Shown one piece after another: positions 1-64,000 of a stretch of 64,000 nt of DNA. Numbering within the stretch: position 1 is the stretch's first letter; every line of letters begins with the position of its first letter. The DNA is from Gammaproteobacteria bacterium (lineage in GTDB: Bacteria; Pseudomonadota; Gammaproteobacteria; Eutrophobiales; Eutrophobiaceae). The position numbers and the translations under genes were made by a program. The stretch spans positions 930,001 through 994,000 of the forward strand of contig SCUJ01000006.1 of NCBI GenBank assembly GCA_004297165.1, written 5' to 3'. The notes below the pieces were generated by a model. It had not been told where the DNA came from and did not search any database. It worked only from the letters and a program-made list of their open reading frames with translations.

Positions 1-73
1 GCAGGGCGATGGCCACGCTGAGCAGGCTGAGCCGCTCCGGCTGCGCCGATATGAGTTCCCGGATCCTGATCAT
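1..73 (-). CDS. 5' start of a membrane signalling gene cut by the window edge
   Basis: Only the first 24 codons are visible. The ATG at 71-73 overlaps the TGA stop (70-72) of the upstream YfiR-like gene as ATGA, so the two are probably translationally coupled. The N-terminus is a short charged stretch (MIRIRELISAQPERL) followed by the start of a hydrophobic segment (SLLSVAIAL), as in inner-membrane sensors. In known YfiR-type operons the last gene is often a membrane diguanylate cyclase or histidine kinase; that is inference from context, since no catalytic domain lies in the window. Confidence 0.5.
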   Translation of the reverse strand, partial: MIRIRELISAQPERLSLLSVAIAL

Positions 74-603
74 GTGCCGCCCGTCACTTTCACCGCAAGG
101 TTGAGGAGTCTCGCGCCGATTGTGAGTTCGGCGGCGCCCGTCGCGGCGAGATTCACTTCAAACACGATCTTTTTGCGCTCTTTGAGTAATCCGATCGCCA
201 CGCCCTGTTGTATCGCATCCGGAATATCGGATACGGTCAGGACACAATCGCCGTCAAGACTGGCCATCAATTCACGCAGATCGGTTTTCTGTACGGAGGG
301 GATGTACAACAGGTCGCAATCCTTCACCGGTGCGCCGCTCACGACCCGCACAATAACCGGCCGGCCGTGCAGCGCCCGTTTCGCAAGCGCCAGCCCGCCG
401 GGGCCGAGGGCATCGGCCCCGTACTGGCAGATATCGAAGGTCGTGCGGCGATGATGTTCCGGCCATTCCACAAACAAGGCGATATTATAGAGGTACGCCG
501 CCTTGAGTTCCTCCTCGGAGGCGGTCTGGGCCGGGATGTCATTCATCATGACAGCCAGCAGCGCTGATATCAGGCATCCGGTCAACTGGCCGCGTGGATT
601 CAT
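70..603 (-). CDS. YfiR family (DUF4154) periplasmic protein
   Basis: 177 residues. A signal peptide (about residues 1-27, hydrophobic LISALLAVMM, cleavage near AQTA-SE) is followed by the family opening 'AAYLYNIALFVEWP', a tyrosine/phenylalanine-rich start typical of YfiR. The body has the usual pattern 'CDLLYIPS' near the middle and 'KKIVFEVNL' plus 'ARLLNLA' at the end. YfiR-like proteins sit in the periplasm and restrain a membrane signalling enzyme (YfiN in Pseudomonas). The gene lies 7 nt after the TonB receptor gene and overlaps the next gene by ATGA, so it is the middle gene of a three-gene operon. Family assignment is firm; the partner is not visible. Confidence 0.85.
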   Translation of the reverse strand: MNPRGQLTGCLISALLAVMMNDIPAQTASEEELKAAYLYNIALFVEWPEHHRRTTFDICQYGADALGPGGLALAKRALHGRPVIVRVVSGAPVKDCDLLYIPSVQKTDLRELMASLDGDCVLTVSDIPDAIQQGVAIGLLKERKKIVFEVNLAATGAAELTIGARLLNLAVKVTGGT

Positions 604-610
604 TCCCGGC

Positions 611-2677
611 TCAGAATCGATAGCTTAGCGAGATGCGCAGGCCCCGGCCATCCTGCATGATCATGTCCTGAACATGCTCCTCCGAGCCAGGATCGAAGTA
701 TTCCGTATCGAATAGGTTATACGCGCTGGCGGATGCCTCCAGGCCGGGCGCCAGCCTGTCGGTCGACAGCGTCAGATTGACGATCGCATGATCGGCAGCG
801 TTGTCGCCGGCCAGGGTGGGTCGGGAATCCATATACCTGGCATCGATGGCCGCGGTGGCAACATCCATTACCGGCATGGAGAAACTGATTTGACCCAGCC
901 ATTCCGGGGAACCGATGAGACGGGCGCCCGTCGCGCGGTCGTCCGCATCCTGCCAGCTCACGCTCGCCCGCACGCGCATGCCGTTCGCCCAGCGACGCTC
1001 AGCCTCCAATTCGAGGCCGTTGGTGGAGACCTCGCCGGTATTTACGAACTGTAATTCGCCGTCCGCGGGCCGGGTCATCAGGGCGATGACGTCGGTGATG
1101 TCGTAATGATAAAAGGAGACCGCGAGCCGCAGGCCATTTGGACGGCGCTCCTCCACCACCGCCTCATAGTTACTGATGCGCTCGGGCTGAAGATCGGGGG
1201 CATCGGAATAGGCTGAATTGTAGTAATAATGTTCATAGGCATTCGGATTGCGGAAGGCTGTGCCATAGATGAGCTTGACCGTGGTGGTCTCGCGCAATTG
1301 ATGGATGAGCGCCAGTCGCGGATTGAGAATATCCTGATCGTTGACATCGTAGTAATCGTAGCGCAAACCGGCGTTCAGCAACCAGCCGGGCAGAAAGGCC
1401 ACCTCATCCTGCGCGAACACGCCGTACCGCTTGCTGGAACGCCGGTCGTCGAATTCCAGCAGGTCAAGATCCACGAGATAGGAATATTGATCCTGACGCG
1501 CATTGTCATGGTAATCCGCCCCGAAGATCAGGTGGTGGTTCCCGAAGGGGTGTGCGCCGAACTGGATCTCGGCATCCCACCATTCGGCCCTGGCCGTGTC
1601 CTGGTTGGCGCCGGCCGGCGCCACATCGAAGGTATACAAACCGTCATAGTCGTACTGCGTATAAGACAGCCTCGCGAGCACTTCATAGCGGGACCAGTTC
1701 CCGACATAGGCAGCGCTGAGGGCGGTGCGCCCATCCACTGTCTCGCTGCGGGGATCGTTGAAGGTCTGTCCGTAGGAAGCGGTGGGGAGCCCCTTGGTCC
1801 GCTCCGCGTGCGTCAATTCCAGTTCGAAGCCAAACCCGGAATACTTGCCGAACAGGGTGTAATAGCGGTCATGGTCGAGTCCCTGGGCGATGCCGTTGTT
1901 GTCGGCCGGCGCATCGAATTCGGGGAAATATAGATCGCGGCCCTCGCTGTCCATGATTGAAGCCGACAGCAACAGCTCGCCGCCGTTGGCGAACCCATGT
2001 CCCGCGCTCGCGCGCCCTCTATACGTACCCGCGCTCGCGGCCTCGCCCTTGATCTCCGCATGGCTGAACTTGCCGGCATCCTTGGTGCGCACGTTTACGA
2101 TCCCCAGAAACGCGCCGCTTCCATAGACGGATGAACCCGGTCCGGAAATGAATTCGACCTGCTCGATGAGATCGACATCGAGGGGGAACTCGCTGCCGAG
2201 CGGGGCCTGATCATAGATGTCGTCGTAGACCCGGTGACCGTCCACCAGCAGCAATATCCGGGAGTTGTAGTCGCCGGGCCGGCTGAATCCGCGCACCCCG
2301 AGATAACTGTAATTACGATCGTAGTTAACATGGAGACCGCGGATGCCGCGCAGGATATCGGCAAAACTGCGGTAGCCGTGGGCGCGAATCTCCTCCGCGG
2401 TCACCACGCTGATGGCCGCCGGCGCCTCAGAGGACTTTTGCGGGAAGCGGGAGGCCGCCGAGATCTCGACATCCATGAGTTGTTCGAAACTGAGATCCAG
2501 GAGGTCATTGGCCGATTCAGCCGCCATGACCGGCCGCGCGCCCTGCGCCAACAAGGCCACGCACAGGATCGTCCAGAATGCCGCAGAACACGGGCAACGG
2601 CGGGCAAGCACGACAAATCTCGACACAAAAGCGCCGCAGAGCCCGGGAAGGCGGACAAACCGGAAGCAGGAATACAT
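611..2677 (-). CDS. TonB-dependent outer-membrane receptor
   Basis: 688 residues from the ATG at 2677, which has GAGGG about 8 nt upstream; an in-frame ATG at 2785 lacks such a site and would put 36 extra residues before the signal peptide. Signal peptide ends near PVMA-AES. A plug domain follows: 'DLSFEQLMDVEISAAS' (TonB-box region typical of signalling-operon receptors), 'RSFADILRGIRGL', 'LLLVDGHRVYDDIYDQAP' and 'VYGSGAFLGIVNVRTKDAG'. The remainder is a beta-barrel ending in aromatic 'LRISLSYRF'. It is the first gene of an operon with the YfiR-like protein. The ligand is unknown: receptors of this subgroup commonly stand beside cyclic-di-GMP or kinase modules and may sense as well as transport. 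Confidence 0.9.
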   Translation of the reverse strand: MYSCFRFVRLPGLCGAFVSRFVVLARRCPCSAAFWTILCVALLAQGARPVMAAESANDLLDLSFEQLMDVEISAASRFPQKSSEAPAAISVVTAEEIRAHGYRSFADILRGIRGLHVNYDRNYSYLGVRGFSRPGDYNSRILLLVDGHRVYDDIYDQAPLGSEFPLDVDLIEQVEFISGPGSSVYGSGAFLGIVNVRTKDAGKFSHAEIKGEAASAGTYRGRASAGHGFANGGELLLSASIMDSEGRDLYFPEFDAPADNNGIAQGLDHDRYYTLFGKYSGFGFELELTHAERTKGLPTASYGQTFNDPRSETVDGRTALSAAYVGNWSRYEVLARLSYTQYDYDGLYTFDVAPAGANQDTARAEWWDAEIQFGAHPFGNHHLIFGADYHDNARQDQYSYLVDLDLLEFDDRRSSKRYGVFAQDEVAFLPGWLLNAGLRYDYYDVNDQDILNPRLALIHQLRETTTVKLIYGTAFRNPNAYEHYYYNSAYSDAPDLQPERISNYEAVVEERRPNGLRLAVSFYHYDITDVIALMTRPADGELQFVNTGEVSTNGLELEAERRWANGMRVRASVSWQDADDRATGARLIGSPEWLGQISFSMPVMDVATAAIDARYMDSRPTLAGDNAADHAIVNLTLSTDRLAPGLEASASAYNLFDTEYFDPGSEEHVQDMIMQDGRGLRISLSYRF

Positions 2678-3020
2678 CGGGAAAGCCCTCAAATCTCGCT
2701 CGCCGGAGTTATGTGCAGCCATACCGCCGACGTTTGTATTTGTTATGGTGACTACAGCGCCCAAAACCGCGGGACGCCTATCCAATCTTTATCGGAATAC
2801 CCACGAAAATCTTGAGCAATCCGAGTCCGCGAAATCTGCGCCGGTCCCTGTGCCGGTTCCGACGACGGCTGAAATACCTCATGCCTTGTGGGCATTATAG
2901 ACACGTGAAAATTAGTCTGGCAAATGCCGGATAGGGACTGCGGGAAAGCGCAGTAAAGGGTGGTTTTACGCGGCCCTGATGGGCGATAATACGCATCCTT
3001 TTTGAAATGGAGCGGTATGA
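2678..3020. promoter_or_regulatory. Divergent intergenic region between receptor operon and sulfite reductase
   Basis: 343 bp with no convincing gene. It must hold the promoters of the receptor operon (leftward) and of the siroheme reductase (rightward). A weak sigma70-like candidate for the rightward gene is TTTTAC at 2964-2969, 17 nt, then TAATAC at 2987-2992, about 28 nt before the start codon. The reductase start has GGAG at about 3009. No riboswitch fold or clear operator palindrome was recognised. Confidence 0.3.
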
Positions 3021-5303
3021 ATGAACTGGAATGACCGTCTGGCGGTGCGCCTGCCCGAGGCTATGGCGCGCGAGATCGACCAGTACCAACAGCAGATCGA
3101 GCTTAAAAAACAGGGCAAGGTCGACGATAAGCTGTTTCAGGAGGCGCGGCTGCGGCGCGGCGCCTACGGTCAGCGTTATGACAACGGCCAGCGGCACGAT
3201 GGCGTCGCCCAGCGCGACCTGGACTACGCGCGCAAGGACCTGCGCAAGGGACCCGAAACCCTCTGGGACGCGCCCGGCATGCAGCGCATCAAACTGCCCT
3301 TCGGCGGCGTCAATCCGGAACAGATGGAGGCGCTCGCCGATCTCGCCGAGGAATATTCGGACGCGGTCTGCCACGTCACCACCCGCCAGGATATTCAACT
3401 GCACTACGTACACATCGAGGACACCCCGGACCTGATGCGCCGCCTTGCCGCGGTGGGCATCACCACCCGCGAGGCTTGCGGCAATTCCGTGCGTAATATC
3501 ACCGGCTGCCCGAAGGCGGGCTGCTGCGGCACGGAGGCCTTCGATGTCACCCCCTACGCGCAGGCCTGCATGCGCTTCCTGCTCGGACACCGGGACACGC
3601 AGGACTTTGGGCGTAAATTCAAGGTGGCCTTCTCCGGTTGCGCCGCCGAAGGTTGCGCCTATACCGGCTTTCACGACCTCGGCTACATCGCGAAGACGCG
3701 CCAGGGTCCGGACGGCGGGATCGAGCGTGGGTTTTCGGTCTACGTCGGCGGCGGGCTCGGCCCGGTGCCCTATCAGGCCAGCCTGCTCTCCGAGTTCACG
3801 CCGGAGGCGGAGATGCTGCCGATCGCCCAGGCCGTCAGCCGGATCTACGCCCGCCACGGCGAGAAAAAGAACCGCGGCCGGGCGCGCATCAAGTTCCTCG
3901 TCGCGAATTGGGGCATCGAGAAATTCCGCGCCGAGGTGGAAGCGGAGCGCCCAAAGATGCCGCACGAGGAGGCGTGGACCGCCTGGCTCAAGGACGTCCC
4001 CGCCTGGGAAGAAAAACCCTTGCGGCCCGGCGCGACTTTACCGGCGGACGCCGGCGATGCCGCCTTCCGCGAATGGCGGGCGACCAACGTCCGGCCCCAG
4101 CGTCAGCCGGGTTACGCCATTGCCACCATCAAGCTCCCGCTCGGCGACATCTCCTCCTGGCAGATGCGGCAACTGGCCGATATCAGCCGCCGCATCAACG
4201 GCGGCCATGCCCGCACGACGATCGAACAAAATATCCTGCTGCGCTGGGTCGCCGAGGCCGATCTGCCGGAATTGCACCGCGAGCTGCAACGCATCGGGCT
4301 CGCAGAGTCCGGGGCCAACACCATCGAGGACGTGGTCTCCTGCCCCGGCACCGATACCTGCAAACTCGGCATCGCGAGTTCCCGAGGGCTTGCCGCGACC
4401 TTGAGCGAAGACTTCAAGGCCAGGGCGCATACCCTCAACCCCGCCATCCGCGACCTGCGCATTCATGTCAGCGGCTGCTTCAATTCGTGCAGCCAACATC
4501 AGATCGCCGACATCGGCTTTTATGGCGTGAGCCGCAAGATCGACAACGCTCTGGTGCCGCACTTCCGCGTCGTGCTGGGCGCGCATCGCGACCATAACGC
4601 GCGCGAATTCGGCCAGACCTTCGGCCCGGTGCCGTCCAAGCGCATCCCCGAGTTTATCGATCGTCTCACGAATCGATACCTGGCCGAGCGCAATCCCGAG
4701 GAGGGTTTTTCCGATTTCATCCAGCGGCTCGGCAAGAAAGGCGTCAAACCGCTGCTCGACGAATTCGGCCAGGTGCCGCCGCGGGCCGTCGATCGCACCC
4801 TCTACAGCGACTGGCGCGATCCGCGCGAGTTCTCCGTCGCGGACATCGGCACGGGCGAATGCGCGGGCGCGGTGGTGAGCACCACCGAGTTCGACTTGCA
4901 GGCCGCGGAGCAGATGCACTACGAGGCGCAGGTGCATCTCGACGATGGCGATTTCCGCAAGGCCGATGACACGGCCTATGCGGCGATGGTGCTGGCGGCG
5001 AAAGGCCTGGTGTATGCCGAGGACCCCGACGTGCCGGACAACCCGGACGCAATCGTGGCCGCCTTCCGCGCGCGCTTTCACGAGACGGGGCGCTTTCTCG
5101 CGAGGAACGCCCCGACGCGCTTCGCCGAATATCTCTTCCGGCGTCACGAAGACAAGACTCGGAATTACAGCGTGGAGGCCGCGCGACGGCTGCTGGAGGA
5201 GACCCAGCACTTCGTCGAGGCCGCTTACGCCTGCTATGTGCGCATGTCCGAACAGCAGGCGGAGAGCGCCGCGCCGGCTGCGACATCAACCGATAACGTA
5301 TAA
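3021..5303 (+). CDS. Siroheme-[4Fe-4S] nitrite/sulfite reductase
   Basis: 760 residues. Two pseudo-symmetric ferredoxin-like/siroheme halves are seen. The second half has the cluster and siroheme ligand motifs CPGTDTC (Cys441, Cys447) and CFNSC (Cys485, Cys489), the C-x5-C...C-x3-C pattern of assimilatory sulfite/nitrite reductases. The first half keeps extra cysteines (TGCPKAGCC near 161-168 and SGCAAEGC near 210-217), which is uncommon because this half normally binds no cofactor. A helical C-terminal extension (about 625-745) with HEPN-like character is attached. It would reduce sulfite to sulfide, or nitrite to ammonia, in the cytoplasm; family alone does not decide the substrate. The next gene follows after 20 nt, suggesting an operon. 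Confidence 0.88.
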   Translation: MNWNDRLAVRLPEAMAREIDQYQQQIELKKQGKVDDKLFQEARLRRGAYGQRYDNGQRHDGVAQRDLDYARKDLRKGPETLWDAPGMQRIKLPFGGVNPEQMEALADLAEEYSDAVCHVTTRQDIQLHYVHIEDTPDLMRRLAAVGITTREACGNSVRNITGCPKAGCCGTEAFDVTPYAQACMRFLLGHRDTQDFGRKFKVAFSGCAAEGCAYTGFHDLGYIAKTRQGPDGGIERGFSVYVGGGLGPVPYQASLLSEFTPEAEMLPIAQAVSRIYARHGEKKNRGRARIKFLVANWGIEKFRAEVEAERPKMPHEEAWTAWLKDVPAWEEKPLRPGATLPADAGDAAFREWRATNVRPQRQPGYAIATIKLPLGDISSWQMRQLADISRRINGGHARTTIEQNILLRWVAEADLPELHRELQRIGLAESGANTIEDVVSCPGTDTCKLGIASSRGLAATLSEDFKARAHTLNPAIRDLRIHVSGCFNSCSQHQIADIGFYGVSRKIDNALVPHFRVVLGAHRDHNAREFGQTFGPVPSKRIPEFIDRLTNRYLAERNPEEGFSDFIQRLGKKGVKPLLDEFGQVPPRAVDRTLYSDWRDPREFSVADIGTGECAGAVVSTTEFDLQAAEQMHYEAQVHLDDGDFRKADDTAYAAMVLAAKGLVYAEDPDVPDNPDAIVAAFRARFHETGRFLARNAPTRFAEYLFRRHEDKTRNYSVEAARRLLEETQHFVEAAYACYVRMSEQQAESAAPAATSTDNV

Positions 5304-5323
5304 CTATAAAGTCAGGAGCAAGA

Positions 5324-5905
5324 ATGGAATTACATCGTATCGGTGTGAAATGGTTCGCGGACGAGCGCGCGCCCTTGAATCTGCTGGACCTCATCCCCGT
5401 ATTTCATCGCTGGATCCAGGACCATGTCCTCGACAACCTCTTGATCGACGTTGCCGAATACACTCACATGCATCACGGCCCCGGGGTGTTGATCATCGCC
5501 CACGAGGGCAACTACGGTTATGACGAGACCCACGGCGAGCGCGGTCTGGCGTATTACAGCAAACAACCGATGCCGGAGACGGACCTCGCCGCGCGCCTGG
5601 CAACGGTCGCCCGCAAGGGACTGGAGGCCTGCATCTGCTTTACCCGCGAGGCGAATCTGGGAGCGCAGGTGAGCTTTCCCTGCAATCGGCTGGAGGTATT
5701 CACAAACGACCGGCTGCTCGCGCCCAACACCGATGCAGCGTGGGAAGCCTTCGCCCCGGCCGTGCGCGCCCTGGCCGCGCGGCTGTTCCCCGGTCAGGTA
5801 TACAAGATCGAGCGCCGCAGCGATGACCCGCGCGAGCGACTGGCCGCGATCATCCACGCGGAACAGGCGCCAGGTCCCGAGGCTTTGCTCGCGCGTCTGA
5901 CTTAA
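5324..5905 (+). CDS. Conserved protein linked to siroheme reductase, function unknown
   Basis: 193 residues with AGGAGC 8 nt before the ATG, 20 nt after the reductase stop; cotranscription is likely. No signal peptide or membrane segment. Recognisable stretches are 'VLIIAHEGNYGYDETHGERGLAY' in part (a His/Tyr-rich block near residues 56-78) and 'FPCNRLEVFTNDRL' near 118-131. I recall similar proteins next to nitrite/sulfite reductases in other proteobacteria, but no biochemical role can be named. A part in electron transfer to, or maturation of, the reductase is only a guess from position. Confidence 0.7.
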   Translation: MELHRIGVKWFADERAPLNLLDLIPVFHRWIQDHVLDNLLIDVAEYTHMHHGPGVLIIAHEGNYGYDETHGERGLAYYSKQPMPETDLAARLATVARKGLEACICFTREANLGAQVSFPCNRLEVFTNDRLLAPNTDAAWEAFAPAVRALAARLFPGQVYKIERRSDDPRERLAAIIHAEQAPGPEALLARLT

Positions 5906-5920
5906 GGATCTAACAGGCTG

Positions 5921-7084
5921 CTAAGGCGCCGGCAGGATGCCGACCCGATCTCCCGCATACGTCCCGATCCAGATCTGCCCCTCAACCTTGAGGGCAGAGC
6001 TCGCGCCCTGCATCGCCGCATCGGCGCCAACCCCGGTCACTCGGGTCGCGGTCATGGTCTCCGGATCGATATCGAAGACTGACCAACCGCTGCCGCAGGG
6101 TTGCTTTGGACACTCCGCCGGCGGCATGTGATCTCCGCCGGTGGTGTAGATCCTGCCCTCCGCCGTCCAGTGCAGGTTGTCCGGCGTGACGGCCAGAGTG
6201 GCGGCGGTACGCGCCATCGGCGTGACGCTGCGGTCGAAGCGCACCACCTCGTTAGTGCCGAACGCGGCCACATACAGATAATGATCATCGGGCGAGACCA
6301 GGATGCCATTGGGGCCGGAGAGTTGCGTGCCTTCGATCTCCGCGGGTTCCCCCTTGCCCGGATGCCACTCCCACACGCCGCCGGTGATGGTCTGTGATCT
6401 GACCTTGTTGAAGCCTTCCGCATCAGTCGGATCCATGAACTTCGTCGTCACGAAGCCGCCGTCATTCAGGATCGCCACGCTGTTCGGCCAGACGGTATTC
6501 GGCAACGCGACACAACCGATCCAGCGGATGACCGGTTTGTCCGCGCCGGCATCGATCTGGAATGCCTCAATCGCCTCACGATCGCCGTGCGAGGTGACAT
6601 AGAGAAGGTATTGTCCCTGAGTCTCCTCGCGCAGGGCGAGTCCGTGGGCTGAGAAGTTGTTGATATTGAGCGGTGCCGGGCAGTCGGGGAAGCGCGTCAT
6701 GTCTTGTTCAAAAACTGGCTGTGCGGCTGGAAACAGTACTTCCCATTCACGCGTCCGGTGATTGATCAGATAGAGATGCCCCGGCGTATCCGTGCCCCAG
6801 CGATCCCCGTTCATCCCGGAGGCGATGAGCCACTCGGTGTCGCCCACCTGAACGATATCTTCGGCGTTTTGCGGACCGCAGACAAATTGCAGATCGCCCG
6901 AGGGTACGCAATCCGCGGCCCCGCCAGCCGGGGTTGCAACCGGTGCAGTAGCGGGCGTGGGTGCTGGCGCCACAGCAGGCGTGGCCGGTGGCGTTACGGC
7001 TGCCTCCTGGGCACTCTCACCGCAGGCCCCGAGCAACAACATGCCGATGATCATAATCACTACTACCAGCGTATTTCTCAACAT
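5921..7084 (-). CDS. Lipoprotein with SMP-30/strictosidine-synthase-like beta-propeller
   Basis: 387 residues from the ATG at 7084, chosen because GAGGTG lies 5-6 nt upstream; an in-frame ATG at 7105 overlaps the previous stop and has no such site. The lipobox LLGAC gives a lipidated cysteine near residue 20, followed by an Ala/Pro/Thr linker (about 28-57). The rest is propeller-like with repeated motifs such as 'GPNGILVSPDDHYLYVAAF' (about 250-268), the calcium-binding pattern of SMP-30/gluconolactonase and strictosidine-synthase-like proteins. It probably sits on the inner leaflet of the outer membrane and hydrolyses a lactone or ester, or only binds one. It follows the response-regulator gene in the same direction. 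Confidence 0.72.
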   Translation of the reverse strand: MLRNTLVVVIMIIGMLLLGACGESAQEAAVTPPATPAVAPAPTPATAPVATPAGGAADCVPSGDLQFVCGPQNAEDIVQVGDTEWLIASGMNGDRWGTDTPGHLYLINHRTREWEVLFPAAQPVFEQDMTRFPDCPAPLNINNFSAHGLALREETQGQYLLYVTSHGDREAIEAFQIDAGADKPVIRWIGCVALPNTVWPNSVAILNDGGFVTTKFMDPTDAEGFNKVRSQTITGGVWEWHPGKGEPAEIEGTQLSGPNGILVSPDDHYLYVAAFGTNEVVRFDRSVTPMARTAATLAVTPDNLHWTAEGRIYTTGGDHMPPAECPKQPCGSGWSVFDIDPETMTATRVTGVGADAAMQGASSALKVEGQIWIGTYAGDRVGILPAP

Positions 7085-7104
7085 GACGTCACCTCGCTTA
7101 ACCA

Positions 7105-7992
7105 TTAAATACCCAGATCGATATGCTCATCGGAGATGTCCACACCGACCAGCAGGATGTTCTTTTCCCTGGTAAGACCATACACCAGTTTCGCAGTCTC
7201 GCGTATCAGTATAGGCATGCCTTCCTTGGTTTGTTTATGCAACTGCCAGCGATAGGAGGAATCGGGATGCAGCGTCGCCTCCCCCAGATATTCCTGAAAC
7301 CGCTCCCGATCGCCGGGGGCATAAAGCTCGCTGATATCCCGCCCTACGAGTTCATTGCGCTGGTAGCCGAGGACGCGTGCGCCATAACGGTTGACCGACT
7401 GGATTTCGCCCATGATGTTCAGGCTGAAATACATCGCCGGCGTGTTGTCATAGAGCACCTTGTAGCGCTTCTCGCTCTCGATCATCGCAATCTCGGCGGC
7501 TACCCGGTGGTCGATCTCCTTTTTCATGGAGATCCGGTCCAGCTCCAGCTTGCTCCTGGTCTGCACGTATTCCTGGCGCAGATCGGATTGCTTCACCTTC
7601 AGCGCCGTGTTCATGGATTTCAACGAGAGTTGCGTCTCGATGCGCGCGGCCAGGATCTCGATATTCGTGGACTTGATCAGATAATCGTTCGCCCCGTTGC
7701 CAAGCGCCTTGATCATGTCATCGGTCTCGTCGCTGCTGGTCAGCATCAACACCGGCAGTTCCAGGGCGGAATAATCGGCACGGATCTTTTGCAGGACCTC
7801 GTTGCCGGACATCCCGGGCATGTTCAGGTCGAGCAGGATCAGATCGACCAGATTGCCTCTGAGCTGAAAGAGCGCCTCGCTGCCGGAGCCGGCGGCGAGG
7901 ACCTCGTAACCGCGCGACTTCACCTGCAACGTCAGGGTCTTGCGATAGGTATTGTCATCATCGACGATGAGGATCGTTGCCTTTTGTGTCAT
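7105..7992 (-). CDS. Response regulator with C-terminal PAS domain
   Basis: 295 residues from the ATG at 7992 (GGGAG 6-7 nt upstream). Receiver domain about residues 5-120: acidic pair VDDD, phosphoacceptor Asp in 'LILLDLNMPGMSGNE', Thr/Ser in 'MLTSSDE', Lys in 'YLIKS'. A coiled-coil-like linker (about 130-170) leads to a PAS domain (about 175-285: 'YKVLYDNTPAMYFSLNIMG', 'ELVGRDISELYAPGDRERF'). No output enzyme or DNA-binding domain follows, so it is likely an intermediate in a phosphorelay or works through protein contact. No histidine kinase is adjacent. Its TAA stop overlaps the nearest upstream ATG of the lipoprotein gene. Confidence 0.87.
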   Translation of the reverse strand: MTQKATILIVDDDNTYRKTLTLQVKSRGYEVLAAGSGSEALFQLRGNLVDLILLDLNMPGMSGNEVLQKIRADYSALELPVLMLTSSDETDDMIKALGNGANDYLIKSTNIEILAARIETQLSLKSMNTALKVKQSDLRQEYVQTRSKLELDRISMKKEIDHRVAAEIAMIESEKRYKVLYDNTPAMYFSLNIMGEIQSVNRYGARVLGYQRNELVGRDISELYAPGDRERFQEYLGEATLHPDSSYRWQLHKQTKEGMPILIRETAKLVYGLTREKNILLVGVDISDEHIDLGI

Positions 7993-8081
7993 GGGGTGCT
8001 CCCGTGGCAGGAAATGCCTGTTTACCCGATATCCCAAGGCGGGGTCAAGTCGATCATTGGCAAAATTATCAATAGCGTGAC

Positions 8082-8106
8082 AGGGCGATCACAAGGATCG
8101 CCCCTA
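8082..8106. repeat. Short REP-like palindrome (GGGCGATC / GATCGCCC)
   Basis: Perfect 8-bp inverted arms at 8083-8090 and 8096-8103 with a 5-nt loop, followed by CCTAC. This form is a common intergenic palindrome in proteobacteria. It lies between the divergent response regulator and aminotransferase genes and has no T-tract, so it is not an obvious terminator. Confidence 0.6.
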
Positions 8107-8122
8107 CAAACGACCTATCCCC

Positions 8123-8150
8123 TAATGACCAATGACTAATGACTAATGCC
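8123..8150. repeat. Heptamer tandem repeat (TAATGAC-like) spanning a start codon
   Basis: Four 7-bp units run in tandem: TAATGAC, CAATGAC, TAATGAC, TAATGCC. Each carries an ATG in a different frame relative to its neighbours, at 8125, 8132, 8139 and 8146. The aminotransferase frame uses the ATG at 8139. No Shine-Dalgarno sequence is visible before it. Confidence 0.6.
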
Positions 8151-9341
8151 CAACGAGAAGACTATCATGCCTCCCTCGAAATTGCCGGAGCGCCCGACTT
8201 GAAGCTCGTATCGAAACTGCCGGATGTCGGCACCACCATTTTTACCGTGATGTCCAGGCTCGCGAACGAATGCGGGGCCATCAACCTGTCGCAGGGTTTT
8301 CCGGATTTCGCCTGCCCCGAGGCGCTGGTCGACGAGGTCACGCGCGCCATGCGGGAAGGCCACAATCAGTATCCGCCCATGGCCGGGATCGAGTCGTTGC
8401 GCCAGGCCATTGCCCGGAAGATCGAGGCGCTTTACGGGGTCCGTGTCGATCCCGAAACCGAAGTGACAGTGGTCTCCGGCGCCACCGAGGGCTTGTACAA
8501 CGCCATCACCGCGGCGATCCGGCCGGGGGACGAGGCCATCATCTTCGATCCGGCCTACGATTCCTACGACCCTGTGATCCGGCTAGCCGGCGGCAGCACG
8601 CGCCGCATCGCCATGCGTTACCCGGAATATGCAATCGACTGGGACGAGGTCGAGGATAGCGTCTCGCCCCGCACCCGTTTGATCATCGTCAATAGCCCAC
8701 ACAATCCCAGCGGGGCGATCCTGCGCGCGGCGGATATGCAGGCATTGAGCGGGATCGCGAATCGCCATGACCTCTGCATCATCAGCGATGAGGTCTACGA
8801 ACACATCATCTTTGATGGCGAAGAACATCAGAGCGTGTTGCGTTATCCGGCGCTGCGGGAACGGGCCTTCGCCATCTTCTCCTTCGGCAAGACCTATCAC
8901 GCCACCGGCTGGAAGGTCGGTTACTGCGTGGCCCCGCCCGCGCTCACCGCGGAATACCGCAAGATCCATCAGTTCAACACCTTCACCACCTGCACGCCCA
9001 TGCAGCACGCGCTGGCGCGGTTCATGGAGAACAGCGCGCACTATCTGGAGCTGCCGGCCTTCTACCAGGCCAAACGGGATCATCTGCGTGAGTCCTTGCG
9101 GGATTCGCGATTGCGCGCCCTGCCCTGTTCCGGAACCTATTTCCAGTTGTTCGATTACAGCGCGATCAGCGACAAAGGGGATTATGACTTCGCGCAACGC
9201 CTGACCCGCGAACATGGCGTCGCCGTCATCCCGGTATCGGTCTTTCACGGCGATCACACCGACCACAAGGTGATCCGCGTCTGTTTCGCGAAACACGAGG
9301 CGACGCTCGATCGCGCCGCGGCGATCCTGCGCCGCTTATAA
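8139..9341 (+). CDS. PLP-dependent aminotransferase, methionine aminotransferase (YbdL) type
   Basis: 400 residues, fold type I aminotransferase. Typical motifs: 'INLSQGFPDFACPE' (YbdL/kynurenine aminotransferase signature), 'VVSGATEGLYNAI', 'NSPHNPSGAIL' (substrate carboxylate and PLP contact), 'IISDEVYEHIIFDG' with the PLP-binding Asp/Tyr, and the Schiff-base lysine in 'SFGKTYHATGWKVGY' (about Lys251). It would transfer the amino group of methionine or aromatic amino acids to a 2-oxo acid in the cytoplasm. The start lies in a heptamer repeat and has no clear ribosome-binding site, so the first few residues are less certain. The stop is followed almost at once by rlmKL, which suggests one transcript. 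Confidence 0.87.
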   Translation: MTNAQREDYHASLEIAGAPDLKLVSKLPDVGTTIFTVMSRLANECGAINLSQGFPDFACPEALVDEVTRAMREGHNQYPPMAGIESLRQAIARKIEALYGVRVDPETEVTVVSGATEGLYNAITAAIRPGDEAIIFDPAYDSYDPVIRLAGGSTRRIAMRYPEYAIDWDEVEDSVSPRTRLIIVNSPHNPSGAILRAADMQALSGIANRHDLCIISDEVYEHIIFDGEEHQSVLRYPALRERAFAIFSFGKTYHATGWKVGYCVAPPALTAEYRKIHQFNTFTTCTPMQHALARFMENSAHYLELPAFYQAKRDHLRESLRDSRLRALPCSGTYFQLFDYSAISDKGDYDFAQRLTREHGVAVIPVSVFHGDHTDHKVIRVCFAKHEATLDRAAAILRRL

Positions 9342-9352
9342 GGATGACTCCC

Positions 9353-11521
9353 ATGCCTGATGTAATTACTTTCTTCGCCACCGCGCCGAAAGGCCTTGAG
9401 GGTCTGCTGGCCGATGAACTGCGCGAACTGGGCGGAAAGGATTGCGGCGAGCGGCGGGCCGGGGCCGTTTTCAGCGGCACGCTGGAGACCGCCTATCGCG
9501 CCTGTTTGTGGTCCCGGATCGCGAACCGCATCCTGCTGCCTCTGGCGACCGTCCCCGTCACCAACGCTGCGGAACTCTATGCGGCCGTGCAGGGGATCCG
9601 CTGGACCGATCATCTCGGCCCGGAGGACACCCTCGCCGTGGACTTCAGCGGCCGTGTGCCGGATATCGTGCATACCCACTACGGGGCGCTCAAGGTCAAG
9701 GACGCCATCGTCGATCAGTTCCGGGCGCAAGGACTCGCGCGTCCGTCGATCGATACGGTACAGCCGTCGCTGCGGATCAATGTCTATCTCCATCGCGACC
9801 AGGCGGTGATCAGTCTCGACCTCTCCGGAGAGAGCCTGCACCGGCGCGGCTACCGCGAGGCGGGCGGCCGCGCCCCGCTCAAGGAAAATCTTGCCGCCGC
9901 CATCCTGCGGCGCGCCGGCTGGCCCGCGATATTCGCCGCGGGCGGGGCGTGCGTGGATCCGATGTGCGGCTCGGGCACCTTCATCATCGAGGCAGGCATG
10001 ATGGCGGGGGATATCGCGCCGGGGCTACACCGGACTTACTGGGGATTTTCCGGCTGGCGCGGACACGATCGCGATGCCTGGAATCGGATTCTCGATGAGG
10101 CGAAGGAACGCCGTCAGGCGGCGAAGGATCGACCGCTCCATATTCACGGTTACGATGCCGATCCTGCGAGTATTAAAACCGCGCGGGAGAATGCCCGGCT
10201 CGCGGGTCTTGCGGGACGCATCGAATTCTCCGTCTGCGTGCTGCGGAATCTGCGCCGCCCGCCGGATGCCGGCGGGCTGGTGGTGGTGAATCCCCCTTAC
10301 GGCGAGCGCCTCGGGGATGCGAGGGTGCTGGTCGATCTCTATCGGGAACTCGGGCAGAAGTTACTGCAGGAGTTTTCCGGCTGGCAGGCGGCGGTCCTCA
10401 CTGGCGACCCGGAGCTCGGCAAGACGCTCGGCCTGCGGGCCCGCAAATACACCACGGTCTACAACGGCGCGCTCGAATGCCGCCTCCTCCTCATCGATAT
10501 CGCGCCGGAGCAGGTCCGCGAACCGCCTGACCCCGTCAAGCGCGCGCTGCAAAACAGTGCGCGGATAATTGAATCGAGTGGCGGGATGTTCGAAAACCGC
10601 TTGCGCAAGAACCTGCGGGCCATCGGCAAATGGGCGACCCGCGAGGGGATCAGTTGCTATCGCCTGTATGACGCGGACATCCCGGAATACGCCGCCGCCG
10701 TGGATATCTACGGGAATTGGGTGCATGTGCAGGAATACGCCCCGCCGCGCGACGTGGACGCGAAAGCGGCGTCCGGACGTCTGCGGGAGATGCTCGCCGT
10801 GCTCGCCCTGGTGCTCGAATGTCCGCATGATCGCCTGGTGCTGAAACGCCGGGAACGTCAGAAGGGCGGGACGCAATACGGCAAGGTGGACGATGCCGCG
10901 GATTTTCTCACCGTCGAGGAACAGGGCGTGAAACTGCTGGTGAATCTCAAGGATTACCTCGACACCGGCCTGTTTCTCGATCACCGGCCGACCCGCGCCC
11001 TGATCCGGGAAACGGCGCGCGATCGCCGCTTTCTGAATCTCTTCGCCTACACCGGCGCCGCGACGATCTACGCCGCCCTCGGCGGCGCGCGTTCCACCAC
11101 TTCGGTGGATCTGTCCCGCACCTATCTCGACTGGGCCGGTCGCAATCTCGGCCTGAATCACCTGAGCCCCAGGAATAACGAACTCATCCAGGCCGACTGC
11201 CTGGAATGGATTGCCAGGAGCCGCGGCCAGTATGACCTTATCTTTCTCGATCCGCCCACCTTCTCCCGCTCAAAACGTATGGCGGACAACTTCGACGTAC
11301 AACGGGACCACGTTGAATTACTACACAAGACCTTGCGCCTGCTGAACCCCGGCGGCACCCTGCTCTTCTCCACCAACCGTCATGGATTCAAACTGGATAC
11401 GGAGGCATTGAAACAGATCGCACCCGGCATTCAGATCGAAGACATCACCCGCGCCACCCTGCCACGGGATTTCCAGCGAATGCCGCCAGCGCATAAGTGC
11501 TGGCGGATAAGTCGGGAGTAA
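9353..11521 (+). CDS. rlmKL: Bifunctional 23S rRNA methyltransferase RlmKL (m2G2445 / m7G2069)
   Basis: 722 residues from the ATG at 9353 (AAGGA 8 nt upstream); an ATG at 9344 is possible but too close to its site. N-terminal half: THUMP domain (about 50-155), 'VDPMCGSGTFIIEAG' SAM motif and 'VVNPPYGERLG' (about 307-317), the RlmL N2-guanine methyltransferase. C-terminal half: 'FLNLFAYTGAATIYAALGG' and 'LIFLDPPTFSRSK', the RlmK N7 methyltransferase. The fused form is characteristic of gammaproteobacteria. Both modify the peptidyl-transferase region of 23S rRNA during 50S assembly. The C-terminus (HKCWRI) matches the family end. About 127 bp of its 3' part are duplicated at 12073-12199. Confidence 0.95.
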   Translation: MPDVITFFATAPKGLEGLLADELRELGGKDCGERRAGAVFSGTLETAYRACLWSRIANRILLPLATVPVTNAAELYAAVQGIRWTDHLGPEDTLAVDFSGRVPDIVHTHYGALKVKDAIVDQFRAQGLARPSIDTVQPSLRINVYLHRDQAVISLDLSGESLHRRGYREAGGRAPLKENLAAAILRRAGWPAIFAAGGACVDPMCGSGTFIIEAGMMAGDIAPGLHRTYWGFSGWRGHDRDAWNRILDEAKERRQAAKDRPLHIHGYDADPASIKTARENARLAGLAGRIEFSVCVLRNLRRPPDAGGLVVVNPPYGERLGDARVLVDLYRELGQKLLQEFSGWQAAVLTGDPELGKTLGLRARKYTTVYNGALECRLLLIDIAPEQVREPPDPVKRALQNSARIIESSGGMFENRLRKNLRAIGKWATREGISCYRLYDADIPEYAAAVDIYGNWVHVQEYAPPRDVDAKAASGRLREMLAVLALVLECPHDRLVLKRRERQKGGTQYGKVDDAADFLTVEEQGVKLLVNLKDYLDTGLFLDHRPTRALIRETARDRRFLNLFAYTGAATIYAALGGARSTTSVDLSRTYLDWAGRNLGLNHLSPRNNELIQADCLEWIARSRGQYDLIFLDPPTFSRSKRMADNFDVQRDHVELLHKTLRLLNPGGTLLFSTNRHGFKLDTEALKQIAPGIQIEDITRATLPRDFQRMPPAHKCWRISRE

Positions 11522-11586
11522 TTTTAGGACACGCCGTACAGGCCGAAGAGACGGGACTATCTGATTACAGCACTTTATTCAACTGG

Positions 11587-11709
11587 CTAACCGATAACCT
11601 GAGAGATAGTCTCTCGTAACCTGTGCAGATCGTTGGCTACCAGCGTACCAAAAGTACGTACGACAAGCCCTTGTTCTATGGTGGTAAATACCGGTTTCAG
11701 TAAGGTCAC
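11587..11709 (-). pseudogene. Remnant of a toxin gene (C-terminal piece, possibly MazF/PemK type)
   Basis: A 40-codon frame can start at GTG 11709, overlapping the antitoxin stop (ATGTGA), as in intact toxin-antitoxin operons. It reads VTLLKPVFTTIEQGLVV and ends REtisQVIG. Intact toxins of this sort exceed 100 residues, and the piece resembles only the C-terminal end of a MazF/PemK-type protein, so the N-terminal body appears deleted. The match is from memory and modest; a short unrelated ORF is the alternative. Confidence 0.4.
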
Positions 11710-11906
11710 ATCCTGTCGTAAACAGCGTCTTCATCGTTATTCCAAGCCGCTGAAAAACTCGCCTCGCTGACTCTGGCGGCAGCTTGCGTGAGGCGCTGTT
11801 CACCTTCGCGTATACGCAGGAAGTCGACAAAGTCATCGACCTCAGCCAGGCGTTGCGGCGGTAATTGTTTGATCTTTTCGATCAACATCTCTTCAGTTAC
11901 GTTCAT
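11706..11906 (-). CDS. Small antitoxin-like protein (DUF2281 type)
   Basis: 66 residues: MNVTEEMLIEKIKQLPPQRL followed by AEVDDFVDFLRIREGEQRL. The helix 'LPPQRLAEVDDFVDFL' is the hallmark of DUF2281/VapB-like antitoxin N-termini, which normally precede a MazF or PIN toxin. Here only a 40-codon toxin remnant follows. No good ribosome-binding site is visible. It is probably an orphaned antitoxin. Confidence 0.65.
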   Translation of the reverse strand: MNVTEEMLIEKIKQLPPQRLAEVDDFVDFLRIREGEQRLTQAAARVSEASFSAAWNNDEDAVYDRM

Positions 11907-12057
11907 CGTTTTTTACTTCAAGCAGGTTGCTTAATGATGCAAATATCCGGAGCAGTCGTTATTCGAATCCTTGCTGACTCAATATAGACAAAGGCCTCTA
12001 CTGAGACAAGTCTTAAGGTTTCGGCGATATCTGGCCATGTGGATCTGCCGACACTGA

Positions 12058-12199
12058 CCCTCCTGGACGCGGACGGCACCCTGCTCTTCTCTACCAATCG
12101 CCGCGGATTCAAGCTGGAGGTTGGCGCATTGAAGCAGACCGCGACCAGTCTTCAAATCGAAGACATCACCCGCGCCACCCTGCCAAGGGATTTCCAGCG
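12058..12199 (+). pseudogene. Duplicated fragment of the rlmKL 3' end
   Basis: Positions 12073-12199 align without gaps to rlmKL positions 11352-11478, about 83% identical by manual count. The translated piece keeps GTLLFSTN-R-GFKL and the identical block IEDITRATLPRDFQR. It lacks the upstream methyltransferase domain, so it cannot be active. The divergence, with several changes at third codon positions, suggests an old paralogue or import of a 3' end from a related genome, not a recent duplication. It ends exactly where an inverted-repeat element begins. Confidence 0.8.
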
Positions 12200-12209
12200 C
12201 GGGAATAAA

Positions 12210-12275
12210 TGGGGTCAGATGAAACTTTTTCATGTGTGTAGTTATTAGCAGGGGAAAAAGTCGAATCTGACCCCA
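12210..12275. repeat. Inverted-repeat element (TGGGGTCAGAT ... ATCTGACCCCA)
   Basis: Perfect 11-bp outer arms at 12210-12220 and 12265-12275, plus an inner pair ACTTTTTC (12224-12231) and GAAAAAGT (12254-12261), form a long interrupted hairpin. The class resembles REP-like sequences used by RAYT-type (Y1) transposases; no transposase is in the window. It abuts the rlmKL duplicate. The remaining stretch to 12370 holds no gene. Confidence 0.65.
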
Positions 12276-12370
12276 CATATTCATGAAACTTACCACCACG
12301 GGTCAGTAGTGCGGGCCGCGCTACCATGGGAGAAACCACTGGCTTTCACAGCTACCGCCTGGAGCCAGTG

Positions 12371-13048
12371 TTAGTCGCGCTTGGCATTGGCAAACAATGC
12401 CTTTCTCCTACCGATCTTATTTGCAACGACTTGAAACTCGAGTACGTAGTCAACTGAGAAACCGATCATGGCGTTGCAGAAATCTATAGAAAGGCTATAT
12501 GTGCCTTTATACTGTGTGATACCAGGCACCTGCTCTAGGGCGCTCCGCTGTGCTCGACTCACTGTCTTAAACCCACCGCCATGCTTTATCATCTTGACGC
12601 TCTGCTGACCCGCAATGTTAAAGTCAGTCTCGATTCTCCGTCCAGAGCTATGAACGCACATGTTCCGGATCCTTCTATAGACATCCAAGCGAGATTTCAT
12701 TTTTTCGGATGGGAATGTCTCCCTTCCGATCAGTTTCAGGTATTTTGACACGCTTTCGAAGATCGACCCTGCTCTAATGTCACAGTACTTGATTTCTTGG
12801 TTCAACAGTACCGTAATCTCATCGCATACCTGTCCTGTAAGAAATTCGAGGTAACTCCATAGAAAAACGACCCACGATTCGTAGAGGTTATGGCGGTAAA
12901 GGGCTTCTAACGAATCCGACTTCGGCGCAACAGAGAGAAGGGCATCGACATACCGCAGGTAATCGATTTTCTCCATCAGATCGTTTGGGGCGAGAATAAG
13001 AGCCAATGGCGTGTTCTCGGTTATTTGCCATCTCTTCTCCGTGTTCAA
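12371..13048 (-). CDS. HEPN-like (MAE_28990/RiboL-PSP type) protein, possible RNase toxin
   Basis: 225 residues from TTG 13048, chosen because GGGAGG lies 7 nt upstream. The sequence is mostly helical. A candidate HEPN catalytic motif R-x4-H appears as RNMCVH in 'RRIRNMCVHSSGR' (about 129-141), the form seen in RiboL-PSP/MAE_28990-like HEPN proteins. HEPN proteins cut RNA in many toxin-antitoxin and phage-defence systems. The gene is AT-richer than the core genes nearby and follows a 49-codon ORF after 21 nt. Toxicity or a partner is inference; a non-enzymatic HEPN scaffold is possible. Confidence 0.62.
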   Translation of the reverse strand: MNTEKRWQITENTPLALILAPNDLMEKIDYLRYVDALLSVAPKSDSLEALYRHNLYESWVVFLWSYLEFLTGQVCDEITVLLNQEIKYCDIRAGSIFESVSKYLKLIGRETFPSEKMKSRLDVYRRIRNMCVHSSGRRIETDFNIAGQQSVKMIKHGGGFKTVSRAQRSALEQVPGITQYKGTYSLSIDFCNAMIGFSVDYVLEFQVVANKIGRRKALFANAKRD

Positions 13049-13069
13049 TCGGCAGCCTCCCTGTAGATT

Positions 13070-13219
13070 CTATGGCACCGGCGAATATCTGCCTTCGGCG
13101 CGGTCGAGGGCGCGTCCAAGTGCAGCTGCTTCCCTTAGTTTCTGATCTCGCTCTGCCTGTGCAATCGGTGAATCATATTCTTCCTGAAACCGATCGCACC
13201 TTATGACAACTAAAAGCAT
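13070..13219 (-). CDS. Small 49-residue protein, possible partner of the HEPN protein
   Basis: ATG 13219 to TAG 13070. The sequence runs MLLVVIRCDRFQEEYDSP and IAQAERDQKLREAAALGRAL, ending RAEGRYSPVP. It is charged and helical in its middle, like small antitoxins or the tail of a larger protein. It sits 11 nt after a secreted-protein gene and 21 nt before the HEPN-like gene on the same strand. No strong ribosome-binding site is seen. It may be a genuine antitoxin-like gene, a decayed gene end, or chance. Confidence 0.35.
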   Translation of the reverse strand: MLLVVIRCDRFQEEYDSPIAQAERDQKLREAAALGRALDRAEGRYSPVP

Positions 13220-13230
13220 TGAAGAGATTA

Positions 13231-13911
13231 TCATTCAACAAAACCGTATTTTTTTACTGCTTCAATATCGCCAAGAAGCTGTGTTGCAGCAATTATTGCG
13301 TAATTGGCCGCTGCATCGGATATATCACCATTGGCACCCAACACATTATTTGAGTTATCAGGGACTACTTCTTGCATACTACTTGGAAGTGACCATAGTA
13401 CGAATTTCGGTGGCAATGGTGGGGTGCGATCGGTATTTAGAAATCGTAGTTTCTCGAAATACGCTAACTCAACTTCGGTTCTTAAAATACATTTCACATT
13501 TTCATAAAGTCTCCCCTTAATTTCAAATGTATCAAAATATAGACGAAATAAAAACACATCAGATGCGCCTCCACTTTCATGAAAAGAAATATTTAGATTA
13601 TCTACATTATCAAATATTTTAATTAGGTTTCTAATAACTGGATTTATATCTATTTCACAATTTCGGCTTCCCGTTGGTCTGGCAGATGTGACTATATACC
13701 ATTTAAAACCAGAAACATTATCAAGAGAATGTGGTGCTTTCGACGTGATAGGTGCTGATTCTTGTGCTAAGAGGTACGTGGGAGATAATAAGAAGCTACT
13801 CCAAATTAGAATCAAAATGGCAAACAATGTCTTATTGAGGGACAATCTCCATCGGGTTTTTAAAACCCTGGCCCTGTAACACGATGATTTGAGAAGAATG
13901 CGGTTGACCAT
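13231..13911 (-). CDS. Exported protein of unknown function
   Basis: 226 residues from ATG 13911, which has GGGAGG 6 nt upstream; a frame extension to 13965 lacks this. A positively charged N-terminus leads to a hydrophobic segment (about 29-46, LFAILILIWSSFLLS) and probable cleavage after YLLA-QES. The mature part (about 175 residues) has two cysteines (in RNCEID and VKCIL) and no motif I recognise. The gene is clearly AT-rich compared with rlmKL or the PQQ gene, a sign of transfer. It heads a row of three leftward genes ending with the HEPN-like protein. Confidence 0.6.
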   Translation of the reverse strand: MVNRILLKSSCYRARVLKTRWRLSLNKTLFAILILIWSSFLLSPTYLLAQESAPITSKAPHSLDNVSGFKWYIVTSARPTGSRNCEIDINPVIRNLIKIFDNVDNLNISFHESGGASDVFLFRLYFDTFEIKGRLYENVKCILRTEVELAYFEKLRFLNTDRTPPLPPKFVLWSLPSSMQEVVPDNSNNVLGANGDISDAAANYAIIAATQLLGDIEAVKKYGFVE

Positions 13912-14003
13912 GCTAGACCTCCCATTGTCCTTAGTGAAGGATAAATATCCTACGTCGATTAACACTATTACTCAAACCGGGATGCTCACTCAGCCTAAAT
14001 TAA

Positions 14004-14043
14004 ATGGGGCCGGAGTGATTTAACACATTCACTCCGGCCCCAT
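14004..14043. repeat. Perfect 15-bp inverted repeat overlapping the end of the PQQ gene
   Basis: Arms ATGGGGCCGGAGTGA (14004-14018) and TCACTCCGGCCCCAT (14029-14043) are perfect, with a 10-nt loop. The second arm supplies the last codons (Met-Gly-Pro-Glu) and the stop of the PQQ dehydrogenase. It could act as a transcription terminator, but lacks a T-tract for the leftward gene. Its opening (TAAATGGGG-C...) resembles the element at 12210, suggesting one family. Confidence 0.75.
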
Positions 14044-15663
14044 ATTCGATGGAAGACCGAAGGCCACGAAAGCATTGCCGGCGGTGAAAAGGACAAACTG
14101 TTTGCCGCCGGTTTCATAGGTGACGGGATTGGCCTCGCAATTGTTGCCGCCGGCCGAAAATGTCCAGAGCAGCTTGCCGGATTCGGCATCGAGCGCGAAG
14201 AAATCACCTTCATTGCTGGCGGAAAAAACCAGACCGCCGGCGGTGGCGAGCGTGCTGACCTCGGCCGGCGCCAGCAGGCGGTATTCCCATTTCATTTCAC
14301 CGGTCAGCACATCAAGCGCGCGCACCGCGCCGTAGCTCTCGTCCCTGGAAATGTTGATGCGGCCGCCGCCGCCGAAGTCCGGAAATTTCGTCCGCGGGCG
14401 GCCTTCTATTATATAGGCGCCAGATTCACGGGCGGACACGTAGAAGAGGTTGGTCTGCGGGCTGTACGATGGACTGTTCAGGTTGGTGCCGCCGTGGCTG
14501 TCCGGGTAAATCAAGTTGCCCTCCGGCGTCGGCTCGGTATCGGGCAGCATGATCGGCTGCCCGTCGGCGTCCAGGCCCCTGGCCCAGGTCTGCTTGACGA
14601 ACGGCCGCCCGGTGATGAACTTGCCTGTTACTCGATCGAGCACGTAATAAAATCCGTTGCGGTTGGCGACGGCGACCAGCTTGCGCGGTTGCCCGGCAAT
14701 GCTGGCATCGAACAGGACCGGCGCCTGGATCGCATCCCAGTCGTGCGTGTCGTGGGGCGTGAACTGAAAATACCACTGCATGGTTCCGGTATTCGGATCG
14801 ACGGCGATGAGGGAATTCGTGTACAGGTTCGCGCCCGGGCGTTCCTTCCCGTTGTAAAACGGATTGGGATTGCCGGTGCCCCAGTAGATCAGGTTCAGTT
14901 CCGGATCGTAGGAGCCCGTACCCCAGGTGCCACCGCCGCCGACGTCTTTCATGTCCGGTCCCCAGGTTTCGGAGCCAGGCTCGCCGGGCAGCGGAATGGT
15001 ATATACGCGCCAGAGCTGCTGGCCGGTATCCGCATCGTAGGCTGCGAGAAAACCGCGATCGAAGATGTCGCCACCGGAGACACCCATGATGACCTTGCCG
15101 TCCAGCACGCGCGGTGCGCCGGTCATGGCATAGCCCCGCTCGTTGGACTCGACCTGTACGTCCCACTTCACGGCGCCGGTGACGGCATCGAGGGCGACCA
15201 GGTGGCTATCGAGCGTGCCGACGTAGACGGTGTTGCCGTAAACAGCGACGCCGCGGTTCGAGCGGTGGACGCCGACGGTATAGAGCCGGGCGGGCAGGCG
15301 TGGCGACCAGCTCCAGATCCGGGTGCCATAGCGCGCATCCAGCGCCGTGACGGTGCTGGGCGGCTCGGTGATGTACATGATGCCGCCGGTGACGACGGCG
15401 GAAGCTTCGATCGGCGCTTCGCCGACCTGGTTGGGCTGGTAGATCCAGGCGGCGCGCAGGTTCTCGACATTGTCCCGATTGATTTGCGTGAGGCGGGAGT
15501 AGCGCTGCGATTGGTAATTGCCGCCGTACATCAGCCAGTCCTGCGGCGTGGCGTCGGCATTGAGCAGGTCCTGGTCAGTCACGGCGGGTTGCGCCTGTAC
15601 CCGCGCCGGGGTCAGCGAGCAAAAGATGGCAATGGCAAGCGCGTAGCAGACAATTTTCATCAT
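14029..15663 (-). CDS. PQQ-dependent (quinoprotein) alcohol dehydrogenase-like protein
   Basis: 544 residues from the ATG pair at 15663/15660, which overlaps the cytochrome stop (ATGATGA). Signal peptide ends at RVQA-QPA. An eight-bladed PQQ propeller is shown by repeated tryptophan-docking motifs (e.g. 'AVTGAVKWDVQ', 'ESGKLLWTFSAG'). The vicinal cysteine pair under PQQ is absent ('LYTVGVHRSNRG' where related enzymes have CC). The usual catalytic Asp of the PGDN motif is Ala (RPGANLY, about residue 277) and the Ca-binding Glu position reads Asp (SGGDIFDRG, about 199). With the upstream diheme cytochrome it would oxidise an alcohol in the periplasm, if active. The last codons come from a palindromic repeat. 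Confidence 0.85.
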   Translation of the reverse strand: MMKIVCYALAIAIFCSLTPARVQAQPAVTDQDLLNADATPQDWLMYGGNYQSQRYSRLTQINRDNVENLRAAWIYQPNQVGEAPIEASAVVTGGIMYITEPPSTVTALDARYGTRIWSWSPRLPARLYTVGVHRSNRGVAVYGNTVYVGTLDSHLVALDAVTGAVKWDVQVESNERGYAMTGAPRVLDGKVIMGVSGGDIFDRGFLAAYDADTGQQLWRVYTIPLPGEPGSETWGPDMKDVGGGGTWGTGSYDPELNLIYWGTGNPNPFYNGKERPGANLYTNSLIAVDPNTGTMQWYFQFTPHDTHDWDAIQAPVLFDASIAGQPRKLVAVANRNGFYYVLDRVTGKFITGRPFVKQTWARGLDADGQPIMLPDTEPTPEGNLIYPDSHGGTNLNSPSYSPQTNLFYVSARESGAYIIEGRPRTKFPDFGGGGRINISRDESYGAVRALDVLTGEMKWEYRLLAPAEVSTLATAGGLVFSASNEGDFFALDAESGKLLWTFSAGGNNCEANPVTYETGGKQFVLFTAGNAFVAFGLPSNMGPE

Positions 15664-16505
15664 TGGCCCTTCAGTGTCATGAGATAAGCGACCATGTCGT
15701 CCATCTGCGCGGGATTGAGTTTTTCCTTGAAGCTGGGCATCAGACTCCCGCCGGGCACCTGCTCCAGCGAGCGCAGATCCGGCTTCCACAGCGCATGGAA
15801 TTTGCCATTGATGTCCTGCAGCACGATCACGAACGAATTCTCGCCGCTGCGCATGCCCTCAATGGTGTTCCCGTCTTTGTCGACGGCGCGAAACAGCAGG
15901 TACAGGGACCATTTGGTGCTGTAGAAGCCGGTGCCGTTCTGGGGCAGGTTCGCGCCGGGATCGATGAGGCGGTTTTTGAGGTTGGTCGGGCCGCGCATGG
16001 CGCCGATACGGCTGAGTTCGGGCCCGATGTTGCCGCCCTGACCGCGGATCATATGGCAGGCCGGGCAGCCGTTGGCCTGGTAGAGGGTGGCGCCGGATTC
16101 GGGATCGCCGATTACCGGCCCGGTCGTCGCGTCGTCAAACGTATGCAGGTAGGCGACGATGGCGGATGCATCCTGCTCCTTGAGCTCGTTGAATCCCGGC
16201 ATGGCTGTGCCGCGGATGCCGCGCATGACGATGTTCGCGACCGCTGCGTCGCCCAGTCGGCCGGGCGCGCCGCGCAGGTCGGGGCCATCATCGCCGCCGG
16301 CATCGATACCATGGCAATTGGAACAGTTTAGTTCGAACAGGAATTTCCCGACGCCGGGATCGCCTTGGGCTTTTTCGGCTGCGCCGGCCTCTGCCGGCGC
16401 CTCCTGGGCAACAACCTGCGCAGCCATCAGCAGAGTGAGCAGCACCGCGCCTGCCAGATCGGCCGGCGCCAACCAGTTCTTCCGATATATCCGGGTAACC
16501 AACAT
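15660..16505 (-). CDS. Diheme cytochrome c, electron acceptor for the PQQ dehydrogenase
   Basis: 281 residues. Signal peptide with a hydrophobic core (AVLLTLLMAAQVVA-QEA). Two cytochrome c domains with heme motifs CSNCH (about 60-64) and CPACH (about 150-154); distal Met ligands are probably in 'GTAMPGFNEL' and 'GSLMPSFKEKL'. The start ATG 16505 has the leader AAGGGGGGAC. It is the first gene of a two-gene operon, overlapping the PQQ gene, so it most likely carries electrons from that enzyme to the respiratory chain in the periplasm. Confidence 0.92.
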   Translation of the reverse strand: MLVTRIYRKNWLAPADLAGAVLLTLLMAAQVVAQEAPAEAGAAEKAQGDPGVGKFLFELNCSNCHGIDAGGDDGPDLRGAPGRLGDAAVANIVMRGIRGTAMPGFNELKEQDASAIVAYLHTFDDATTGPVIGDPESGATLYQANGCPACHMIRGQGGNIGPELSRIGAMRGPTNLKNRLIDPGANLPQNGTGFYSTKWSLYLLFRAVDKDGNTIEGMRSGENSFVIVLQDINGKFHALWKPDLRSLEQVPGGSLMPSFKEKLNPAQMDDMVAYLMTLKGQ

Positions 16506-16566
16506 GTCCCCCCTTGATGCAAGATTATTCAGAGCCGCCCCCGCGCTGGTTTTATTATATCTCCCG

Positions 16567-17061
16567 CTAATTCGACGCGGGTGGTTGATCGCTGTTAAAC
16601 ATGTCGCGGATCATGCGCCAGGAACCATCCGGCTGCCGCCGGTAGATTCGCAGAAAATTGCCCGTCGAGGTGTGACTCGCGCCATCTGACTTGGGTGTGG
16701 CGATGACCTTGTAGGTGCCGCGCTGCCAGGCCCAATCCCCCGCGACCACGGTTTCCTCCGGCGTCCAGGTTTCATCAATGTCGAATTGCTCGAATGCGCG
16801 CAGGTTCGCGTTGTCGTTGGCGTCCTTGCCGATCAGCGGCGGCCGGTTGGGGGCCAGCATGATGTGATCCTCGGTGGTGAGGGCGCTGAGCGCGGCGATG
16901 TCGCCGTCATTGATGGCCTGCAGGTAGCGTTGATTGAAGGTGGCGATCGCGGCCAGATCCGCGATGCTATCCGGATGGGATCGCGTGACCGCGCAACCCG
17001 TCAGAGCGGCGGCAAGAACCGTTATAAGAACTGTGAACCATCGACCTGTCATGTTATTCAT
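16567..17061 (-). CDS. SnoaL-like (DUF4440) lipoprotein
   Basis: 164 residues from ATG 17061 (ATG 17052 is an equal alternative; neither has a strong site). The lipobox LTGC sets a lipidated cysteine near residue 23. The mature domain has the NTF2-like/SnoaL pattern 'FNQRYLQAINDGDIAALSAL', 'VVAGDWAWQRGTYKV' and 'GNFLRIYRRQPDGSWRMIRDMFN'. Such proteins are small cone-shaped ligand binders or isomerases. It stands next to the cytochrome/PQQ operon in the same direction but about 60 nt away. Confidence 0.8.
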   Translation of the reverse strand: MNNMTGRWFTVLITVLAAALTGCAVTRSHPDSIADLAAIATFNQRYLQAINDGDIAALSALTTEDHIMLAPNRPPLIGKDANDNANLRAFEQFDIDETWTPEETVVAGDWAWQRGTYKVIATPKSDGASHTSTGNFLRIYRRQPDGSWRMIRDMFNSDQPPASN

Positions 17062-17210
17062 TCCGGAATTTTGCCGCCCAAGTATAGGCATCGCCTTTCG
17101 TGGGCGTCCAGGAAAAAGGATCCGGGATCCCGCTCCACTGCATCCCGGTTACGTGCCCCCCGTCAAGTAGAGTAGAATCCGGCGAGTCACTTACTACGGG
17201 GGGAGGGGTC

Positions 17211-18302
17211 ATGATCAATACAAAGTCACAGTGCAGGTCGTTATCGGGCATTCTGGGGATCGTCGTAACCGCCGCGCTTTCGATCGCGGTTTCAGGCGTC
17301 GCGCTGGCGCAGGCGGCGGGCAAGGTGGTCGGTTTGTCTTTCGTCGAGCGCCAGGTCGGCAATCTGGATCAGACCATCAAATTCTACGAGACGCTCGATT
17401 TCAAATTGAAGGGGAAACCCGGCGACTGGCAGGTCGATGCCGCCGCCAACCAACTGACCGGCAGCAAGGGCGTGGAATCCCGTGTCGCGGTCATGACCAT
17501 GCAGAGTTCCGTATCGGACATCCCCATGGATTTCGTGCTGCGCGAATATCGCGGCCTCGAACGCCAGAACTGGAGCAGCCTGTCTTCCTCGGATCTGCTG
17601 TCGGGCCACATGGACCTCACCGTGCTGGATGACTGCAATCCCTGGATGGACAAGCTGAAGGCCGTCGATTTGCTGAAGCTCCCCGAAATGGGGGGCATTT
17701 CCAGCGCTAACGCTGAAGGTCCTCGCCGGTTCGTCTTCATCCAGGACCCGGACGGCTGGTACGTCGAATTGTTCGCCAAGATGAAACCCGCGCCGGGCGC
17801 ACCGCCCGAGGGACCCAAGGTCTCGAATTCCACCGCGACCATGGAGAACATCGATCGGCTCGGAAAACAACCAGGCTTCAATCATCTCGGCCTGAATGTC
17901 ATCGATCCGGTAAAGGCCCTCTCCTTCTACCATGACTTCATGGGCGGCGATTATGCGGCCTTTACGCCACCGCCACCGCCAGCCGCCGGGCAGGCGCCGC
18001 GCATGGCCATGATGAATGGCTGGTTCCCGCAGGCCGGCGCCACAAACAACCTGCGCTTCGAGCTGATCGGTTTCCCGCAGAATAAGGATAAGCCGGCCCC
18101 GGCCATGAAGATCACCGACATCGGCGTCACCATCTCGGGCTTCGAGGTTTCAGGAATCGATGACCTGTACGCCCGGGCCAAGGCCACGGGGGCGATCACG
18201 GTCTCCGAGGGCGGGATTGTCGAGGTCGCCGACGGCCGGGCCGTGATCCTGCGCGACCCGGATGTGGGCGGTTTCGTGAAGTTCTGGGAGAAGAAGCAGT
18301 AA
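17211..18302 (+). CDS. Exported VOC-family (glyoxalase/dioxygenase-like) protein
   Basis: 363 residues from ATG 17211, preceded by a G-rich site (six G, then AGGGG). Signal peptide: 'ALSIAVSGVALA-QAAG'. Two vicinal-oxygen-chelate domains: about 33-185 ('LSFVERQVGNLDQTIKFYETL' in part, 'IQDPDGWYVELFA') and about 210-360 ('NHLGLNVIDPVKALSFYHDF', 'LRDPDVGGFVKFWEK'). Metal ligands are plausibly the Glu of YVELF and the His of FNHLG. A periplasmic VOC protein is unusual; substrate unknown. It is divergent from the SnoaL-like gene and ends in a strong terminator. Confidence 0.83.
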   Translation: MINTKSQCRSLSGILGIVVTAALSIAVSGVALAQAAGKVVGLSFVERQVGNLDQTIKFYETLDFKLKGKPGDWQVDAAANQLTGSKGVESRVAVMTMQSSVSDIPMDFVLREYRGLERQNWSSLSSSDLLSGHMDLTVLDDCNPWMDKLKAVDLLKLPEMGGISSANAEGPRRFVFIQDPDGWYVELFAKMKPAPGAPPEGPKVSNSTATMENIDRLGKQPGFNHLGLNVIDPVKALSFYHDFMGGDYAAFTPPPPPAAGQAPRMAMMNGWFPQAGATNNLRFELIGFPQNKDKPAPAMKITDIGVTISGFEVSGIDDLYARAKATGAITVSEGGIVEVADGRAVILRDPDVGGFVKFWEKKQ

Positions 18303-18316
18303 GATAGATATCTCCG

Positions 18317-18353
18317 TGGCGCGGTCATGCCGCGCCACGATCTTTATCTTTAC
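18317..18353 (+). terminator. Rho-independent terminator of the VOC gene
   Basis: Perfect 9-bp stem GTGGCGCGG / CCGCGCCAC (18317-18325 and 18331-18339) with loop TCATG, followed by the T-rich GATCTTTATCTTT. It sits 14 nt after the VOC stop codon and may also serve the converging cupin gene. Confidence 0.75.
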
Positions 18354-18390
18354 AGAAAACCCTTCGCGATCTCCAACCCTCCGGAATCGA

Positions 18391-18849
18391 TCAGGCGATC
18401 TGGCCGTCGTAGATCTTCGCCGGCGAACTGGCGAAATGGAAGATGGGCCGCGTCACCTTCCGCACATACAGGGGCGTATGCTTCATGTGTTTGGGGATGA
18501 AGATCAGGCAGCTCTTCGTGATCACGTGTTCCTCATCCTCCAGGAAGATCGTGATCTCGCCGCCCAGATCGTAAACATCATCGGGGTTGGTGCCGAAGAA
18601 TCCCAGCACCTCGTCATGATCGTGGGTATGCGGTAGCGCGGCGCTTTGTGCCTGCGCCTGGTCATCCCGCGGCCAGATCCAGACACATTCGACGTAATTA
18701 CTGCCCGGCAAGACTTCGTCATCCAGCCAGAGCATGCGGCACGCGCGTTTCGGGTCCGGTTTCCCGGATGGCCTGAAGGCCGGCAGCCGGAGATTCCGCT
18801 TCATCTTGGTGATGATCAGGTTGCCGTGTTTTTTCTTTTTTGTCGCCAT
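18391..18849 (-). CDS. Small cupin-fold protein
   Basis: 152 residues. Start ATG 18849 with AAGGGGGGAACC directly upstream. A histidine cluster HTHDHDE (about 74-80) and later 'FIPKHMKHTPLYV' (about 116-128) match the metal-binding His/Glu set of the cupin fold. No signal peptide; Lys-rich N-terminus. Likely a cytoplasmic metal-dependent enzyme or sensor. It lies 43 nt after the acetoacetate-decarboxylase-like gene on the same strand and is probably cotranscribed. The reaction is unknown. Confidence 0.72.
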   Translation of the reverse strand: MATKKKKHGNLIITKMKRNLRLPAFRPSGKPDPKRACRMLWLDDEVLPGSNYVECVWIWPRDDQAQAQSAALPHTHDHDEVLGFFGTNPDDVYDLGGEITIFLEDEEHVITKSCLIFIPKHMKHTPLYVRKVTRPIFHFASSPAKIYDGQIA

Positions 18850-18892
18850 GGTTCCCCCCTTGTTTTCGATAGTATCGGCGTCACCAAACTAC

Positions 18893-19633
18893 TCACCAGC
18901 GTTTCAAAATACGCGCGGTGCCCAGCGTCGAATCGCACTTCACCAGCGAGCAGTCGAGATGTTTCACGACCGGCAGCTTGTGCCAGGGATCGAGTTCGGA
19001 GAGGCCGCTGTAGCTGCAATTCCCCTCGCCGACCCAGACCTCGACATTGCTCAGGACGAGTTCGGCCAGGATCAATTCGCACAGCGAATGTTTCTTGTCC
19101 GGTTCGGGGCTCGTGATGACGCGCAGGTTGACCCCTTTGATGAGCATGCCGTCCGGCTGGGGATCGATGGGCGCGAGCTGGCGGAAGACGCCGGTGGCGA
19201 TCCGCAAGCCTCTGGGCCGTTCATAGAACATGGCGAGGATGTCGTCCTGCCGGACGAATTCGATGTTACCGACCTTCTTCGGAAAACCGTAGATCTCGCG
19301 GCCCGCCAGCAACGGCACGGCCTCGGTCACCGCGAGCTGGGGGAAATAAAGACATTCCTCGCCTTCGAACTCGACATTGATCCCTTGCAGGAGCTCGTAA
19401 TACGGCCCGCCGGTTGACCATTCGAAGTCGTTGAAGATCAGCGTGGCCTTGACCGGCTCCGGGATGAGCAACGGTTCCGGAACCAGCGCCGCCGCAGCCT
19501 TCGGGTCCGTGATGTAGTTGAAGGTGAAGGATTTGACGCCGCGCCAGTACGGCGGTTTGTCGACGAAGGCCGGCGCGTTCACTGGCATGGTCATGCCCAT
19601 CTTCGCGGGATTCAGTTTACCTTTGCGCTTCAT
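18893..19633 (-). CDS. Acetoacetate decarboxylase (ADC) family protein
   Basis: 246 residues; GGGGAGGA before ATG 19633. Family motifs: 'LVPEPLLIPEP', 'GPYYELLQGINVEFEG' in part, and 'GREIYGFPKKVGN', whose lysine (about 116-117) corresponds to the Schiff-base lysine of acetoacetate decarboxylase (Lys115 in Clostridium). It would decarboxylate or hydrate a beta-keto acid through an imine. Members of this superfamily often act on other substrates, so the name is structural. It forms a likely two-gene operon with the cupin gene. Confidence 0.88.
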   Translation of the reverse strand: MKRKGKLNPAKMGMTMPVNAPAFVDKPPYWRGVKSFTFNYITDPKAAAALVPEPLLIPEPVKATLIFNDFEWSTGGPYYELLQGINVEFEGEECLYFPQLAVTEAVPLLAGREIYGFPKKVGNIEFVRQDDILAMFYERPRGLRIATGVFRQLAPIDPQPDGMLIKGVNLRVITSPEPDKKHSLCELILAELVLSNVEVWVGEGNCSYSGLSELDPWHKLPVVKHLDCSLVKCDSTLGTARILKRW

Positions 19634-19691
19634 GATTCCTCCCCGGTGTCATGGTGCTTAAGTTATCTTGTGCTTATTGTAAACGACAAAA

Positions 19692-22208
19692 TTATAACGC
19701 CATTAATTCATTTAAGCGGTTCTGCCATTCATCCTCGGGCAATACTTCATAATCGATTTCCTTGTCTCGCATTGAGGGGGCAAGTTCGTTCCAGGTTGTC
19801 TTTTTTGCATGCTTGTTACAAACGTCGAATACGGACTGTTTGTATTTCGTGTCCGCGTTCATCAGATGTTTGCCCTTGGTCTCCACGATGAAGACCTTGC
19901 GGTAATCGGATTTCTTATCGCCGACGGCAGTGAAGATAAAATCGGCGAAGATACGGCCCCGCTGCCAGCCCTGCACGTAATAACCGCTATGGGGCAGGTT
20001 CCTGTACCAGAAATACAGCCGGCTTTGTTCATCCAGAAACGAGGCGACCTCGTGTTCCAGCGTATTCAGGCTGTCAGAGGGCACCGGATCGAAGAGATTT
20101 AATTCGAACTGGTTACCGTTCAGCCGGGTGGCGCGGGTAAAGTTACCTTTGGGGATTTCCACCTGTCGGGGCAGTTTCATTTGCAGTTCGCTGGCGATGA
20201 CCATGAACCGCATCTCGTCCTGTTCCAGCATTCGATTAAACGCATCCTCCGCCAGGCGATCGCGCTCCTGTTCCAGCCGCTTGCGGGTTTCCTCGAGGAT
20301 ATATACCCAGTTATTGGCGACAATCGCGGCGCCATCGTCGCGACCGGACCATTTTTTTAACAGCCCGTTAAAGATGGTTTCCACCAGTTCATGGCCTACC
20401 CAAGGATTCGGCGCCACGTCCAGCAAATGCGCGGCGGCATAGGCAAAATCCAATGGTTTATTGCCGTTGGCAGGTGGCGCCTGGTAATTTTCGCCGTTCT
20501 CCGCCAATTCGTCGTAAAACCCCTTGCGCAATTCCACGTCCCGCTTTTCCTCCAGGCTCAGTTCCAGATTGAACAAGGGGGTCACATCCACCTCAGGCCA
20601 GCGCACCCGGGACAGGATATCCGCTTCGTAATGCACCAGCCGCCAGTCCTTGCCGTCCCGGATGACGAAGGCAGGGAGCACCAGGTTTCCCGCCGCCTTT
20701 CTGAACCGGGCGCGCGGTTTGATGAAACACGTTTCAACCGGCTCAACGTCTTCGTGATCGAGCACAACCCGGCCTTGCATTTCCTTCATCCCTTCACGCT
20801 GGAAGCCGGCCCTGATTTCGTCCAAAAGATTGGTGCGCTGGAAGCAATACACATAACTTTCGTCCAGCGCCGGGATATGGGTCTTGCGGGCATATGGCTG
20901 GCGCAGGATACGGCCAACCAGTTGAGTCATGGCGGTTTTCGATTGCGGGTTGGTAAGGATGGTCAACACGTAGGCAAAGGCGCAATCCCAGCCTTCCTGG
21001 AGGGCCTGTTTGGTGATGATGTAGCGGACCGGGCAATCGCGGACCAACAGGCCGCCGATGTCGTCATAATCCTTCAATTCATCCGTCCCGGATGTTTTCA
21101 CCGCGATCCATTCTTTAGGCACGCCCTGACCCAGTAGATACTCCCGCACGTCCTCGGCGTGGATCAGTTTTCCGTCACGCTGCTCCTTGCCGGTTCGCTC
21201 CACCTGAATGAGGTTGATCGGACGGATATGGATGTTGGTGTTTGCTTCATAATCCCGCGCCATATCTTCCAGGCCGTCGCGCCGTTGCATGGAAGCCCGC
21301 AACGTATCGCGCCAGTTGGTGCTGGAGCGGTTGACGATGTGCAGATCGAGCTTGACCATTTCCTCCTCCAGCAAATCCTGCCCGCCGATGGACACCAGGA
21401 TATTAGCGGTTTTGGGCGGCGTTGCGGAGAGCTCGACGATCATGCACGGGTTCAGGTTGCGCAAAGTCTCTTGTGCAGTTTCGCTGTAGGCCTTGTGACC
21501 TTCGTCAAGAATGATGAGCGGCTCCAGCAAACGGATAGTGTTCCCCAGAGAGGTCTTGATCTGTGTGCCCCAAGCCAGCCCTTCCTTGTCGAAGGTTTCC
21601 AGGTTGGGAATGCGTTCGCGAAGTTTCGCATGTGCGGACAAATCGTCCTCGGACGGGAAGAAATGCTGGAACGCCCCGGCATCCTTGAACATGCGCAGGG
21701 CTTCTTTATTCTTGCGTGAAGCGGAAGGCAACATCAGCATCAGCACGCACAGATGTTCATTCTCATCCTGTGGAGTGAACGCATCGGATTTTTCAAGTAT
21801 CAGTGTGCGCCCGGCGGAAACCATATCCAGATGCTGACGATAAGGATGATCGCGGTCCTTCAATGCAGACATGGTCTGCCGGTAAATCTGCAAGGTGGGC
21901 GTGATCCACACCACGAGTCCGGTCTGTCGCTTCCGGTAGAGGTTGTGCGCCAGATCGATGGTCTTTACCGCGAGCAGTGTCTTGCCGCCGCCGGTGGGTA
22001 TCTTCAGGCAGAAAACGGGCAAGGGCCGTTTGCAACCGTCCTCTTTCTTGAAAAAGGCGCGGCCGATGCGCGCCTTTTCCCATGCCTTTTCCGAGAAATC
22101 GAACAACCACTCATCCCCTTCACGGGCCTTGGTCCGCCAGAGCACGAGTTGCTCCAGGTAGGCCCGGACCGTTTTGAGCGCGCGGTTCTGGTACTCTTTC
22201 AGGTTCAT
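19692..22208 (-). CDS. res: Type III restriction enzyme, Res (helicase/nuclease) subunit
   Basis: 838 residues. Superfamily 2 helicase motifs: Walker A 'IPTGGGKTLLAVK' (about 70-82), DEGH box 'LIILDEGHKAYS' (about 230-241), motif III 'VELSATPPK', motif VI 'QLVGRILRQPYARK'. The C-terminal nuclease has 'FADFIFTAVGDKKSDY' then 'VFIVETKGKHL' (about 770-780), a PD-(D/E)xK core with E-x-K. With Mod it forms the ATP-dependent type III restriction complex that cuts unmethylated foreign DNA. The start ATG overlaps the mod stop (ATGA), which couples their translation. Confidence 0.95.
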   Translation of the reverse strand: MNLKEYQNRALKTVRAYLEQLVLWRTKAREGDEWLFDFSEKAWEKARIGRAFFKKEDGCKRPLPVFCLKIPTGGGKTLLAVKTIDLAHNLYRKRQTGLVVWITPTLQIYRQTMSALKDRDHPYRQHLDMVSAGRTLILEKSDAFTPQDENEHLCVLMLMLPSASRKNKEALRMFKDAGAFQHFFPSEDDLSAHAKLRERIPNLETFDKEGLAWGTQIKTSLGNTIRLLEPLIILDEGHKAYSETAQETLRNLNPCMIVELSATPPKTANILVSIGGQDLLEEEMVKLDLHIVNRSSTNWRDTLRASMQRRDGLEDMARDYEANTNIHIRPINLIQVERTGKEQRDGKLIHAEDVREYLLGQGVPKEWIAVKTSGTDELKDYDDIGGLLVRDCPVRYIITKQALQEGWDCAFAYVLTILTNPQSKTAMTQLVGRILRQPYARKTHIPALDESYVYCFQRTNLLDEIRAGFQREGMKEMQGRVVLDHEDVEPVETCFIKPRARFRKAAGNLVLPAFVIRDGKDWRLVHYEADILSRVRWPEVDVTPLFNLELSLEEKRDVELRKGFYDELAENGENYQAPPANGNKPLDFAYAAAHLLDVAPNPWVGHELVETIFNGLLKKWSGRDDGAAIVANNWVYILEETRKRLEQERDRLAEDAFNRMLEQDEMRFMVIASELQMKLPRQVEIPKGNFTRATRLNGNQFELNLFDPVPSDSLNTLEHEVASFLDEQSRLYFWYRNLPHSGYYVQGWQRGRIFADFIFTAVGDKKSDYRKVFIVETKGKHLMNADTKYKQSVFDVCNKHAKKTTWNELAPSMRDKEIDYEVLPEDEWQNRLNELMAL

Positions 22209-23833
22209 GTCTTGCCCGGTTTCGCGGTCTTGTAGATCTCGAACGGCAACTGGCAGAAATCGATGCGCTCGGTTTCCAAGTGCACGGCATCGCAGTATTT
22301 CGTGGGCGCGAACACCAGCCGGCGTTTGCCGCTGCCCTTGGGCAGTTTGCGCGCCATGTCCAGGGTCAGCGCGGTGTTTTTCAAATATTCGAGTTCTGGT
22401 TCGTAGTACAGATACACGTCATATTTCGCGCTCTCGCCGATATACCCCGTCTTGCGGTTGATCTTCTTGGCGTTGAAGTCTTCGCCCGTGGCGGTGTAGA
22501 ACACATAGCCCGCGAGGTCTTCATAAGCAGGGAGCTTTTTGCCCTTGAGCAGGGATTCAATCTGCATGGGCTGGCCCAGTTCGATGTAGGAAAATGAACC
22601 GCCCAGACCTTTGCGCAGGGTTTCATCCTTGGCCTTGGGTACGCCTTTGATTACGCGGCGGATGCGTTCGGCGGTTAATTCATCAGCGTAATCTTCTGAT
22701 TCAATAAGGATAAATTTACGGTTTCCACCATCTTCATTATTCAGTTGAAGAACTGATTGGGCTGATGAACCAGAACCTGCGAATGCATCAAGTACGATGC
22801 TATCCTGATCTGTCGCAATATTTAATATACGTTTTATTAATCCAGTAGGTTTTAGTGTTGTAAATACGTCCTCCGATTTCTCAAACGCGATTAGAGCAAG
22901 AAGTTCCCTCTTTGCGTCTTGAGTATGTCCGACATCCTGATAAAGCCATAGTGTCTGTGGGACGACTCCTGCTTTCACCTCAGAGAGAAATCTTTTTAAT
23001 CGAGGCATATTGTTTTTGTTATTTCCCCACCAAATCCGATTTTCTTTATCAAGTTCTTTAAATTTTTCTGGAGATACTCTCCAATAAGTACCCATGGTTG
23101 GTTTGAATTTTTTTCCAGATGGACTCGTGACTTCGTACGTTCCAAGGCTGTAGTAATTGCGAGCAGTTAAATCGCTTGATGACCATGGACCACGCTCATC
23201 ATTATCGGGATTCTCATAACGAGCTTCAGCTTCAGCACTCCTTTTCAAAAGATTGGGCACCCATGATTCAAGCCTTCTGGAATAGACAACAATAAAATCA
23301 TGATCCTCGGAAAAATATTTCGCTGTATTTTTTGGGGAAAAGACCTTTTGCCAAATTACTGACGCGATAAAATTTTGCTCGCCAAATACTTCATCCATTA
23401 ACCCTCGAAGCCAATGAACCTCGTTATCGTCAATGGAGATGAAAATAGCCCCGTCATCCGTCAAAAACTCCCGCAATAACTTCAGTCGCGGCATCATCAT
23501 GCACAGCCACTTGTCATGACGGGTGAGGTCTTCCCGATCCACCACCTTGCCCAGCCATTCCTGCATCATGGGTGAGTTGACGTTGTCGTTATACACCCAC
23601 TTTTCGTTGCCGGTGTTATAGGGCGGGTCGATGTAAATGCATTTCACCTTGCCGTGGTAATAGGGCAGCAGGGCCTTCAGCGCCTTGAGGTTGTCGCCAT
23701 GCACCACGAGGTTGTCGTGCAGGCTGACCTTTTTGGCGAGGCTTTTGGCCTTGACGGGCTTCAACTCATGAAAGGGCACTTGCAGGTGGTAATTCTGGAC
23801 CAGCGATTTGCCCTTGAAGTTAATGGAAGGCAT
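22205..23833 (-). CDS. mod: Type III DNA methyltransferase, Mod subunit (adenine-N6, beta class)
   Basis: 542 residues. Motif IV 'YIDPPYNTGNEKWVYND' (about 68-84) comes before motif I 'VLDAFAGSGSSAQSV' (about 345-359), the beta-class order of type III Mod. It binds SAM and methylates adenine in an asymmetric site, and guides Res. The central segment between these motifs (roughly 22,670-23,440, the target-recognition region) is visibly AT-richer than both ends of the gene, a sign of domain exchange. The start has GGGAG at a good distance and lies 18 nt after the XRE gene. Confidence 0.95.
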   Translation of the reverse strand: MPSINFKGKSLVQNYHLQVPFHELKPVKAKSLAKKVSLHDNLVVHGDNLKALKALLPYYHGKVKCIYIDPPYNTGNEKWVYNDNVNSPMMQEWLGKVVDREDLTRHDKWLCMMMPRLKLLREFLTDDGAIFISIDDNEVHWLRGLMDEVFGEQNFIASVIWQKVFSPKNTAKYFSEDHDFIVVYSRRLESWVPNLLKRSAEAEARYENPDNDERGPWSSSDLTARNYYSLGTYEVTSPSGKKFKPTMGTYWRVSPEKFKELDKENRIWWGNNKNNMPRLKRFLSEVKAGVVPQTLWLYQDVGHTQDAKRELLALIAFEKSEDVFTTLKPTGLIKRILNIATDQDSIVLDAFAGSGSSAQSVLQLNNEDGGNRKFILIESEDYADELTAERIRRVIKGVPKAKDETLRKGLGGSFSYIELGQPMQIESLLKGKKLPAYEDLAGYVFYTATGEDFNAKKINRKTGYIGESAKYDVYLYYEPELEYLKNTALTLDMARKLPKGSGKRRLVFAPTKYCDAVHLETERIDFCQLPFEIYKTAKPGKT

Positions 23834-23851
23834 CGAGTATCTCCCTGTATT

Positions 23852-24202
23852 TCAACGCGCCGCCCGTTTCGGCCGGTATCCGGATGTGTAAATGCCCGCC
23901 TCTTCGGCCAATAGCAATATCGCTTCGGTCGTCTCCGGACCATCGGCGAATTCCTGCCGGAATTTCTCCACGATGCGCCGGGCGAGCAGGTCCTTTTCTT
24001 CCATCTTGAAATAACACGCCAGTTTGCGGGCCTGATCCTCGGTCGGCAGTCTCTGCCCCAGCTCGATTTTATGCAGATGCGTCAGGTCCATTCCTACCGC
24101 CTCCGCGACCACCCGCAGTGGCAGATTCAGTTCAGTGCGCAGATGCCGCAGCCACTCCCCTAAGGGAAGTGAGTTTTGGGTTATGGGCGCGAGTTTAGAC
24201 AT
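23852..24202 (-). CDS. XRE-family regulator of the restriction-modification operon
   Basis: 116 residues. Helix-turn-helix: 'LGEWLRHLRTELNLPLRVVA' and 'EAVGMDLTHLHKIELGQRLP' (about 14-54), the Cro/C1 form. A helical C-terminal part (about 60-105) may dimerise. It is the first gene of the operon with mod and res, like controller (C) proteins of R-M systems. Its start codon lies inside a perfect palindrome that overlaps the probable -10 box, so it likely represses itself and the operon (see the regulatory feature). Confidence 0.9.
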   Translation of the reverse strand: MSKLAPITQNSLPLGEWLRHLRTELNLPLRVVAEAVGMDLTHLHKIELGQRLPTEDQARKLACYFKMEEKDLLARRIVEKFRQEFADGPETTEAILLLAEEAGIYTSGYRPKRAAR

Positions 24203-24240
24203 TGCATGTCTAAAATAGCTAATGATGACTTTACAATCAA
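24194..24240 (-). promoter_or_regulatory. Promoter and overlapping palindromic operator of the XRE-mod-res operon
   Basis: On the minus strand, TTGATT (-35, plus positions 24235-24240), a 17-nt spacer and TATTTT (-10, 24212-24217) are followed by only 9 nt before the ATG at 24202, so the transcript would be leaderless or nearly so. A perfect 9-bp palindrome, TTTAGACAT-TGC-ATGTCTAAA (24194-24214), covers part of the -10 box and the start codon. Its position fits repression by the XRE protein. Confidence 0.7.
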
Positions 24241-24458
24241 GAGCTGTTTATAAAGCGTGGGTATTAAAGATGCGCACCTGGCAACACGACCGCGTGCGCC
24301 TGAGCGATTGTTGCCTGAAGTTTCCGCAATTCCACGTCTTAACATACCTTGCAATTCAGGAAACATAATCCGGATTTACAAGGTATTAACGAATAACCAA
24401 CATGGAAGCAAATTCCTGAGCATGAGCCTAGTTGGTTGGATTCCGGGTATCGTCTCCC

Positions 24459-24490
24459 CGCGTGGGCACACACGACGTGCGCCACCCTAC
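24459..24490 (-). repeat. Dispersed GTGGGCAC palindrome, copy 1
   Basis: Begins CCGCGTGGGCACACACGACG and ends GCCACCCTAC. It is one of six copies in the window (others at 33612, 34474, 39990, 40122 and 60718). The arms GTGGGCAC and GTGC-CCAC pair around a short loop. The family is intergenic in every case. Confidence 0.8.
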
Positions 24491-24525
24491 CGCGCTCCTT
24501 ATTGAGGAAAGAGTGGATTTATATT

Positions 24526-24612
24526 CCCCTCTCCCCTTGCGGGAGACGACTACATGGATGTAGTCGGTTGGCCGCGCCGGGAGCATACGGCCCAGGGGCA
24601 AGGGGAGAGGGG
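24526..24612. repeat. Long inverted repeat with nested hairpin
   Basis: Arms CCCCTCTCCCCTTGC (24526-24540) and GCAAGGGGAGAGGGG (24598-24612) are perfect over 15 bp. A nested hairpin GACTACATG-GATGTAGTC lies inside (about 24547-24564). It is related in style to the two copies at 45371 and 53835, which also pair CTCTCCC with GGGAGAG. It ends 12 nt before the stop of the leftward gene. Confidence 0.7.
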
Positions 24613-24624
24613 GTGATGAGATTG

Positions 24625-27600
24625 CTACGAGGCTGCCGGAGTTTCAATCTTCGGTTTCGGCCTCCAGTAACCGCCCGAACTGAAGCAGCCCCAGCCCCAC
24701 TTCAGCCAGCGCAACAGGGCATAGGCGAGCCACAGGGCCCACGCCAGCATCAACCCGCGATAGACCCACATGGGAACGGACATCACCCACGCCTGCGGGA
24801 TCGACGCCTCATTGCGATCCTGATACCAGTTGAGATCCCAGGCCGTCGAGCTATTGCCGGTGATCTGCATCTCGGGGAATCCGAGCAGTCCGTGCCTGAC
24901 GGCGCCGAACAGGGTCGAGAGCGCGATCAGGGTCAACAACCCGAGCAGCACCTGCACGAAGTTGAACCAGCGTCGGTCCACATCCGGCTTGATCCGGGCG
25001 CGACCGCCGAGGGCGAACAACCAGCCGACGATGATGACCGCCTCGCCGATGGTGGTCTGGGTCAGACCGATCCCAAGCAGGATCCAGGTCCAGGTCGTTA
25101 GTGGCGTTATCTTTACCCGTCCCAGCCCGATGGCGATCAAAATCACCACGAGCAGCACGCCCCAGAACAACACCGCCGGACCGAGCAGCGGCCCGCCGAG
25201 CACGAGCGGCCAGCGATCCTGGCCCAGGGTGATATTGAGCCGCGTGTTCACGCCCGGCGCGCCGAGGACGATCTCCGGCGTACGGAACAATGAAGTAATT
25301 CCAGCAGCGGAGCGGAACGTAAGATTTACGCTCTGCGTGCCGGGAGACAGCGGCAGCGTGACCTTGCCCTCCTCCTGCCGGACGGGTTGGATCTCCCCGT
25401 TGATAATGACGGACTGCAACTCGACCCCGGCGGGCAGGGTGAGCGTGTGCTGTCCGCCCTGACTGCTGCGCAGCGTCAGATCGAGGCTCGCGTCCGTGGC
25501 GCGGCTGCCGGGCGTGACTCTCAGATTGGTCTGATCGATGGTCAGGGTCCGCCCGGGCACGCCCTCCGGTCGGGTGACGGCAAGCTGCGCCGTCTCCCCC
25601 GGCCATGGCCGCCACTCCGGCAACCAGTGGCCGCCCGGATCCTGATGATGCACGACCGCAAGGCCGCTCGTCTCCACATGCCAGATCGGGCTGACATCCA
25701 CCCGCCAGATTTCGATCCACTCCGTCGAGTCCGGGGCGGCAAGCGCGATGGCGTCGGTTTTTTCCAGGGAGGATTCCCACTCAAACTCCACCTCTCCAGC
25801 GGCCATGTTGACCAGTACTTTGCCGTCCTCCACCTTCACGCCGTCGGTCGTGACCGACTCGCCCGAGATCAGGGGAACCTCGATGACAACCGCTGCACCG
25901 CTGTTGGACTGGCGGACGACGCGCGTGGACACGCCCCAGTCCAGACCCAGATTCAGGGTGCGTTCCACCTGCACGAAGGGCGGGAGTTCACGCGGGCGGA
26001 GTTCAGACTCTTCTTCCACGGTCTCGGTTTGCCGGGCGATGCGGGTGAACTGCAATTGCCCGCCGACCTGCCGCCGATCCACGATCCCCTCCACGTTCCA
26101 TCCTTCCGCGGTAAATTCGATCTGTCGCGGCGGCAGGGGCAGCGGCAACTGGAAACTCGCACCCTCTGGAACCGCACCGCGCAGAATGATCTGATGCGCG
26201 CCGGGAGAGAGGTTGACCCAGAGCGCGCCGTCCTCGCCGCGCATCAAGCCCGCGGCCGGTGCGCCGTCCACAACAACCGTCTCCGGCGACCAGAGACCGG
26301 CGCGGGCCGGGAGCGGTGCGGCGATCGCCTCCGCGGCATGGATCTCGATCCGCACAGTGAGCGACCGATCATCGAGGTCGAATTGCAGGCGCGGGCTCTG
26401 GGCGCATTCCGGCAGACACTCCGGCGGGGCGAGCAGCCGGTTCCGGAGTTCCTGCAACAATTCCGGGCCGGGGATCTCCGCTGCGCGCGGCGCATTGTAT
26501 GGGAGCGCCGGCAACAACAATGCCATCACGAGTGTTCCCGCCGCGCGTTGCAGTCGCCCGCCCTTGCCCAGAACAAAGCCGAAGGTGACGAGGGCGAGCG
26601 CCGCGACCAGCAGGACACGGAGGAAATTGAGCGTCAGGTTCATCGCGGGCGAAAGGAGCACGAGCGAGATCTGCTGGTCTTTCTGTACGGGACCGTTCCA
26701 GGAGAGCGGGATCTGTTTCCACTGCCAGTCCGGCAGGCCGGGGCCGGTCTGGACGTTGGCATTCGGATCGATCTGATTGAAGCCCTGACTGCTCCTGCTA
26801 CCCGTTACCGCGATTTCTGCAAGCGCGCCTGCCTGATCCATCGTCTGGATACCTCCCGATTCCTTTCTCTCTGTCACCATCACAGATTCCATCGGCGCCG
26901 GTGCTTGTGGTGGAGTCGCGAATTGTTGCATCCCGACATCGGTGGCGATACCCCTGTAACCCGGCATGAATCCGAGGCCAAACCGATCCAGTTGCGGATA
27001 GAGTCCGGTCCGCACCTGATCGACCATGAACGGAATGCTGATTACCACAAGCGCGAGCCAGGCCAGATTGCGATAGACCGTGATCAACGCAAGGAAGCGC
27101 CCCTGCGGCAGGACCCGCAACAGGGCGATCGCGGCGAGGATGTTCAGCCACACATAACGCGGCGCGCCCGGTTCGTGCCAGATCAGGACGAGGCTCGCCA
27201 GCGCAAGGAGGGCGTACTTCGTGTTCCAGAGTCCGCGCACGGCCAGCACCGCGATCAGCACCAGGAAGATATCGAGCAGTGTCCAGCGTTTGATCCAGGT
27301 GTCCGGGACGTTGTCGATCCCGGAACTGGAAAAGAGGTCCCAACCCGGCGGGAGATGCAGCGTCGCGCCGACGCTCTGGAAATCGTGATCCCAGCCGATC
27401 GCGGGCAGGTCGGCGATGTCTTCCTCCAGCCGGCTGTCGGCGGTGAGCGCGAGATGTCCGCGGCGCACCTCGACGCCATCCCGTTCGGAACCGGGGATTC
27501 GGGTGATGAACTGCGGTTCGCCATCGAGATCGGCGCGCCCGAGTTGCAAGGGCGGGTTCGCCTCCAGCCGCCAGCCGCGGGTCATCCTGCCGATGATGAT

Positions 27601-28734
27601 GTCCTTGATGGTGTAGCCTGTGCCCTCGAAGTCCAGCCACAGATTGCGTTGCAGGTTCAGTTGATCCGGTTCAGGTTCCGGGTCGCCGCGCCGGATGACG
27701 TTGAATCTCATCTCCCCACCGGGAGACATGAGCCAGGCCGGCAAGGACTGCCATTCCTCCGGCAGACGGGTCTGGCGCGGATCGACGCTCAAGGGCCCTT
27801 CGACCTCGACCAGGCGCAGGTCATTGTGCGCCTCCATGACCCAGACCTCCTCCGCCGGCCAGGGGTCCGGCCAGTCCGCAAGCGTGAGCGCGTCCACGGC
27901 CGCGTTCGAGCGGGACGTGAGTTGAATGGTCCAGTTGCCGGGGCGTACCTGGATCCGCAAGGAACGATCCGTTTCCAGACGCGTTGGCAGACGCGATTCG
28001 AGTTGCAGCGGGATGAATTGCTCCGGCAACACGCCAATCAAAGTCTCCTCGCGCTGTGCGCCGGATACCTCCAGCTCGATGTGCGTCACCAGCCGCATGG
28101 GGATCTCGTCGATGATCTCCCGGAAGACGCGCAGCTTGACCTGATCCCCCGCCGCCTCCGGTCCAGTCTCCGCGGCGCGCTCCCTGAGCCAGAGATTACC
28201 GTTATCGTCGACCAACGGCGCGCGCACGGCGCTGCCCGAAACCTCGAGATCGATGAGCCCGGTGTCGCGCGGGATGGCGAGGGATTCCGGCAGCCGGCTC
28301 CAGGCGAACCTGCCGCTGATCGTATGATGACCGGGATCGAGTTGCAGTTGGGGACGGCCATTGCGCTGGATCAAAGTGGCTGGAAGATCATCAACGACGA
28401 CGACCTCCAAAGGCCAGTTGGCTGAATCGCCCGGCAGCGTGATCCAGGAAGACGAATGCACCTGCCAGGATTGACTGAAAGCCCCGCCCTCGGCATTGAG
28501 TCGCAAGGTCAGCGCGGTCGGCCAGGCGCAGCGATGGTCCCCGAAACTGTTGTAGATGAATGGACAGGTCTTGCTCTCCTCGCCATAGAGGACCCAGGCG
28601 GTCCAGTCCTTCAGGGTGGGGGGGATATCTTCGACATCGATCGGCGCCGCATTCAACGGCGGCATGACGCCAAATAGGAACACACCAACCCAGACCGCCT
28701 GCCTGAATCCCTGAACGATAGCCTGCCAGCGCAT
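24625..28734 (-). CDS. Very large multi-pass membrane protein with periplasmic domains, function unknown
   Basis: 1,369 residues from ATG 28734, chosen for GGAGGAGGG upstream; the frame stays open to 28809. Signal peptide about 1-32 (ending NAA-PID). Large beta-rich domains (about 35-470) are followed by a membrane block (about 480-600), a short region with 'IAVTGSRSSQGFNQIDP' and 'TGPGLPDWQWKQIPLSWNG', a helix near 700-725, a second beta-rich domain (about 750-1180), and four to five helices at the end (about 1188-1345). I do not recognise the family. The beta-domain / membrane / beta-domain / membrane order suggests a periplasmic scaffold or a polysaccharide-handling protein, but no enzyme motif supports that. 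Confidence 0.75.
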   Translation of the reverse strand: MRWQAIVQGFRQAVWVGVFLFGVMPPLNAAPIDVEDIPPTLKDWTAWVLYGEESKTCPFIYNSFGDHRCAWPTALTLRLNAEGGAFSQSWQVHSSSWITLPGDSANWPLEVVVVDDLPATLIQRNGRPQLQLDPGHHTISGRFAWSRLPESLAIPRDTGLIDLEVSGSAVRAPLVDDNGNLWLRERAAETGPEAAGDQVKLRVFREIIDEIPMRLVTHIELEVSGAQREETLIGVLPEQFIPLQLESRLPTRLETDRSLRIQVRPGNWTIQLTSRSNAAVDALTLADWPDPWPAEEVWVMEAHNDLRLVEVEGPLSVDPRQTRLPEEWQSLPAWLMSPGGEMRFNVIRRGDPEPEPDQLNLQRNLWLDFEGTGYTIKDIIIGRMTRGWRLEANPPLQLGRADLDGEPQFITRIPGSERDGVEVRRGHLALTADSRLEEDIADLPAIGWDHDFQSVGATLHLPPGWDLFSSSGIDNVPDTWIKRWTLLDIFLVLIAVLAVRGLWNTKYALLALASLVLIWHEPGAPRYVWLNILAAIALLRVLPQGRFLALITVYRNLAWLALVVISIPFMVDQVRTGLYPQLDRFGLGFMPGYRGIATDVGMQQFATPPQAPAPMESVMVTERKESGGIQTMDQAGALAEIAVTGSRSSQGFNQIDPNANVQTGPGLPDWQWKQIPLSWNGPVQKDQQISLVLLSPAMNLTLNFLRVLLVAALALVTFGFVLGKGGRLQRAAGTLVMALLLPALPYNAPRAAEIPGPELLQELRNRLLAPPECLPECAQSPRLQFDLDDRSLTVRIEIHAAEAIAAPLPARAGLWSPETVVVDGAPAAGLMRGEDGALWVNLSPGAHQIILRGAVPEGASFQLPLPLPPRQIEFTAEGWNVEGIVDRRQVGGQLQFTRIARQTETVEEESELRPRELPPFVQVERTLNLGLDWGVSTRVVRQSNSGAAVVIEVPLISGESVTTDGVKVEDGKVLVNMAAGEVEFEWESSLEKTDAIALAAPDSTEWIEIWRVDVSPIWHVETSGLAVVHHQDPGGHWLPEWRPWPGETAQLAVTRPEGVPGRTLTIDQTNLRVTPGSRATDASLDLTLRSSQGGQHTLTLPAGVELQSVIINGEIQPVRQEEGKVTLPLSPGTQSVNLTFRSAAGITSLFRTPEIVLGAPGVNTRLNITLGQDRWPLVLGGPLLGPAVLFWGVLLVVILIAIGLGRVKITPLTTWTWILLGIGLTQTTIGEAVIIVGWLFALGGRARIKPDVDRRWFNFVQVLLGLLTLIALSTLFGAVRHGLLGFPEMQITGNSSTAWDLNWYQDRNEASIPQAWVMSVPMWVYRGLMLAWALWLAYALLRWLKWGWGCFSSGGYWRPKPKIETPAAS

Positions 28735-28875
28735 GGAATCACCCTCCTCCTGTGTTTGCGCTAACTCTAGCCTGCCGCCGGCAGGAGGACAAGCCGCCCG
28801 CTTTGACATATCGATCCGGTGGCTGCGAGAATGATGCGGGGCGATGAAATGTGACGGTTTCCATAAGGGGGGAAC

Positions 28876-30582
28876 ATGAACAACAGCAAGAATGCATCAA
28901 ACCTGATCCATCACGCCGCTGACCGGCGGCGATTCCTGCAAGAACTGGGCTGGGCGGCAGGCGCCGCAGCAGCCTTTTCCATCCCCGGAATGTGGCCGGG
29001 TCTCGTCCAGGCCGCGTCTTACCCCGTAGTGGAGACCGCCTACGGCAAGGTCCGGGGTTATACCTCGAACGGGATCCATATCTTCAAGGGGATCCGCTAC
29101 GGCGCCTCCACCCATGGCGCGAACCGTTTCAAACCGCCCGTGAAACCTACGCCCTGGACCGGGATCGTCGACGCCAGCAATTACGGCTTCCGCGCCCCGC
29201 AGACCAATCCCGCGCTCCGCGACGGTGGCCAAGCGAGCGATGTCAGCCGCATGCTGGCGGCCTCGGACGGTTTCCGCGCCGCGCCCGCCGAACGCGAGGA
29301 CTGCCTGTTTCTGAACGTCTGGACCAAGGCCGTCAACGAGAACCGCAAACGCCCCGTCATGGTCTGGCTGCACGGCGGCGGGTTCAGCTCCGGCGCCGCC
29401 TCGGACCTGATGTATGACGGGACCAGTCTGGTGGAGCGCGGCGACGTGGTCTTCGTCGGCGTCAATCACCGTCTCAACGTCTTCGGCTACACACATCTTG
29501 CCGAGATCGGCGGCGCGGGTTACGCGGGTTCGGGCAACGCCGGCATGCTGGACATCGTCGCCGCACTCGAATGGGTCCGCGACCATATCGACCGCTTCGG
29601 CGGCGATCCCGGCCGCGTCATGATCTTCGGCGAATCCGGCGGCGGATCGAAGGTCTCCATGCTGCTCGGCTGCCCTCCGGCGCAGGGCCTGTTCCACCGC
29701 GCCGTCATCGAGAGCGGACCGGGACTCAAGATGACCGAAAGCCAGGACGCCACCCGTGCCGCGAGCCTGTTGCTGGAGGAACTCAGGATCGGCAAGGACG
29801 CGCTCGCCAAGCTGCACACCCTCCCGACGGACGCGATCCTCGCCGCGTACTTCGCCATCCAGCCGAAACTCGGCAGTGGCGGCGGAATGCGGAACTTCGC
29901 GCCGGTGCTGGAACCGGGGATCCTGCCCGCGCATCCGTTTCATCCACAGGCGACGGACCTATCGAAAAATGTCCCGCTGCTCATCGGCTGGAACCGCACG
30001 GAGAGCACGCTGTTTTCCCTCGGCGACGAAAAACTCTTCAACCTCGATGAGGCGGGACTGCGCGAGCGGCTCAAGCCCCAACTCGGCGATAACGTGGAAC
30101 GCGCAATCGAGACCTGCCGGGCCGAGAATCCGGATCTCAAGACCCCGTCGGATGTCTATTTTGTGATCAGCAGCTACACGCTGATGGGCCTAAACTCCAT
30201 CCGGCTCGTCGAGCGCAAGGCCGCGCAACAGGCGGCCTCGGTCTATCTCTATCGCTTCGACTGGAAGACCCCGGTGCAGAACGGCCGGCTGCGCAGCCCG
30301 CACGCGGTGGAAATGCCATTTGTGTTCGACAACGTGCGCTTCGGCGGCGAGGCCCTCACTGGCGGCGGCGACGAGGCCGTGGCGCTGGCCGCGAAGATAA
30401 GCGCGGCCTGGATCGCCTTCGCCACGGAAGGCAACCCGAACACGGACAAGAGCACCCTGCCGGAATGGAAGACTTATTCTGCGGGCGAGCGGAACACCAT
30501 GCTGCTCAATACGGAGAGCCGACTGGTCTCCGACCCCACCAAGGGCATGTGCGAGTTGCTGGAGGGGATCGTGCCGGTGTAG
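28876..30582 (+). CDS. Type B carboxylesterase with Tat-type signal
   Basis: 568 residues. The start is preceded by AAGGGGGGAAC. The N-terminus carries a twin-arginine-like motif (DRRRFLQ, about 17-23) and a hydrophobic stretch, so it is likely exported folded. Alpha/beta-hydrolase of the para-nitrobenzyl esterase family: 'EDCLFLNVWTKA' and 'VMVWLHGGGFSSG' (oxyanion hole), nucleophile Ser in 'FGESGGGSK' (about 253), 'WNRTEST' acid region, and His in 'SPHAVEMPFVF' (about 476). The elbow reads GESGG instead of the usual GESAG. It hydrolyses carboxylic esters in the periplasm. A second esterase gene follows after 38 nt. Confidence 0.92.
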   Translation: MNNSKNASNLIHHAADRRRFLQELGWAAGAAAAFSIPGMWPGLVQAASYPVVETAYGKVRGYTSNGIHIFKGIRYGASTHGANRFKPPVKPTPWTGIVDASNYGFRAPQTNPALRDGGQASDVSRMLAASDGFRAAPAEREDCLFLNVWTKAVNENRKRPVMVWLHGGGFSSGAASDLMYDGTSLVERGDVVFVGVNHRLNVFGYTHLAEIGGAGYAGSGNAGMLDIVAALEWVRDHIDRFGGDPGRVMIFGESGGGSKVSMLLGCPPAQGLFHRAVIESGPGLKMTESQDATRAASLLLEELRIGKDALAKLHTLPTDAILAAYFAIQPKLGSGGGMRNFAPVLEPGILPAHPFHPQATDLSKNVPLLIGWNRTESTLFSLGDEKLFNLDEAGLRERLKPQLGDNVERAIETCRAENPDLKTPSDVYFVISSYTLMGLNSIRLVERKAAQQAASVYLYRFDWKTPVQNGRLRSPHAVEMPFVFDNVRFGGEALTGGGDEAVALAAKISAAWIAFATEGNPNTDKSTLPEWKTYSAGERNTMLLNTESRLVSDPTKGMCELLEGIVPV

Positions 30583-30620
30583 GAACGAATTACACATAAT
30601 CATGATCAGGAGAACGACAA

Positions 30621-32189
30621 ATGCATAACTGGCTTTGTAACGCAATCATCGCAACGGCGCTCGGTGTGGCTTCCGCCGCTTTATTTGCGCAGGTCCTGAA
30701 TGTGGATGTCACCGGCGGCAAGGTGCAGGGCAGCGCGGCTGATGGCGTCAGCGCCTTCCTTGGCATTCCATTCGCGGCGCCGCCCATTGGCGACAACCGC
30801 TGGCGCGAGCCGCAGGCAATACAACCCTGGGAAGGCGTGAGAAAGGCCGATGCCTTCGCCCCGAGCTGCATGCAGGCGGCCAACATGATCGCGATGATGG
30901 GCGCCCCGCCCGGCATGAGCGAGGATTGCCTGTATCTCAACGTGTGGACACCAGCCAAGGCGGCCAGCGAACGGCTGCCGGTGATGGTGTGGATCTATGG
31001 CGGCGCGTTCTCCGCCGGGATGACGAGTTCCCCGACCTATGTCGGCACACGGCTCGCCCAGCAGGGCGTGGTGCTGGTCAGCGTCGCCTATCGCGTCGGT
31101 CCGTTCGGCTTTCTCGCGCATCCAGATCTCAGCCGGGAAAGCGGCCACGGCTCCGGCAATTACGGCCTGCTGGATCAGATCGCGGGGCTTAAGTGGGTGC
31201 GCGACAACATCGCGGCCTTCGGCGGCGATCCGGGCAACGTGACCATCTTCGGCGAATCCGCGGGCGGCATCGCGGTCAGCATGCTTGCCGCCTCCCCGCA
31301 AGCGCGGGGACTGTATCACAAGGCCATCTCGGAGAGCGGTAGCTCTTTTGCCCCGCTGCGACATGGCAACGAGGCCAGCACGAACGTACCACCGCTCGCC
31401 GTCGCGGAAAAAACCGGGGCAGAGTTTCTGGAGAAACTCGGAGTGAAAGACATCGCGGCGGGCCGGGCGCTCTCCGCGGAGCAGATCCAGGGCGCGCTGG
31501 GTCCAGGGCTTGGCGGCGGGTTCTGGCCGGTCGCGGACAGTCATGTCATCCTGGACGATCAATATCTGCTCTACGAATCGGGCCAATTCAACGACACCCC
31601 GATCCTGGTCGGGACGAACTCCGACGAGGGCGCCCTCTTCGCCCGGCCCGGCGTGACCGCTGCCTCATTCGCGGAGCAGATCCGCGCGGGTTACGGCGAG
31701 GCGGCGGAAACAATCCTCGCCGCATTCCCGCATACCTCGGATGCGGAGGCGGCCGAATCCAGTCAGGACATCTTCCGCGACGGCGTATTCGCCTGGGGGA
31801 CCTGGGCCTGGGCGCGCCTGCAAACGGAGCAGGGCAAACACAAGGCATTCATCTACTATTTCGATCACCGCACGCCGCAGTCACCGAATGGCGCGAATCA
31901 CGCTGCCGAGATCGGTTACGTGTTCCGCACATTCGACGCCAGGGGCGGCGCTCCGCGACCGGAAGACCTGAAGATGTCGGATCTGATCAGCAGCTACTGG
32001 GTGAACTTCGCCCGCATTGGCGATCCGAACGGCGCGGGCCTGCCGGTGTGGCCCGCTTTCGACGCCAAGGAGCAGCAGGCAATGATCTTCGACGCCAACC
32101 CCGGCGCGCGATCGCTCCCGAATCTCGATAAGTTGCGAGCCTTCGACGAGTACTTCACCTGGCTGCGGGCCGAGGCGAAAAGCCGATAA
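30621..32189 (+). CDS. Type B carboxylesterase, exported
   Basis: 522 residues. Signal peptide about 1-24 (ALGVASAALFA-QVL). Motifs: 'GIPFAAPPIGDNRWREP', 'EDCLYLNVWTPA', 'VMVWIYGGAFSAG' (oxyanion hole), nucleophile Ser in 'FGESAGGIA' (about 213), acid in 'TNSDEGALF', His in 'NHAAEIGYVF'. It shares its fold with the preceding esterase but has a Sec signal, so the two probably work together on extracytoplasmic esters after one transcription start. The preceding ATG has AGGAG 8 nt upstream. Confidence 0.92.
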   Translation: MHNWLCNAIIATALGVASAALFAQVLNVDVTGGKVQGSAADGVSAFLGIPFAAPPIGDNRWREPQAIQPWEGVRKADAFAPSCMQAANMIAMMGAPPGMSEDCLYLNVWTPAKAASERLPVMVWIYGGAFSAGMTSSPTYVGTRLAQQGVVLVSVAYRVGPFGFLAHPDLSRESGHGSGNYGLLDQIAGLKWVRDNIAAFGGDPGNVTIFGESAGGIAVSMLAASPQARGLYHKAISESGSSFAPLRHGNEASTNVPPLAVAEKTGAEFLEKLGVKDIAAGRALSAEQIQGALGPGLGGGFWPVADSHVILDDQYLLYESGQFNDTPILVGTNSDEGALFARPGVTAASFAEQIRAGYGEAAETILAAFPHTSDAEAAESSQDIFRDGVFAWGTWAWARLQTEQGKHKAFIYYFDHRTPQSPNGANHAAEIGYVFRTFDARGGAPRPEDLKMSDLISSYWVNFARIGDPNGAGLPVWPAFDAKEQQAMIFDANPGARSLPNLDKLRAFDEYFTWLRAEAKSR

Positions 32190-32197
32190 AGTTTCTC

Positions 32198-32683
32198 GTG
32201 GAGTACGTCCTCGTCAGTTCCTGCCTGCTCGGCGCCCCGGTTCGCTATGATGGCCGGGGCAAACCCTTCGCCAGCGATATCCTCCAGCGCTGGGTGCGGG
32301 AGGGCCGGGTTGTACTCGTCTGCCCGGAGGTTGAGGGCGGGTTGGCCGTTCCGCGGCCGGCGGCCGAGATTGCGGGAGGCGCGGGGGGTCGTAAGGTGCT
32401 TGCTGGCGAGGCCAGGGTCAGGAACAAAGAGGCATGCGACGTTACGGCGGAATTCATCGTCGGAGCCCAGAATGCCATGCAGATCGCGCGAAAAAAAAAT
32501 ATCCGCATCGCGGTATTGAAGGAAGGCAGTCCTTCCTGCGGCTCGGGCTATACCTACGACGGCAGCTTCACGAGTACACGTATTCAGCAACCCGGCGTAA
32601 CTACTGCCTTGCTGCAAGAGGCGGGCATCCAGGTCTTCAACGAACAGCAGTTGCGCGAGGCGGATGAACTGCTCCGTATTTGA
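32198..32683 (+). CDS. DUF523 family protein
   Basis: 161 residues from GTG 32198, 8 nt after the esterase stop. Family motifs: 'VSSCLLGAPVRYDG' at the N-terminus, 'VCPEVEGGLAVPR', and 'LKEGSPSCGSGYTYDG' (about 108-123). The conserved cysteines and glycine loops suggest a small metal- or nucleotide-linked enzyme, but no activity has been assigned that I can cite. Cytoplasmic. Probably the last gene of the esterase transcript. Confidence 0.88.
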   Translation: MEYVLVSSCLLGAPVRYDGRGKPFASDILQRWVREGRVVLVCPEVEGGLAVPRPAAEIAGGAGGRKVLAGEARVRNKEACDVTAEFIVGAQNAMQIARKKNIRIAVLKEGSPSCGSGYTYDGSFTSTRIQQPGVTTALLQEAGIQVFNEQQLREADELLRI

Positions 32684-32733
32684 AATGAGAAATCGAAATT
32701 GTCCTGTCCGAGTGATCTGAGTAAACTGATTAT

Positions 32734-32946
32734 ATGAATACACATTTTACCGCTATTGTGAAACACGAAGGCGATTGGTGGATCGGATGGATCGAAGAAG
32801 TCCCTGGCGTGAATTGCCAGGAAACAACGCGAGAGACGTTGTTGGACACTCTTCAAATCACTCTGCGGGAAGCCTTGGAGTTCAATCGTACGGACGCGAT
32901 CGATGCCGCCGGCGAGAACTACGAGGAACTCGAAATCGCGGTATGA
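32734..32946 (+). CDS. hicB: HicB-type antitoxin
   Basis: 70 residues: 'FTAIVKHEGDWWIGWIEEVP' and 'GVNCQETTRETLLDTLQITL' show the HicB partial-RNase-H fold opening (strand-strand-helix). No DNA-binding domain is attached, so this is the short HicB-like form. It overlaps hicA by ATGA. The antitoxin gene comes first, the reverse of the classical hicA-hicB order. It should bind and block the HicA toxin. Confidence 0.9.
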   Translation: MNTHFTAIVKHEGDWWIGWIEEVPGVNCQETTRETLLDTLQITLREALEFNRTDAIDAAGENYEELEIAV

Positions 32947-33131
32947 AGCGGCGCGACCTGATTCGATATCTCGAATCGGCCGGTTGTCATTTCTTGAGGG
33001 AGGGTGGCCGTCATTCCTGGTGGCACAATCCAGTTCTTAACAAACGTTCCGCCATCCCGCGGCATCGCGACATCAATGATCAACTCGTTCACAAGATTTG
33101 CCGTGACCTTGGCGTGAATCCACCTAAATGA
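32943..33131 (+). CDS. hicA: HicA-type mRNA interferase toxin
   Basis: 62 residues: 'MKRRDLIRYLESAGCHFLRE', then 'GGRHSWWHNP' with the conserved catalytic His of the dsRBD-like HicA fold, then 'IPRHRDINDQLVHKICRDLG'. Full length for the family and in frame, so the module looks intact. HicA cuts mRNA ribosome-independently when HicB is lost. It is translated by overlap with hicB. Confidence 0.92.
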   Translation: MKRRDLIRYLESAGCHFLREGGRHSWWHNPVLNKRSAIPRHRDINDQLVHKICRDLGVNPPK

Positions 33132-33189
33132 GCATTTGTTTGAAGGGCACAGACGCCACCCCATGGCAACTAGCGGGCGTGCGCGTGAT

Positions 33190-33615
33190 ATGAACCTTAG
33201 TTATCGACTCGCCACCATGAATGATGCAGCACTGTTGGCGCGCATGAATGCACAGCTCATCCGCGATGAGGGGCATAGCAATGCCATGTCGGAACGGCAA
33301 CTTGCCGAGCGCATGTCTGGCTGGCTGGCGGGTGAATATCAGGCTCAGGTGTTTGAGATCGACGGCAAACCGATCGGGTACGCCCTTTATCGCTTCGAGC
33401 CCGAGTACGTCTATCTGCGGCAGTTATTCGTGCAGCCTGGGCATCGACGCCGGGGTGTTGCCCGCCGTGCGCTGGAGTGGCTGCGAACCAACGCCTGGAC
33501 TACGCGACCCCGTGTACGAATCGATGTGCTGATCGGAAACAGACCGGGCATCGCCTTTTGGCATGCAGTTGGTTTTTCCGACTATTGTGTGACCATGGAG
33601 CGGGAGGTCTTGTAG
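33190..33615 (+). CDS. GNAT-family N-acetyltransferase
   Basis: 141 residues from ATG 33190 (MNLSYRLATMND); the frame extends upstream to 33136 but that part has no conservation signature. The acetyl-CoA loop is 'QLFVQPGHRRRGVARRALEWL' in part, with R-x-x-G-x-A, and a C-terminal 'NRPGIAFWHAVGFSDY' (motif B). It would transfer an acetyl group to an amine; the acceptor is unknown. It follows hicBA by 58 nt and ends inside a dispersed palindrome (33612). Confidence 0.85.
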   Translation: MNLSYRLATMNDAALLARMNAQLIRDEGHSNAMSERQLAERMSGWLAGEYQAQVFEIDGKPIGYALYRFEPEYVYLRQLFVQPGHRRRGVARRALEWLRTNAWTTRPRVRIDVLIGNRPGIAFWHAVGFSDYCVTMEREVL

Positions 33616-33643
33616 GGTGGGCGCGTTGTCTGTGCCCACGTCG
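33612..33643 (+). repeat. Dispersed GTGGGCAC palindrome, copy 2
   Basis: Starts GTAGGGTGGGCGCGTTGTCT and ends in CCCACGTCGGG. It supplies the end of the acetyltransferase gene and pairs with the inverted copy at 34474-34505, so the peptidase gene lies between an inverted pair. Confidence 0.8.
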
Positions 33644-33728
33644 GGTGGATTGTCAGGAAACTCTGGTCACGCCGCAAGAAGGCGAAAGCTTGGGCGTAGT
33701 CTCGTTAGTTAACCCGAAATCATTCAAC

Positions 33729-34433
33729 GTGGGCACGATAAAAGTATCCATCCTTCTCCTGCTGTTCGTTCACCCCATCGCGGCGGCAGTAATGCCTGTA
33801 CACGCGGATAGTCAATGTTATGGGACCGTCAGCAATGGCCGGATTGTTGATTCCATCAACCTTCCAATTCACGGCATAAATTTCACGGCCTATAGCAGTC
33901 TGGCCACGATGCTGGGAAGAACACATGTCCACTCCAAAGTGGCTGAGGTTATAGCAGAGGCATACAGTGAACTCCGTACAACTCTACCAGATGCGATATT
34001 TGTCTACGGAGAGACTGGCTGGCCGTCTGGCGGTCGATTCCGCCCGCATCGCACCCATCAGAACGGACTGTCGGTGGACTTCTTTGTCCCGGTCAGGAAT
34101 AAGGAAGGTAAATTTGTAACCCTACCAACCAGCCCAATCAATCGCTTCGGCTATGACATAGAGTTCGATGCTGACAGCCGTTATGAAGATTATGAGATTG
34201 ATTATTCAGCCTTGGCGGAACACCTGTATCAATTGGACAAATCTGCGCGCAAGGCGGGCATTGGAATCGCGCTTGTCATTATTGATAAGGCGTATCTACC
34301 CAAATTATTCGCCTCGCGACACGGTACCTACCTTCGGGACCACGTTCCATTCATGAAGGGAAAACCATGGGTACGCCACGATGAGCATTATCATGTCGAT
34401 TTTGCCGTTCCATGCCAGCCCACAGAGGAGTGA
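33729..34433 (+). CDS. Exported murein endopeptidase-like protein (M15/M74 zinc peptidase)
   Basis: About 234 residues from GTG 33729, chosen because a signal peptide starts there (VSILLLLFVHPIAAAV, cleavage near VHA-DSQ); the frame is open further up and no ribosome-binding site is evident. Metal motifs: 'HRTHQNGLSVDFFVPV' (H-x3-G-x3-D type, about 115-130) and 'RHDEHYHVDFAVP' (H-x-H, near the C-terminus), as in MepA and D-Ala-D-Ala peptidases. It would cleave peptidoglycan cross-links in the periplasm. The gene is flanked by an inverted pair of dispersed palindromes and is AT-richer than the esterase genes. Confidence 0.75.
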   Translation: MGTIKVSILLLLFVHPIAAAVMPVHADSQCYGTVSNGRIVDSINLPIHGINFTAYSSLATMLGRTHVHSKVAEVIAEAYSELRTTLPDAIFVYGETGWPSGGRFRPHRTHQNGLSVDFFVPVRNKEGKFVTLPTSPINRFGYDIEFDADSRYEDYEIDYSALAEHLYQLDKSARKAGIGIALVIIDKAYLPKLFASRHGTYLRDHVPFMKGKPWVRHDEHYHVDFAVPCQPTEE

Positions 34434-34473
34434 TTCTTGGCGAATGGATTTCAAAGTGACGCAAACAGATTAA

Positions 34474-34505
34474 CCGCGTGGGCACAGACGACGTGCCCAC
34501 CCTAC
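34474..34505 (-). repeat. Dispersed GTGGGCAC palindrome, copy 3 (inverted)
   Basis: Begins CCGCGTGGGCACAGACGACG and ends CCCACCCTAC. Inverted relative to copy 2, with the peptidase gene between them. Confidence 0.8.
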
Positions 34506-34523
34506 GACTGATACCGAGCTAAC

Positions 34524-34946
34524 CTAATACCCCAACCCATCCAGGTGGTCGTCATCGAAGCCGTGATAATGGCCAAGTTCGTGCAGTAGCGTCACTTTGA
34601 TCTGTTCGCGCAGCCGCTTGACATCAACTGTGCCTTTGCGCTCGGCGGCGTCACGCAAAAGCGCGAGGCGGTAGATATGGATCACGTCGCTGACTGACCC
34701 GGCTTGATCGAAGGACCGCTCGATCTCCGGGGTGCCGGTGTAGAGCCCGAAGAGTTCATCGTCTTCCACCTCCATCTCGGCCTGAATCTCCGGCGATGGA
34801 TAATCGTCCACCGCGACCGGGATGGTTTGCAGGAGTTTACGCGCGGGGGGCGGCAGGGTGCGCAGCACTTCGGCGAATTCCCGATCAAAGAGTTCGCGCT
34901 CCGCGGGCGTGATTGCGCCCGCGGATCTTTTGCGAACCCGGCGCAT
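34524..34946 (-). CDS. Minimal zincin metallopeptidase (DUF1025 / MPN-like family)
   Basis: 140 residues. The C-terminal 'LLHELGHYHGFDDDHL' has the zinc motif H-E-x-x-H-x-x-G-x-x-D (about 122-134). 'IHIYRLALLRDAA' and the N-terminal 'FDREFAEVLRTLPP' fit the short zincin-like family PF06262. No signal peptide, so cytoplasmic. Substrate unknown. Start 2 nt after the GDSL esterase stop on the same strand, so they are probably one transcript, though the functions look unrelated. Confidence 0.87.
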   Translation of the reverse strand: MRRVRKRSAGAITPAERELFDREFAEVLRTLPPPARKLLQTIPVAVDDYPSPEIQAEMEVEDDELFGLYTGTPEIERSFDQAGSVSDVIHIYRLALLRDAAERKGTVDVKRLREQIKVTLLHELGHYHGFDDDHLDGLGY

Positions 34947-34948
34947 CC

Positions 34949-36238
34949 TTACTTGAACAAGGACAGATCGATCGACTCCGCCATCTTCTTGTAGCCGGCG
35001 TCGCCCGGATGTAATTTATCCCCGGAGTCATAGGCTGGGAGGATGCGACCGGGATGTTCGGGATCCTGGATGGCCTTGTCGAAATCGATCACGCCGTCGA
35101 ATTCGCCGCTGGTGCGGATCCATTCGTTGATCGCCATCCGGACCTTGCCCTTCTCCGGCGAGTAATAACCCTCGAAGGTGCCTTCGAACGGGGTCAGCGT
35201 GGCGCCGTAGATCTTCACGGGTGGATTCATGGCGTGGGCCCGCGCGATCAACTGCCGGTAACCTCCGATGAGGTCCTCCGGCGTGCGTGCGGCCGGCGCC
35301 GGTCCGGTGGAACCGGGGAATTGCATGCCGCCGCTGCCGATGTCGTTGATCCCTTCCAGCACAACGATGTGGGTAAGACCAGGGGTGGCAAGCACGTCCC
35401 GATCGAACCGGCCGAGCGCGCTCAACCCCGCGCCGTTGCGCAGTACCTGGTTACCGGAGATGCCCTCATTGATCACGGCCAGACTCCGGCCCTTCCCTTT
35501 CCTCTGTGCCAAACGCGCGGCGAGGTGATCCGGCCAACTGTTGTAGGTGTGCTCCGTGGAGGCCGCGCCGTCGGTGATGGAATCCCCCAGGGCAACAATG
35601 ACCCCGGTCGCCCTGGCCGGCTGCACATAAACCCCAGTGAGAAACAGCGCGGTGGTCGTCTTCTCCGCGCCGGTCAATTCCGCATCCTGCGTGTGATCCC
35701 CCGCGCCGGAGATGAACGCAGTCCGCCCCATATGCACGGTGCTCGCCTTGCTCTCTTCCGGGAGATAAATGCTGATCGCAAGTTCAGCGAGGTCCGCCAC
35801 TTCGAGTTCGACTGGGTCGCTCAGGGCCGGCGCGCCGGGCGGGATGGTAATGCCGTTCGCGCCGCCGAAGGTCAGTTTGCGGAGGGTCTCCGGCTTCACC
35901 GCCGACTCCTTGGCGCGGACGGCGATGGAGGCGGAACCGATCATCAAGGGGGCATCGCCGATCTCGTTGGAGAAACGCACCTGGATCAGGGATCCTCCCA
36001 CACTTATTCGCACCACTTGCCGGATGGTCTGATCGGCGTATGGGCCAGGCGCCTGGGCGTTATTAAAGGAGAGAAAGGCAAAGGGACTCGCGCCCCAGGT
36101 CGCGACCCAACCGCCGTCCTTGCCCGCAGCCTCGCTGGGAGCGGTTGGTAGAGTCAGCGCCAGAATCAGCAGGGCCAGGAACGGGAACGATCTGAACGTC
36201 CTGAAACAACGCGTACCGGTCATTTTTGTTGTGGTCAT
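34949..36238 (-). CDS. SGNH/GDSL-family esterase, exported
   Basis: 429 residues from ATG 36238 (GAGGAG upstream). Signal peptide: 'FLALLILALTLPTAPSEA-AGK'. An N-terminal beta domain (about 40-205) is followed by the SGNH domain: block I 'VIVALGDSITDGA' (Ser near 221), block II Gly in 'GISGNQVLRNG', block III 'LEGINDIG', block V 'DKLHPGDAGYKKMA' (Asp/His near 404-407). It hydrolyses esters, perhaps acetylated sugars or aromatic esters, in the periplasm. Divergent from the SDR gene. Confidence 0.92.
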   Translation of the reverse strand: MTTTKMTGTRCFRTFRSFPFLALLILALTLPTAPSEAAGKDGGWVATWGASPFAFLSFNNAQAPGPYADQTIRQVVRISVGGSLIQVRFSNEIGDAPLMIGSASIAVRAKESAVKPETLRKLTFGGANGITIPPGAPALSDPVELEVADLAELAISIYLPEESKASTVHMGRTAFISGAGDHTQDAELTGAEKTTTALFLTGVYVQPARATGVIVALGDSITDGAASTEHTYNSWPDHLAARLAQRKGKGRSLAVINEGISGNQVLRNGAGLSALGRFDRDVLATPGLTHIVVLEGINDIGSGGMQFPGSTGPAPAARTPEDLIGGYRQLIARAHAMNPPVKIYGATLTPFEGTFEGYYSPEKGKVRMAINEWIRTSGEFDGVIDFDKAIQDPEHPGRILPAYDSGDKLHPGDAGYKKMAESIDLSLFK

Positions 36239-36397
36239 AGGTTCATCTCCTCTTTGCCGTGTTCGCCGGTCTGAGCCCCGGCGCAATGCCGCAAGAATAA
36301 ACACCCTGCTTCCGCAAGTCCATAACAGGGACTGCCAGTACTGCCCAAGGATAAGGCACGTGCTACAATTTCAGTCCATCACCATGAGGAAATATTA

Positions 36398-37174
36398 ATG
36401 AGCCAAGAAGAACAATATCTCAAGGGTTATCACGCCGTGGTCACCGGCAGCGGCGGCGGGATCGGGTTCGTGGTCGCGAGCCGGCTCGCGGAACTCGGCG
36501 CCACGCTGACCCTGATGGAGCTGAATCCCGAGGCCCTGAAAGAGGCCGCAGGCAAGATCCCCGGCAGCACGCCGGTGCAGATCGACATCACCAAGGAAGA
36601 GGCCGTGACGCCCGCCTTCGAGGAGGCCCGCAAGGCCAACGGCAAGATCGACATCCTGGTCAACAACGTCGGCAACGCGGTTTCCTCACCCTTCCTGGAG
36701 ATCACCGCCGCACAGTGGCAGATGCTCATGAACATCAATCTGCTGGGGACATTTCTCTGTTGCAAGGCCGCCCTGCCGGACATGCTCGCGAAAAAATGGG
36801 GCCGCATCGTCAACGTCGCCAGCAGCGTGGCCCTCAAGGGCTGCGCCTATGCCGTCTCCTATTCGGCCGCCAAGCACGGCGTCGTGGGCCTGACCCGCAG
36901 TCTCGCCCTGGAGTACGCCCGCACCAACGTCACCTTCAACTCCGTCTGCCCCGGCTATACGCAGACCGCGCTGTTGGAGCGCTCGCTCGACAAGATTATC
37001 GCGACCACCGGCCGCCCGCGGGAAGAGGCCGCCGAGGCCCTGTTGCGCATGAATCCTCAGCATCGCTTCATCCAGCCGCCGGAGATCGCCGAGACCGTTG
37101 CCTGGCTGTGCCGCAAGGAGAGCAGCTCGGTCACCGGCCAGTCCATCGCCATCGCCGGCGGCGAGATCATGTAG
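36398..37174 (+). CDS. Short-chain dehydrogenase/reductase (SDR)
   Basis: 258 residues. Rossmann motif 'VTGSGGGIGFVVA' (T-G-x3-G-x-G), 'NNVGNA' (NNAG equivalent), catalytic Ser in 'VASSVALKG', Tyr-Lys in 'YSAAKHG' (about 150-156), and 'CPGYTQT'. The overall pattern resembles 3-hydroxybutyrate dehydrogenase and related classical SDRs. NAD(P)-dependent oxidation of a secondary alcohol is likely. It abuts the RidA gene with no gap, so both are on one transcript. Confidence 0.92.
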   Translation: MSQEEQYLKGYHAVVTGSGGGIGFVVASRLAELGATLTLMELNPEALKEAAGKIPGSTPVQIDITKEEAVTPAFEEARKANGKIDILVNNVGNAVSSPFLEITAAQWQMLMNINLLGTFLCCKAALPDMLAKKWGRIVNVASSVALKGCAYAVSYSAAKHGVVGLTRSLALEYARTNVTFNSVCPGYTQTALLERSLDKIIATTGRPREEAAEALLRMNPQHRFIQPPEIAETVAWLCRKESSSVTGQSIAIAGGEIM

Positions 37175-37567
37175 ATGGAATTCCTGCATCCTCCCGGTTG
37201 GCCCAGGCCCAAGGGGTATGCCAACGGCATCGTCGCGAGCGGCCGGATGGTGTTCCTTGGCGGTCAGAACGGCTGGGATGATACGGGGAACATTGTCAGC
37301 GACGATTTTGTCGCGCAGACCCGGCAGGCCCTGATGAATATCGTCACCGTGCTGGCGGAGGCGGGCGGCAGGCCCGAGGATATCGTGCGCCTCTGCTGGT
37401 ATATCACGGACAAGGCGGCCTATCTCAATTCGCAGGATGAACTGGGACGGGTCTATCGAGAGGTCATCGGCCGGCACTATCCAGCGATGTCGCTCATGGT
37501 GGTCACCGGGCTGGTCGAACCGGGGGCCAAGGTGGAGATCGAGGCCACCGCGGTCCTGGCGGAGTAG
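37175..37567 (+). CDS. RidA family (YjgF) protein
   Basis: 130 residues: 'FLGGQNGWDDTGNIV' (RidA-like start of the active-site pocket), 'QTRQALMNIVTVLAEAGGRP', and 'VTGLVEPGAKVEIEATAVL' in part, with the typical Glu at the end. RidA proteins hydrolyse reactive enamine/imine intermediates, and some clades serve aromatic catabolism. Here 'CWYITDKAAYLNSQDELGRVY' in part replaces the usual arginine region, so it is probably not the canonical archetype. Start ATG follows the SDR stop at once, implying a shared pathway. Confidence 0.9.
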   Translation: MEFLHPPGWPRPKGYANGIVASGRMVFLGGQNGWDDTGNIVSDDFVAQTRQALMNIVTVLAEAGGRPEDIVRLCWYITDKAAYLNSQDELGRVYREVIGRHYPAMSLMVVTGLVEPGAKVEIEATAVLAE

Positions 37568-37571
37568 CTTC

Positions 37572-38504
37572 CTATCTCACCTCCGGCGGCTTGAAGCCCG
37601 CCGGTTTCACCGTCAGTACGGAACAATCCACGTTGTTCAGGATCTTCTCCGCGGTGTTGCCGATGAAGATGCCGGTGATGCCGGTGCGCGCCACCGTGCC
37701 CATGACGATCAGATCGATGGAAAGCTCCCTGGCGAGGTCGGGTATCGCCTTCTCCGCGCGCCCCCAGACCAAGTGCATGACGTGATCCTGGCTAGGGTAA
37801 TGCTTGAGCAGCGCCTCCACCTGATGGCGATGCGCTGCCTCCATCTCCTCGTTGAGCTTGTCGAGGTCGCGCTGCGGGATCTGGCCGTCCTGCAGGGCGG
37901 CCTCCTCCACCAGATTCCAGGCATGCACCACGTGCAACTCGCTCTTCTCCATCCGCGCCAGCGAGAAGGCCAGATCCAGGATCAGGCGATTGAGCGCCGA
38001 AGAGGCTGGATCGAAGGGGTCCGGATCCACCGCGGCGAGGATCCGGGCGAAATGCCGGCGCCGCGTGGGCTTGATGATCCAGATCGGACACGGGCAGCGG
38101 CGCAGCAGTTTGAGGTCGGTACTGCCGAAGATCCGCTGGATCCGGCCGATCTTGCCGGTCTGCGTCTTGATGACAAGGTCATGCCGTTCCTCGGTGACCG
38201 CCTTGAGGACCTCGATGGAGATATCGCCCTGGCGCACCTCGATCGCGACCTTCACTGCATGCCGTTTGTCGGCTGCGGCCTCATGGAGTTTTTGCAACTC
38301 GTCCCGGCGGCGTTGCAGCATGAGCCCCTTAAGATCCCGCAGGGTGTTCATGGAGTCCGGATCGGCGGGCTCGAAGGTGATGGGTTTGACGACATCCATG
38401 ATGGTGAGATCGGCGCCGATCTCGTTCGCAATGTTCAGGGCCCGGTGCAATACCGCCTTGTCCGCCCCTTCCGCGAGAAACAGAATTTTCCTGAAGCGTT
38501 TCAT
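37572..38504 (-). CDS. Universal stress protein, two tandem Usp domains
   Basis: 310 residues. Domain 1 about 4-145 ('KRFRKILFLAEGADKAVLHR' start), domain 2 about 155-303. The ATP-binding signature is clear in domain 2: 'IVMGTVARTGITGIFIGNTA' (G-x2-G-x9-G(S/T/N)), while domain 1 has only 'IKTQTGKIGRIQRIFGST', a partial form. UspE-like architecture. Probably supports stress survival or motility control in the cytoplasm. It converges on the SDR/RidA pair (4-nt gap). Confidence 0.92.
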   Translation of the reverse strand: MKRFRKILFLAEGADKAVLHRALNIANEIGADLTIMDVVKPITFEPADPDSMNTLRDLKGLMLQRRRDELQKLHEAAADKRHAVKVAIEVRQGDISIEVLKAVTEERHDLVIKTQTGKIGRIQRIFGSTDLKLLRRCPCPIWIIKPTRRRHFARILAAVDPDPFDPASSALNRLILDLAFSLARMEKSELHVVHAWNLVEEAALQDGQIPQRDLDKLNEEMEAAHRHQVEALLKHYPSQDHVMHLVWGRAEKAIPDLARELSIDLIVMGTVARTGITGIFIGNTAEKILNNVDCSVLTVKPAGFKPPEVR

Positions 38505-38565
38505 ATTATTTTCTCTCGATTCCTGCCATCCATGAGGTTGCTACAGATGGTTATGAGCGCGATTC

Positions 38566-38796
38566 TCAGGAGGCAGCGCGTAACGCCGCCCGTGCTTCGG
38601 CAGGAAGATCCAAAACGACGAAATGCGACTCCGGATACAGGTAGTCTTCGCCAGACTCGTCGATTACTCGGACATAGCCATCACGCTTCGCTTTGGCATC
38701 CGGTAACAATGGATAGACCTTACCTTTTTCGAGATCGTCGCAGTTGCGGTTCTCGATGCAGAGAACATATTTAGTTTGTGTTCGAATTCTGGTCAT
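38566..38796 (-). CDS. Small conserved protein, function unknown
   Basis: 76 residues: MTRIRTQTKYVLCIENRNCD, then 'LEKGKVYPLLPDAKAKRDGY' and 'VRVIDESGEDYLYPESHFVV'. The beta-rich pattern with 'GKVY...DESGEDYLYP' looks like a small SH3-like fold (as in proteins with a KGK-Y-x(n)-D-E-S-G-E-D-Y-L-Y-P pattern). It lies 5 nt after the next upstream ORF on the same strand. No toxin or nuclease motif. Confidence 0.6.
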   Translation of the reverse strand: MTRIRTQTKYVLCIENRNCDDLEKGKVYPLLPDAKAKRDGYVRVIDESGEDYLYPESHFVVLDLPAEARAALRAAS

Positions 38797-38801
38797 CGCT
38801 G

Positions 38802-39035
38802 TCAGTCTAGAAAACGCTTCATCTTCATCTTCCGTTGCCCGATGCCATGGGCTTCATACCAGTGCAACTCCGCTAACCTGACCGAACTGCCTTCGAGTCG
38901 CACGCTTGCAATACCTTTAAGCTTTCGCCAACGACCAGGTCCATACGGGCGCCGTAACCGCATGATATCCCGAATGCGTCCGCCAATCGCAATCGTTTCG
39001 ATATTCTTGATGTTGCCAATGACTTCAAAGAACAT
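38802..39035 (-). CDS. Small conserved protein, function unknown
   Basis: 77 residues: 'IETIAIGGRIRDIMRLRRPY' and 'GPGRWRKLKGIASVRLEGSS', then 'AELHWYEAHGIGQRKMKMKR'. I recall similar short, basic proteins as lone ORFs near toxin-antitoxin or mobile regions, but no function. Start ATG 39035 has no strong site. Very likely cotranscribed with the 76-residue ORF. Confidence 0.6.
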   Translation of the reverse strand: MFFEVIGNIKNIETIAIGGRIRDIMRLRRPYGPGRWRKLKGIASVRLEGSSVRLAELHWYEAHGIGQRKMKMKRFLD

Positions 39036-39162
39036 GAAAAGATTTCATCACGCCCGACCATGATTTATTCGATACCCCCTCGGATACCAAATATATCGGT
39101 GCACAACGGACATGTGAAAACCTCCTTGTAATTCATTGGGGTAGCAGTTTGGACAAGTATAG

Positions 39163-39223
39163 GTAGCCTTCATCCGTGCTGTCCAGCCATCCCCCGGATT
39201 CCATTACATTTCATCCGGGCTAC
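39163..39223. repeat. Dispersed palindrome of the GTAGCC...GGGCTAC family, copy 1
   Basis: Starts GTAGCCTTCATCCGTGCTG and ends in CATCCGGGCTAC, with CCGGATTCCATTACATT inside. A longer copy lies in the interrupted YefM gene at 59368-59451. It reaches the stop of the leftward acetyltransferase gene (39220). Confidence 0.75.
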
Positions 39224-39651
39224 CCTCGCCGCCACTCCCACACCTCTCCGTCTTCCGGGTGCATCACGTTCCCCACCTTCGAGAAACCGAGCTTCTCCAG
39301 AATTCTGGTCGAGGCATTGACCTCGGGTAACGTCTGCGCGGTGACAACCTCGCTGCCGGCATTCCTGGCGATGGCCAACAGCTCTCTGGCCATTCGCGTC
39401 GCGATACCCTGACCTTCGAATTCGGGGAAGGTGAAGTAGGCGATTTCGACGCCGTTCTCAGTGGGCAGCGATTTGAAGGCGCATGTTCCGATATACCTTC
39501 CGCCGTCTTCCGCCAAATATCCGACCCATGGAAAGATCGGGCCACTGGCCGGATACATCGCCAGGGTGGATTGACAGATGCCCAGAAGAAAATCGGAGTT
39601 ACGAACTTCCTCCTGGTTCAGGAGTTCTTCGGTGATCGCGATCAGGTTCAT
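39220..39651 (-). CDS. GNAT-family N-acetyltransferase fused in position to a ParD locus
   Basis: 143 residues, RimJ/RimL-like: 'EIAYFTFPEFEGQGIATRMA' and 'RELLAIARNAGSEVV' (acetyl-CoA loop), 'NASTRILEKLGFSKVGN' (C-terminal motif). Its ATG overlaps the stop of a 13-codon ParE remnant (ATGA), which in turn starts right after parD. It is therefore translated as if it were the toxin of the module. RHH antitoxin plus GNAT toxin pairs exist (DUF1778 type), but this enzyme looks like an ordinary ribosomal-protein or small-molecule acetyltransferase. Confidence 0.87.
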   Translation of the reverse strand: MNLIAITEELLNQEEVRNSDFLLGICQSTLAMYPASGPIFPWVGYLAEDGGRYIGTCAFKSLPTENGVEIAYFTFPEFEGQGIATRMARELLAIARNAGSEVVTAQTLPEVNASTRILEKLGFSKVGNVMHPEDGEVWEWRRG

Positions 39652-39689
39652 TGGATTTCCATGGCAGCCGCCTGTGAGAGTTTATACAT
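39648..39689 (-). pseudogene. Truncated parE toxin gene (first 13 codons)
   Basis: ATG directly after the parD TAA, reading MYKLSQAAAMEIQ then TGA. ParE toxins commonly begin MYxLSxxAxxDI, so this is the exact N-terminus of a ParE with the body missing. The stop codon overlaps the start of the acetyltransferase gene. A deletion fusing parE to that gene is the simplest account. Confidence 0.65.
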
Positions 39690-39926
39690 TTATCTATGCC
39701 GGGTTTTTACTTCCTTCCAGATTCCATCAAGCGTACGTTTGGAAGTGCCGCTCTTTGCACCCTTCTCTAGCGCCCGCATCAGAACCTCGCGCTTGTCCTT
39801 GTATTCCTGGTCGCGGCGGATGAGATCGCGGATGTAGTCACTGGCATTACTGTAAACGCCGCTCGCGATCTGGCTTTCTACCCATTCCCGCATCTGATCG
39901 GGGATGGAAACATTCATGGTTGCCAT
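39690..39926 (-). CDS. parD: ParD-family ribbon-helix-helix antitoxin
   Basis: 78 residues from ATG 39926 (GGAGGG upstream); the frame is open to 39989. 'MATMNVSIPDQMREWVESQI' and 'SGVYSNASDYIRDLIRRDQE' give the RHH DNA-binding start and the ParD-type helix. The C-terminal tail would bind ParE, but only a 13-codon parE remnant is left. It may still autoregulate, or stabilise nothing. Confidence 0.87.
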   Translation of the reverse strand: MATMNVSIPDQMREWVESQIASGVYSNASDYIRDLIRRDQEYKDKREVLMRALEKGAKSGTSKRTLDGIWKEVKTRHR

Positions 39927-39989
39927 CACTTTGCCCTCCTGCAAAAAGAATGGCATAGATTGGCAAACATTGTCAATTGACTGGATCAA

Positions 39990-40022
39990 GTAGGGTGGGC
40001 ACGTTTTGTGTGCCCACGCGGG
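39990..40022 (+). repeat. Dispersed GTGGGCAC palindrome, copy 4
   Basis: Starts GTAGGGTGGGCACGTTTTGT, ends GCCCACGCGGG. Forms an inverted pair with copy 5 about 100 bp to the right. Confidence 0.8.
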
Positions 40023-40121
40023 AAAATATTATTCTCGGAATAGATCGTAACCTTGAAAGGCAACCTCGTATCGATGAACGGTAACGTGGATATCGTTACG
40101 AGTTTTTTAATCCGGCTCTAT

Positions 40122-40157
40122 CCGCGTGGGCACAAACGACGTGCCCATCCTTCGTAG
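40122..40157 (-). repeat. Dispersed GTGGGCAC palindrome, copy 5 (inverted)
   Basis: Starts CCGCGTGGGCACAAACGACG, ends CCTTCGTAGG. Together with copy 4 it bounds a 99-bp gene-free spacer (40023-40121) between parD and the oxidoreductase gene, a bipartite arrangement like BIME elements. Confidence 0.8.
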
Positions 40158-40159
40158 GC

Positions 40160-41143
40160 TCAGCGATTCACATCCACGATCACGCGGCCACGGATATGAC
40201 CGGCGAGGATTTCCTCCGCGATGCGGGGCCCCTCGCTTAAGGCGACCTCGGAGCTGATGCTCGCGAGTTTTGCGCGATCCAGATCCGTTGCGAGTCGTGA
40301 CCAGGCTTCCAGACGCAGGGCGTGCGGCAACAGCACCGAGCTGATTCCCACCAGTCGCACGGCGCGCAGAATGAACGGCATCACCGTGGTCGGGAGATCG
40401 CCGCCCTGAGCAAGTCCACAGCAGGTGACCGTACCCTGCTGGCGTGTCGAGGCGAGTACATTCGCGAGTGTGTGACTGCCGACGGTATCCACCGCGCCCG
40501 CCCAGCGTTCGCTTTGCAAGGGCTTTCCCGGTTTGTTGATTTCATCACGGTGAATGATCGTGATTGCGCCGAGCGCGCGCAGGTAATCGGCCTCCTCCGG
40601 TCTGCCGGTTGAGGCAGTAACGTTGTAACCGAGCCGCGCCAGGATCGCGACCGCGATGCTTCCGACTCCGCCCGCTGCTCCGGTAACGATGATCTCGCCC
40701 GAGCCCGGCAGCACCTGATTCTTCTCCAGCGCCAGGACAGACAACATCGCGGTGTATCCCGCCGTGCCGATCGCCATGGCGGATCGCGTATCGATATCCT
40801 CGGGCAGCTTCACCAGCCATTCGCCCTTGACGCGCGCCCGCTGCGCGAGTCCGCCCCAGTGGGTTTCGCCGATGCCCCAGCCATTCAATACCACCCGATC
40901 GCCGGAACGGTAATCGGGATGACTGCTCTCCAGCACCCGGCCCGCGAGATCGATGCCGGGGATCATGGGAAAGCGGCGCACGACCGGACCGCGGTTCGCG
41001 ATGGCGAGGCCGTCCTTATAATTTATGGTGGAATACTCCACCGCCACGAGCACATCGCCCGGCGGCAAATCCGCCTCCGCCAGATCCTCTATATTGCAAC
41101 TGAATGTAGTCCCCTCTTTCCGTAAAACAATTGCCTTGAACAT
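40160..41143 (-). CDS. YhdH/AcuI-type NADPH-dependent quinone oxidoreductase
   Basis: 327 residues, medium-chain reductase without zinc. Motifs: 'STINYKDGLAIANRGPVVRR' in part (YhdH signature 'NYKD'), 'GIDLAGRVLESS', 'GWGIGETHWGGLAQRARVKG' in part, and the nucleotide loop 'VTGAAGGVGSIAVAILARLG'. AcuI-like enzymes reduce acrylyl-CoA to propionyl-CoA; some YhdH act on quinones. Cytoplasmic. No neighbour points to DMSP use, so the substrate is open. Confidence 0.92.
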   Translation of the reverse strand: MFKAIVLRKEGTTFSCNIEDLAEADLPPGDVLVAVEYSTINYKDGLAIANRGPVVRRFPMIPGIDLAGRVLESSHPDYRSGDRVVLNGWGIGETHWGGLAQRARVKGEWLVKLPEDIDTRSAMAIGTAGYTAMLSVLALEKNQVLPGSGEIIVTGAAGGVGSIAVAILARLGYNVTASTGRPEEADYLRALGAITIIHRDEINKPGKPLQSERWAGAVDTVGSHTLANVLASTRQQGTVTCCGLAQGGDLPTTVMPFILRAVRLVGISSVLLPHALRLEAWSRLATDLDRAKLASISSEVALSEGPRIAEEILAGHIRGRVIVDVNR

Positions 41144-41230
41144 GATCTCAATAACTCCTGAAAGTATTTCGAACCAGATTACTTATCTCTACGTGTGGAG
41201 ATCGGTTATCCAAGTTTGGTGATATACCAC

Positions 41231-41533
41231 TTATAGATGTGCGCCGCAGCATAAACTGCATTCTTTCGAAAATGATCCATCGGGACGACCGTGTCTTCGC
41301 ACCCACTCCCGGAGATCATTCAGGTCCAGTGAACAGACTTTTACATATACGCGCTCCGTAAATGCCCCCATAGGCGCGTTACGCGCATACGCCCGGATAG
41401 ACCGGCATTGAGCAGTATGCAACACCATGTAATCCGGAGTTGCTCGTCTTCGGACATTGAGTACATAACCGAGGGGATGATGCGATAACCAATCCTGGTA
41501 GGCGTCGTCACGGCTATCGAACAAGATAGACAT
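41231..41533 (-). CDS. Small cysteine-containing protein, function unknown
   Basis: 100 residues from ATG 41533 (AGGAG 8 nt upstream; GTG 41539 is also in frame). 'ATPDYMVLHTAQCRSIRAYA' and the tail 'KECSLCCGAHL' show a Cys pair plus C/H tail that could bind zinc. The pattern (MVLH..C...I......Y.KVC....L..W) is one I recall at the C-terminus of some helicase- or restriction-linked proteins. No function can be given. It borders the defence-like AT-rich cluster. Confidence 0.6.
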   Translation of the reverse strand: MSILFDSRDDAYQDWLSHHPLGYVLNVRRRATPDYMVLHTAQCRSIRAYARNAPMGAFTERVYVKVCSLDLNDLREWVRRHGRPDGSFSKECSLCCGAHL

Positions 41534-41620
41534 TTTCACTTCTCCTAAATGCCGTCACTTTGATTAATCTGTTACAGATACATACGGAAGTCCATTAAGA
41601 TGCAAAAGATTCACCAGTGG

Positions 41621-41887
41621 TCATGGGGCGGTCGATTGTCTTTGACGCTCTCGAACGAATCTCACTCGGCCCCCTGCAGGATTGACATTATTCGTGGTCC
41701 AACCTGCCTTTAGCCATGAATTTGCATGACTGTGAGTAGTTGCCTCATTCGCCCACCGTGCAGAATAGGTATATGCGCTTTTTGGCAACTTGAATTTTGT
41801 TATATTTTCAATTTCCTTGAACGTTGTGTTCCACTCATGTTTGTCGAGAGATACGAGATAATCATAAAGCGGGTTGTATTTGCTCAT
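41621..41887 (-). CDS. DUF7662-like small protein
   Basis: 88 residues; GGAGGTG upstream of ATG 41887. 'YNPLYDYLVSLDKHEWNTTF', 'EIENITKFKLPKSAYTYSAR', 'WANEATTHSHANSWLKAGWT' and 'VNPAGGRVRFVR' match the small winged domain (DUF7662) seen near nucleases and restriction genes. It is 64 nt after the GIY-YIG-like gene on the same strand and could be in the same transcript. Probably a DNA- or protein-binding accessory. Confidence 0.7.
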   Translation of the reverse strand: MSKYNPLYDYLVSLDKHEWNTTFKEIENITKFKLPKSAYTYSARWANEATTHSHANSWLKAGWTTNNVNPAGGRVRFVRERQRQSTAP

Positions 41888-41951
41888 TCCACACCTCCAA
41901 TTTCCAAAGATCTAAGGTGTGACGGAATATAACGAAAAGAAAATACCCTGG

Positions 41952-42692
41952 CTAGATTGGTAGGTATGTAGGTAGGTTGTGAATCATCGCTATCAATTTG
42001 TCTACAAAATCTGAATCATACGGTTCATCCACATGATTATTGTTCCATATGCCAGAATCCCGTACTCGACGTCTACCGCTGTATTGACCTAACCATGTAC
42101 TTGAAGAAGCGTCTAATTTGTCTTTCTGCCAGTTACTCAATAAGGCAATTGCGTTGCGCTCTATATATCCTCTTTCACTATCCGGACCAGGATTATCATC
42201 GATGCCGATGAACAAAAATGGCATCTCCCGGATATGGTTACTGACCATACCCTCGATGGGTTGCTCTTGTTCTACTATTACCTCCCTTCCAATGCCAAGT
42301 TTTTTCGAGGCTGTGGTGTGATCAAAACCGATACCCCAAGAAGGTATTTCTCTGATCGTTTCGCGGTTGATGATGGCTTCGCCCACCAATTTCCGGAAAA
42401 TTGAACCTCGGTGGTTTCCTCCACCCGATTTCACCACGCCTCTATGTTGAGAGAGTCGTTGCCATAATGTTGTATTGGAATTTTCCTTTAATGCATGCGT
42501 CCCTACTCGTGAAACTCTCAACCCGTAACCGGAATCTGTACGATGTTCCCCTTCTTCAAAAAAGAAATATACTCCACGCAGTGGCCATTGCATCCTGCCA
42601 TTACAATCTGAAAGTTTCCGTTTGCCACCAGTCTTCTTTTCCAAGGTGGACAAGGCATCATAAAACTGCACCAGATCTTCTAACCTAGACAC
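41952..42692 (-). CDS. GIY-YIG-like nuclease-domain protein
   Basis: 246 residues from GTG 42692, 2 nt after the upstream stop. The core pattern resembles GIY-YIG: 'LRGVYFFFEEGE' (GVYF for GIY, about 38-49), 'GLRVSRVGTHAL' (RVG for YIG, about 57-68), an Arg-rich helix 'LWQRLSQHRGVVKSGGGNHR' in part, then 'YIERNAIALLSNW' with the metal-binding Glu/Asn. So it may be an active endonuclease. It is AT-rich and tightly coupled to the YaaA/DUF6884-like gene. The assignment is by pattern and should be tested by structure prediction. Confidence 0.6.
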   Translation of the reverse strand: MSRLEDLVQFYDALSTLEKKTGGKRKLSDCNGRMQWPLRGVYFFFEEGEHRTDSGYGLRVSRVGTHALKENSNTTLWQRLSQHRGVVKSGGGNHRGSIFRKLVGEAIINRETIREIPSWGIGFDHTTASKKLGIGREVIVEQEQPIEGMVSNHIREMPFLFIGIDDNPGPDSERGYIERNAIALLSNWQKDKLDASSSTWLGQYSGRRRVRDSGIWNNNHVDEPYDSDFVDKLIAMIHNLPTYLPI

Positions 42693-42694
42693 AA

Positions 42695-43405
42695 TCAGAC
42701 AAACCTATCGTATCCAATAAAAACATTCCCGTATCTCCTGTTTGAGATTTCAGTCTCACTAGCAAAATCAGGATCGAATCCGCATGCAAAACAATCATTA
42801 AATGCTTTGCCTAATGCATTTAATATAGCTTTCACTCCACGTCCCTCTTTCCTGTAAAAGCATCCCGCAGATTTAATAGAATCTGTATGCCTTACAGATT
42901 GCAAGATACTTTCCGTGAAGAAATATCGGTATTTGCTTGATGGGTTCGACCAATACCGCTCACCGGAAAAAAATCCGTACACCTGGGAAGGTTTAATGGT
43001 CTCGATTATTTTTTCTATGACATTGACTAGCCCGGCATCCCGCCAGTATTTTGCAACCTTTCCCTTCATTTGCTCATCATAATCATGAATAGGCTCACGA
43101 GCATCCAATACGCCATAGCCAGCAGACAGGATGAATAATCGCAGTTCGTTTTTTAGAATCGCCTCTTCTACAAGATGCCGTGACGATATGGCTTGGTAGG
43201 GAGAACCTGTATAAAGACAGAAACCAGAGGTCAACCTGGAATCTTGATCAAGATTAAATCCATAGCTTGTTCTCGCCTGAATTAATGGTTCTGTACTCTC
43301 GGCGGGCAGGAACGTCCCTCTTGTATTTTGCAACAACAATCTGCCGCTAGGGTGCTTTGAGCCGCAGCAAGGAAGAAATACAACTACTTTCGCCTGTGTT
43401 TGCAT
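42695..43405 (-). CDS. YaaA/DUF6884-like protein
   Basis: 236 residues. 'VVVFLPCCGSKHPSGRLLL' at the N-terminus, 'LYTGSPYQAISSRHLVEEAI' (about 64-83) and 'LRLFILSAGYGVLDAREPIH' with 'DYDEQM' (about 88-113) form the C-x-x-K..., LY-G-x-F/Y, ILSA-x-YG-L, pYd pattern of YaaA/DUF6884 domains. YaaA of E. coli lowers free iron and binds DNA; DUF6884 members occur with tRNA/DNA-base-modification and defence genes. Start follows the 135-residue gene by 15 nt. Function here is unknown. Confidence 0.6.
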   Translation of the reverse strand: MQTQAKVVVFLPCCGSKHPSGRLLLQNTRGTFLPAESTEPLIQARTSYGFNLDQDSRLTSGFCLYTGSPYQAISSRHLVEEAILKNELRLFILSAGYGVLDAREPIHDYDEQMKGKVAKYWRDAGLVNVIEKIIETIKPSQVYGFFSGERYWSNPSSKYRYFFTESILQSVRHTDSIKSAGCFYRKEGRGVKAILNALGKAFNDCFACGFDPDFASETEISNRRYGNVFIGYDRFV

Positions 43406-43420
43406 CTATGTGTAATTGAG

Positions 43421-43828
43421 TCACCCCCTAGTCAGGAGGGTCCTCAAAGTGGACTTCCCACCCATATAATTCAGCAGTCGCCAACAAATGCCGCACTTTT
43501 CCCGATTCCATTCTAAGATTCCAACCTCATCAAGAACCACACCAAGGTAGCTTGAACCCTGAGCATGCAACGTGTCACCCGGGTTCATATTGTAGATGGT
43601 CATCCCTAAACCAGGCTTTTCATCGCCGTGGTACATCTTTTCAACATTGTTCGCCAATGGAAACCATTCCTTTCCAAATACATCATGGAGCGAACTCAGG
43701 ATAGAAAATACCTCATCCAGTTTATAAGTGTGCTGAATCCCAGATTCATTTTGAATGAACAGGGCATCCCCCTTCACAGACCACTCGAATTTTCTGGCTC
43801 TATAGCCGTGTGTCGCTGATCTATGCAT
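43421..43828 (-). CDS. Protein of unknown function, first gene of the AT-rich operon
   Basis: 135 residues: 'ARKFEWSVKGDALFIQNESG' and 'IQHTYKLDEVFSILSSLHDV', then 'GMTIYNMNPGDTLHAQGSSY' and 'LEWNREKCGICWRLLNYMGG'. Two cysteines (C-G-I-C) near residue 113 could bind metal. No hit in memory. It precedes the YaaA/DUF6884-like gene by 15 nt. No ribosome-binding site is clear, so the true start may be internal. Confidence 0.55.
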   Translation of the reverse strand: MHRSATHGYRARKFEWSVKGDALFIQNESGIQHTYKLDEVFSILSSLHDVFGKEWFPLANNVEKMYHGDEKPGLGMTIYNMNPGDTLHAQGSSYLGVVLDEVGILEWNREKCGICWRLLNYMGGKSTLRTLLTRG

Positions 43829-43862
43829 TGTTGTCTTTGCAAAACATGGTTCATGCCATCAT

Positions 43863-44297
43863 TTATTCGACATACCCTTCCACTCTGCCGGCCCGATCCG
43901 TGACAGTGCCATCCTCATCGATATACCCCTGCACGCGTCCGGCCCTATCCGTGATAGTGCCATCCTCATTGACATACCCCTTCACGCGACCATACCGATC
44001 CGTGATGGTCCCATTGGATTCAATATACCCTTCCGAATATCCAGTTCTATCCGTTATGGCGCCATCGGATTCAATGTAAGCCTTAATCCGGCCACTCCTG
44101 TCGCTTACCGCACCTTCCGCGGGTTTTCGGGGCCGATCTGGGCCCCCATTCTCAACACTTCTCGTCTCAATCGCGAGAGTATCTCGATACGCGGGCACAC
44201 AGGCCAGTTGCAACGATAACAGCAATAATGGAATCGTCCACCGCAAGGACTGAACGGCGGCTTTATTCGAAGATAATCTGCTGGATCCAATTATCAT
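43863..44297 (-). CDS. Lipoprotein with five 17-residue tandem repeats
   Basis: 144 residues from ATG 44297 (the frame extends to 44336). Lipobox LQLAC (about residues 29-33). The C-terminal half is five perfect-register repeats of 17 residues with consensus G-x-(I/V)-(T/S)-D-R-x-G-R-x-x-(G/A)-Y-(I/V)-x-x-(D/N), ending GYVE-stop. The motif is like short beta-hairpin repeats and the DNA repeat unit is 51 bp. Likely outer-membrane or periplasm anchored. Copy number may vary by recombination. No function known. Confidence 0.72.
   Translation of the reverse strand: MIIGSSRLSSNKAAVQSLRWTIPLLLLSLQLACVPAYRDTLAIETRSVENGGPDRPRKPAEGAVSDRSGRIKAYIESDGAITDRTGYSEGYIESNGTITDRYGRVKGYVNEDGTITDRAGRVQGYIDEDGTVTDRAGRVEGYVE
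43866..44117 (-). repeat. Five-unit 51-bp coding tandem repeat
   Basis: Units share the codons for DR-x-GR and GY(I/V), differing mainly at the third and in a few variable residues (SRIKA, YSEG, RVKG, RVQG, RVEG). It keeps the frame because the unit is divisible by three. Not a CRISPR: unit has no spacer. Confidence 0.7.
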
Positions 44298-44414
44298 AAA
44301 ATTTCCTAGAACCCAGTCTGATGAAGAAGATATCATCCGTCAAGCCAGAGCCAGAACCCTGACATCATTGTTACCATAAGCAATAAAATAACTTAATTTA
44401 GAATACCCTCTCTC

Positions 44415-45311
44415 ATGAACCTTTTTACCACGCACTTCGGCGAGATCCTGTCGCTCCTCACCGCGATTGTCTGGTCCGCCGCGGTGGTGTTGTTCAAGAA
44501 AAGCGGCGAGAAGGTGCATCCCATCGGTCTGAATTTCTTCAAGGACGTATTCGCCATCGCCCTGCTCGTGCCGACGATGTTGCTCACCGCGAGGACCCTC
44601 ATGCCCGACGCGCCCTTGAAAGACTGGTTGATCCTGCTCGCCAGCGGGGCGCTAGGGATCGGCGTTGCCGACACCATCTTCTTTCAGAGCCTCAACATCC
44701 TGGGCGCCGGCCGTTCGTCCATCGTGGATTGCCTCTACAGCCCCTTCATCATCGGCCTCTCGATCCTTTGGCTGGGGGAATCGCTCACCACCATGCAGAT
44801 CGTCGGCGTGGTCATGATCCTCTCCGCGGTGCTTGCCATCTCCGGGGAAAAGGAGACCGATCACCTCACCCGCGGGCAACTCCTGATCGGGATCGTGCTC
44901 GGCGTGCTGGCGATGGCGGCGATGGCGGTGGGGGTGGTCCTCGCCAAGCCCGTGCTGGATCGGAGCGAACTGCTCTGGGTCACCACAACGAGATTGGTCG
45001 GCGGCGTGCTGGTGCTGTTGATCTTTTTATTGTTACACCCGGAGCGGTTGGTCATCCTGCGCTCCATCGCGAGTCCGGGGCATCGGCGATATACGCTGGC
45101 CGGGGCCTTTCTCGGCGGCTATCTCTCCATGATCATCTGGCTCGCCGGGATGAAGTACACCCAGGCCTCCATCGCCGCCGCGCTGAATCAGACGAACAAC
45201 ATCTTTATCTTCATTATGGCTGCCATGTTCCTGCATGAGCGGATCACCCCGGTGCGCCTGATTGCGATCATACTGGGCATTACGGGGGCGATTATCGTAG
45301 GCGTTGCCTAA
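44415..45311 (+). CDS. EamA (DMT superfamily) transporter
   Basis: 298 residues, ten predicted transmembrane helices in two EamA domains (about 5-135 and 150-295). Motifs: 'SLNILGAGRSSIVDCLYSPF' and 'IIWLAGMKYTQASIAAALNQ', the repeat pattern of ten-helix drug/metabolite transporters. It probably exports an amino acid, nucleobase or other small metabolite across the inner membrane. Stands alone, divergent from the repeat lipoprotein. Confidence 0.9.
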   Translation: MNLFTTHFGEILSLLTAIVWSAAVVLFKKSGEKVHPIGLNFFKDVFAIALLVPTMLLTARTLMPDAPLKDWLILLASGALGIGVADTIFFQSLNILGAGRSSIVDCLYSPFIIGLSILWLGESLTTMQIVGVVMILSAVLAISGEKETDHLTRGQLLIGIVLGVLAMAAMAVGVVLAKPVLDRSELLWVTTTRLVGGVLVLLIFLLLHPERLVILRSIASPGHRRYTLAGAFLGGYLSMIIWLAGMKYTQASIAAALNQTNNIFIFIMAAMFLHERITPVRLIAIILGITGAIIVGVA

Positions 45312-45370
45312 ACAACCCTCACCGGAAGGCGAGGGATTTGTGTTGTCGGCTGGAAGCCGACTGAAATATG

Positions 45371-45482
45371 CTCCCTTCGCCCTCCGGGAGAAGGGCCGGG
45401 GATGAGGGAAATGCGATATCTGATACAACACTTTCCCTCACCCGCCGCTGCGCGGCGGCCTCTCCCGGTGGGAGAGGCGAAA
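45371..45482. repeat. Dispersed palindromic repeat (CTCCCTTCGCCC family), copy 1
   Basis: About 112 bp, nearly identical in order to 53835-53946: CTCCCTTCGCCCTCCGGGAG, then GGGAAATGCGATA, TTTCCCTCACCCGCC and CTCTCCCGGTGGGAGAGGCG. It lies after the transporter gene and forms imperfect long hairpins (CTCTCCC/GGGAGAG). Confidence 0.8.
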
Positions 45483-45551
45483 CACACTTATGTCCGCTGC
45501 TATCGCGATGCATTGATCATCCATCCTTCGCCTAGGGAGCGCTGCTCTCTA

Positions 45552-46442
45552 TTACTTGTCTCCCTGGTTTTCCTGGTTTTCCTGGTTTTCCTGATTCCCC
45601 TGATTACCCCTGAAATCCGCCTGCAACAGATGCGTCAGGGTATGCACATACTGCAACTTGCCGTTTTTCAGGCGGAAGAGATGGGTGTCGGGCGCGCCGC
45701 TGCCGCCGTTCGGGCTACCGGCGCCGAAGGTGCAGAAGACCACGACCGCGTTCATCACCTCGTCCACCACGAAGCGGCGGTTGGCGATGTTCACGCCGGC
45801 AGGCACGCCGACCTCGCAACTGTCTTCGGGGGACCCTTTGCCGGTATACGCGCCGCCTTCCACGCGGACGCAGGGGAAACCCCAGGGCACGAGATCGATC
45901 TTCTTTTCGAGGAAGGCATCCAGATAGGCACCGGCGGCGGCGACCAGTTCGCCGCGGGAATCGCGCTGCTCAGCCGGAACGGGACTCCAGTCCTCCGAGG
46001 ACGAATACTTTAGGTAGGCCTCGGCATCGAATAACCAATAACCTGTCGTGGTCCATACGATCTCGATCTCAGCGATCTTGTCGTGGTTGACGCGCAGCCG
46101 CGTTGCAAGGACGTAGGGGTTTTTCTTGTCCGTGACGATCACCTCGGTAAAGGTCTGACAGGTGCTCTCGTCGAACAGGCTGAAGTGATGATCGATCTTC
46201 AGCGCGGTGCTGATCAGGCCGGTCTTGATATCGGCAGGGGCCATGTTCTCGTAATAGCCGAGCCCGGCAGCCGCCAACGGCATACCGGAGACGTCGCCCT
46301 TGGCCTGCGCCTCGAGGTAAAGATCGACCGCGCGCCGCATCCCTCCGCGCGTGCAGGAGATCTCCGACTGCTGCGCCAGGCTGACCCCGGGCGCGAGCAA
46401 CACGCCAGCAAGCACGATCCAGGTAAATTTATTCGGTTTCAT
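45552..46442 (-). CDS. Exported DUF8021-like protein (paralogue of the 56.3-57.2 kb gene)
   Basis: 296 residues. Signal peptide 'VLAGVLLAPGVSLA-QQS'. 'LVAAAGAYLDAFLEKKIDLV' and 'PWGFPCVRVEGGAYTGKG' (about 168-206) lead to 'RRFVVDEVMNAVVVFCTFG', the NTF2-like pattern of DUF8021, and 'THLFRLKNGKLQYVHTLTHL' (about 254-273). The start has leader AAAGGGGGGAG. The C-terminal tail NQGNQENQENQENQGDK is encoded by a 9-bp minisatellite and has no domain role. Periplasmic; function unknown, often near esterase/catabolic genes. Confidence 0.75.
   Translation of the reverse strand: MKPNKFTWIVLAGVLLAPGVSLAQQSEISCTRGGMRRAVDLYLEAQAKGDVSGMPLAAAGLGYYENMAPADIKTGLISTALKIDHHFSLFDESTCQTFTEVIVTDKKNPYVLATRLRVNHDKIAEIEIVWTTTGYWLFDAEAYLKYSSSEDWSPVPAEQRDSRGELVAAAGAYLDAFLEKKIDLVPWGFPCVRVEGGAYTGKGSPEDSCEVGVPAGVNIANRRFVVDEVMNAVVVFCTFGAGSPNGGSGAPDTHLFRLKNGKLQYVHTLTHLLQADFRGNQGNQENQENQENQGDK
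45563..45607. repeat. 9-bp minisatellite at the end of the DUF8021-like gene
   Basis: Five units of about CCTGGTTTT / CCTGATTCC (on the plus strand) encode the NQE repeats of the reverse-strand protein. Unit size of 9 keeps the frame, so length can change without frameshift. Confidence 0.75.
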
Positions 46443-46489
46443 GGAACTCCCCCCTTTGTTTGTGATTGGAAAACAGTTAATTCACCCTG

Positions 46490-47673
46490 TTAAAGTTCAG
46501 GCTTGTTTGGCGTCTCCCTGGCCTCCTGCTCCGCCTGGCGAGCGTCGGCGATCGCCTCGATATTCTCGCGCAACGCCGGATGTTGTTCGAGCAATTTCCA
46601 TAAATCACTGGACTTGAGTTCCAGCAGTTGGCATTGCGTCAACGATACCACGGCCGCCATGCGTTTGCGTTTTCTGAGCAACCCGATCTCGCCAAAAAAT
46701 TCCCCGGCGCCCATATACAGCGGCCGGGGCCGGGTTTCGATCTCGATCCGGCCGGAGACGATGAAATACATGCTGTCGGGGCTTCGCCGATGCGGATGAT
46801 GGCGTGCCTCGGCGGCACCACCAGCGGCGTCAGCAGGGATACGATATCCGCAATCTGGGCGGCATCCAGGCGGGCAAAGAGGGGCACTGATGAGACCATC
46901 TGCCAGTTGACGATAAAATCGTGTTTCTTGACCTCATCGGCGAAGCCGGTGGCGATGACGCCGGTCGGCAGGGCGACCATGCAGATGCCCATGAGCATGG
47001 TGAGGGCCCCGAACAGGCGTCCCATGGCCGTCATCGGGACTGTATCTCCATAACCGGTGGTGGACAATGTGGTGATGGCCCACCACATGGCGTCCGGGAT
47101 GCTGCCGAATTTTTCCGGCTGGATCTGGTGTTCCAGCAGGTACAGGAGGCTGGCCGAAAACAACATGGCGATGCTCATGATCAGCAGCCATGCGGACAAG
47201 GCCCGGCGTTGCGCGACCGTGACCGCCCAGATGATGCTGAGCGCCGGGGAATAACGGGTAAGCTTCAGCAGCCGCAGCAACCGGAACAAGCGCAGGATGC
47301 GCAGATCGATGAGGAAAAAGGCGCTGAGATAAAATGGCGCGAAGGCCAGGAAATCGATGATGGCGATCGGGGACAACATATACCGGAGGCGCCCGCGCAC
47401 CGGGTGGCCGTAACCGCCCGCCTCGTTTACGGTGCAGGACCAGACCCGCAGGACATATTCGATGGTGAAGATGATGACCGAGATGAAATCGAAAGCGAAG
47501 AAATAGTCGCGGTAGGCCTCGTGCAGCGCCGTCTCCGTCTCCATGACGATGGCGATTACATTGGCTGTGATCAAGGCCATCATGAACAAATCGAAGTAAC
47601 GGTAACGGTTGCCCGGGGCCGATACTTCGAGAATTTCGTAGACTGTTCGTTTAATATTTTTGACGGTGCCCAA
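46490..47673 (-). pseudogene. Cyclic-nucleotide-gated K+ channel, frameshifted
   Basis: TTG start at 47673, with AGGAGG 7 nt upstream inside the end of the cyclase gene. Six-helix channel: S1-S4 about 25-135, S4 'DLRILRLFRLLRLLKLTRYS' with Arg/Lys every third residue, selectivity filter 'TLSTTGYGDTVP' (about 202-213), S6, then a cNMP-binding domain. In the run of four C (plus-strand G at 46778-46781) one base is missing, so the frame breaks at IIRIGEA. The next frame resumes at 46771 as MYFIVSGRIEIE and ends 46490. The pocket keeps GEFFGEIGLL and the Arg of KRKRMAAV. A single base restores a 394-residue protein; assembly error or a true lesion are both possible. Confidence 0.82.
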
Positions 47674-47675
47674 TA

Positions 47676-49400
47676 CTATTCCTCCTCAATAAGGCGCGCA
47701 CCCAGCGGGTGAAAGATCCTCACGGCGTCCTGTTTGCCCTTGACCCGGATGACATCGAGTTCCCGGTACTGAAAGCCAGGCGCTTGCCGCATGGTAGCCT
47801 CGCTGACGACGATCGGCACGTGATATTCCTTGGTGACCGATTCGAGCCGCGAGGCGAGGTTGACGCCGTCGCCGATGGCGGTGTAATTCAACCGGTCCTT
47901 GGAGCCCATGTTCCCCACCACGACCCGGCCGGTATGGACCCCGACGCCCATGGCGATCTCCGGCCAGCCCTTGGCCTGAAACACGCTGTTGCTGCGCTCC
48001 AGTTCCTCAATCATCTCCAGGGCGCAGGCCACGGCGCGGTGCGGGTGATCCGGCAACGCCAGCGGCGCGCCGAACAGGGCCATGATGGCGTCGCCTATGT
48101 ATTTGTCCACCACGCCGCCATGCCGGTCGATGACGGCGGTCATCCGGGTCAGGTATTCGTTCAGAAAATCCAGCACTTCTTTCGGCGCGCGATGTTCGCT
48201 CAGGCTGGTGAAGCCGCGCAGATCGGTGAAGAGGACGGTGATCTCCTTCTCCTCGCCCCCCAGTTGCACCTCCGACCGTAGCAGTTCCTCGGCGATCTCG
48301 GGCGACATGACCTTGCCCAGCAGGTTGCGCACCTTGTCCCTTTCGAACAGGCCCTTCCGCATATCGTTGAAGGCCAGCGCCAGTTGTCCGAGTTCGTCCT
48401 GTTGCGTCAGCTCCACTGCGCGGGTGTAATCGCCGCGCTGGATCTCCCGTGCGAATCCGGCCAGGATACGCACCGGGCGGGTGACGCTGCTCGCGATGGC
48501 GGCCCCGCCGAAGATGGACACCAGCAGGGCGACGGCGGAGATGACGATCAGCAGCAGGCGGAGCCGGTAATAGGGCGTCATGGCGATCTCGCGGTCGCGC
48601 TGGAGCATGGCGTAGACGCGCTCGCCGCCGAAGGACTGCAATGACGCGATATAGGTGATGAACCTGGCCGTTCCGGCGCGCAGCTCGTAAAGGGTCTCGG
48701 CAGACCAATCGCCATTGTTTATAACGTCAGCTATCGTCTGACGCTGCGCGGCATCCAGCGTCGTGACCTGGATGGAGCGCGCGCCGGCTTCGGCATACAC
48801 AAGCGAGATCTGCGTCGTGCCTTCCTGCTGCAGGCCGGCGAGGAATTCGCCTTCGATCGCGAACCCGAGCACGATCCACGCCGACGGCACCGGCGTCAGC
48901 AACGGCACGGCGATGATGCTGTAGAGGCGATCCTCGAAACGGATGAAGCCCGAGGCCTCGCCGTTGTCGCTCAGCGCCGCGAGGAAATCGGGGTAAGGAA
49001 ACGGCTGTCCCGCCGCCAGCGCCGGAGTCGGTTCGATCCCGCTGACGGAGAGATAGTTGCCGTCGAGGTCCAGGAGCAGCATCAGATCGGCCCCGATACG
49101 CTGGCGCTGGTTCTGCAAGGCCGTCCCGATGGTGCGGTCGCTGCCCGTGGCGTAGGCGGTTTTGAAGGCGAAGTCGCCGGACAGCAAACGCCCCGCCAGG
49201 ATCAAGGCCTCATTACGGACTCCGATGCCGCTGTTGAACGCCTGCACGGTCGCGAGCAGCGCCTCGCCGATAAGGGCATCCGCATTCCTGGTGTTGGCGA
49301 GGTCGACGAGATAGAGGGAACTGAGCTGGATCGACAACAACAGACCCAGGAAAAAGCTCAGGATCCGGCTGCGGAAGGACTTGAACTGGAAGCGGATCAG
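47676..49400 (-). CDS. Membrane-bound class III adenylate cyclase (CACHE-like sensor, HAMP, CYCc)
   Basis: 574 residues from CTG 49400, which overlaps the upstream stop and has GAGGAG 5 nt before it; no ATG/GTG lies in this frame before 49340 (TTG/CTG codons only), and a membrane helix (about 9-33) would be lost by starting at 49340. Extracytoplasmic domain about 35-275, second helix about 280-304, HAMP about 303-350, catalytic domain about 385-560: metal Asp in 'FTDLRGF' and 'KYIGDAIMALFG', Lys of KYIGD with Thr of NYTAIGD (the pair of bacterial adenylyl cyclases such as CyaB1), Asn/Arg in 'GVNLASRLES'. Makes cAMP in the cytoplasm. Two nt before the channel gene. Confidence 0.87.
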   Translation of the reverse strand: MIRFQFKSFRSRILSFFLGLLLSIQLSSLYLVDLANTRNADALIGEALLATVQAFNSGIGVRNEALILAGRLLSGDFAFKTAYATGSDRTIGTALQNQRQRIGADLMLLLDLDGNYLSVSGIEPTPALAAGQPFPYPDFLAALSDNGEASGFIRFEDRLYSIIAVPLLTPVPSAWIVLGFAIEGEFLAGLQQEGTTQISLVYAEAGARSIQVTTLDAAQRQTIADVINNGDWSAETLYELRAGTARFITYIASLQSFGGERVYAMLQRDREIAMTPYYRLRLLLIVISAVALLVSIFGGAAIASSVTRPVRILAGFAREIQRGDYTRAVELTQQDELGQLALAFNDMRKGLFERDKVRNLLGKVMSPEIAEELLRSEVQLGGEEKEITVLFTDLRGFTSLSEHRAPKEVLDFLNEYLTRMTAVIDRHGGVVDKYIGDAIMALFGAPLALPDHPHRAVACALEMIEELERSNSVFQAKGWPEIAMGVGVHTGRVVVGNMGSKDRLNYTAIGDGVNLASRLESVTKEYHVPIVVSEATMRQAPGFQYRELDVIRVKGKQDAVRIFHPLGARLIEEE

Positions 49401-50050
49401 TACGGCTCCTCTTCGTCGTGGGGTTCCGGCCGCCAGAGATATTCGGGTTTGACCTCCAGGATGAATTCCAGCCGGTTCTCGGTCGCGGCATCGACGCGCC
49501 GCGTCTGATCGGCCGCCCCTTTGATCCCCGGATGCGTGACATGCAGGTCGTAGATACCCGCCGGCAGGTCCTCGATAACGGCCTGTCCGTTCGCGTCGCT
49601 TTTGGCGTGGTAGGGCGTGGCGACGACATATATATAGGCCGCCATCCAGTCATGAATATTGCACCCGACCGTCACGAGGCCCGGTTGATCGAAGGTGATC
49701 GTGTCCGTCGATTCGTGTTCGGAGAGGGGCAGCTCGAACTTTCTGGGGGGCGAGAAGGAATAGACATGGTGACCAATGCCGTCGCGATTCGGGAACATGA
49801 CCGAGGCCCCGACGGGGATCACCGTCACGAACGGCTGAAAGGTCTTGTCTTTCTGCTCGACCTCGTAACGGCTGTCGGTCTTCGGGGCCGGCAGTTCCCG
49901 GTCGGCGAGCAGATAAATCACGGCATCGGTCAGTGAATTGTGATTGGTGTCGTAGACCTGGATCGTCAGGCTGCCGGCAGCGAGCGGTTGATTCAAGGCA
50001 AGGCAGAGGCCAAGCCAGGCAAGGATGAGTGTTCGCGAGCGTCGGGGCAT
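49397..50050 (-). CDS. Periplasmic cupredoxin-domain protein (methylamine-utilisation-like)
   Basis: 217 residues, signal peptide ending LAA-GSL. Carbohydrate-binding-like beta domain about 25-75, then a type 1 copper-like site: 'FPNRDGIGHHVYSFS' (His, about 90-100), 'GLVTVGCNIHDWMAAYIYVV' (Cys, His, Met in C-x2-H-x2-M, about 130-150), then a second beta domain with carboxypeptidase-regulatory-like 'GQAVIEDLPAGIYDLHVTHP' (about 160-180). All four cupredoxin ligands (H, C, H, M) are present. It would bind copper in the periplasm and could feed the cyclase sensor. Starts within the OMP stop (TGATG) and overlaps the cyclase. Confidence 0.85.
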   Translation of the reverse strand: MPRRSRTLILAWLGLCLALNQPLAAGSLTIQVYDTNHNSLTDAVIYLLADRELPAPKTDSRYEVEQKDKTFQPFVTVIPVGASVMFPNRDGIGHHVYSFSPPRKFELPLSEHESTDTITFDQPGLVTVGCNIHDWMAAYIYVVATPYHAKSDANGQAVIEDLPAGIYDLHVTHPGIKGAADQTRRVDAATENRLEFILEVKPEYLWRPEPHDEEEPY

Positions 50051-51270
50051 CAGTTCTGGAACCTGTATTGCACGTTAAACAACAATTGGTGGATCAATTC
50101 GTCGCCGTCCCCTGTCACTATACGCCGTTCCTCGCGTTCGCTGTCCAGCAACAACCACTCCGCTCCCACCCGCCAGCGCGGCGAGTAGGCGTACTGCCAT
50201 GACAACATCAGACTGCGACCGGATTCCTCACCCATATTTGACGGCGTCTGATCCTCGTCATCGACCGCGAAACCCTCCACCCTTGCGCTGAATGAATGCT
50301 GGTCGAACTCCTTATTTATCAGGAAATAAACGGATTCGAAATCGGAATCGCAGACGCTCAAGACCACCGGGGCCACCGCCCTGGTATTCCCGCGCATGGC
50401 CTGCGCCGCCAGCAACCAGCCGTGCGGTAGTCGCCATTCCGCGGACACCTGCTGGAACCACGTCCGCCAGCCGATCTGACCCCCGCGCGCGTGACCCGTC
50501 TCCGCCAGATTGTCATAGTGGAATAACTGCAATTCGAAACGGTCCTGCCAGGTCCAGGCCCCGGATAAATAATATCCGGGCCGGTCGTCATTTTCATAAA
50601 ACGGGAAGACCTCGCGTTTCACTCCGGGGACCAGCGTGGGTTCGCGCAGCGGACTGAACAGGCCGGTCTGCCGGTCATGCGCGGCCCAGCCCCGATAATT
50701 GAGGACCGTGCCGCTGGCATCGTTATAGCCGAACACGGCGCCGATCAGTTTCCAACTGTGTTCAGACTGCCGGAACCGGCCCGGCCATTCCAGACTGACC
50801 TCGGCCCCGATCGTCCGCAGGTCCTCGCCGATCCAGGAATTGATCACCGATGGCGTGATGCCAAAACGGCTGCTCCAGGCCACGCCGGTGTTTTCGAGCG
50901 AAAGCGGCAGATGAAACGCCCCCAGTTTGGCCCGCCACCGCAGCGGTCCTTGCGGCGCCGGACGGTAAACGAAATAGGTTTCAATCAACTCCGCGTCCAG
51001 CCCGTCATCCAGGTAATAGGTGGAGAGGGTCCGGAGCCAGAGGGTATCGGTAAGGTGATAATCGACATGCAGACCAACCTTGCCGAGTTGCAGCGGGAAG
51101 GTCGATTCGTCGAAGCGGGTCTTGGAAAATCCGCCATCCAGCCAGGATTGATCGGCGCTGTTGTAAAACGCCTGGGCCTCAACGAGCCCGCGAAACGACA
51201 ACCGGTCCTGCGCCCACGCTGACTGCCAGAGGCCGGCGAGACAGAACGCTACGAGGAGACAGGGTTTCAT
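50050..51270 (-). CDS. Outer-membrane beta-barrel (porin-like) protein
   Basis: 406 residues from ATG 51270 (GTG 51276 also in frame). Signal peptide 'LLVAFCLAGLWQSAWA-QDR'. The rest alternates hydrophobic and polar residues in short beta-strands and ends with 'YSPRWRVGAEWLLLDSEREE' ... 'LLFNVQYRFQN', terminal aromatic Phe-Gln-Asn, as in barrels. First gene of the four-gene operon; in other organisms a similar OMP / cupredoxin / sensor-cyclase trio occurs. Likely lets a ligand or metal into the periplasm, or is structural. Confidence 0.75.
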   Translation of the reverse strand: MKPCLLVAFCLAGLWQSAWAQDRLSFRGLVEAQAFYNSADQSWLDGGFSKTRFDESTFPLQLGKVGLHVDYHLTDTLWLRTLSTYYLDDGLDAELIETYFVYRPAPQGPLRWRAKLGAFHLPLSLENTGVAWSSRFGITPSVINSWIGEDLRTIGAEVSLEWPGRFRQSEHSWKLIGAVFGYNDASGTVLNYRGWAAHDRQTGLFSPLREPTLVPGVKREVFPFYENDDRPGYYLSGAWTWQDRFELQLFHYDNLAETGHARGGQIGWRTWFQQVSAEWRLPHGWLLAAQAMRGNTRAVAPVVLSVCDSDFESVYFLINKEFDQHSFSARVEGFAVDDEDQTPSNMGEESGRSLMLSWQYAYSPRWRVGAEWLLLDSEREERRIVTGDGDELIHQLLFNVQYRFQN

Positions 51271-51606
51271 GCGCACACCGATTCCATCCAGATTCGTTTC
51301 TTGAATTCGCTCCCAGTGATGACTCTAGGATAGCAATTTTACCTTCGGTCTGCTAACCATGTTCATGCTGTCGCAGCATTAAGGAAACACGGTGAAGTTG
51401 TTAGCATTGAGCCTGTCGAAATGTGCGCTCGCAAAATCAAGGGCTTCGACAAGCTCAGCCCGAACGATGGTACTTATTCAGTGTTTCCTTAACCATCCCC
51501 TTGGCTTCCGCCGGCCGCAGCAGGTATCCTGACCGTCAGCCACGCTTCAGGCTTACGCCGTACTCACCGTATACTCATCGCTCAATGCTTTTGGAGAAAA
51601 ACTAAT
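51271..51606. other. Divergent intergenic region carrying a MITE-like element
   Basis: 336 bp between the porin operon (leftward) and the PQQ/heme dehydrogenase (rightward). It contains the element at 51379-51492 and both promoters, which I cannot place with confidence. The dehydrogenase start has GGAG about 11 nt upstream. Confidence 0.5.
51379..51492. mobile_element. MITE-like element with perfect 12-bp terminal inverted repeats
   Basis: TTAAGGAAACAC (51379-51390) and GTGTTTCCTTAA (51481-51492) are perfect inverted ends of a 114-bp stretch. Inside are GAGCCTGTCGAA and TTCGACAAGCTC, an inner near-palindrome of a repeat class widespread in proteobacteria. No ORF and no clear target-site duplication. 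A nonautonomous element or composite of two REP-like sequences. Confidence 0.65.
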
Positions 51607-53829
51607 ATGTTGCGCCATGTCATCCGCAGGAACGCCGCAGCGCTGTTGATAATGTCGGCGGCGCTTGGAGGCTGCGGCTCGGATAACCAGCCTTCGGCCC
51701 CGGAATCAGCGGTCGAATCGAAACCGGCGGCCCCGGCGCAAGCCTTTGGCAGGATCGATCGCGAAAGATTGCTCGCGGCGGATGCGGAACCCGGGAACTG
51801 GATGACGCGCGGTCGCGACTTCGGGCGCAGCCACCACTCGCCGCTCACCCAGGTCAACCGCGATACCGTCGCGCGGCTTGGCTTCGCCTGGGAATATCGG
51901 ACCAACACCAACCGCGGCCTCGAAGCGACTCCGATTGTCGTCGATGGCGTGATGTATACCTCGGGCGTCGCCGGTCGTGTCTACGCCCTGAACGCCGGGA
52001 CCGGCGCCGAGATCTGGGCGTTCGATCCGCATATCGATTATCAGGTCACGCGCAAGACCTGCTGCGATGAGGTCAACCGCGGCGTCGCCGTCTGGCAGGG
52101 CAAGGTCTATGTCGCGTCGCTGGACGGCCGGCTGTTTGCCCTCGACGCCGCGACCGGCAAGGTGCTGTGGGAGACGGACACGATCGTCGATCACACGCGC
52201 GGCTACAGCAGCACCGGGGCGCCGGAGATCGCGGGCAATGTGGTCGTGATCGGCAACGCCGGCAGCGAGCTCGATGCGCGCGGTTACGTCAGCGCTTATG
52301 CCCTCGACACCGGCGCCTTGGCCTGGCGGTTCTATATCGTGCCGGGCGATCCGAAACTCGGTTTCGAACATCCGGAACTGGAGTTGGCCGCGAAGACCTG
52401 GGATCCGAACAGCCTGTGGGAGGCCGGGTTGGGCGGCACGCCGTGGGATGCCCTGATCTACGATCCGGAATTGAACCTGCTTTACGTCGGCACGGGTAAC
52501 GCCGCGTTATGGAGCTACCATGATCGCAGTCCAGCCGGTGGCGACAACCTGTTCCTGACTTCGATCCTCGCGATCAATCCCGATACCGGACGCCTGGTCT
52601 GGCACTTCCAGCAGGTGCCGGGCGATCGCTGGGATTACACCGCGACCCAGCCGATCATACTGGCCGACCTGAATATCGACGGGCGCGTGCGCAAGGTGCT
52701 GATGCAGGCCCCGAAGAACGGCTATTTTTACATCCTGGATCGCGAGACCGGAGAATTCCTGTCCGCCAGAAACTATGTGCCCGTGAGTTGGGGCCACGTC
52801 GATCCCGAGACCGGCAAGGGCATCGTCGATGAGCAGTCCTCGGACTACGGCGCCTACGGACCGAAGCTGGTGTTTCCCTCGGCGATGGGCGGCCATAACT
52901 GGCATCCGATGGCCTACAGCCCGGAGACCGGGCTGGTCTACATCCCGACGATAGAAGCCGGCATGGTCATTTACGACCCGACCAAGGGTCACGACTACCG
53001 GCGCGGCCTGTGGAATACCGGCGTAACGTCGATGTTCTCCGACGCGCTTGATGCGATGCTGGCAAATCCGGAGAAAGCGCCAGCGGAGTTGCGCGAGCTG
53101 ATCCGGTCGGGCGAACTGACCCGCGGCAAACCGGATCCGAAGACCCGGGGTTTATTGCGCGCCTGGGATCCGATCGCCGGCAAGACCGTCTGGGAATTTG
53201 AAACGGCCGGGACCTGGGATCGCGCCGGCGCACTCGCGACCTCCGGCGGTCTGGTGTTCCATGGCGATGCGCTCGGCCGGTTCCGTGTCTACGACGCGGC
53301 AAACGGCAAGCTGCTCAAGGACATCGACGTGGGCTCGACGATCATGGCCGCGCCGATGACCTACGCGGTCGATGGCGTGCAGTACGTCGCGGTGATGGCG
53401 GCGTGGGGCGGCGGCGGCTGGTCTTCGGCACAGCCGACCAGCGCGGCGTATCGCTATGGAAATCAGGGACGGTTGCTCGCGTTCAAGCTCGACGGCGGCG
53501 CGACGCCGAAGCCGGAGTTGTTGCCCGAACCGGATCCGATCCCGGAGCCGCCGGCCATGAGCGCCGCGGCCGAAATCGTGCAGCGTGGCGAGCGCTTATT
53601 CGGTCAAAATTGCCGGACTTGCCATAGCATGTTGCCCGGCGGTCCTTCCAAGGACCTGCGGCGCATGAATGCCGCAACCCATGCAAACTTTGATGCGATC
53701 GTGCGCGGCGGCGCTTACAAGGCGCTCGGCATGCCGCAATGGGACGACGTGCTGAACGCGGACGATGCCGAGGCCATTCGCGCGTATCTGATCAAATTGT
53801 CCTGGGATGCCTATCGCGCGCAGAATTAA
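51607..53829 (+). CDS. PQQ-dependent quinohemoprotein alcohol dehydrogenase
   Basis: 740 residues. Lipoprotein signal with lipobox LGGC (about 20-23). PQQ propeller about 45-620: vicinal Cys pair in 'KTCCDEVNRGVAVW' (about 151-165), Ca ligand Glu in 'GSELDARGYVSAY' (about 220), catalytic Asp in 'AGGDNLFLTSIL' (about 312), Trp-docking motifs. C-terminal cytochrome c about 655-735 with heme site CRTCH (about 674-678) and Met ligand likely in 'LGMPQWDD'. Oxidises alcohols or aldehydes on the periplasmic side and passes electrons to its own heme. Both key residues are intact, unlike the 14-kb homologue. Confidence 0.93.
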   Translation: MLRHVIRRNAAALLIMSAALGGCGSDNQPSAPESAVESKPAAPAQAFGRIDRERLLAADAEPGNWMTRGRDFGRSHHSPLTQVNRDTVARLGFAWEYRTNTNRGLEATPIVVDGVMYTSGVAGRVYALNAGTGAEIWAFDPHIDYQVTRKTCCDEVNRGVAVWQGKVYVASLDGRLFALDAATGKVLWETDTIVDHTRGYSSTGAPEIAGNVVVIGNAGSELDARGYVSAYALDTGALAWRFYIVPGDPKLGFEHPELELAAKTWDPNSLWEAGLGGTPWDALIYDPELNLLYVGTGNAALWSYHDRSPAGGDNLFLTSILAINPDTGRLVWHFQQVPGDRWDYTATQPIILADLNIDGRVRKVLMQAPKNGYFYILDRETGEFLSARNYVPVSWGHVDPETGKGIVDEQSSDYGAYGPKLVFPSAMGGHNWHPMAYSPETGLVYIPTIEAGMVIYDPTKGHDYRRGLWNTGVTSMFSDALDAMLANPEKAPAELRELIRSGELTRGKPDPKTRGLLRAWDPIAGKTVWEFETAGTWDRAGALATSGGLVFHGDALGRFRVYDAANGKLLKDIDVGSTIMAAPMTYAVDGVQYVAVMAAWGGGGWSSAQPTSAAYRYGNQGRLLAFKLDGGATPKPELLPEPDPIPEPPAMSAAAEIVQRGERLFGQNCRTCHSMLPGGPSKDLRRMNAATHANFDAIVRGGAYKALGMPQWDDVLNADDAEAIRAYLIKLSWDAYRAQN

Positions 53830-53834
53830 TAAAA

Positions 53835-53946
53835 CTCCCTTCGCCCTCCGGGAGAAGGGCCGGGGAGAGGGAAATGCGATAACTGACGCACCGCTTTCCC
53901 TCACCCGCCACTGTGTGTCGGCCTCTCCCGGTGGGAGAGGCGAAAT
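53835..53946. repeat. Dispersed palindromic repeat (CTCCCTTCGCCC family), copy 2
   Basis: Matches 45371-45482 over its length with scattered changes (for example GCGATAACTGACGCACC for GCGATATCTGATACAAC). It starts 6 nt after the dehydrogenase stop and ends 42 nt before the leftward esterase stop, so it may be the shared 3' region of two convergent genes. Confidence 0.8.
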
Positions 53947-53987
53947 ATAGATTACGATCACTGTGTTCAGTCTGCACTTATGAAAGC

Positions 53988-55580
53988 CTACGGCGCCGCG
54001 CACGCGAAATTGACCGCCTCCTTCTCGCTGCCCTCGCCCTTGTATCTCGCCACTTGCGGATAGGGACATACAGGACGGGTGAACCCATTGCCGGTTGATG
54101 GCGGCGCGCCGGGAGGTCCGGGGATCACATCAGGCCGTGTGGCGGGCAATGCCGCGGGTTCCTTGCCCCGCTCCACCCATTCCTCCATGGCCGCGAGCCA
54201 ATCGACCGCGAAGGCCCCTTCCCCACCCGAGCAGTGATCCATGCCTGGCACGAGATAGTGCCTCACGCCACCGTTGACCGCCTCCGCGCCCAGGGCGGCG
54301 ATCAGGCTTTCGAAATAGTTCACGCTGTTGCCGTGCGGGATGAGCCCGTCGGTGGTCCCATGATAGGTGAGCAGCTTGCCGCCGCGCGCCAGGTAGGCCT
54401 TGATATCGGGGTTCATCGCATCTGCCGCCCCGCCATCGGCTTGTTCGGCCAGCGCCAGATCGGTATCGAGATTGAAAGCGGCTGAGTCCCAACTCGGATC
54501 CTTCGCGACCACATTGCGGAAATAACTCGCGCCGATGCTGAACTGCGGCGTGGCATAGGCCGCCCACATGGTCTCGCTGGCCGGCCCGGTGCCTGGTATC
54601 TTGACCTGCCCCGCGCCGTCGGCCACACCCGCATAGATGCGTTTGGCGGCCGCTGCCTCCGTCTCACTGAGGCATTGACCCCTTTGGCCGCTCTGGCACT
54701 GGAGAGTCGAAGGGTCGAATGCGCACGTGGCCGGCTCGGCGATTACGCGATCGGTCACGCCATCCTGCGCATCGCAGGTCTTGATGGCGGCCTCTTTCAG
54801 CAGCGTCAGTTTATCCACTCCCAACCCGGCCGGGCTGATATTGTTCTGGATCAGGATGCTGAGCGCCATCAGCGGCGACCAGTTGCTGGCCGGCGCCCCG
54901 GCAACGATGGCGTCATAATCGTCAGGAAACTTCTGCGCCTCCTTCAATCCCTGCCGCCCCCCCGTTGAGCAGCCAAGCCAATACGACTTCTCGGGCGGCT
55001 TGCCGTAATGTTGCGTGGCAAGGGCCTTGCCCGTGACGGTAAGTTCATGCACGGCGCGCCAGGCATAATCCGTCAGTTTCTCGGGATGACCGGTGGCCCA
55101 GGCGAAATCGCCCATCGCCCCCTGGTGACCGGTATCGGTATTGGCGACCGCGTAACCGCGCAGCAGCGGATCGGCCAGCGAGTTGTAGACGATGGCCCCG
55201 GCCGCGCCGCCATTGCCGGTCTGCAAAAATCTGCCATTCCAGCCCTCGACCGGCAACCAGAGTTCAAAACGGATATCGGAATCCGCTGTCGGCGCAATCG
55301 ATCCCGCGACGCGGCAGAAGGCCGGCAGCTTCGAGTAGTCCGCGCCAAATCCTGGAAATTCAGGCGCGGGCGATTGGAACGCACCGGCGGCCACGGTCTC
55401 CGCCACCGCGATGGCGGTATTGGCAATCGTTATTGATTTGAGGTCTTCGCATTTCACCGGCGCGACCGTTGCTACCGGCGGCGGTACGGCAGGTACGCTG
55501 GCCTGTTGTGACGGTGCTTGTTCGGTACACGCCGTCATTCCGGCGACTGACACCAAGGTTACGATGGTTAGCAGTTTCAT
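53988..55580 (-). CDS. Tannase/feruloyl-esterase family protein, lipoprotein
   Basis: 530 residues from ATG 55580 with GGGGGGAAATTC upstream; a long open frame before it has no signal. Lipobox MTAC (about residue 17). Family motifs: 'WLGCSTGGRQGLKEAQKFPD' in part (G-C-S-x-G-G nucleophile Ser, about 200), 'CDAQDGVTDRVIAEP' (Asp/Cys pair), 'TYHGTTDGLIPHGNSVNYF' in part, and 'PGMDHCSGGEGAFAVDW' with the catalytic His. Cys pairs near Ser and His form the family disulfide. It releases hydroxycinnamic or gallic acids from plant esters, outside the cytoplasm. Converges with the dehydrogenase gene. Confidence 0.93.
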   Translation of the reverse strand: MKLLTIVTLVSVAGMTACTEQAPSQQASVPAVPPPVATVAPVKCEDLKSITIANTAIAVAETVAAGAFQSPAPEFPGFGADYSKLPAFCRVAGSIAPTADSDIRFELWLPVEGWNGRFLQTGNGGAAGAIVYNSLADPLLRGYAVANTDTGHQGAMGDFAWATGHPEKLTDYAWRAVHELTVTGKALATQHYGKPPEKSYWLGCSTGGRQGLKEAQKFPDDYDAIVAGAPASNWSPLMALSILIQNNISPAGLGVDKLTLLKEAAIKTCDAQDGVTDRVIAEPATCAFDPSTLQCQSGQRGQCLSETEAAAAKRIYAGVADGAGQVKIPGTGPASETMWAAYATPQFSIGASYFRNVVAKDPSWDSAAFNLDTDLALAEQADGGAADAMNPDIKAYLARGGKLLTYHGTTDGLIPHGNSVNYFESLIAALGAEAVNGGVRHYLVPGMDHCSGGEGAFAVDWLAAMEEWVERGKEPAALPATRPDVIPGPPGAPPSTGNGFTRPVCPYPQVARYKGEGSEKEAVNFACAAP

Positions 55581-55882
55581 GAATTTCCCCCCAAGTAATT
55601 CCATATGCGCCGCAAAGCATACGTCATGCAATTGTCTCCGTCGATGGCGTTTCACTGGAGCAAGAAACGGATAATCTGTTCCATGGTGAAACGTCCCCGT
55701 GTTCCAGACCGGGACAAAGGCGTGATCTCGGTATTTCGCTGTTTCACTCGCGATCTTTATAACTCCTTGTACTTTAACGCTATCCGTCTTTCTCCCGCTC
55801 TTGGCATGCAAATTGAGTATGCATTGATGAACCCGGTGGCGATGCAAACGCCGGACATTGAACCAACAGAGGAGAAGACAAG
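55581..55882. other. Intergenic region upstream of the esterase and the UrrA-like gene, nothing recognised
   Basis: 302 bp between divergent genes. The frame extending from the esterase into this region shows no conserved motif. It must contain both promoters. The UrrA-like gene has GAGGAG 6-8 nt before its ATG. Confidence 0.45.
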
Positions 55883-56239
55883 ATGAACACGATCACGAAG
55901 ACCACACTATCCGTCGCTGTACTCGCCTTCGGCTGCATGCTGGCGCCAACCCTGCACGCGAAGGATTCGGTACCGGGCAGGACGATATCCTATGCCGACC
56001 TGGATATGGATACTCAGGATGGGGCACAAGCACTGTACAACCGCGTCAACAAGGCGGCCCGCAAGGTTTGCAAGGTTATGTATCCGCCCTACAGCCTCAC
56101 CGGTGGCGTTCAACACAAGCAATGCGTGGCGGATCTGGTCGAGGGCGCGGTGAACGAGGTCGGCAAACCCGTGTTGACGGCCATCCATGAAGAACGCACG
56201 CAGAAGGTTATGACCACTGGCGACATCGCCGGACGTTAA
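55883..56239 (+). CDS. UrrA-family secreted small protein
   Basis: 118 residues. Signal peptide 'VAVLAFGCMLAPTLHA-KDS'. The pattern 'ISYADLDMDTQDGAQALYNR', 'VNKAARKVC', 'CVADLVEGAVNEVGKPVLTA' is the UrA/UrrA family: two Cys for one disulfide, helix-rich core. Function is unknown in the family, which is widespread in proteobacteria (often near hydrolases). Followed by a clear terminator. Confidence 0.88.
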   Translation: MNTITKTTLSVAVLAFGCMLAPTLHAKDSVPGRTISYADLDMDTQDGAQALYNRVNKAARKVCKVMYPPYSLTGGVQHKQCVADLVEGAVNEVGKPVLTAIHEERTQKVMTTGDIAGR

Positions 56240-56270
56240 CGTTCCCCATGCTCAAGGATGAGGACTGAAG

Positions 56271-56303
56271 CGGTGGGAGGATGCGCCTCCCGCCGTTTCT
56301 TTT
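56271..56303 (+). terminator. Rho-independent terminator after the UrrA-like gene
   Basis: 10-bp stem CGGTGGGAGG / CCTCCCGCCG with one G-T pair, loop ATGCG, then TTTCTTTT. It reaches the stop codon of the convergent DUF8021-like gene at 56302, so it may also serve that gene. Confidence 0.8.
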
Positions 56304-57219
56304 ATCGTTTCTGCCGCGGGTTCCAGGGTGAATCCATTTTGTAAGGCGACTGCACGAACGTGGCGACGACCGAGACGATCCGGTCATCCTTGATCTTGAA
56401 CATCTCCAGCAGACCCCAGCTCTGCGGCTCGCGGAACACGCTCTGCTGCGGCGTGCCGTCGGTGAGGTTGTATTTGTCCAGCACCCCCTTGTGATCGATG
56501 AAGCCGCGCGCGAGCACCACGCCCTTCTCCTCATCCACCAGCACCGGCCAATTGCGCACCTCGTTGTTGAACAGGTAGCGGCCGGATTTGAAACCGGCCT
56601 CGATCTCCTTAAAGAGCAGGCCGTTCTCCAGCCGGATGGCGTCAGGCGAAAAGCGCGTGCCGCGGATCTCTCCGTTATTGTGTTCGAGCGTGGCGAAGTA
56701 ACCCCGGGCGTGGGCAAACATCTGCTCGCGGCTCAAACGATCCTTTTCCGGAACCATCTCGCGGATGACCGGATCGTGCACGTAATGCTCATGATCGCCT
56801 ATCGGCGTGGGCGGACTGCTCAGATTGCGGCGGGTGGAGATGATGTGCTCGATCTCCGTGATGGCCTGATCCTCCACTCGCAAACGGATCGCCAGAAAAC
56901 CGGGCGTGTCGTTTTGCATGATGGCGGTGAAGATCCCGATCTGGCCGGTGACCGGATCGGTGAGGGTCAGGGTCTCGCCCAGTTCCTGCGTGACCGTATC
57001 CCAGGTGCCATCGGGAAAGGGCATCTCCACGAAGTTCTCGGTGAAACGAACCTTCCCGTCGATCGTTACAAGTTTGGGATCATGCGCGAGATAGGCGGCG
57101 CGATACTTGTCGGCGAGGGCTTCGAGGCAGGCCCGGTCGCAGCCTGTGCCCTGTGCGCCGGCCAGGTTGCCCACGATGCCGAGACTATAAACCATCAAAG
57201 TGAATGTAAGCAGGCGCAT
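56302..57219 (-). CDS. Exported DUF8021-like protein
   Basis: 305 residues. Signal peptide ending LAGA-QGT. 'DPVTGQIGIFTAIMQNDTPG' and 'FLAIRLRVEDQAITEIEHII' (about 88-127) match the 'PYVLATRLRVNHDKIAEIEI' region of the 45.5-kb protein, so they are paralogues. A second repeat follows (about 175-300; 'HNNGEIRGTRFSPDAIRLEN', 'LARGFIDHKGVLDKYNLTDG'), an NTF2-like domain pair. Periplasmic. Start has GGGGAGGAT upstream. Divergent from the carotenoid oxygenase gene. Confidence 0.75.
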   Translation of the reverse strand: MRLLTFTLMVYSLGIVGNLAGAQGTGCDRACLEALADKYRAAYLAHDPKLVTIDGKVRFTENFVEMPFPDGTWDTVTQELGETLTLTDPVTGQIGIFTAIMQNDTPGFLAIRLRVEDQAITEIEHIISTRRNLSSPPTPIGDHEHYVHDPVIREMVPEKDRLSREQMFAHARGYFATLEHNNGEIRGTRFSPDAIRLENGLLFKEIEAGFKSGRYLFNNEVRNWPVLVDEEKGVVLARGFIDHKGVLDKYNLTDGTPQQSVFREPQSWGLLEMFKIKDDRIVSVVATFVQSPYKMDSPWNPRQKR

Positions 57220-57354
57220 GTCCGATCCTCCCCGTTTAATTTCGCCGTTCGTTTGAGTTTACACGTCCCGTGAAATTGGACAAGGCCCGAGACACGGGCC
57301 TAACATTCCCCTCTGAGGATGCGATAAACGTAATCACCGAGGAGGTGCAGTCTT

Positions 57355-58863
57355 ATGGTCGATTTCACTCATGGCCCCGCCGGGCGCGGGTTCTTCTCGC
57401 CCCAGCGTTATGAGGCCGACATCTACGATTGTGAAGTGGAAGGCAACATCCCCAGGGAACTCAACGGGGCCTTCTACCGGGTCGGCGGCGAATGGTTCTA
57501 TCCTCCGCCCGCCGAGGACGACAGCCCCTTTTCGGCGGACGGTTATATAAGCAGTTTCCGCATCCATGACGGGATCGTCGATTTCAAATCGCGCTGGATA
57601 AAGACACCGCGGTTTCTCAACAACCTCGCCGCCCGCCGGCAGTTGTATGGCGTTTACCGCAATCCCTTCACGGCGGATCCCTCGATACAATATGCTGACA
57701 AACCCTATCTCGGGACGGTGATGAATACTGCCCCGATTGCCCATGGCGGCAAACTCTTCGCGCTGAAGGAGGACGCGCAGCCTTACGAGATCGACCCCAA
57801 CACATTGGATACCCTGGGTCCCTGGGATTTCGACGGCCGATTCAAGGCGCAGACCTTCAGCGCCCATCCCAAGGTCGATCCCGTCAGCGGCGACATGATC
57901 TGTTACGGCTACGAGGCCACCGGTTTATGCACCGACGATCTGTGGATCTACGTCATCTCGCCGGCCGGTCGCGTGACGCGGGAATATCGGGTCAAAGTGC
58001 CGTATGTCAGCCTGCTGCACGACATGGTGCTCACCCAGAAATACATCATCTTTCCCGTTTATGGTTACGTCACCAGCATGGAACGCCTGAAACAGGGCAA
58101 GCTGCACTGGGGCTGGGACAAGAACATGCCCACCTACTGGGGCCTGCTCCCGCGCGCTGGCGAGGGCAAGGACATGCGCTGGTTCAAGGGACCGCCGAGC
58201 TGCGTGATCCATACCATCAATGCCTTCGACGATGGCGACAAGGTCTACGTGGATGCCCCCATCAGCGACGGTAACCCGTTTCCCTTTTTCCCCTCCGTGG
58301 ATGACACGCCCTGGTCCCCGCAGCTCGCGCAACACACCATCCGCCGCCTGACCTTCGACCTCACCTCCGCCCAAGACACCTACACGGAACAGGTGTTCGA
58401 TCGGCAGGATATCGTCGATCTGGCGCGCGTTGATGATCGTTTCCTCAGCCTGCCCTACAAATATGTCTATTCGCTGATGAACGACCCCGCCCGGCCTTAT
58501 GACGCCGCGCGCGCAGGTCAAGGCAATCGCGTCATCAACACCTATTTCCGTTACGACCTCACGCGCGGGGAATGGCGCAAGTATTTCGTCGGCGACGTTC
58601 ATAACCTCCAGGAACCGAGTTTCATCCCCCGCAACGCAGATGCCCCCGAGGGCGACGGTTTCCTCATCGGCACGGCAAGCAATTACGCGGACATGCGCAC
58701 CGAGCTCGTGATCGTCGATGCCGTGGAGATGGAGGAACTCGCACGGGTCATCCTGCCCTTTCGCATGACGCCGCAAGTGCATGCCCGCTGGTACAGCAAC
58801 AAGGAACTGCCGCTCAACGTGGAGCCATTGCCGCCCTACACGGGTCGGGTGCAGAAGTCATGA
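57355..58863 (+). CDS. Carotenoid-cleavage-oxygenase family dioxygenase (RPE65-like)
   Basis: 502 residues. GGAGGTG precedes the ATG. Four iron-binding His are seen: 'TFSAHPKVDPVSG' (about 171), 'LLHDMVLTQKY' (about 222), 'CVIHTINAFDDG' (about 284) and 'QVHARWYSN' (about 480), each in its own propeller blade. 'GAFYRVGGEWFYPP' and 'LAARRQLYGVYRNP' match the family start. Bacterial members cleave carotenoids or the central double bond of stilbenes/isoeugenol (lignostilbene dioxygenases); the esterase-rich context suits the latter. It overlaps the 96-residue Tat-signal gene (ATGA). Confidence 0.9.
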   Translation: MVDFTHGPAGRGFFSPQRYEADIYDCEVEGNIPRELNGAFYRVGGEWFYPPPAEDDSPFSADGYISSFRIHDGIVDFKSRWIKTPRFLNNLAARRQLYGVYRNPFTADPSIQYADKPYLGTVMNTAPIAHGGKLFALKEDAQPYEIDPNTLDTLGPWDFDGRFKAQTFSAHPKVDPVSGDMICYGYEATGLCTDDLWIYVISPAGRVTREYRVKVPYVSLLHDMVLTQKYIIFPVYGYVTSMERLKQGKLHWGWDKNMPTYWGLLPRAGEGKDMRWFKGPPSCVIHTINAFDDGDKVYVDAPISDGNPFPFFPSVDDTPWSPQLAQHTIRRLTFDLTSAQDTYTEQVFDRQDIVDLARVDDRFLSLPYKYVYSLMNDPARPYDAARAGQGNRVINTYFRYDLTRGEWRKYFVGDVHNLQEPSFIPRNADAPEGDGFLIGTASNYADMRTELVIVDAVEMEELARVILPFRMTPQVHARWYSNKELPLNVEPLPPYTGRVQKS

Positions 58864-59150
58864 AGCCGCCGCTGGATATTTTATTGTTATTACGCCTGGA
58901 CCGGCGCGGCTTTCTCGCGGGCACGGGGTTGTTATTCTGCGGCCTGTCGCTGCCTGAACGGGGAAATGCCCCAACCACCCGGCCGCCTGAGATCCGCACA
59001 CCGCAACGGGCCATATATATGCAAATGCCCTACTACGATCGCACCGGCCACGGCGAAACCTACACACCCTCACGAGGCAGTCAGGCAACCCGCAACTATC
59101 TTGCCGGGCTCAACCAGGAGGAATTACTGCGACGACATTGGTACAGTTAA
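58860..59150 (+). CDS. Small Tat-signal protein coupled to the oxygenase
   Basis: 96 residues, ATG overlapping the oxygenase stop (ATGA). 'RLDRRGFLAGTGLLFCGLSL' gives a twin-arginine motif and hydrophobic core (about 12-31). The mature part is only about 60 residues: 'YMQMPYYDRTGHGETYTPSR', 'NYLAGLNQEELLRRHWYS'. No cofactor motif. A small exported companion may help a redox partner or a carrier; nothing firm can be said. Its tight coupling makes a shared role with the oxygenase likely. Confidence 0.62.
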   Translation: MKPPLDILLLLRLDRRGFLAGTGLLFCGLSLPERGNAPTTRPPEIRTPQRAIYMQMPYYDRTGHGETYTPSRGSQATRNYLAGLNQEELLRRHWYS

Positions 59151-59234
59151 GATCACTCGATCGACAGTACGAATGACTGTTTAAGTACTGAATGATTTTG
59201 TATAGTTATTTGTACATAGAGGAGTAAATAGCTC

Positions 59235-59585
59235 ATGACCACTTTTACGTATTCCGAGATGAGCAGCAAACATGCTGAAACTACGGAAACGGCGTATCTG
59301 TTGCGGAGTCAGAAAAATGCTCGCCGCCTCATTGAATCCATCGCGGAACTGGATTCAGTAACAAAAAGTAGCCTGGATGAAGCACAGCGGAATCCGGGGA
59401 TACATCCACTGCCACCATTCCCCGGATTCCATTACATTCCATCCGGGCTACACTCGCTGTTGCGGAGTCCGAAAAATGCTCGCCGCCTCATTGAATCCAT
59501 CGCGGAACTGGATTCAGGCAGCGGCAAGAAGCGGAAATTGATGGAGTTAAGGAACCTCTGCAAACGTACCCCGTCATGCCGGTGA
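59235..59585 (+). pseudogene. YefM/Phd-type antitoxin gene interrupted by a repeat element
   Basis: The frame starts MTTFTYSEMSSKHAE (antitoxin N-terminus) but jumps to 'TETAYLLRSQKNARRLIESI', which belongs near residue 55 of a normal YefM, so about 40 codons are missing. A copy of the GTAGCC...GGGCTAC palindrome (59368-59451) then interrupts it, and the 61-bp segment for 'LLRSxKNARRLIESIAELDS' occurs on both sides. The real C-terminus 'SGSGKKRKLME' follows the second copy. The ribosome-binding site (AGAGGAG) survives. No toxin gene follows. Non-functional in this form. Confidence 0.75.
59298..59517 (+). repeat. Direct 61-bp duplication flanking a palindromic element
   Basis: Copies at 59298-59358 and 59457-59517 begin CTGTTGCGGAGTC and end GAACTGGATTCAG, with a single mismatch. 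The element between them is 59368-59451 (GTAGCCTGGATGAAGCACAG ... CATCCGGGCTAC). A 9-bp AT-rich linker follows the first copy (59359-59367). Confidence 0.85.
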
Positions 59586-59777
59586 CCGATTCGCCTGGAA
59601 CGAATCGGGTCACACACCGTGCGCCCGCAGGGTGCAATCCACGGAAGGTTTGCAAGCAAACCGGCATCCAGTAGACAATTGTTTTAGACTGGATTCCCGG
59701 CTTCCGGCTTACAACATGTCGGGACAAGCTTCGCCGGAAAGACGGCTGATGGAGTTTTGCAATTATTCTGAGCTTCC
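59586..59777. other. Gene-free stretch with remnants of a CCGGCATCCAGT-type repeat
   Basis: 192 bp. CCGTCATGCCGG and later ACCGGCATCCAGT and ACTGGATTCCCGG resemble a common intergenic palindrome of proteobacteria (TCATTCCGGCGAA / CGGAATCCAGT form). No reading frame supported. Confidence 0.5.
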
Positions 59778-60536
59778 TTAAGTTAACTTACTCAAGAAAT
59801 TTATAACTTCGGATCCTTTCTCAATTATTCTTCCCCAAGTTTCTATAGTCTTATTTGCTTCCGCTGCTTTCTTAGTTACCAATTGTATTTTTTCCCAAAG
59901 TATTTTTAGTTTTGTTATAGCAGAAGTATCATTGTTAGATCTTACTACGATCTCATTCTCAACAATTTGGCCAAGCCCTTCTATATATATTGCCTTGAAT
60001 GCTTTGCTGCCTTTGATTCTATATTCATCAAGAGATCTTGAGAGCATCTCTATCTGTGATATTACAAATCTCTTAAGTACTGGATCGATTTCTGTGCTTT
60101 GTAGTGAATCTTTCAGATCATTCACTAGCCTCACTATTTCATCGATATCATCATCGAACGCATATTCATTTTCTCCAATAATAAAAGCAGCAAAGCTGAG
60201 GCAGACGAGAAGTTCACCAGTAATGTGTTTCTTGTAGTTGGTCCAACTAGACCCTAAATTATCAACTTGTGTTGAATTGAATGCATTATTTAAATGTACT
60301 TCATACAGATTTATTGGAACCTTTCGCTTTTCAAGTTCTGCTCTAACAAGTTTTAGTTCTTCTCTCAAAGAGTCCAACAACTTAAGAACCACGTAGTGAT
60401 CGTAAATGGGCTCATGGTCAGGTTTGAGTACATTGGCCCACGCCTCAATAGCGGGAATAGAATTATTTTCATGCAGTGCATTTAATAGTATCCAGCGAGT
60501 TCTTGAAGCACAATTATTTTTGTCAGGTGTATCCAT
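59778..60536 (-). CDS. AT-rich orphan protein, mostly helical, function unknown
   Basis: 252 residues. No signal peptide. Helix-rich with acidic runs: 'EEELKLVRAELEKRKV'-like region (about 58-74), 'DDDIDEIVRLVNDLKDSL' (about 128-145), and a hydrophobic stretch 'LLVCLSFAAFIIG' (about 108-121). The C-terminus 'LWEKIQLVTKKAAEANKTIE' and 'EVINFLSKLT' suggests coiled coil. Base composition is much more AT-rich than neighbours, so recent transfer is likely. Could be an effector or immunity protein; no motif identifies it. Confidence 0.6.
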   Translation of the reverse strand: MDTPDKNNCASRTRWILLNALHENNSIPAIEAWANVLKPDHEPIYDHYVVLKLLDSLREELKLVRAELEKRKVPINLYEVHLNNAFNSTQVDNLGSSWTNYKKHITGELLVCLSFAAFIIGENEYAFDDDIDEIVRLVNDLKDSLQSTEIDPVLKRFVISQIEMLSRSLDEYRIKGSKAFKAIYIEGLGQIVENEIVVRSNNDTSAITKLKILWEKIQLVTKKAAEANKTIETWGRIIEKGSEVINFLSKLT

Positions 60537-60717
60537 TGCTATATCAGTATCACGTTAAGACAAACAGTTACAGTTCATTTACCAAGAAAACACAGGGAAG
60601 TAGGTCGATTCAATTGGCTAAAATCCACGAGTATTTATGCTCACTGAGATTTCTGCACTTGTGTTACCACACCAAGGAATCCTCTTATAGGTTTTCCTTA
60701 TAAATTTAACCCACTAA

Positions 60718-60747
60718 CCGCGTGGGCACAAACAATGTGCCCACTAC
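60718..60747 (-). repeat. Dispersed GTGGGCAC palindrome, copy 6
   Basis: Starts CCGCGTGGGCACAAACAATG, ends CCCACTAC. It lies 4 nt before the stop of the leftward YgiT-type gene (60751). Confidence 0.75.
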
Positions 60748-60750
60748 AAG

Positions 60751-60999
60751 TCAGGCAAGCAACTCATGAAACTCAGCGACCGGAACAGGGCGATTGACGG
60801 CGACCGAGCGACGCAGCGCCTTGATACGCTCAAGCTCATGCATCGTTTGCGCGGTGAAGTAAGATTCACCGCAATGCGGGCATGACCAGAGCGGAATGTT
60901 CTCGATGACCAGGAGCGATCGACCGCGGCCGTAGCTGCGCGTGACCTTGCGCAGTTCAACGCCTTTTTGCCCGCACGCCATGCAGAGAGGATTAGACAC
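60751..60999 (-). CDS. YgiT-type zinc-finger (MqsA N-domain-like) antitoxin
   Basis: 82 residues from GTG 60999, overlapping the DUF4258 stop. Two Cys pairs, C-M-A-C (about 6-9) and 'WSCPHCGESYFT' (about 37-48), form the YgiT/MqsA zinc-binding N-domain. 'TMHELERIKALRRSVAV' is a short helix; the HTH domain of full MqsA is absent. In this family the antitoxin follows a DUF4258 toxin, as here. Confidence 0.85.
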   Translation of the reverse strand: MSNPLCMACGQKGVELRKVTRSYGRGRSLLVIENIPLWSCPHCGESYFTAQTMHELERIKALRRSVAVNRPVPVAEFHELLA

Positions 61000-61273
61000 G
61001 GTAGACGGTGATGAAGAAGAGGGAACCAAGCGGGGTGATTTTGACGATTGTTTCGGCGTGATGGCCTCCGACCGTGTGGCCGCGGATGACGAACTTAACC
61101 TCGCGCGTTTTCCGGTCACGCTGTCTTTTGATGATTTCGCCCGTAAGGATGATATTTTCGAGATCGAGGATTGTGAGTTCGTCATCGTCAAGTTCTTCCG
61201 CGGCATGAATGGATACGGCATAGTTGAGTGATCGAATGCAGTCGCGAAGCCGGCTGATCGAGGACTGTGCCAT
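60992..61273 (-). CDS. DUF4258 toxin-like protein
   Basis: 93 residues: 'YAVSIHAAEELDDDELTILD' and 'LENIILTGEIIKRQRDRKTR' with 'KFVIRGHTVGGHHAETIVKI' and terminal 'FFITVYRV' are the DUF4258 pattern (RelE/BECR-like fold, His and GEII motif). It probably is the toxin that acts on RNA or translation. The 8-bp overlap with the antitoxin-like gene supports a toxin-antitoxin operon. Confidence 0.85.
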   Translation of the reverse strand: MAQSSISRLRDCIRSLNYAVSIHAAEELDDDELTILDLENIILTGEIIKRQRDRKTREVKFVIRGHTVGGHHAETIVKITPLGSLFFITVYRV

Positions 61274-61305
61274 GAACCAATTGTAGCCGAGGATTCATGA
61301 AGTGC

Positions 61306-62424
61306 CTAACTTCCCCCACCGTCTTTCCCAATCACAGCGCCCCATCCCTTCCGGCTGAGTAGCCCGCGGTGGTGGAAGAAGACCAACTGTGCGAAGCGCC
61401 GAAAAAGAATATTTCCAAATACGAACTCGATAAGCGAATTCGGCACGCCGTAATTTGCAACGCGCCGTAAAAGCCGCTTGAAACGATAGCGAGGCGAGGC
61501 GGCCAACAATGCGCTCTCAGGGATTTGACCATGACCCCCAAGATGCGCCGCCACTGCCCGACCCGCCAAACCGCCAAGTTCAAGCGCCTTGTGTATGCCG
61601 CCGGCCGTGAGTGGAGATACCATTCCGGCCGCATCCCCGACTATAAGCGCTCGACGATTGGCGATGGGGTTAACGACGCCTCCGACAGGGATCAGACCTC
61701 CACGTTTCTCAAGTGACGGAAGCGTGGAAAAATCGAAAATCGGCCTGATCTTCTCCATAAGCCTCTCCACAGCCAGGTGCGCAGGGTGTCTACAGGCCAA
61801 GCCAACCTGAGTGATGCCGACACCAGGAACAACCCAGGCGATGTAACCAGGCGCCAGCGTAGAGTCCACGAATACATGCAGATAGCGTTCGTCAAGGTGG
61901 TCGTGGCCCGCAAACTCCATTTCCATTCCTATCAGGAACTCACTGTTCCTGCCCAGACTGAAATGGTTCGCTACCGATGAGCGGGCGCCGTCCGCGCCGA
62001 CGAGATAACTTGAAAACAAATCTTGCGCTGGAAGGTACAAGCCATCAGGTTTTTCCTCCGCACCCTGGAAGCGCGCCTTGGTATGCACGGTGACATTTTC
62101 ATTCTGCAGCAGGGTTTTCGCCATCCAGCGCAACAACCCCGGAGTATCCACGGCAAGAAATGCGTAACCATCAGAGCAAAGATCGAAGCTGCGGAGCGAG
62201 GGCGAATACATGCGGACGCCACGTATCGGGCGGACGAGCGAAGCCGGAATTTCCGGCAACTGCGCAACCGCCTCCTGGACAAGTATCCCGGTGGTATGAG
62301 GACGATGACCAATCTCAGGTTTGGCCTCGAGAACGGTTACAGAAAGTCCGCATGAGACCGCGGCTGAAGCACAGGCAAGGCCGGCGTATGAAGCGCCGAC
62401 GATGCATAAATCTGTCTTTAGCAC
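61306..62424 (-). CDS. FAD-dependent oxidoreductase, geranylgeranyl-reductase-like
   Basis: 372 residues. FAD motifs: 'LCIVGASYAGLACASAAVSC' (G-x-x-x-x-G near 9-15), 'YLVGADGARSSV' (about 140-151), and 'LIVGDAAGMVSPLTAGGIHK' (about 262-281). The arrangement matches the GGR/digeranylgeranylglycerophospholipid-reductase clan of flavoproteins, which also includes halogenases and hydroxylases. C-terminal part is membrane-proximal. Substrate unknown; could act on isoprenoids, in keeping with a carotenoid oxygenase nearby, but this is inference. Confidence 0.87.
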   Translation of the reverse strand: MLKTDLCIVGASYAGLACASAAVSCGLSVTVLEAKPEIGHRPHTTGILVQEAVAQLPEIPASLVRPIRGVRMYSPSLRSFDLCSDGYAFLAVDTPGLLRWMAKTLLQNENVTVHTKARFQGAEEKPDGLYLPAQDLFSSYLVGADGARSSVANHFSLGRNSEFLIGMEMEFAGHDHLDERYLHVFVDSTLAPGYIAWVVPGVGITQVGLACRHPAHLAVERLMEKIRPIFDFSTLPSLEKRGGLIPVGGVVNPIANRRALIVGDAAGMVSPLTAGGIHKALELGGLAGRAVAAHLGGHGQIPESALLAASPRYRFKRLLRRVANYGVPNSLIEFVFGNILFRRFAQLVFFHHRGLLSRKGWGAVIGKDGGGS

Positions 62425-62486
62425 GGTTTGCGCTCCTTTACCGCTGCCTCACGGCAACCTGGCGATCCGCGCCAGCCTTACCTTTG

Positions 62487-63674
<1,188 letters not shown>

Positions 63675-63682
63675 TTATTCGA

Positions 63683-63973
63683 TTATCTACCGTTATTTAC
63701 GCCCGGCACGTTTGATTTTGTTTCGGGAGCCCCCGGCTGCTTGCATTCCATATTGCTTTGCTCTCCGAATGCGCCCTCTGTGCCAAGATGCCTCAGCCAG
63801 AACGCCTGCAATTCTTTCGAGTCTGCCGTGAGTATGATCTCGCCATCGACACTCTCGTAACGGATGGCATCGGGATTGGTCTTAAGCAATTTCTCAAGCC
63901 AATCGGAACTTGGATAACTCATCCGCAGCGTCGGATTGATCTGTTCGACGTACATGAATGTGTGAACCGGCAT
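63683..63973 (-). CDS. Small protein upstream of the esterase, function unknown
   Basis: 96 residues, 29 nt before the esterase start on the same strand. 'SYPSSDWLEKLLKTNPDAIR', 'YESVDGEIILTADSKELQAF' and 'WLRHLGTEGAFGEQS' look like a soluble alpha/beta domain. An inner ATG at 63922 is a possible start. The tail is low-complexity (NMECKQPGAPETKS). No signal or motif recognised; an operon partner of the esterase is likely. Confidence 0.55.
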   Translation of the reverse strand: MPVHTFMYVEQINPTLRMSYPSSDWLEKLLKTNPDAIRYESVDGEIILTADSKELQAFWLRHLGTEGAFGEQSNMECKQPGAPETKSNVPGVNNGR

Positions 63974-64000
63974 GAGATGAAATAGATATAAACCGTTCGT

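Follow-up and report, generated by a model that had tools for sequence, protein, structure and literature searches.

Does the four-gene locus considered here encode a complete local circuit, in which a periplasmic copper or redox signal sets the level of cAMP and cAMP in turn gates K+ flux at the same membrane? A sequence-only reading of the window, the 64,000-nucleotide stretch of gammaproteobacterial DNA that we analysed, had proposed exactly this. We conclude that the four genes are two things, a three-gene sensor module and an MloK1-like K+ channel; the sensory half of the proposal proved stronger and more general than first claimed, the channel half weaker.

The four genes follow one another on the minus strand from 51276 to 46490 of the window (host genome 3.5 Mb, 13 contigs), and their junctions are overlaps or, once, a 2-nt gap (Table 1), so that the leftward, operon-like packing described at the outset is confirmed. 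The cupredoxin gene and the stop of the barrel gene have one base in common. The reading frame of the cyclase is open upstream, and the first listed start is the TTG at 49340; its start is likely the CTG that overlaps the cupredoxin stop, because the relatives L024, L053 and L070 show the same 4-nt overlap. The channel begins with a TTG at 47673, 2 nt past the cyclase stop, and GAGGAGG lies 7 nt upstream of it. The protein encoded behind the channel gave no Pfam match at E 1.

Table 1. Features of the locus, in window positions
Feature	Position	Strand	Start, residues or basis
Barrel-type protein (beta-barrel), exported, outer-membrane type, operon gene 1	50050..51276	-	start GTG 51276 or ATG 51270
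Exported amicyanin-type cupredoxin with a C-terminal carboxypeptidase-regulatory-like stretch	49397..50050	-	ligands H94, C130, H133, M136
Membrane sensor with HAMP and class III adenylyl cyclase domain; dCache_3-type in relatives	47676..49400	-	probable CTG start 49400
Six-helix K+ channel, TTGYGD, Arg-rich S4, C-terminal cNBD, split by a one-base frameshift	46490..47673	-	translation, Pfam, alignment
Approximate frame break of the channel gene	46772..46785	-	alignment of both window fragments with intact cNBD channels
Shine-Dalgarno-like GAGGAGG for the channel, within the end of the cyclase gene	47681..47687	-	read from sequence
Protein of unknown family with signal-peptide-like start, possible fifth gene, 47 nt after the channel	45552..46442	-	ORF

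The cupredoxin carries all four type 1 copper ligands that had been read from its sequence, in the spacing C-x2-H-x2-M. This is the ligand spacing of amicyanin, an electron-transfer type. The Pfam match of the protein (31.3 bits) falls slightly below the cut-off of 32.3 and its amicyanin match is weak; its predicted structure (pLDDT 90.3) gave cupredoxins as Foldseek matches. Judged by sequence and model, the His, Cys, His and Met ligands sit in a cupredoxin fold, as in a type 1 copper protein. Among 27 independent relatives, nine from family loci and 18 from sensor-chosen loci and none picked by the scan peptide, H94, C130 and H133 are found in all 27 and M136 in 26. The four ligands are likewise present in every one of 63 aligned cupredoxins (the window's and 62 of 66 candidates, the four omitted being fragments, contig-end pieces or a second ORF), a count that proves nothing for C130 to M136, as the scan peptide GCNIHDWM is present in 80/80 loci of the contig search. 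The invariance of the loop C-N-I-H-D-W-M in these 63 sequences was considered as evidence for a docking face and rejected as circular, the loop peptide having been a scan pattern. Outside the copper ligands the loop varies among the 27 independent relatives, with Trp135 in 13 of them, and it is therefore no proof of such a face. The odds of our best explanation are untouched by the failure of this argument because they rest on linkage.

The sensor gene gave Pfam matches to Guanylate_cyc (5.2e-29) and HAMP (1.4e-10). Lys432 and Thr506, the adenylyl-type pair already noticed in the sequence, are present together with the metal, Asn and Arg residues of class III adenylyl cyclases. In an alignment of the window cyclase with 35 candidates, the two metal Asp, the transition-state Asn and the Arg each occur in 36/36 rows, the adenine-selecting Lys in 33/36 and Thr or Ser in 34/36. 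The best solved relatives are of the Cya2/CyaC type. Pfam recognises the sensor domain as dCache_3 in L049, L078, L053, L021 and L089; the window cyclase gave no dCache_3 match at 0.001, and a fold search with the whole protein returned matches to the catalytic domain and nothing on the sensor.

The barrel-type protein, the amicyanin-type cupredoxin and the dCache_3-HAMP sensor with its class III adenylyl cyclase form the module. Cupredoxin and sensor are a conserved pair, usually accompanied by a barrel-type gene: of 90 distinct loci, 79 have the same sensor at most 2.5 kb from the cupredoxin and on its strand. The 90 are the window and 89 loci found via the cupredoxin (93 rows before duplicates were removed by hand). 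The contig search kept the best 80 of 546 confirmed relatives, so that close relatives are favoured in the sample. A search of the family (53 genomes) gave 12 cupredoxin places besides the window's, including the second copy in the own genome; three of these 12 regions duplicate loci of the contig search. By profile or motif, the outputs comprise 40 cyclases, all adenylyl-type, 29 GGDEF-EAL proteins, four protein kinases, labelled by a motif rule and confirmed by Pfam in L026 (HAMP, Pkinase), and six others; four loci (L052, L108, L118, L126) entered the count through overlapping ORFs. No sensor was found in the remaining 11 loci, several of them near contig ends; one of the 11, L067, is there by the script's choice of another ORF and does contain a GGDEF-EAL sensor. 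A histidine-kinase output was seen in one locus beyond the 90 (L274).

The reverse search, with the sensor alone in 369 genomes of the class, led to 23 places in 21 genomes. At 18 of the 21 sensor-chosen places outside the own genome a cupredoxin lies at most 0.9 kb away, in two of the 18 divergently; L265, L272 and L279 have no cupredoxin. At a distance of 0.13 Mb the own genome carries another copy, which combines a dCache_3-HAMP-GGDEF-EAL protein, a barrel-type protein and a cupredoxin. Neither the exchange of outputs nor this c-di-GMP paralogue had featured in the sequence-only reading. Because the input is constant while the outputs are exchangeable, we conclude that the cupredoxin, and usually a barrel too, serve the sensor.

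By their titles, the records of the module from the contig search come from Gamma-, Beta-, Alpha- and Deltaproteobacteria, Verrucomicrobia, Nitrospirae, Nitrospinota, Rokuibacteriota and Riflebacteria; E. coli genomes gave no match at the DNA level. NCBI names the cupredoxin relatives "methylamine utilization protein", and annotated module members place this name beside "EAL domain-containing protein" and "DUF3034 family protein". One annotated stretch that was opened contained no methylamine genes by name. The envelope sensor module is widespread and apparently undescribed: among the papers listed by searches of an open-access library, judged by titles and abstract beginnings, none deals with it, most subscription papers being outside that scope.

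The barrel-type protein of the window gave no Pfam match at E 1, and its relative in L049 matched Porin_O_P weakly (0.028). Its phmmer relatives adjoin cupredoxin and sensor in L022, L023, L024 and L274. By a strict C-terminal rule, a barrel-type neighbour is present in 49/90 loci, set against 83/893 ORFs of like length in the general background; this compares loci with ORFs and is a rough control, and neither the barrel of the window itself nor the DUF3034 protein of L089 passes the rule. The barrel neighbours belong to more than one family (DUF3034, OMP_b-brl-like, Porin_5-like and unassigned barrels). A small protein that reads as NTF2-like lies 5' of the cupredoxin in L067, L083, L095, L101 and L106.

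The fourth gene encodes a channel of the MloK1-like CNG type, with a six-helix core, TTGYGD as its T-x-GYGD filter in the translation, a Pfam Ion_trans match of 2.2e-38 and MloK1 as best solved match (4e-40). A C-terminal cNBD with FGE and the phosphate-cassette Arg (FFGEIGLL...R-M-A-A) could be aligned, matching cNMP_binding at 7.7e-12 in a separate frame. The channel with cNBD described earlier is therefore there in kind, but as assembled a one-base break interrupts the way from pore to cNBD. The pore ORF (46639-47673) keeps its own sequence to about residue 299 and is unlike the relatives from residue 300 on, and most of the cNBD lies in the other frame, 46490-46771. Alignment to intact relatives places the break just 5' of the conserved MYFIVSG stretch; no second break was seen in the cNBD part. 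The 15 other cNBD matches in the own genome each lie in an open frame of at least 212 aa. Either the frame was lost recently or the assembly is wrong at this point; the break may leave a dead or truncated channel.

When the four-gene order was sought in other genomes, the channel was found in 1/90 cupredoxin loci, the window's own, at none of the 21 sensor-chosen places, and not in the three closest cyclase-type relatives L022, L023 and L024. We therefore rejected a conserved four-gene operon. The conserved cupredoxin-sensor pair gives good grounds for a periplasmic input to the cyclase; a conserved circuit of all four genes, as originally drawn, is not supported, and the refuting condition set in the sequence-only reading, a lack of conserved co-occurrence of channel and cyclase in related genomes, tells against the channel half. 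Two candidates for a channel at other loci were discarded. The K+ channel beside the module in L062 points the other way, with a tail that reads as nucleotide-binding (RCK-like) and not as cNBD, and the L089 protein picked as a channel by a motif rule is DUF3034.

Across the 53 genomes of the family a close channel match occurs in the own genome only, the next being 38% identical, and one same-genus genome (76% complete) gave no channel match at E 0.001. The 369 genomes of the class contain channel matches at 1e-20 in 71 genomes and 77 places. We examined 37 of the 76 places outside the window; phmmer detected a cNBD in L173 and L174 and none in the other 35, and a class III cyclase stood beside none of the 37 (1.5 to about 6 kb on each side). 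With L173 as query, 398 genomes of the phylum gave 26 places with a match over pore and cNBD, viewed with up to about 5 kb on each side; the cNBD was detected by phmmer in 25 of them. In one of these places, L229, a same-strand class III cyclase gene lies 181 nt upstream of the channel, which matches MloK1 across the entire 355 residues (4e-216); four other genomes of its genus group have no cyclase neighbour. Plasmid searches with channel queries returned 97 records of Kv-like relatives and 178 records of CNG channels, chiefly from Rhizobium, and the two records opened showed no cyclase within 5 kb of the channel. Adding these two plasmid loci and L173 and L174 to the 26 phylum places gives 30 channels, one of which adjoins a cyclase. 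The rarity of channel-cyclase pairs asserted earlier is thus upheld, but MloK1 itself provides a precedent.

Among 69 channel cores placed in a tree, a branch with support 99/91 splits 41 sequences without cNBD from 28 rows, namely 26 with cNBD, the unscored L234 and the window channel. The window channel has its highest identity (50%) and its shortest tree paths to channels from its own class that lack a cNBD, which argues against a simple transfer story.

These data could also mean that the module consists of barrel, cupredoxin and cyclase only, that the channel is a decaying, uninvolved neighbour and that cAMP acts on other cNBD proteins. We regard this as a serious possibility, if the lesser one. 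It fits a frameshifted channel that is confined to one of the 90 cupredoxin loci and gave no match in the incomplete same-genus genome, and the 15 further cNBD matches mean that cAMP has other possible targets. Against it stand the channel start, 2 nt behind the cyclase and provided with a ribosome site, the cNBD past the break, which is still well conserved, and the class-wide survey: as none of the 37 places has a class III cyclase beside the channel, the tight placing in the window would have to be a coincidence.

A second alternative concerns the signal. The input may not be copper as such; instead, the cupredoxin might relay electrons or report O2/NO, with a truncated haemoglobin as partner in some relatives. 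A truncated haemoglobin is encoded in or near the operon in 17/114 locus rows scanned, with a signal-peptide-like start in the sequences read, and on an annotated Caballeronia plasmid it sits between DUF3034 and the cupredoxin. The presumably exported haemoglobin of these relatives hints at redox or gas as the signal, and the amicyanin-type ligand spacing of the electron-transfer kind agrees with this. However, no haemoglobin match was found in the window locus or in the 96 other rows of the 114, and 3/17 lie on the other strand. We judge this alternative rather unlikely in its own right. Copper, oxygen, NO and the redox state of an electron carrier are all candidate signals.

Pycsar-like phage defence, in which a class III cyclase would produce a cyclic pyrimidine nucleotide and a membrane effector would carry the cNBD, is highly improbable: the PADLOC PycC models do match the catalytic domain (best 3.4e-29) and the cyclase does adjoin a membrane protein with a cNBD, yet the Lys/Thr pair is adenylyl-type, the sensor family often carries GGDEF-EAL instead, and no recognised effector was found next to the cyclase, PADLOC giving no match on the channel's pore ORF, the part scanned.

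The reading that we prefer, and hold to be fairly probable, is a trans-envelope sensor with cAMP output to which, in the own genome, an MloK1-like channel was added behind the cyclase. The outer-membrane barrel-type protein would admit or present a signal to the periplasm, where the cupredoxin would change its state, between copper-loaded and empty or between oxidised and reduced. In a copper- or redox-dependent manner it could then bind and act on the membrane cyclase at its dCache_3-type domain, from which HAMP would relay the change, and the cyclase dimer would make more or less cAMP. In the relatives the same input would drive GGDEF-EAL, histidine-kinase or Ser/Thr-kinase outputs. In the own genome, cAMP made at the membrane could open the K+ flux of the channel beside the sensor, provided that this channel is intact in the living cell. 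The anatomy lends good support to the path from signal to cAMP, and it is plausible that copper or redox is that signal; the step from cAMP to K+ flux has this one genome as its basis. The most far-reaching version, in which a single operon leads from copper or redox through cAMP to K+ conductance and the cupredoxin-dCache_3 pair is a general copper, redox or gas input with cAMP, c-di-GMP, histidine-kinase and Ser/Thr-kinase outputs, is a tentative proposal that we would not expect to hold in full. If true, a blue-copper-type protein would be part of a receptor and not only an electron carrier, and it would feed four or more types of output across many phyla. It would also offer a handle on the "methylamine utilization protein" and DUF3034 genes and on the signals to which a group of GGDEF-EAL proteins respond, and the channel, if alive, would complete a natural circuit from cyclase to channel that allows the role of bacterial cAMP-gated K+ channels to be tested.

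Among known systems, YfiBNR, an outer-membrane, periplasmic and inner-membrane diguanylate cyclase system, follows the same three-layer logic of an outer-membrane part, a periplasmic part and a membrane cyclase with periplasmic sensor and HAMP. In the window, however, the periplasmic partner is a cupredoxin and the output is cAMP-type, and no YfiR or OmpA-type Pfam domain was found in its proteins at 0.001. HmsC/HmsD of Yersinia, described in a review of c-di-GMP sensing (PMC8846402) in which copper or cupredoxin occurs 0 times, resembles the proposed module: there, too, a redox-linked protein of the periplasm acts on a nucleotide cyclase in the membrane. HmsC differs in having cysteine pairs and a changing abundance in place of a copper site, and in serving c-di-GMP only. 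On the channel side, MloK1 (Mll3241) shares with the window channel the six-helix core, the TTGYGD-type filter and the C-terminal cNBD; the window channel differs in its Arg-rich S4 and in being split. The cyclase beside MloK1 in L229, unlike that of the window, has no transmembrane sensor domain by Pfam and no cupredoxin found nearby. MmaK, described as a prokaryotic cyclic-nucleotide-gated K+ channel (PMC6218482), is likened to it here by description. Finally, class III cyclases of the Cya2/CyaC type have the catalytic fold and residues in common with the window cyclase, which stands apart from them by its dCache_3-HAMP membrane input and its cupredoxin neighbour.

The cyclase of the window probably starts at a CTG codon that overlaps the stop codon of the cupredoxin gene, and the same 4-nt overlap between the two genes is also present in three relatives (L024, L053 and L070). 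Downstream of the frameshifted channel gene, a protein without Pfam match follows after 47 nt and may be a fifth gene.

Coordinates of the features discussed (L-numbers, loci from other genomes)
Feature	Source	Position	Strand
Probable cyclase start, CTG	window	49398-49400	-
Protein without Pfam match	window	45552-46442	-
ORF in which a short motif of the ITDRxGRVxGYVxxDGT type recurs as near-repeats	window	43863-44336	-
Truncated haemoglobin gene	L283	3992-4432	
Sensor with kinase domain	L026	5818-8418	
Cyclase and MloK1 orthologue	L229	5367-7686	

In the cupredoxin of L282, a sensor-chosen locus, we found Asn at the position aligned with the Met ligand. The protein adjoining the cupredoxin in L026 combines, in a single chain, a sensor with HAMP, a cyclase-like stretch, recognised by reading and without Pfam match, and a Ser/Thr protein kinase domain. 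A truncated haemoglobin gene lies within or close to the cupredoxin-sensor operon in L283 and in 17 rows of relatives, in three of the 17 (L026, L027, L031) on the opposite strand. Directly ahead of the cupredoxin, L067, L083, L095, L101 and L106 carry a small protein that, by reading, is exported and NTF2/SnoaL-like.

The MloK1 orthologue of L229 is preceded on its own strand, at a distance of 181 nt, by a gene for a class III cyclase. Four other genomes in its genus group lack this neighbour.
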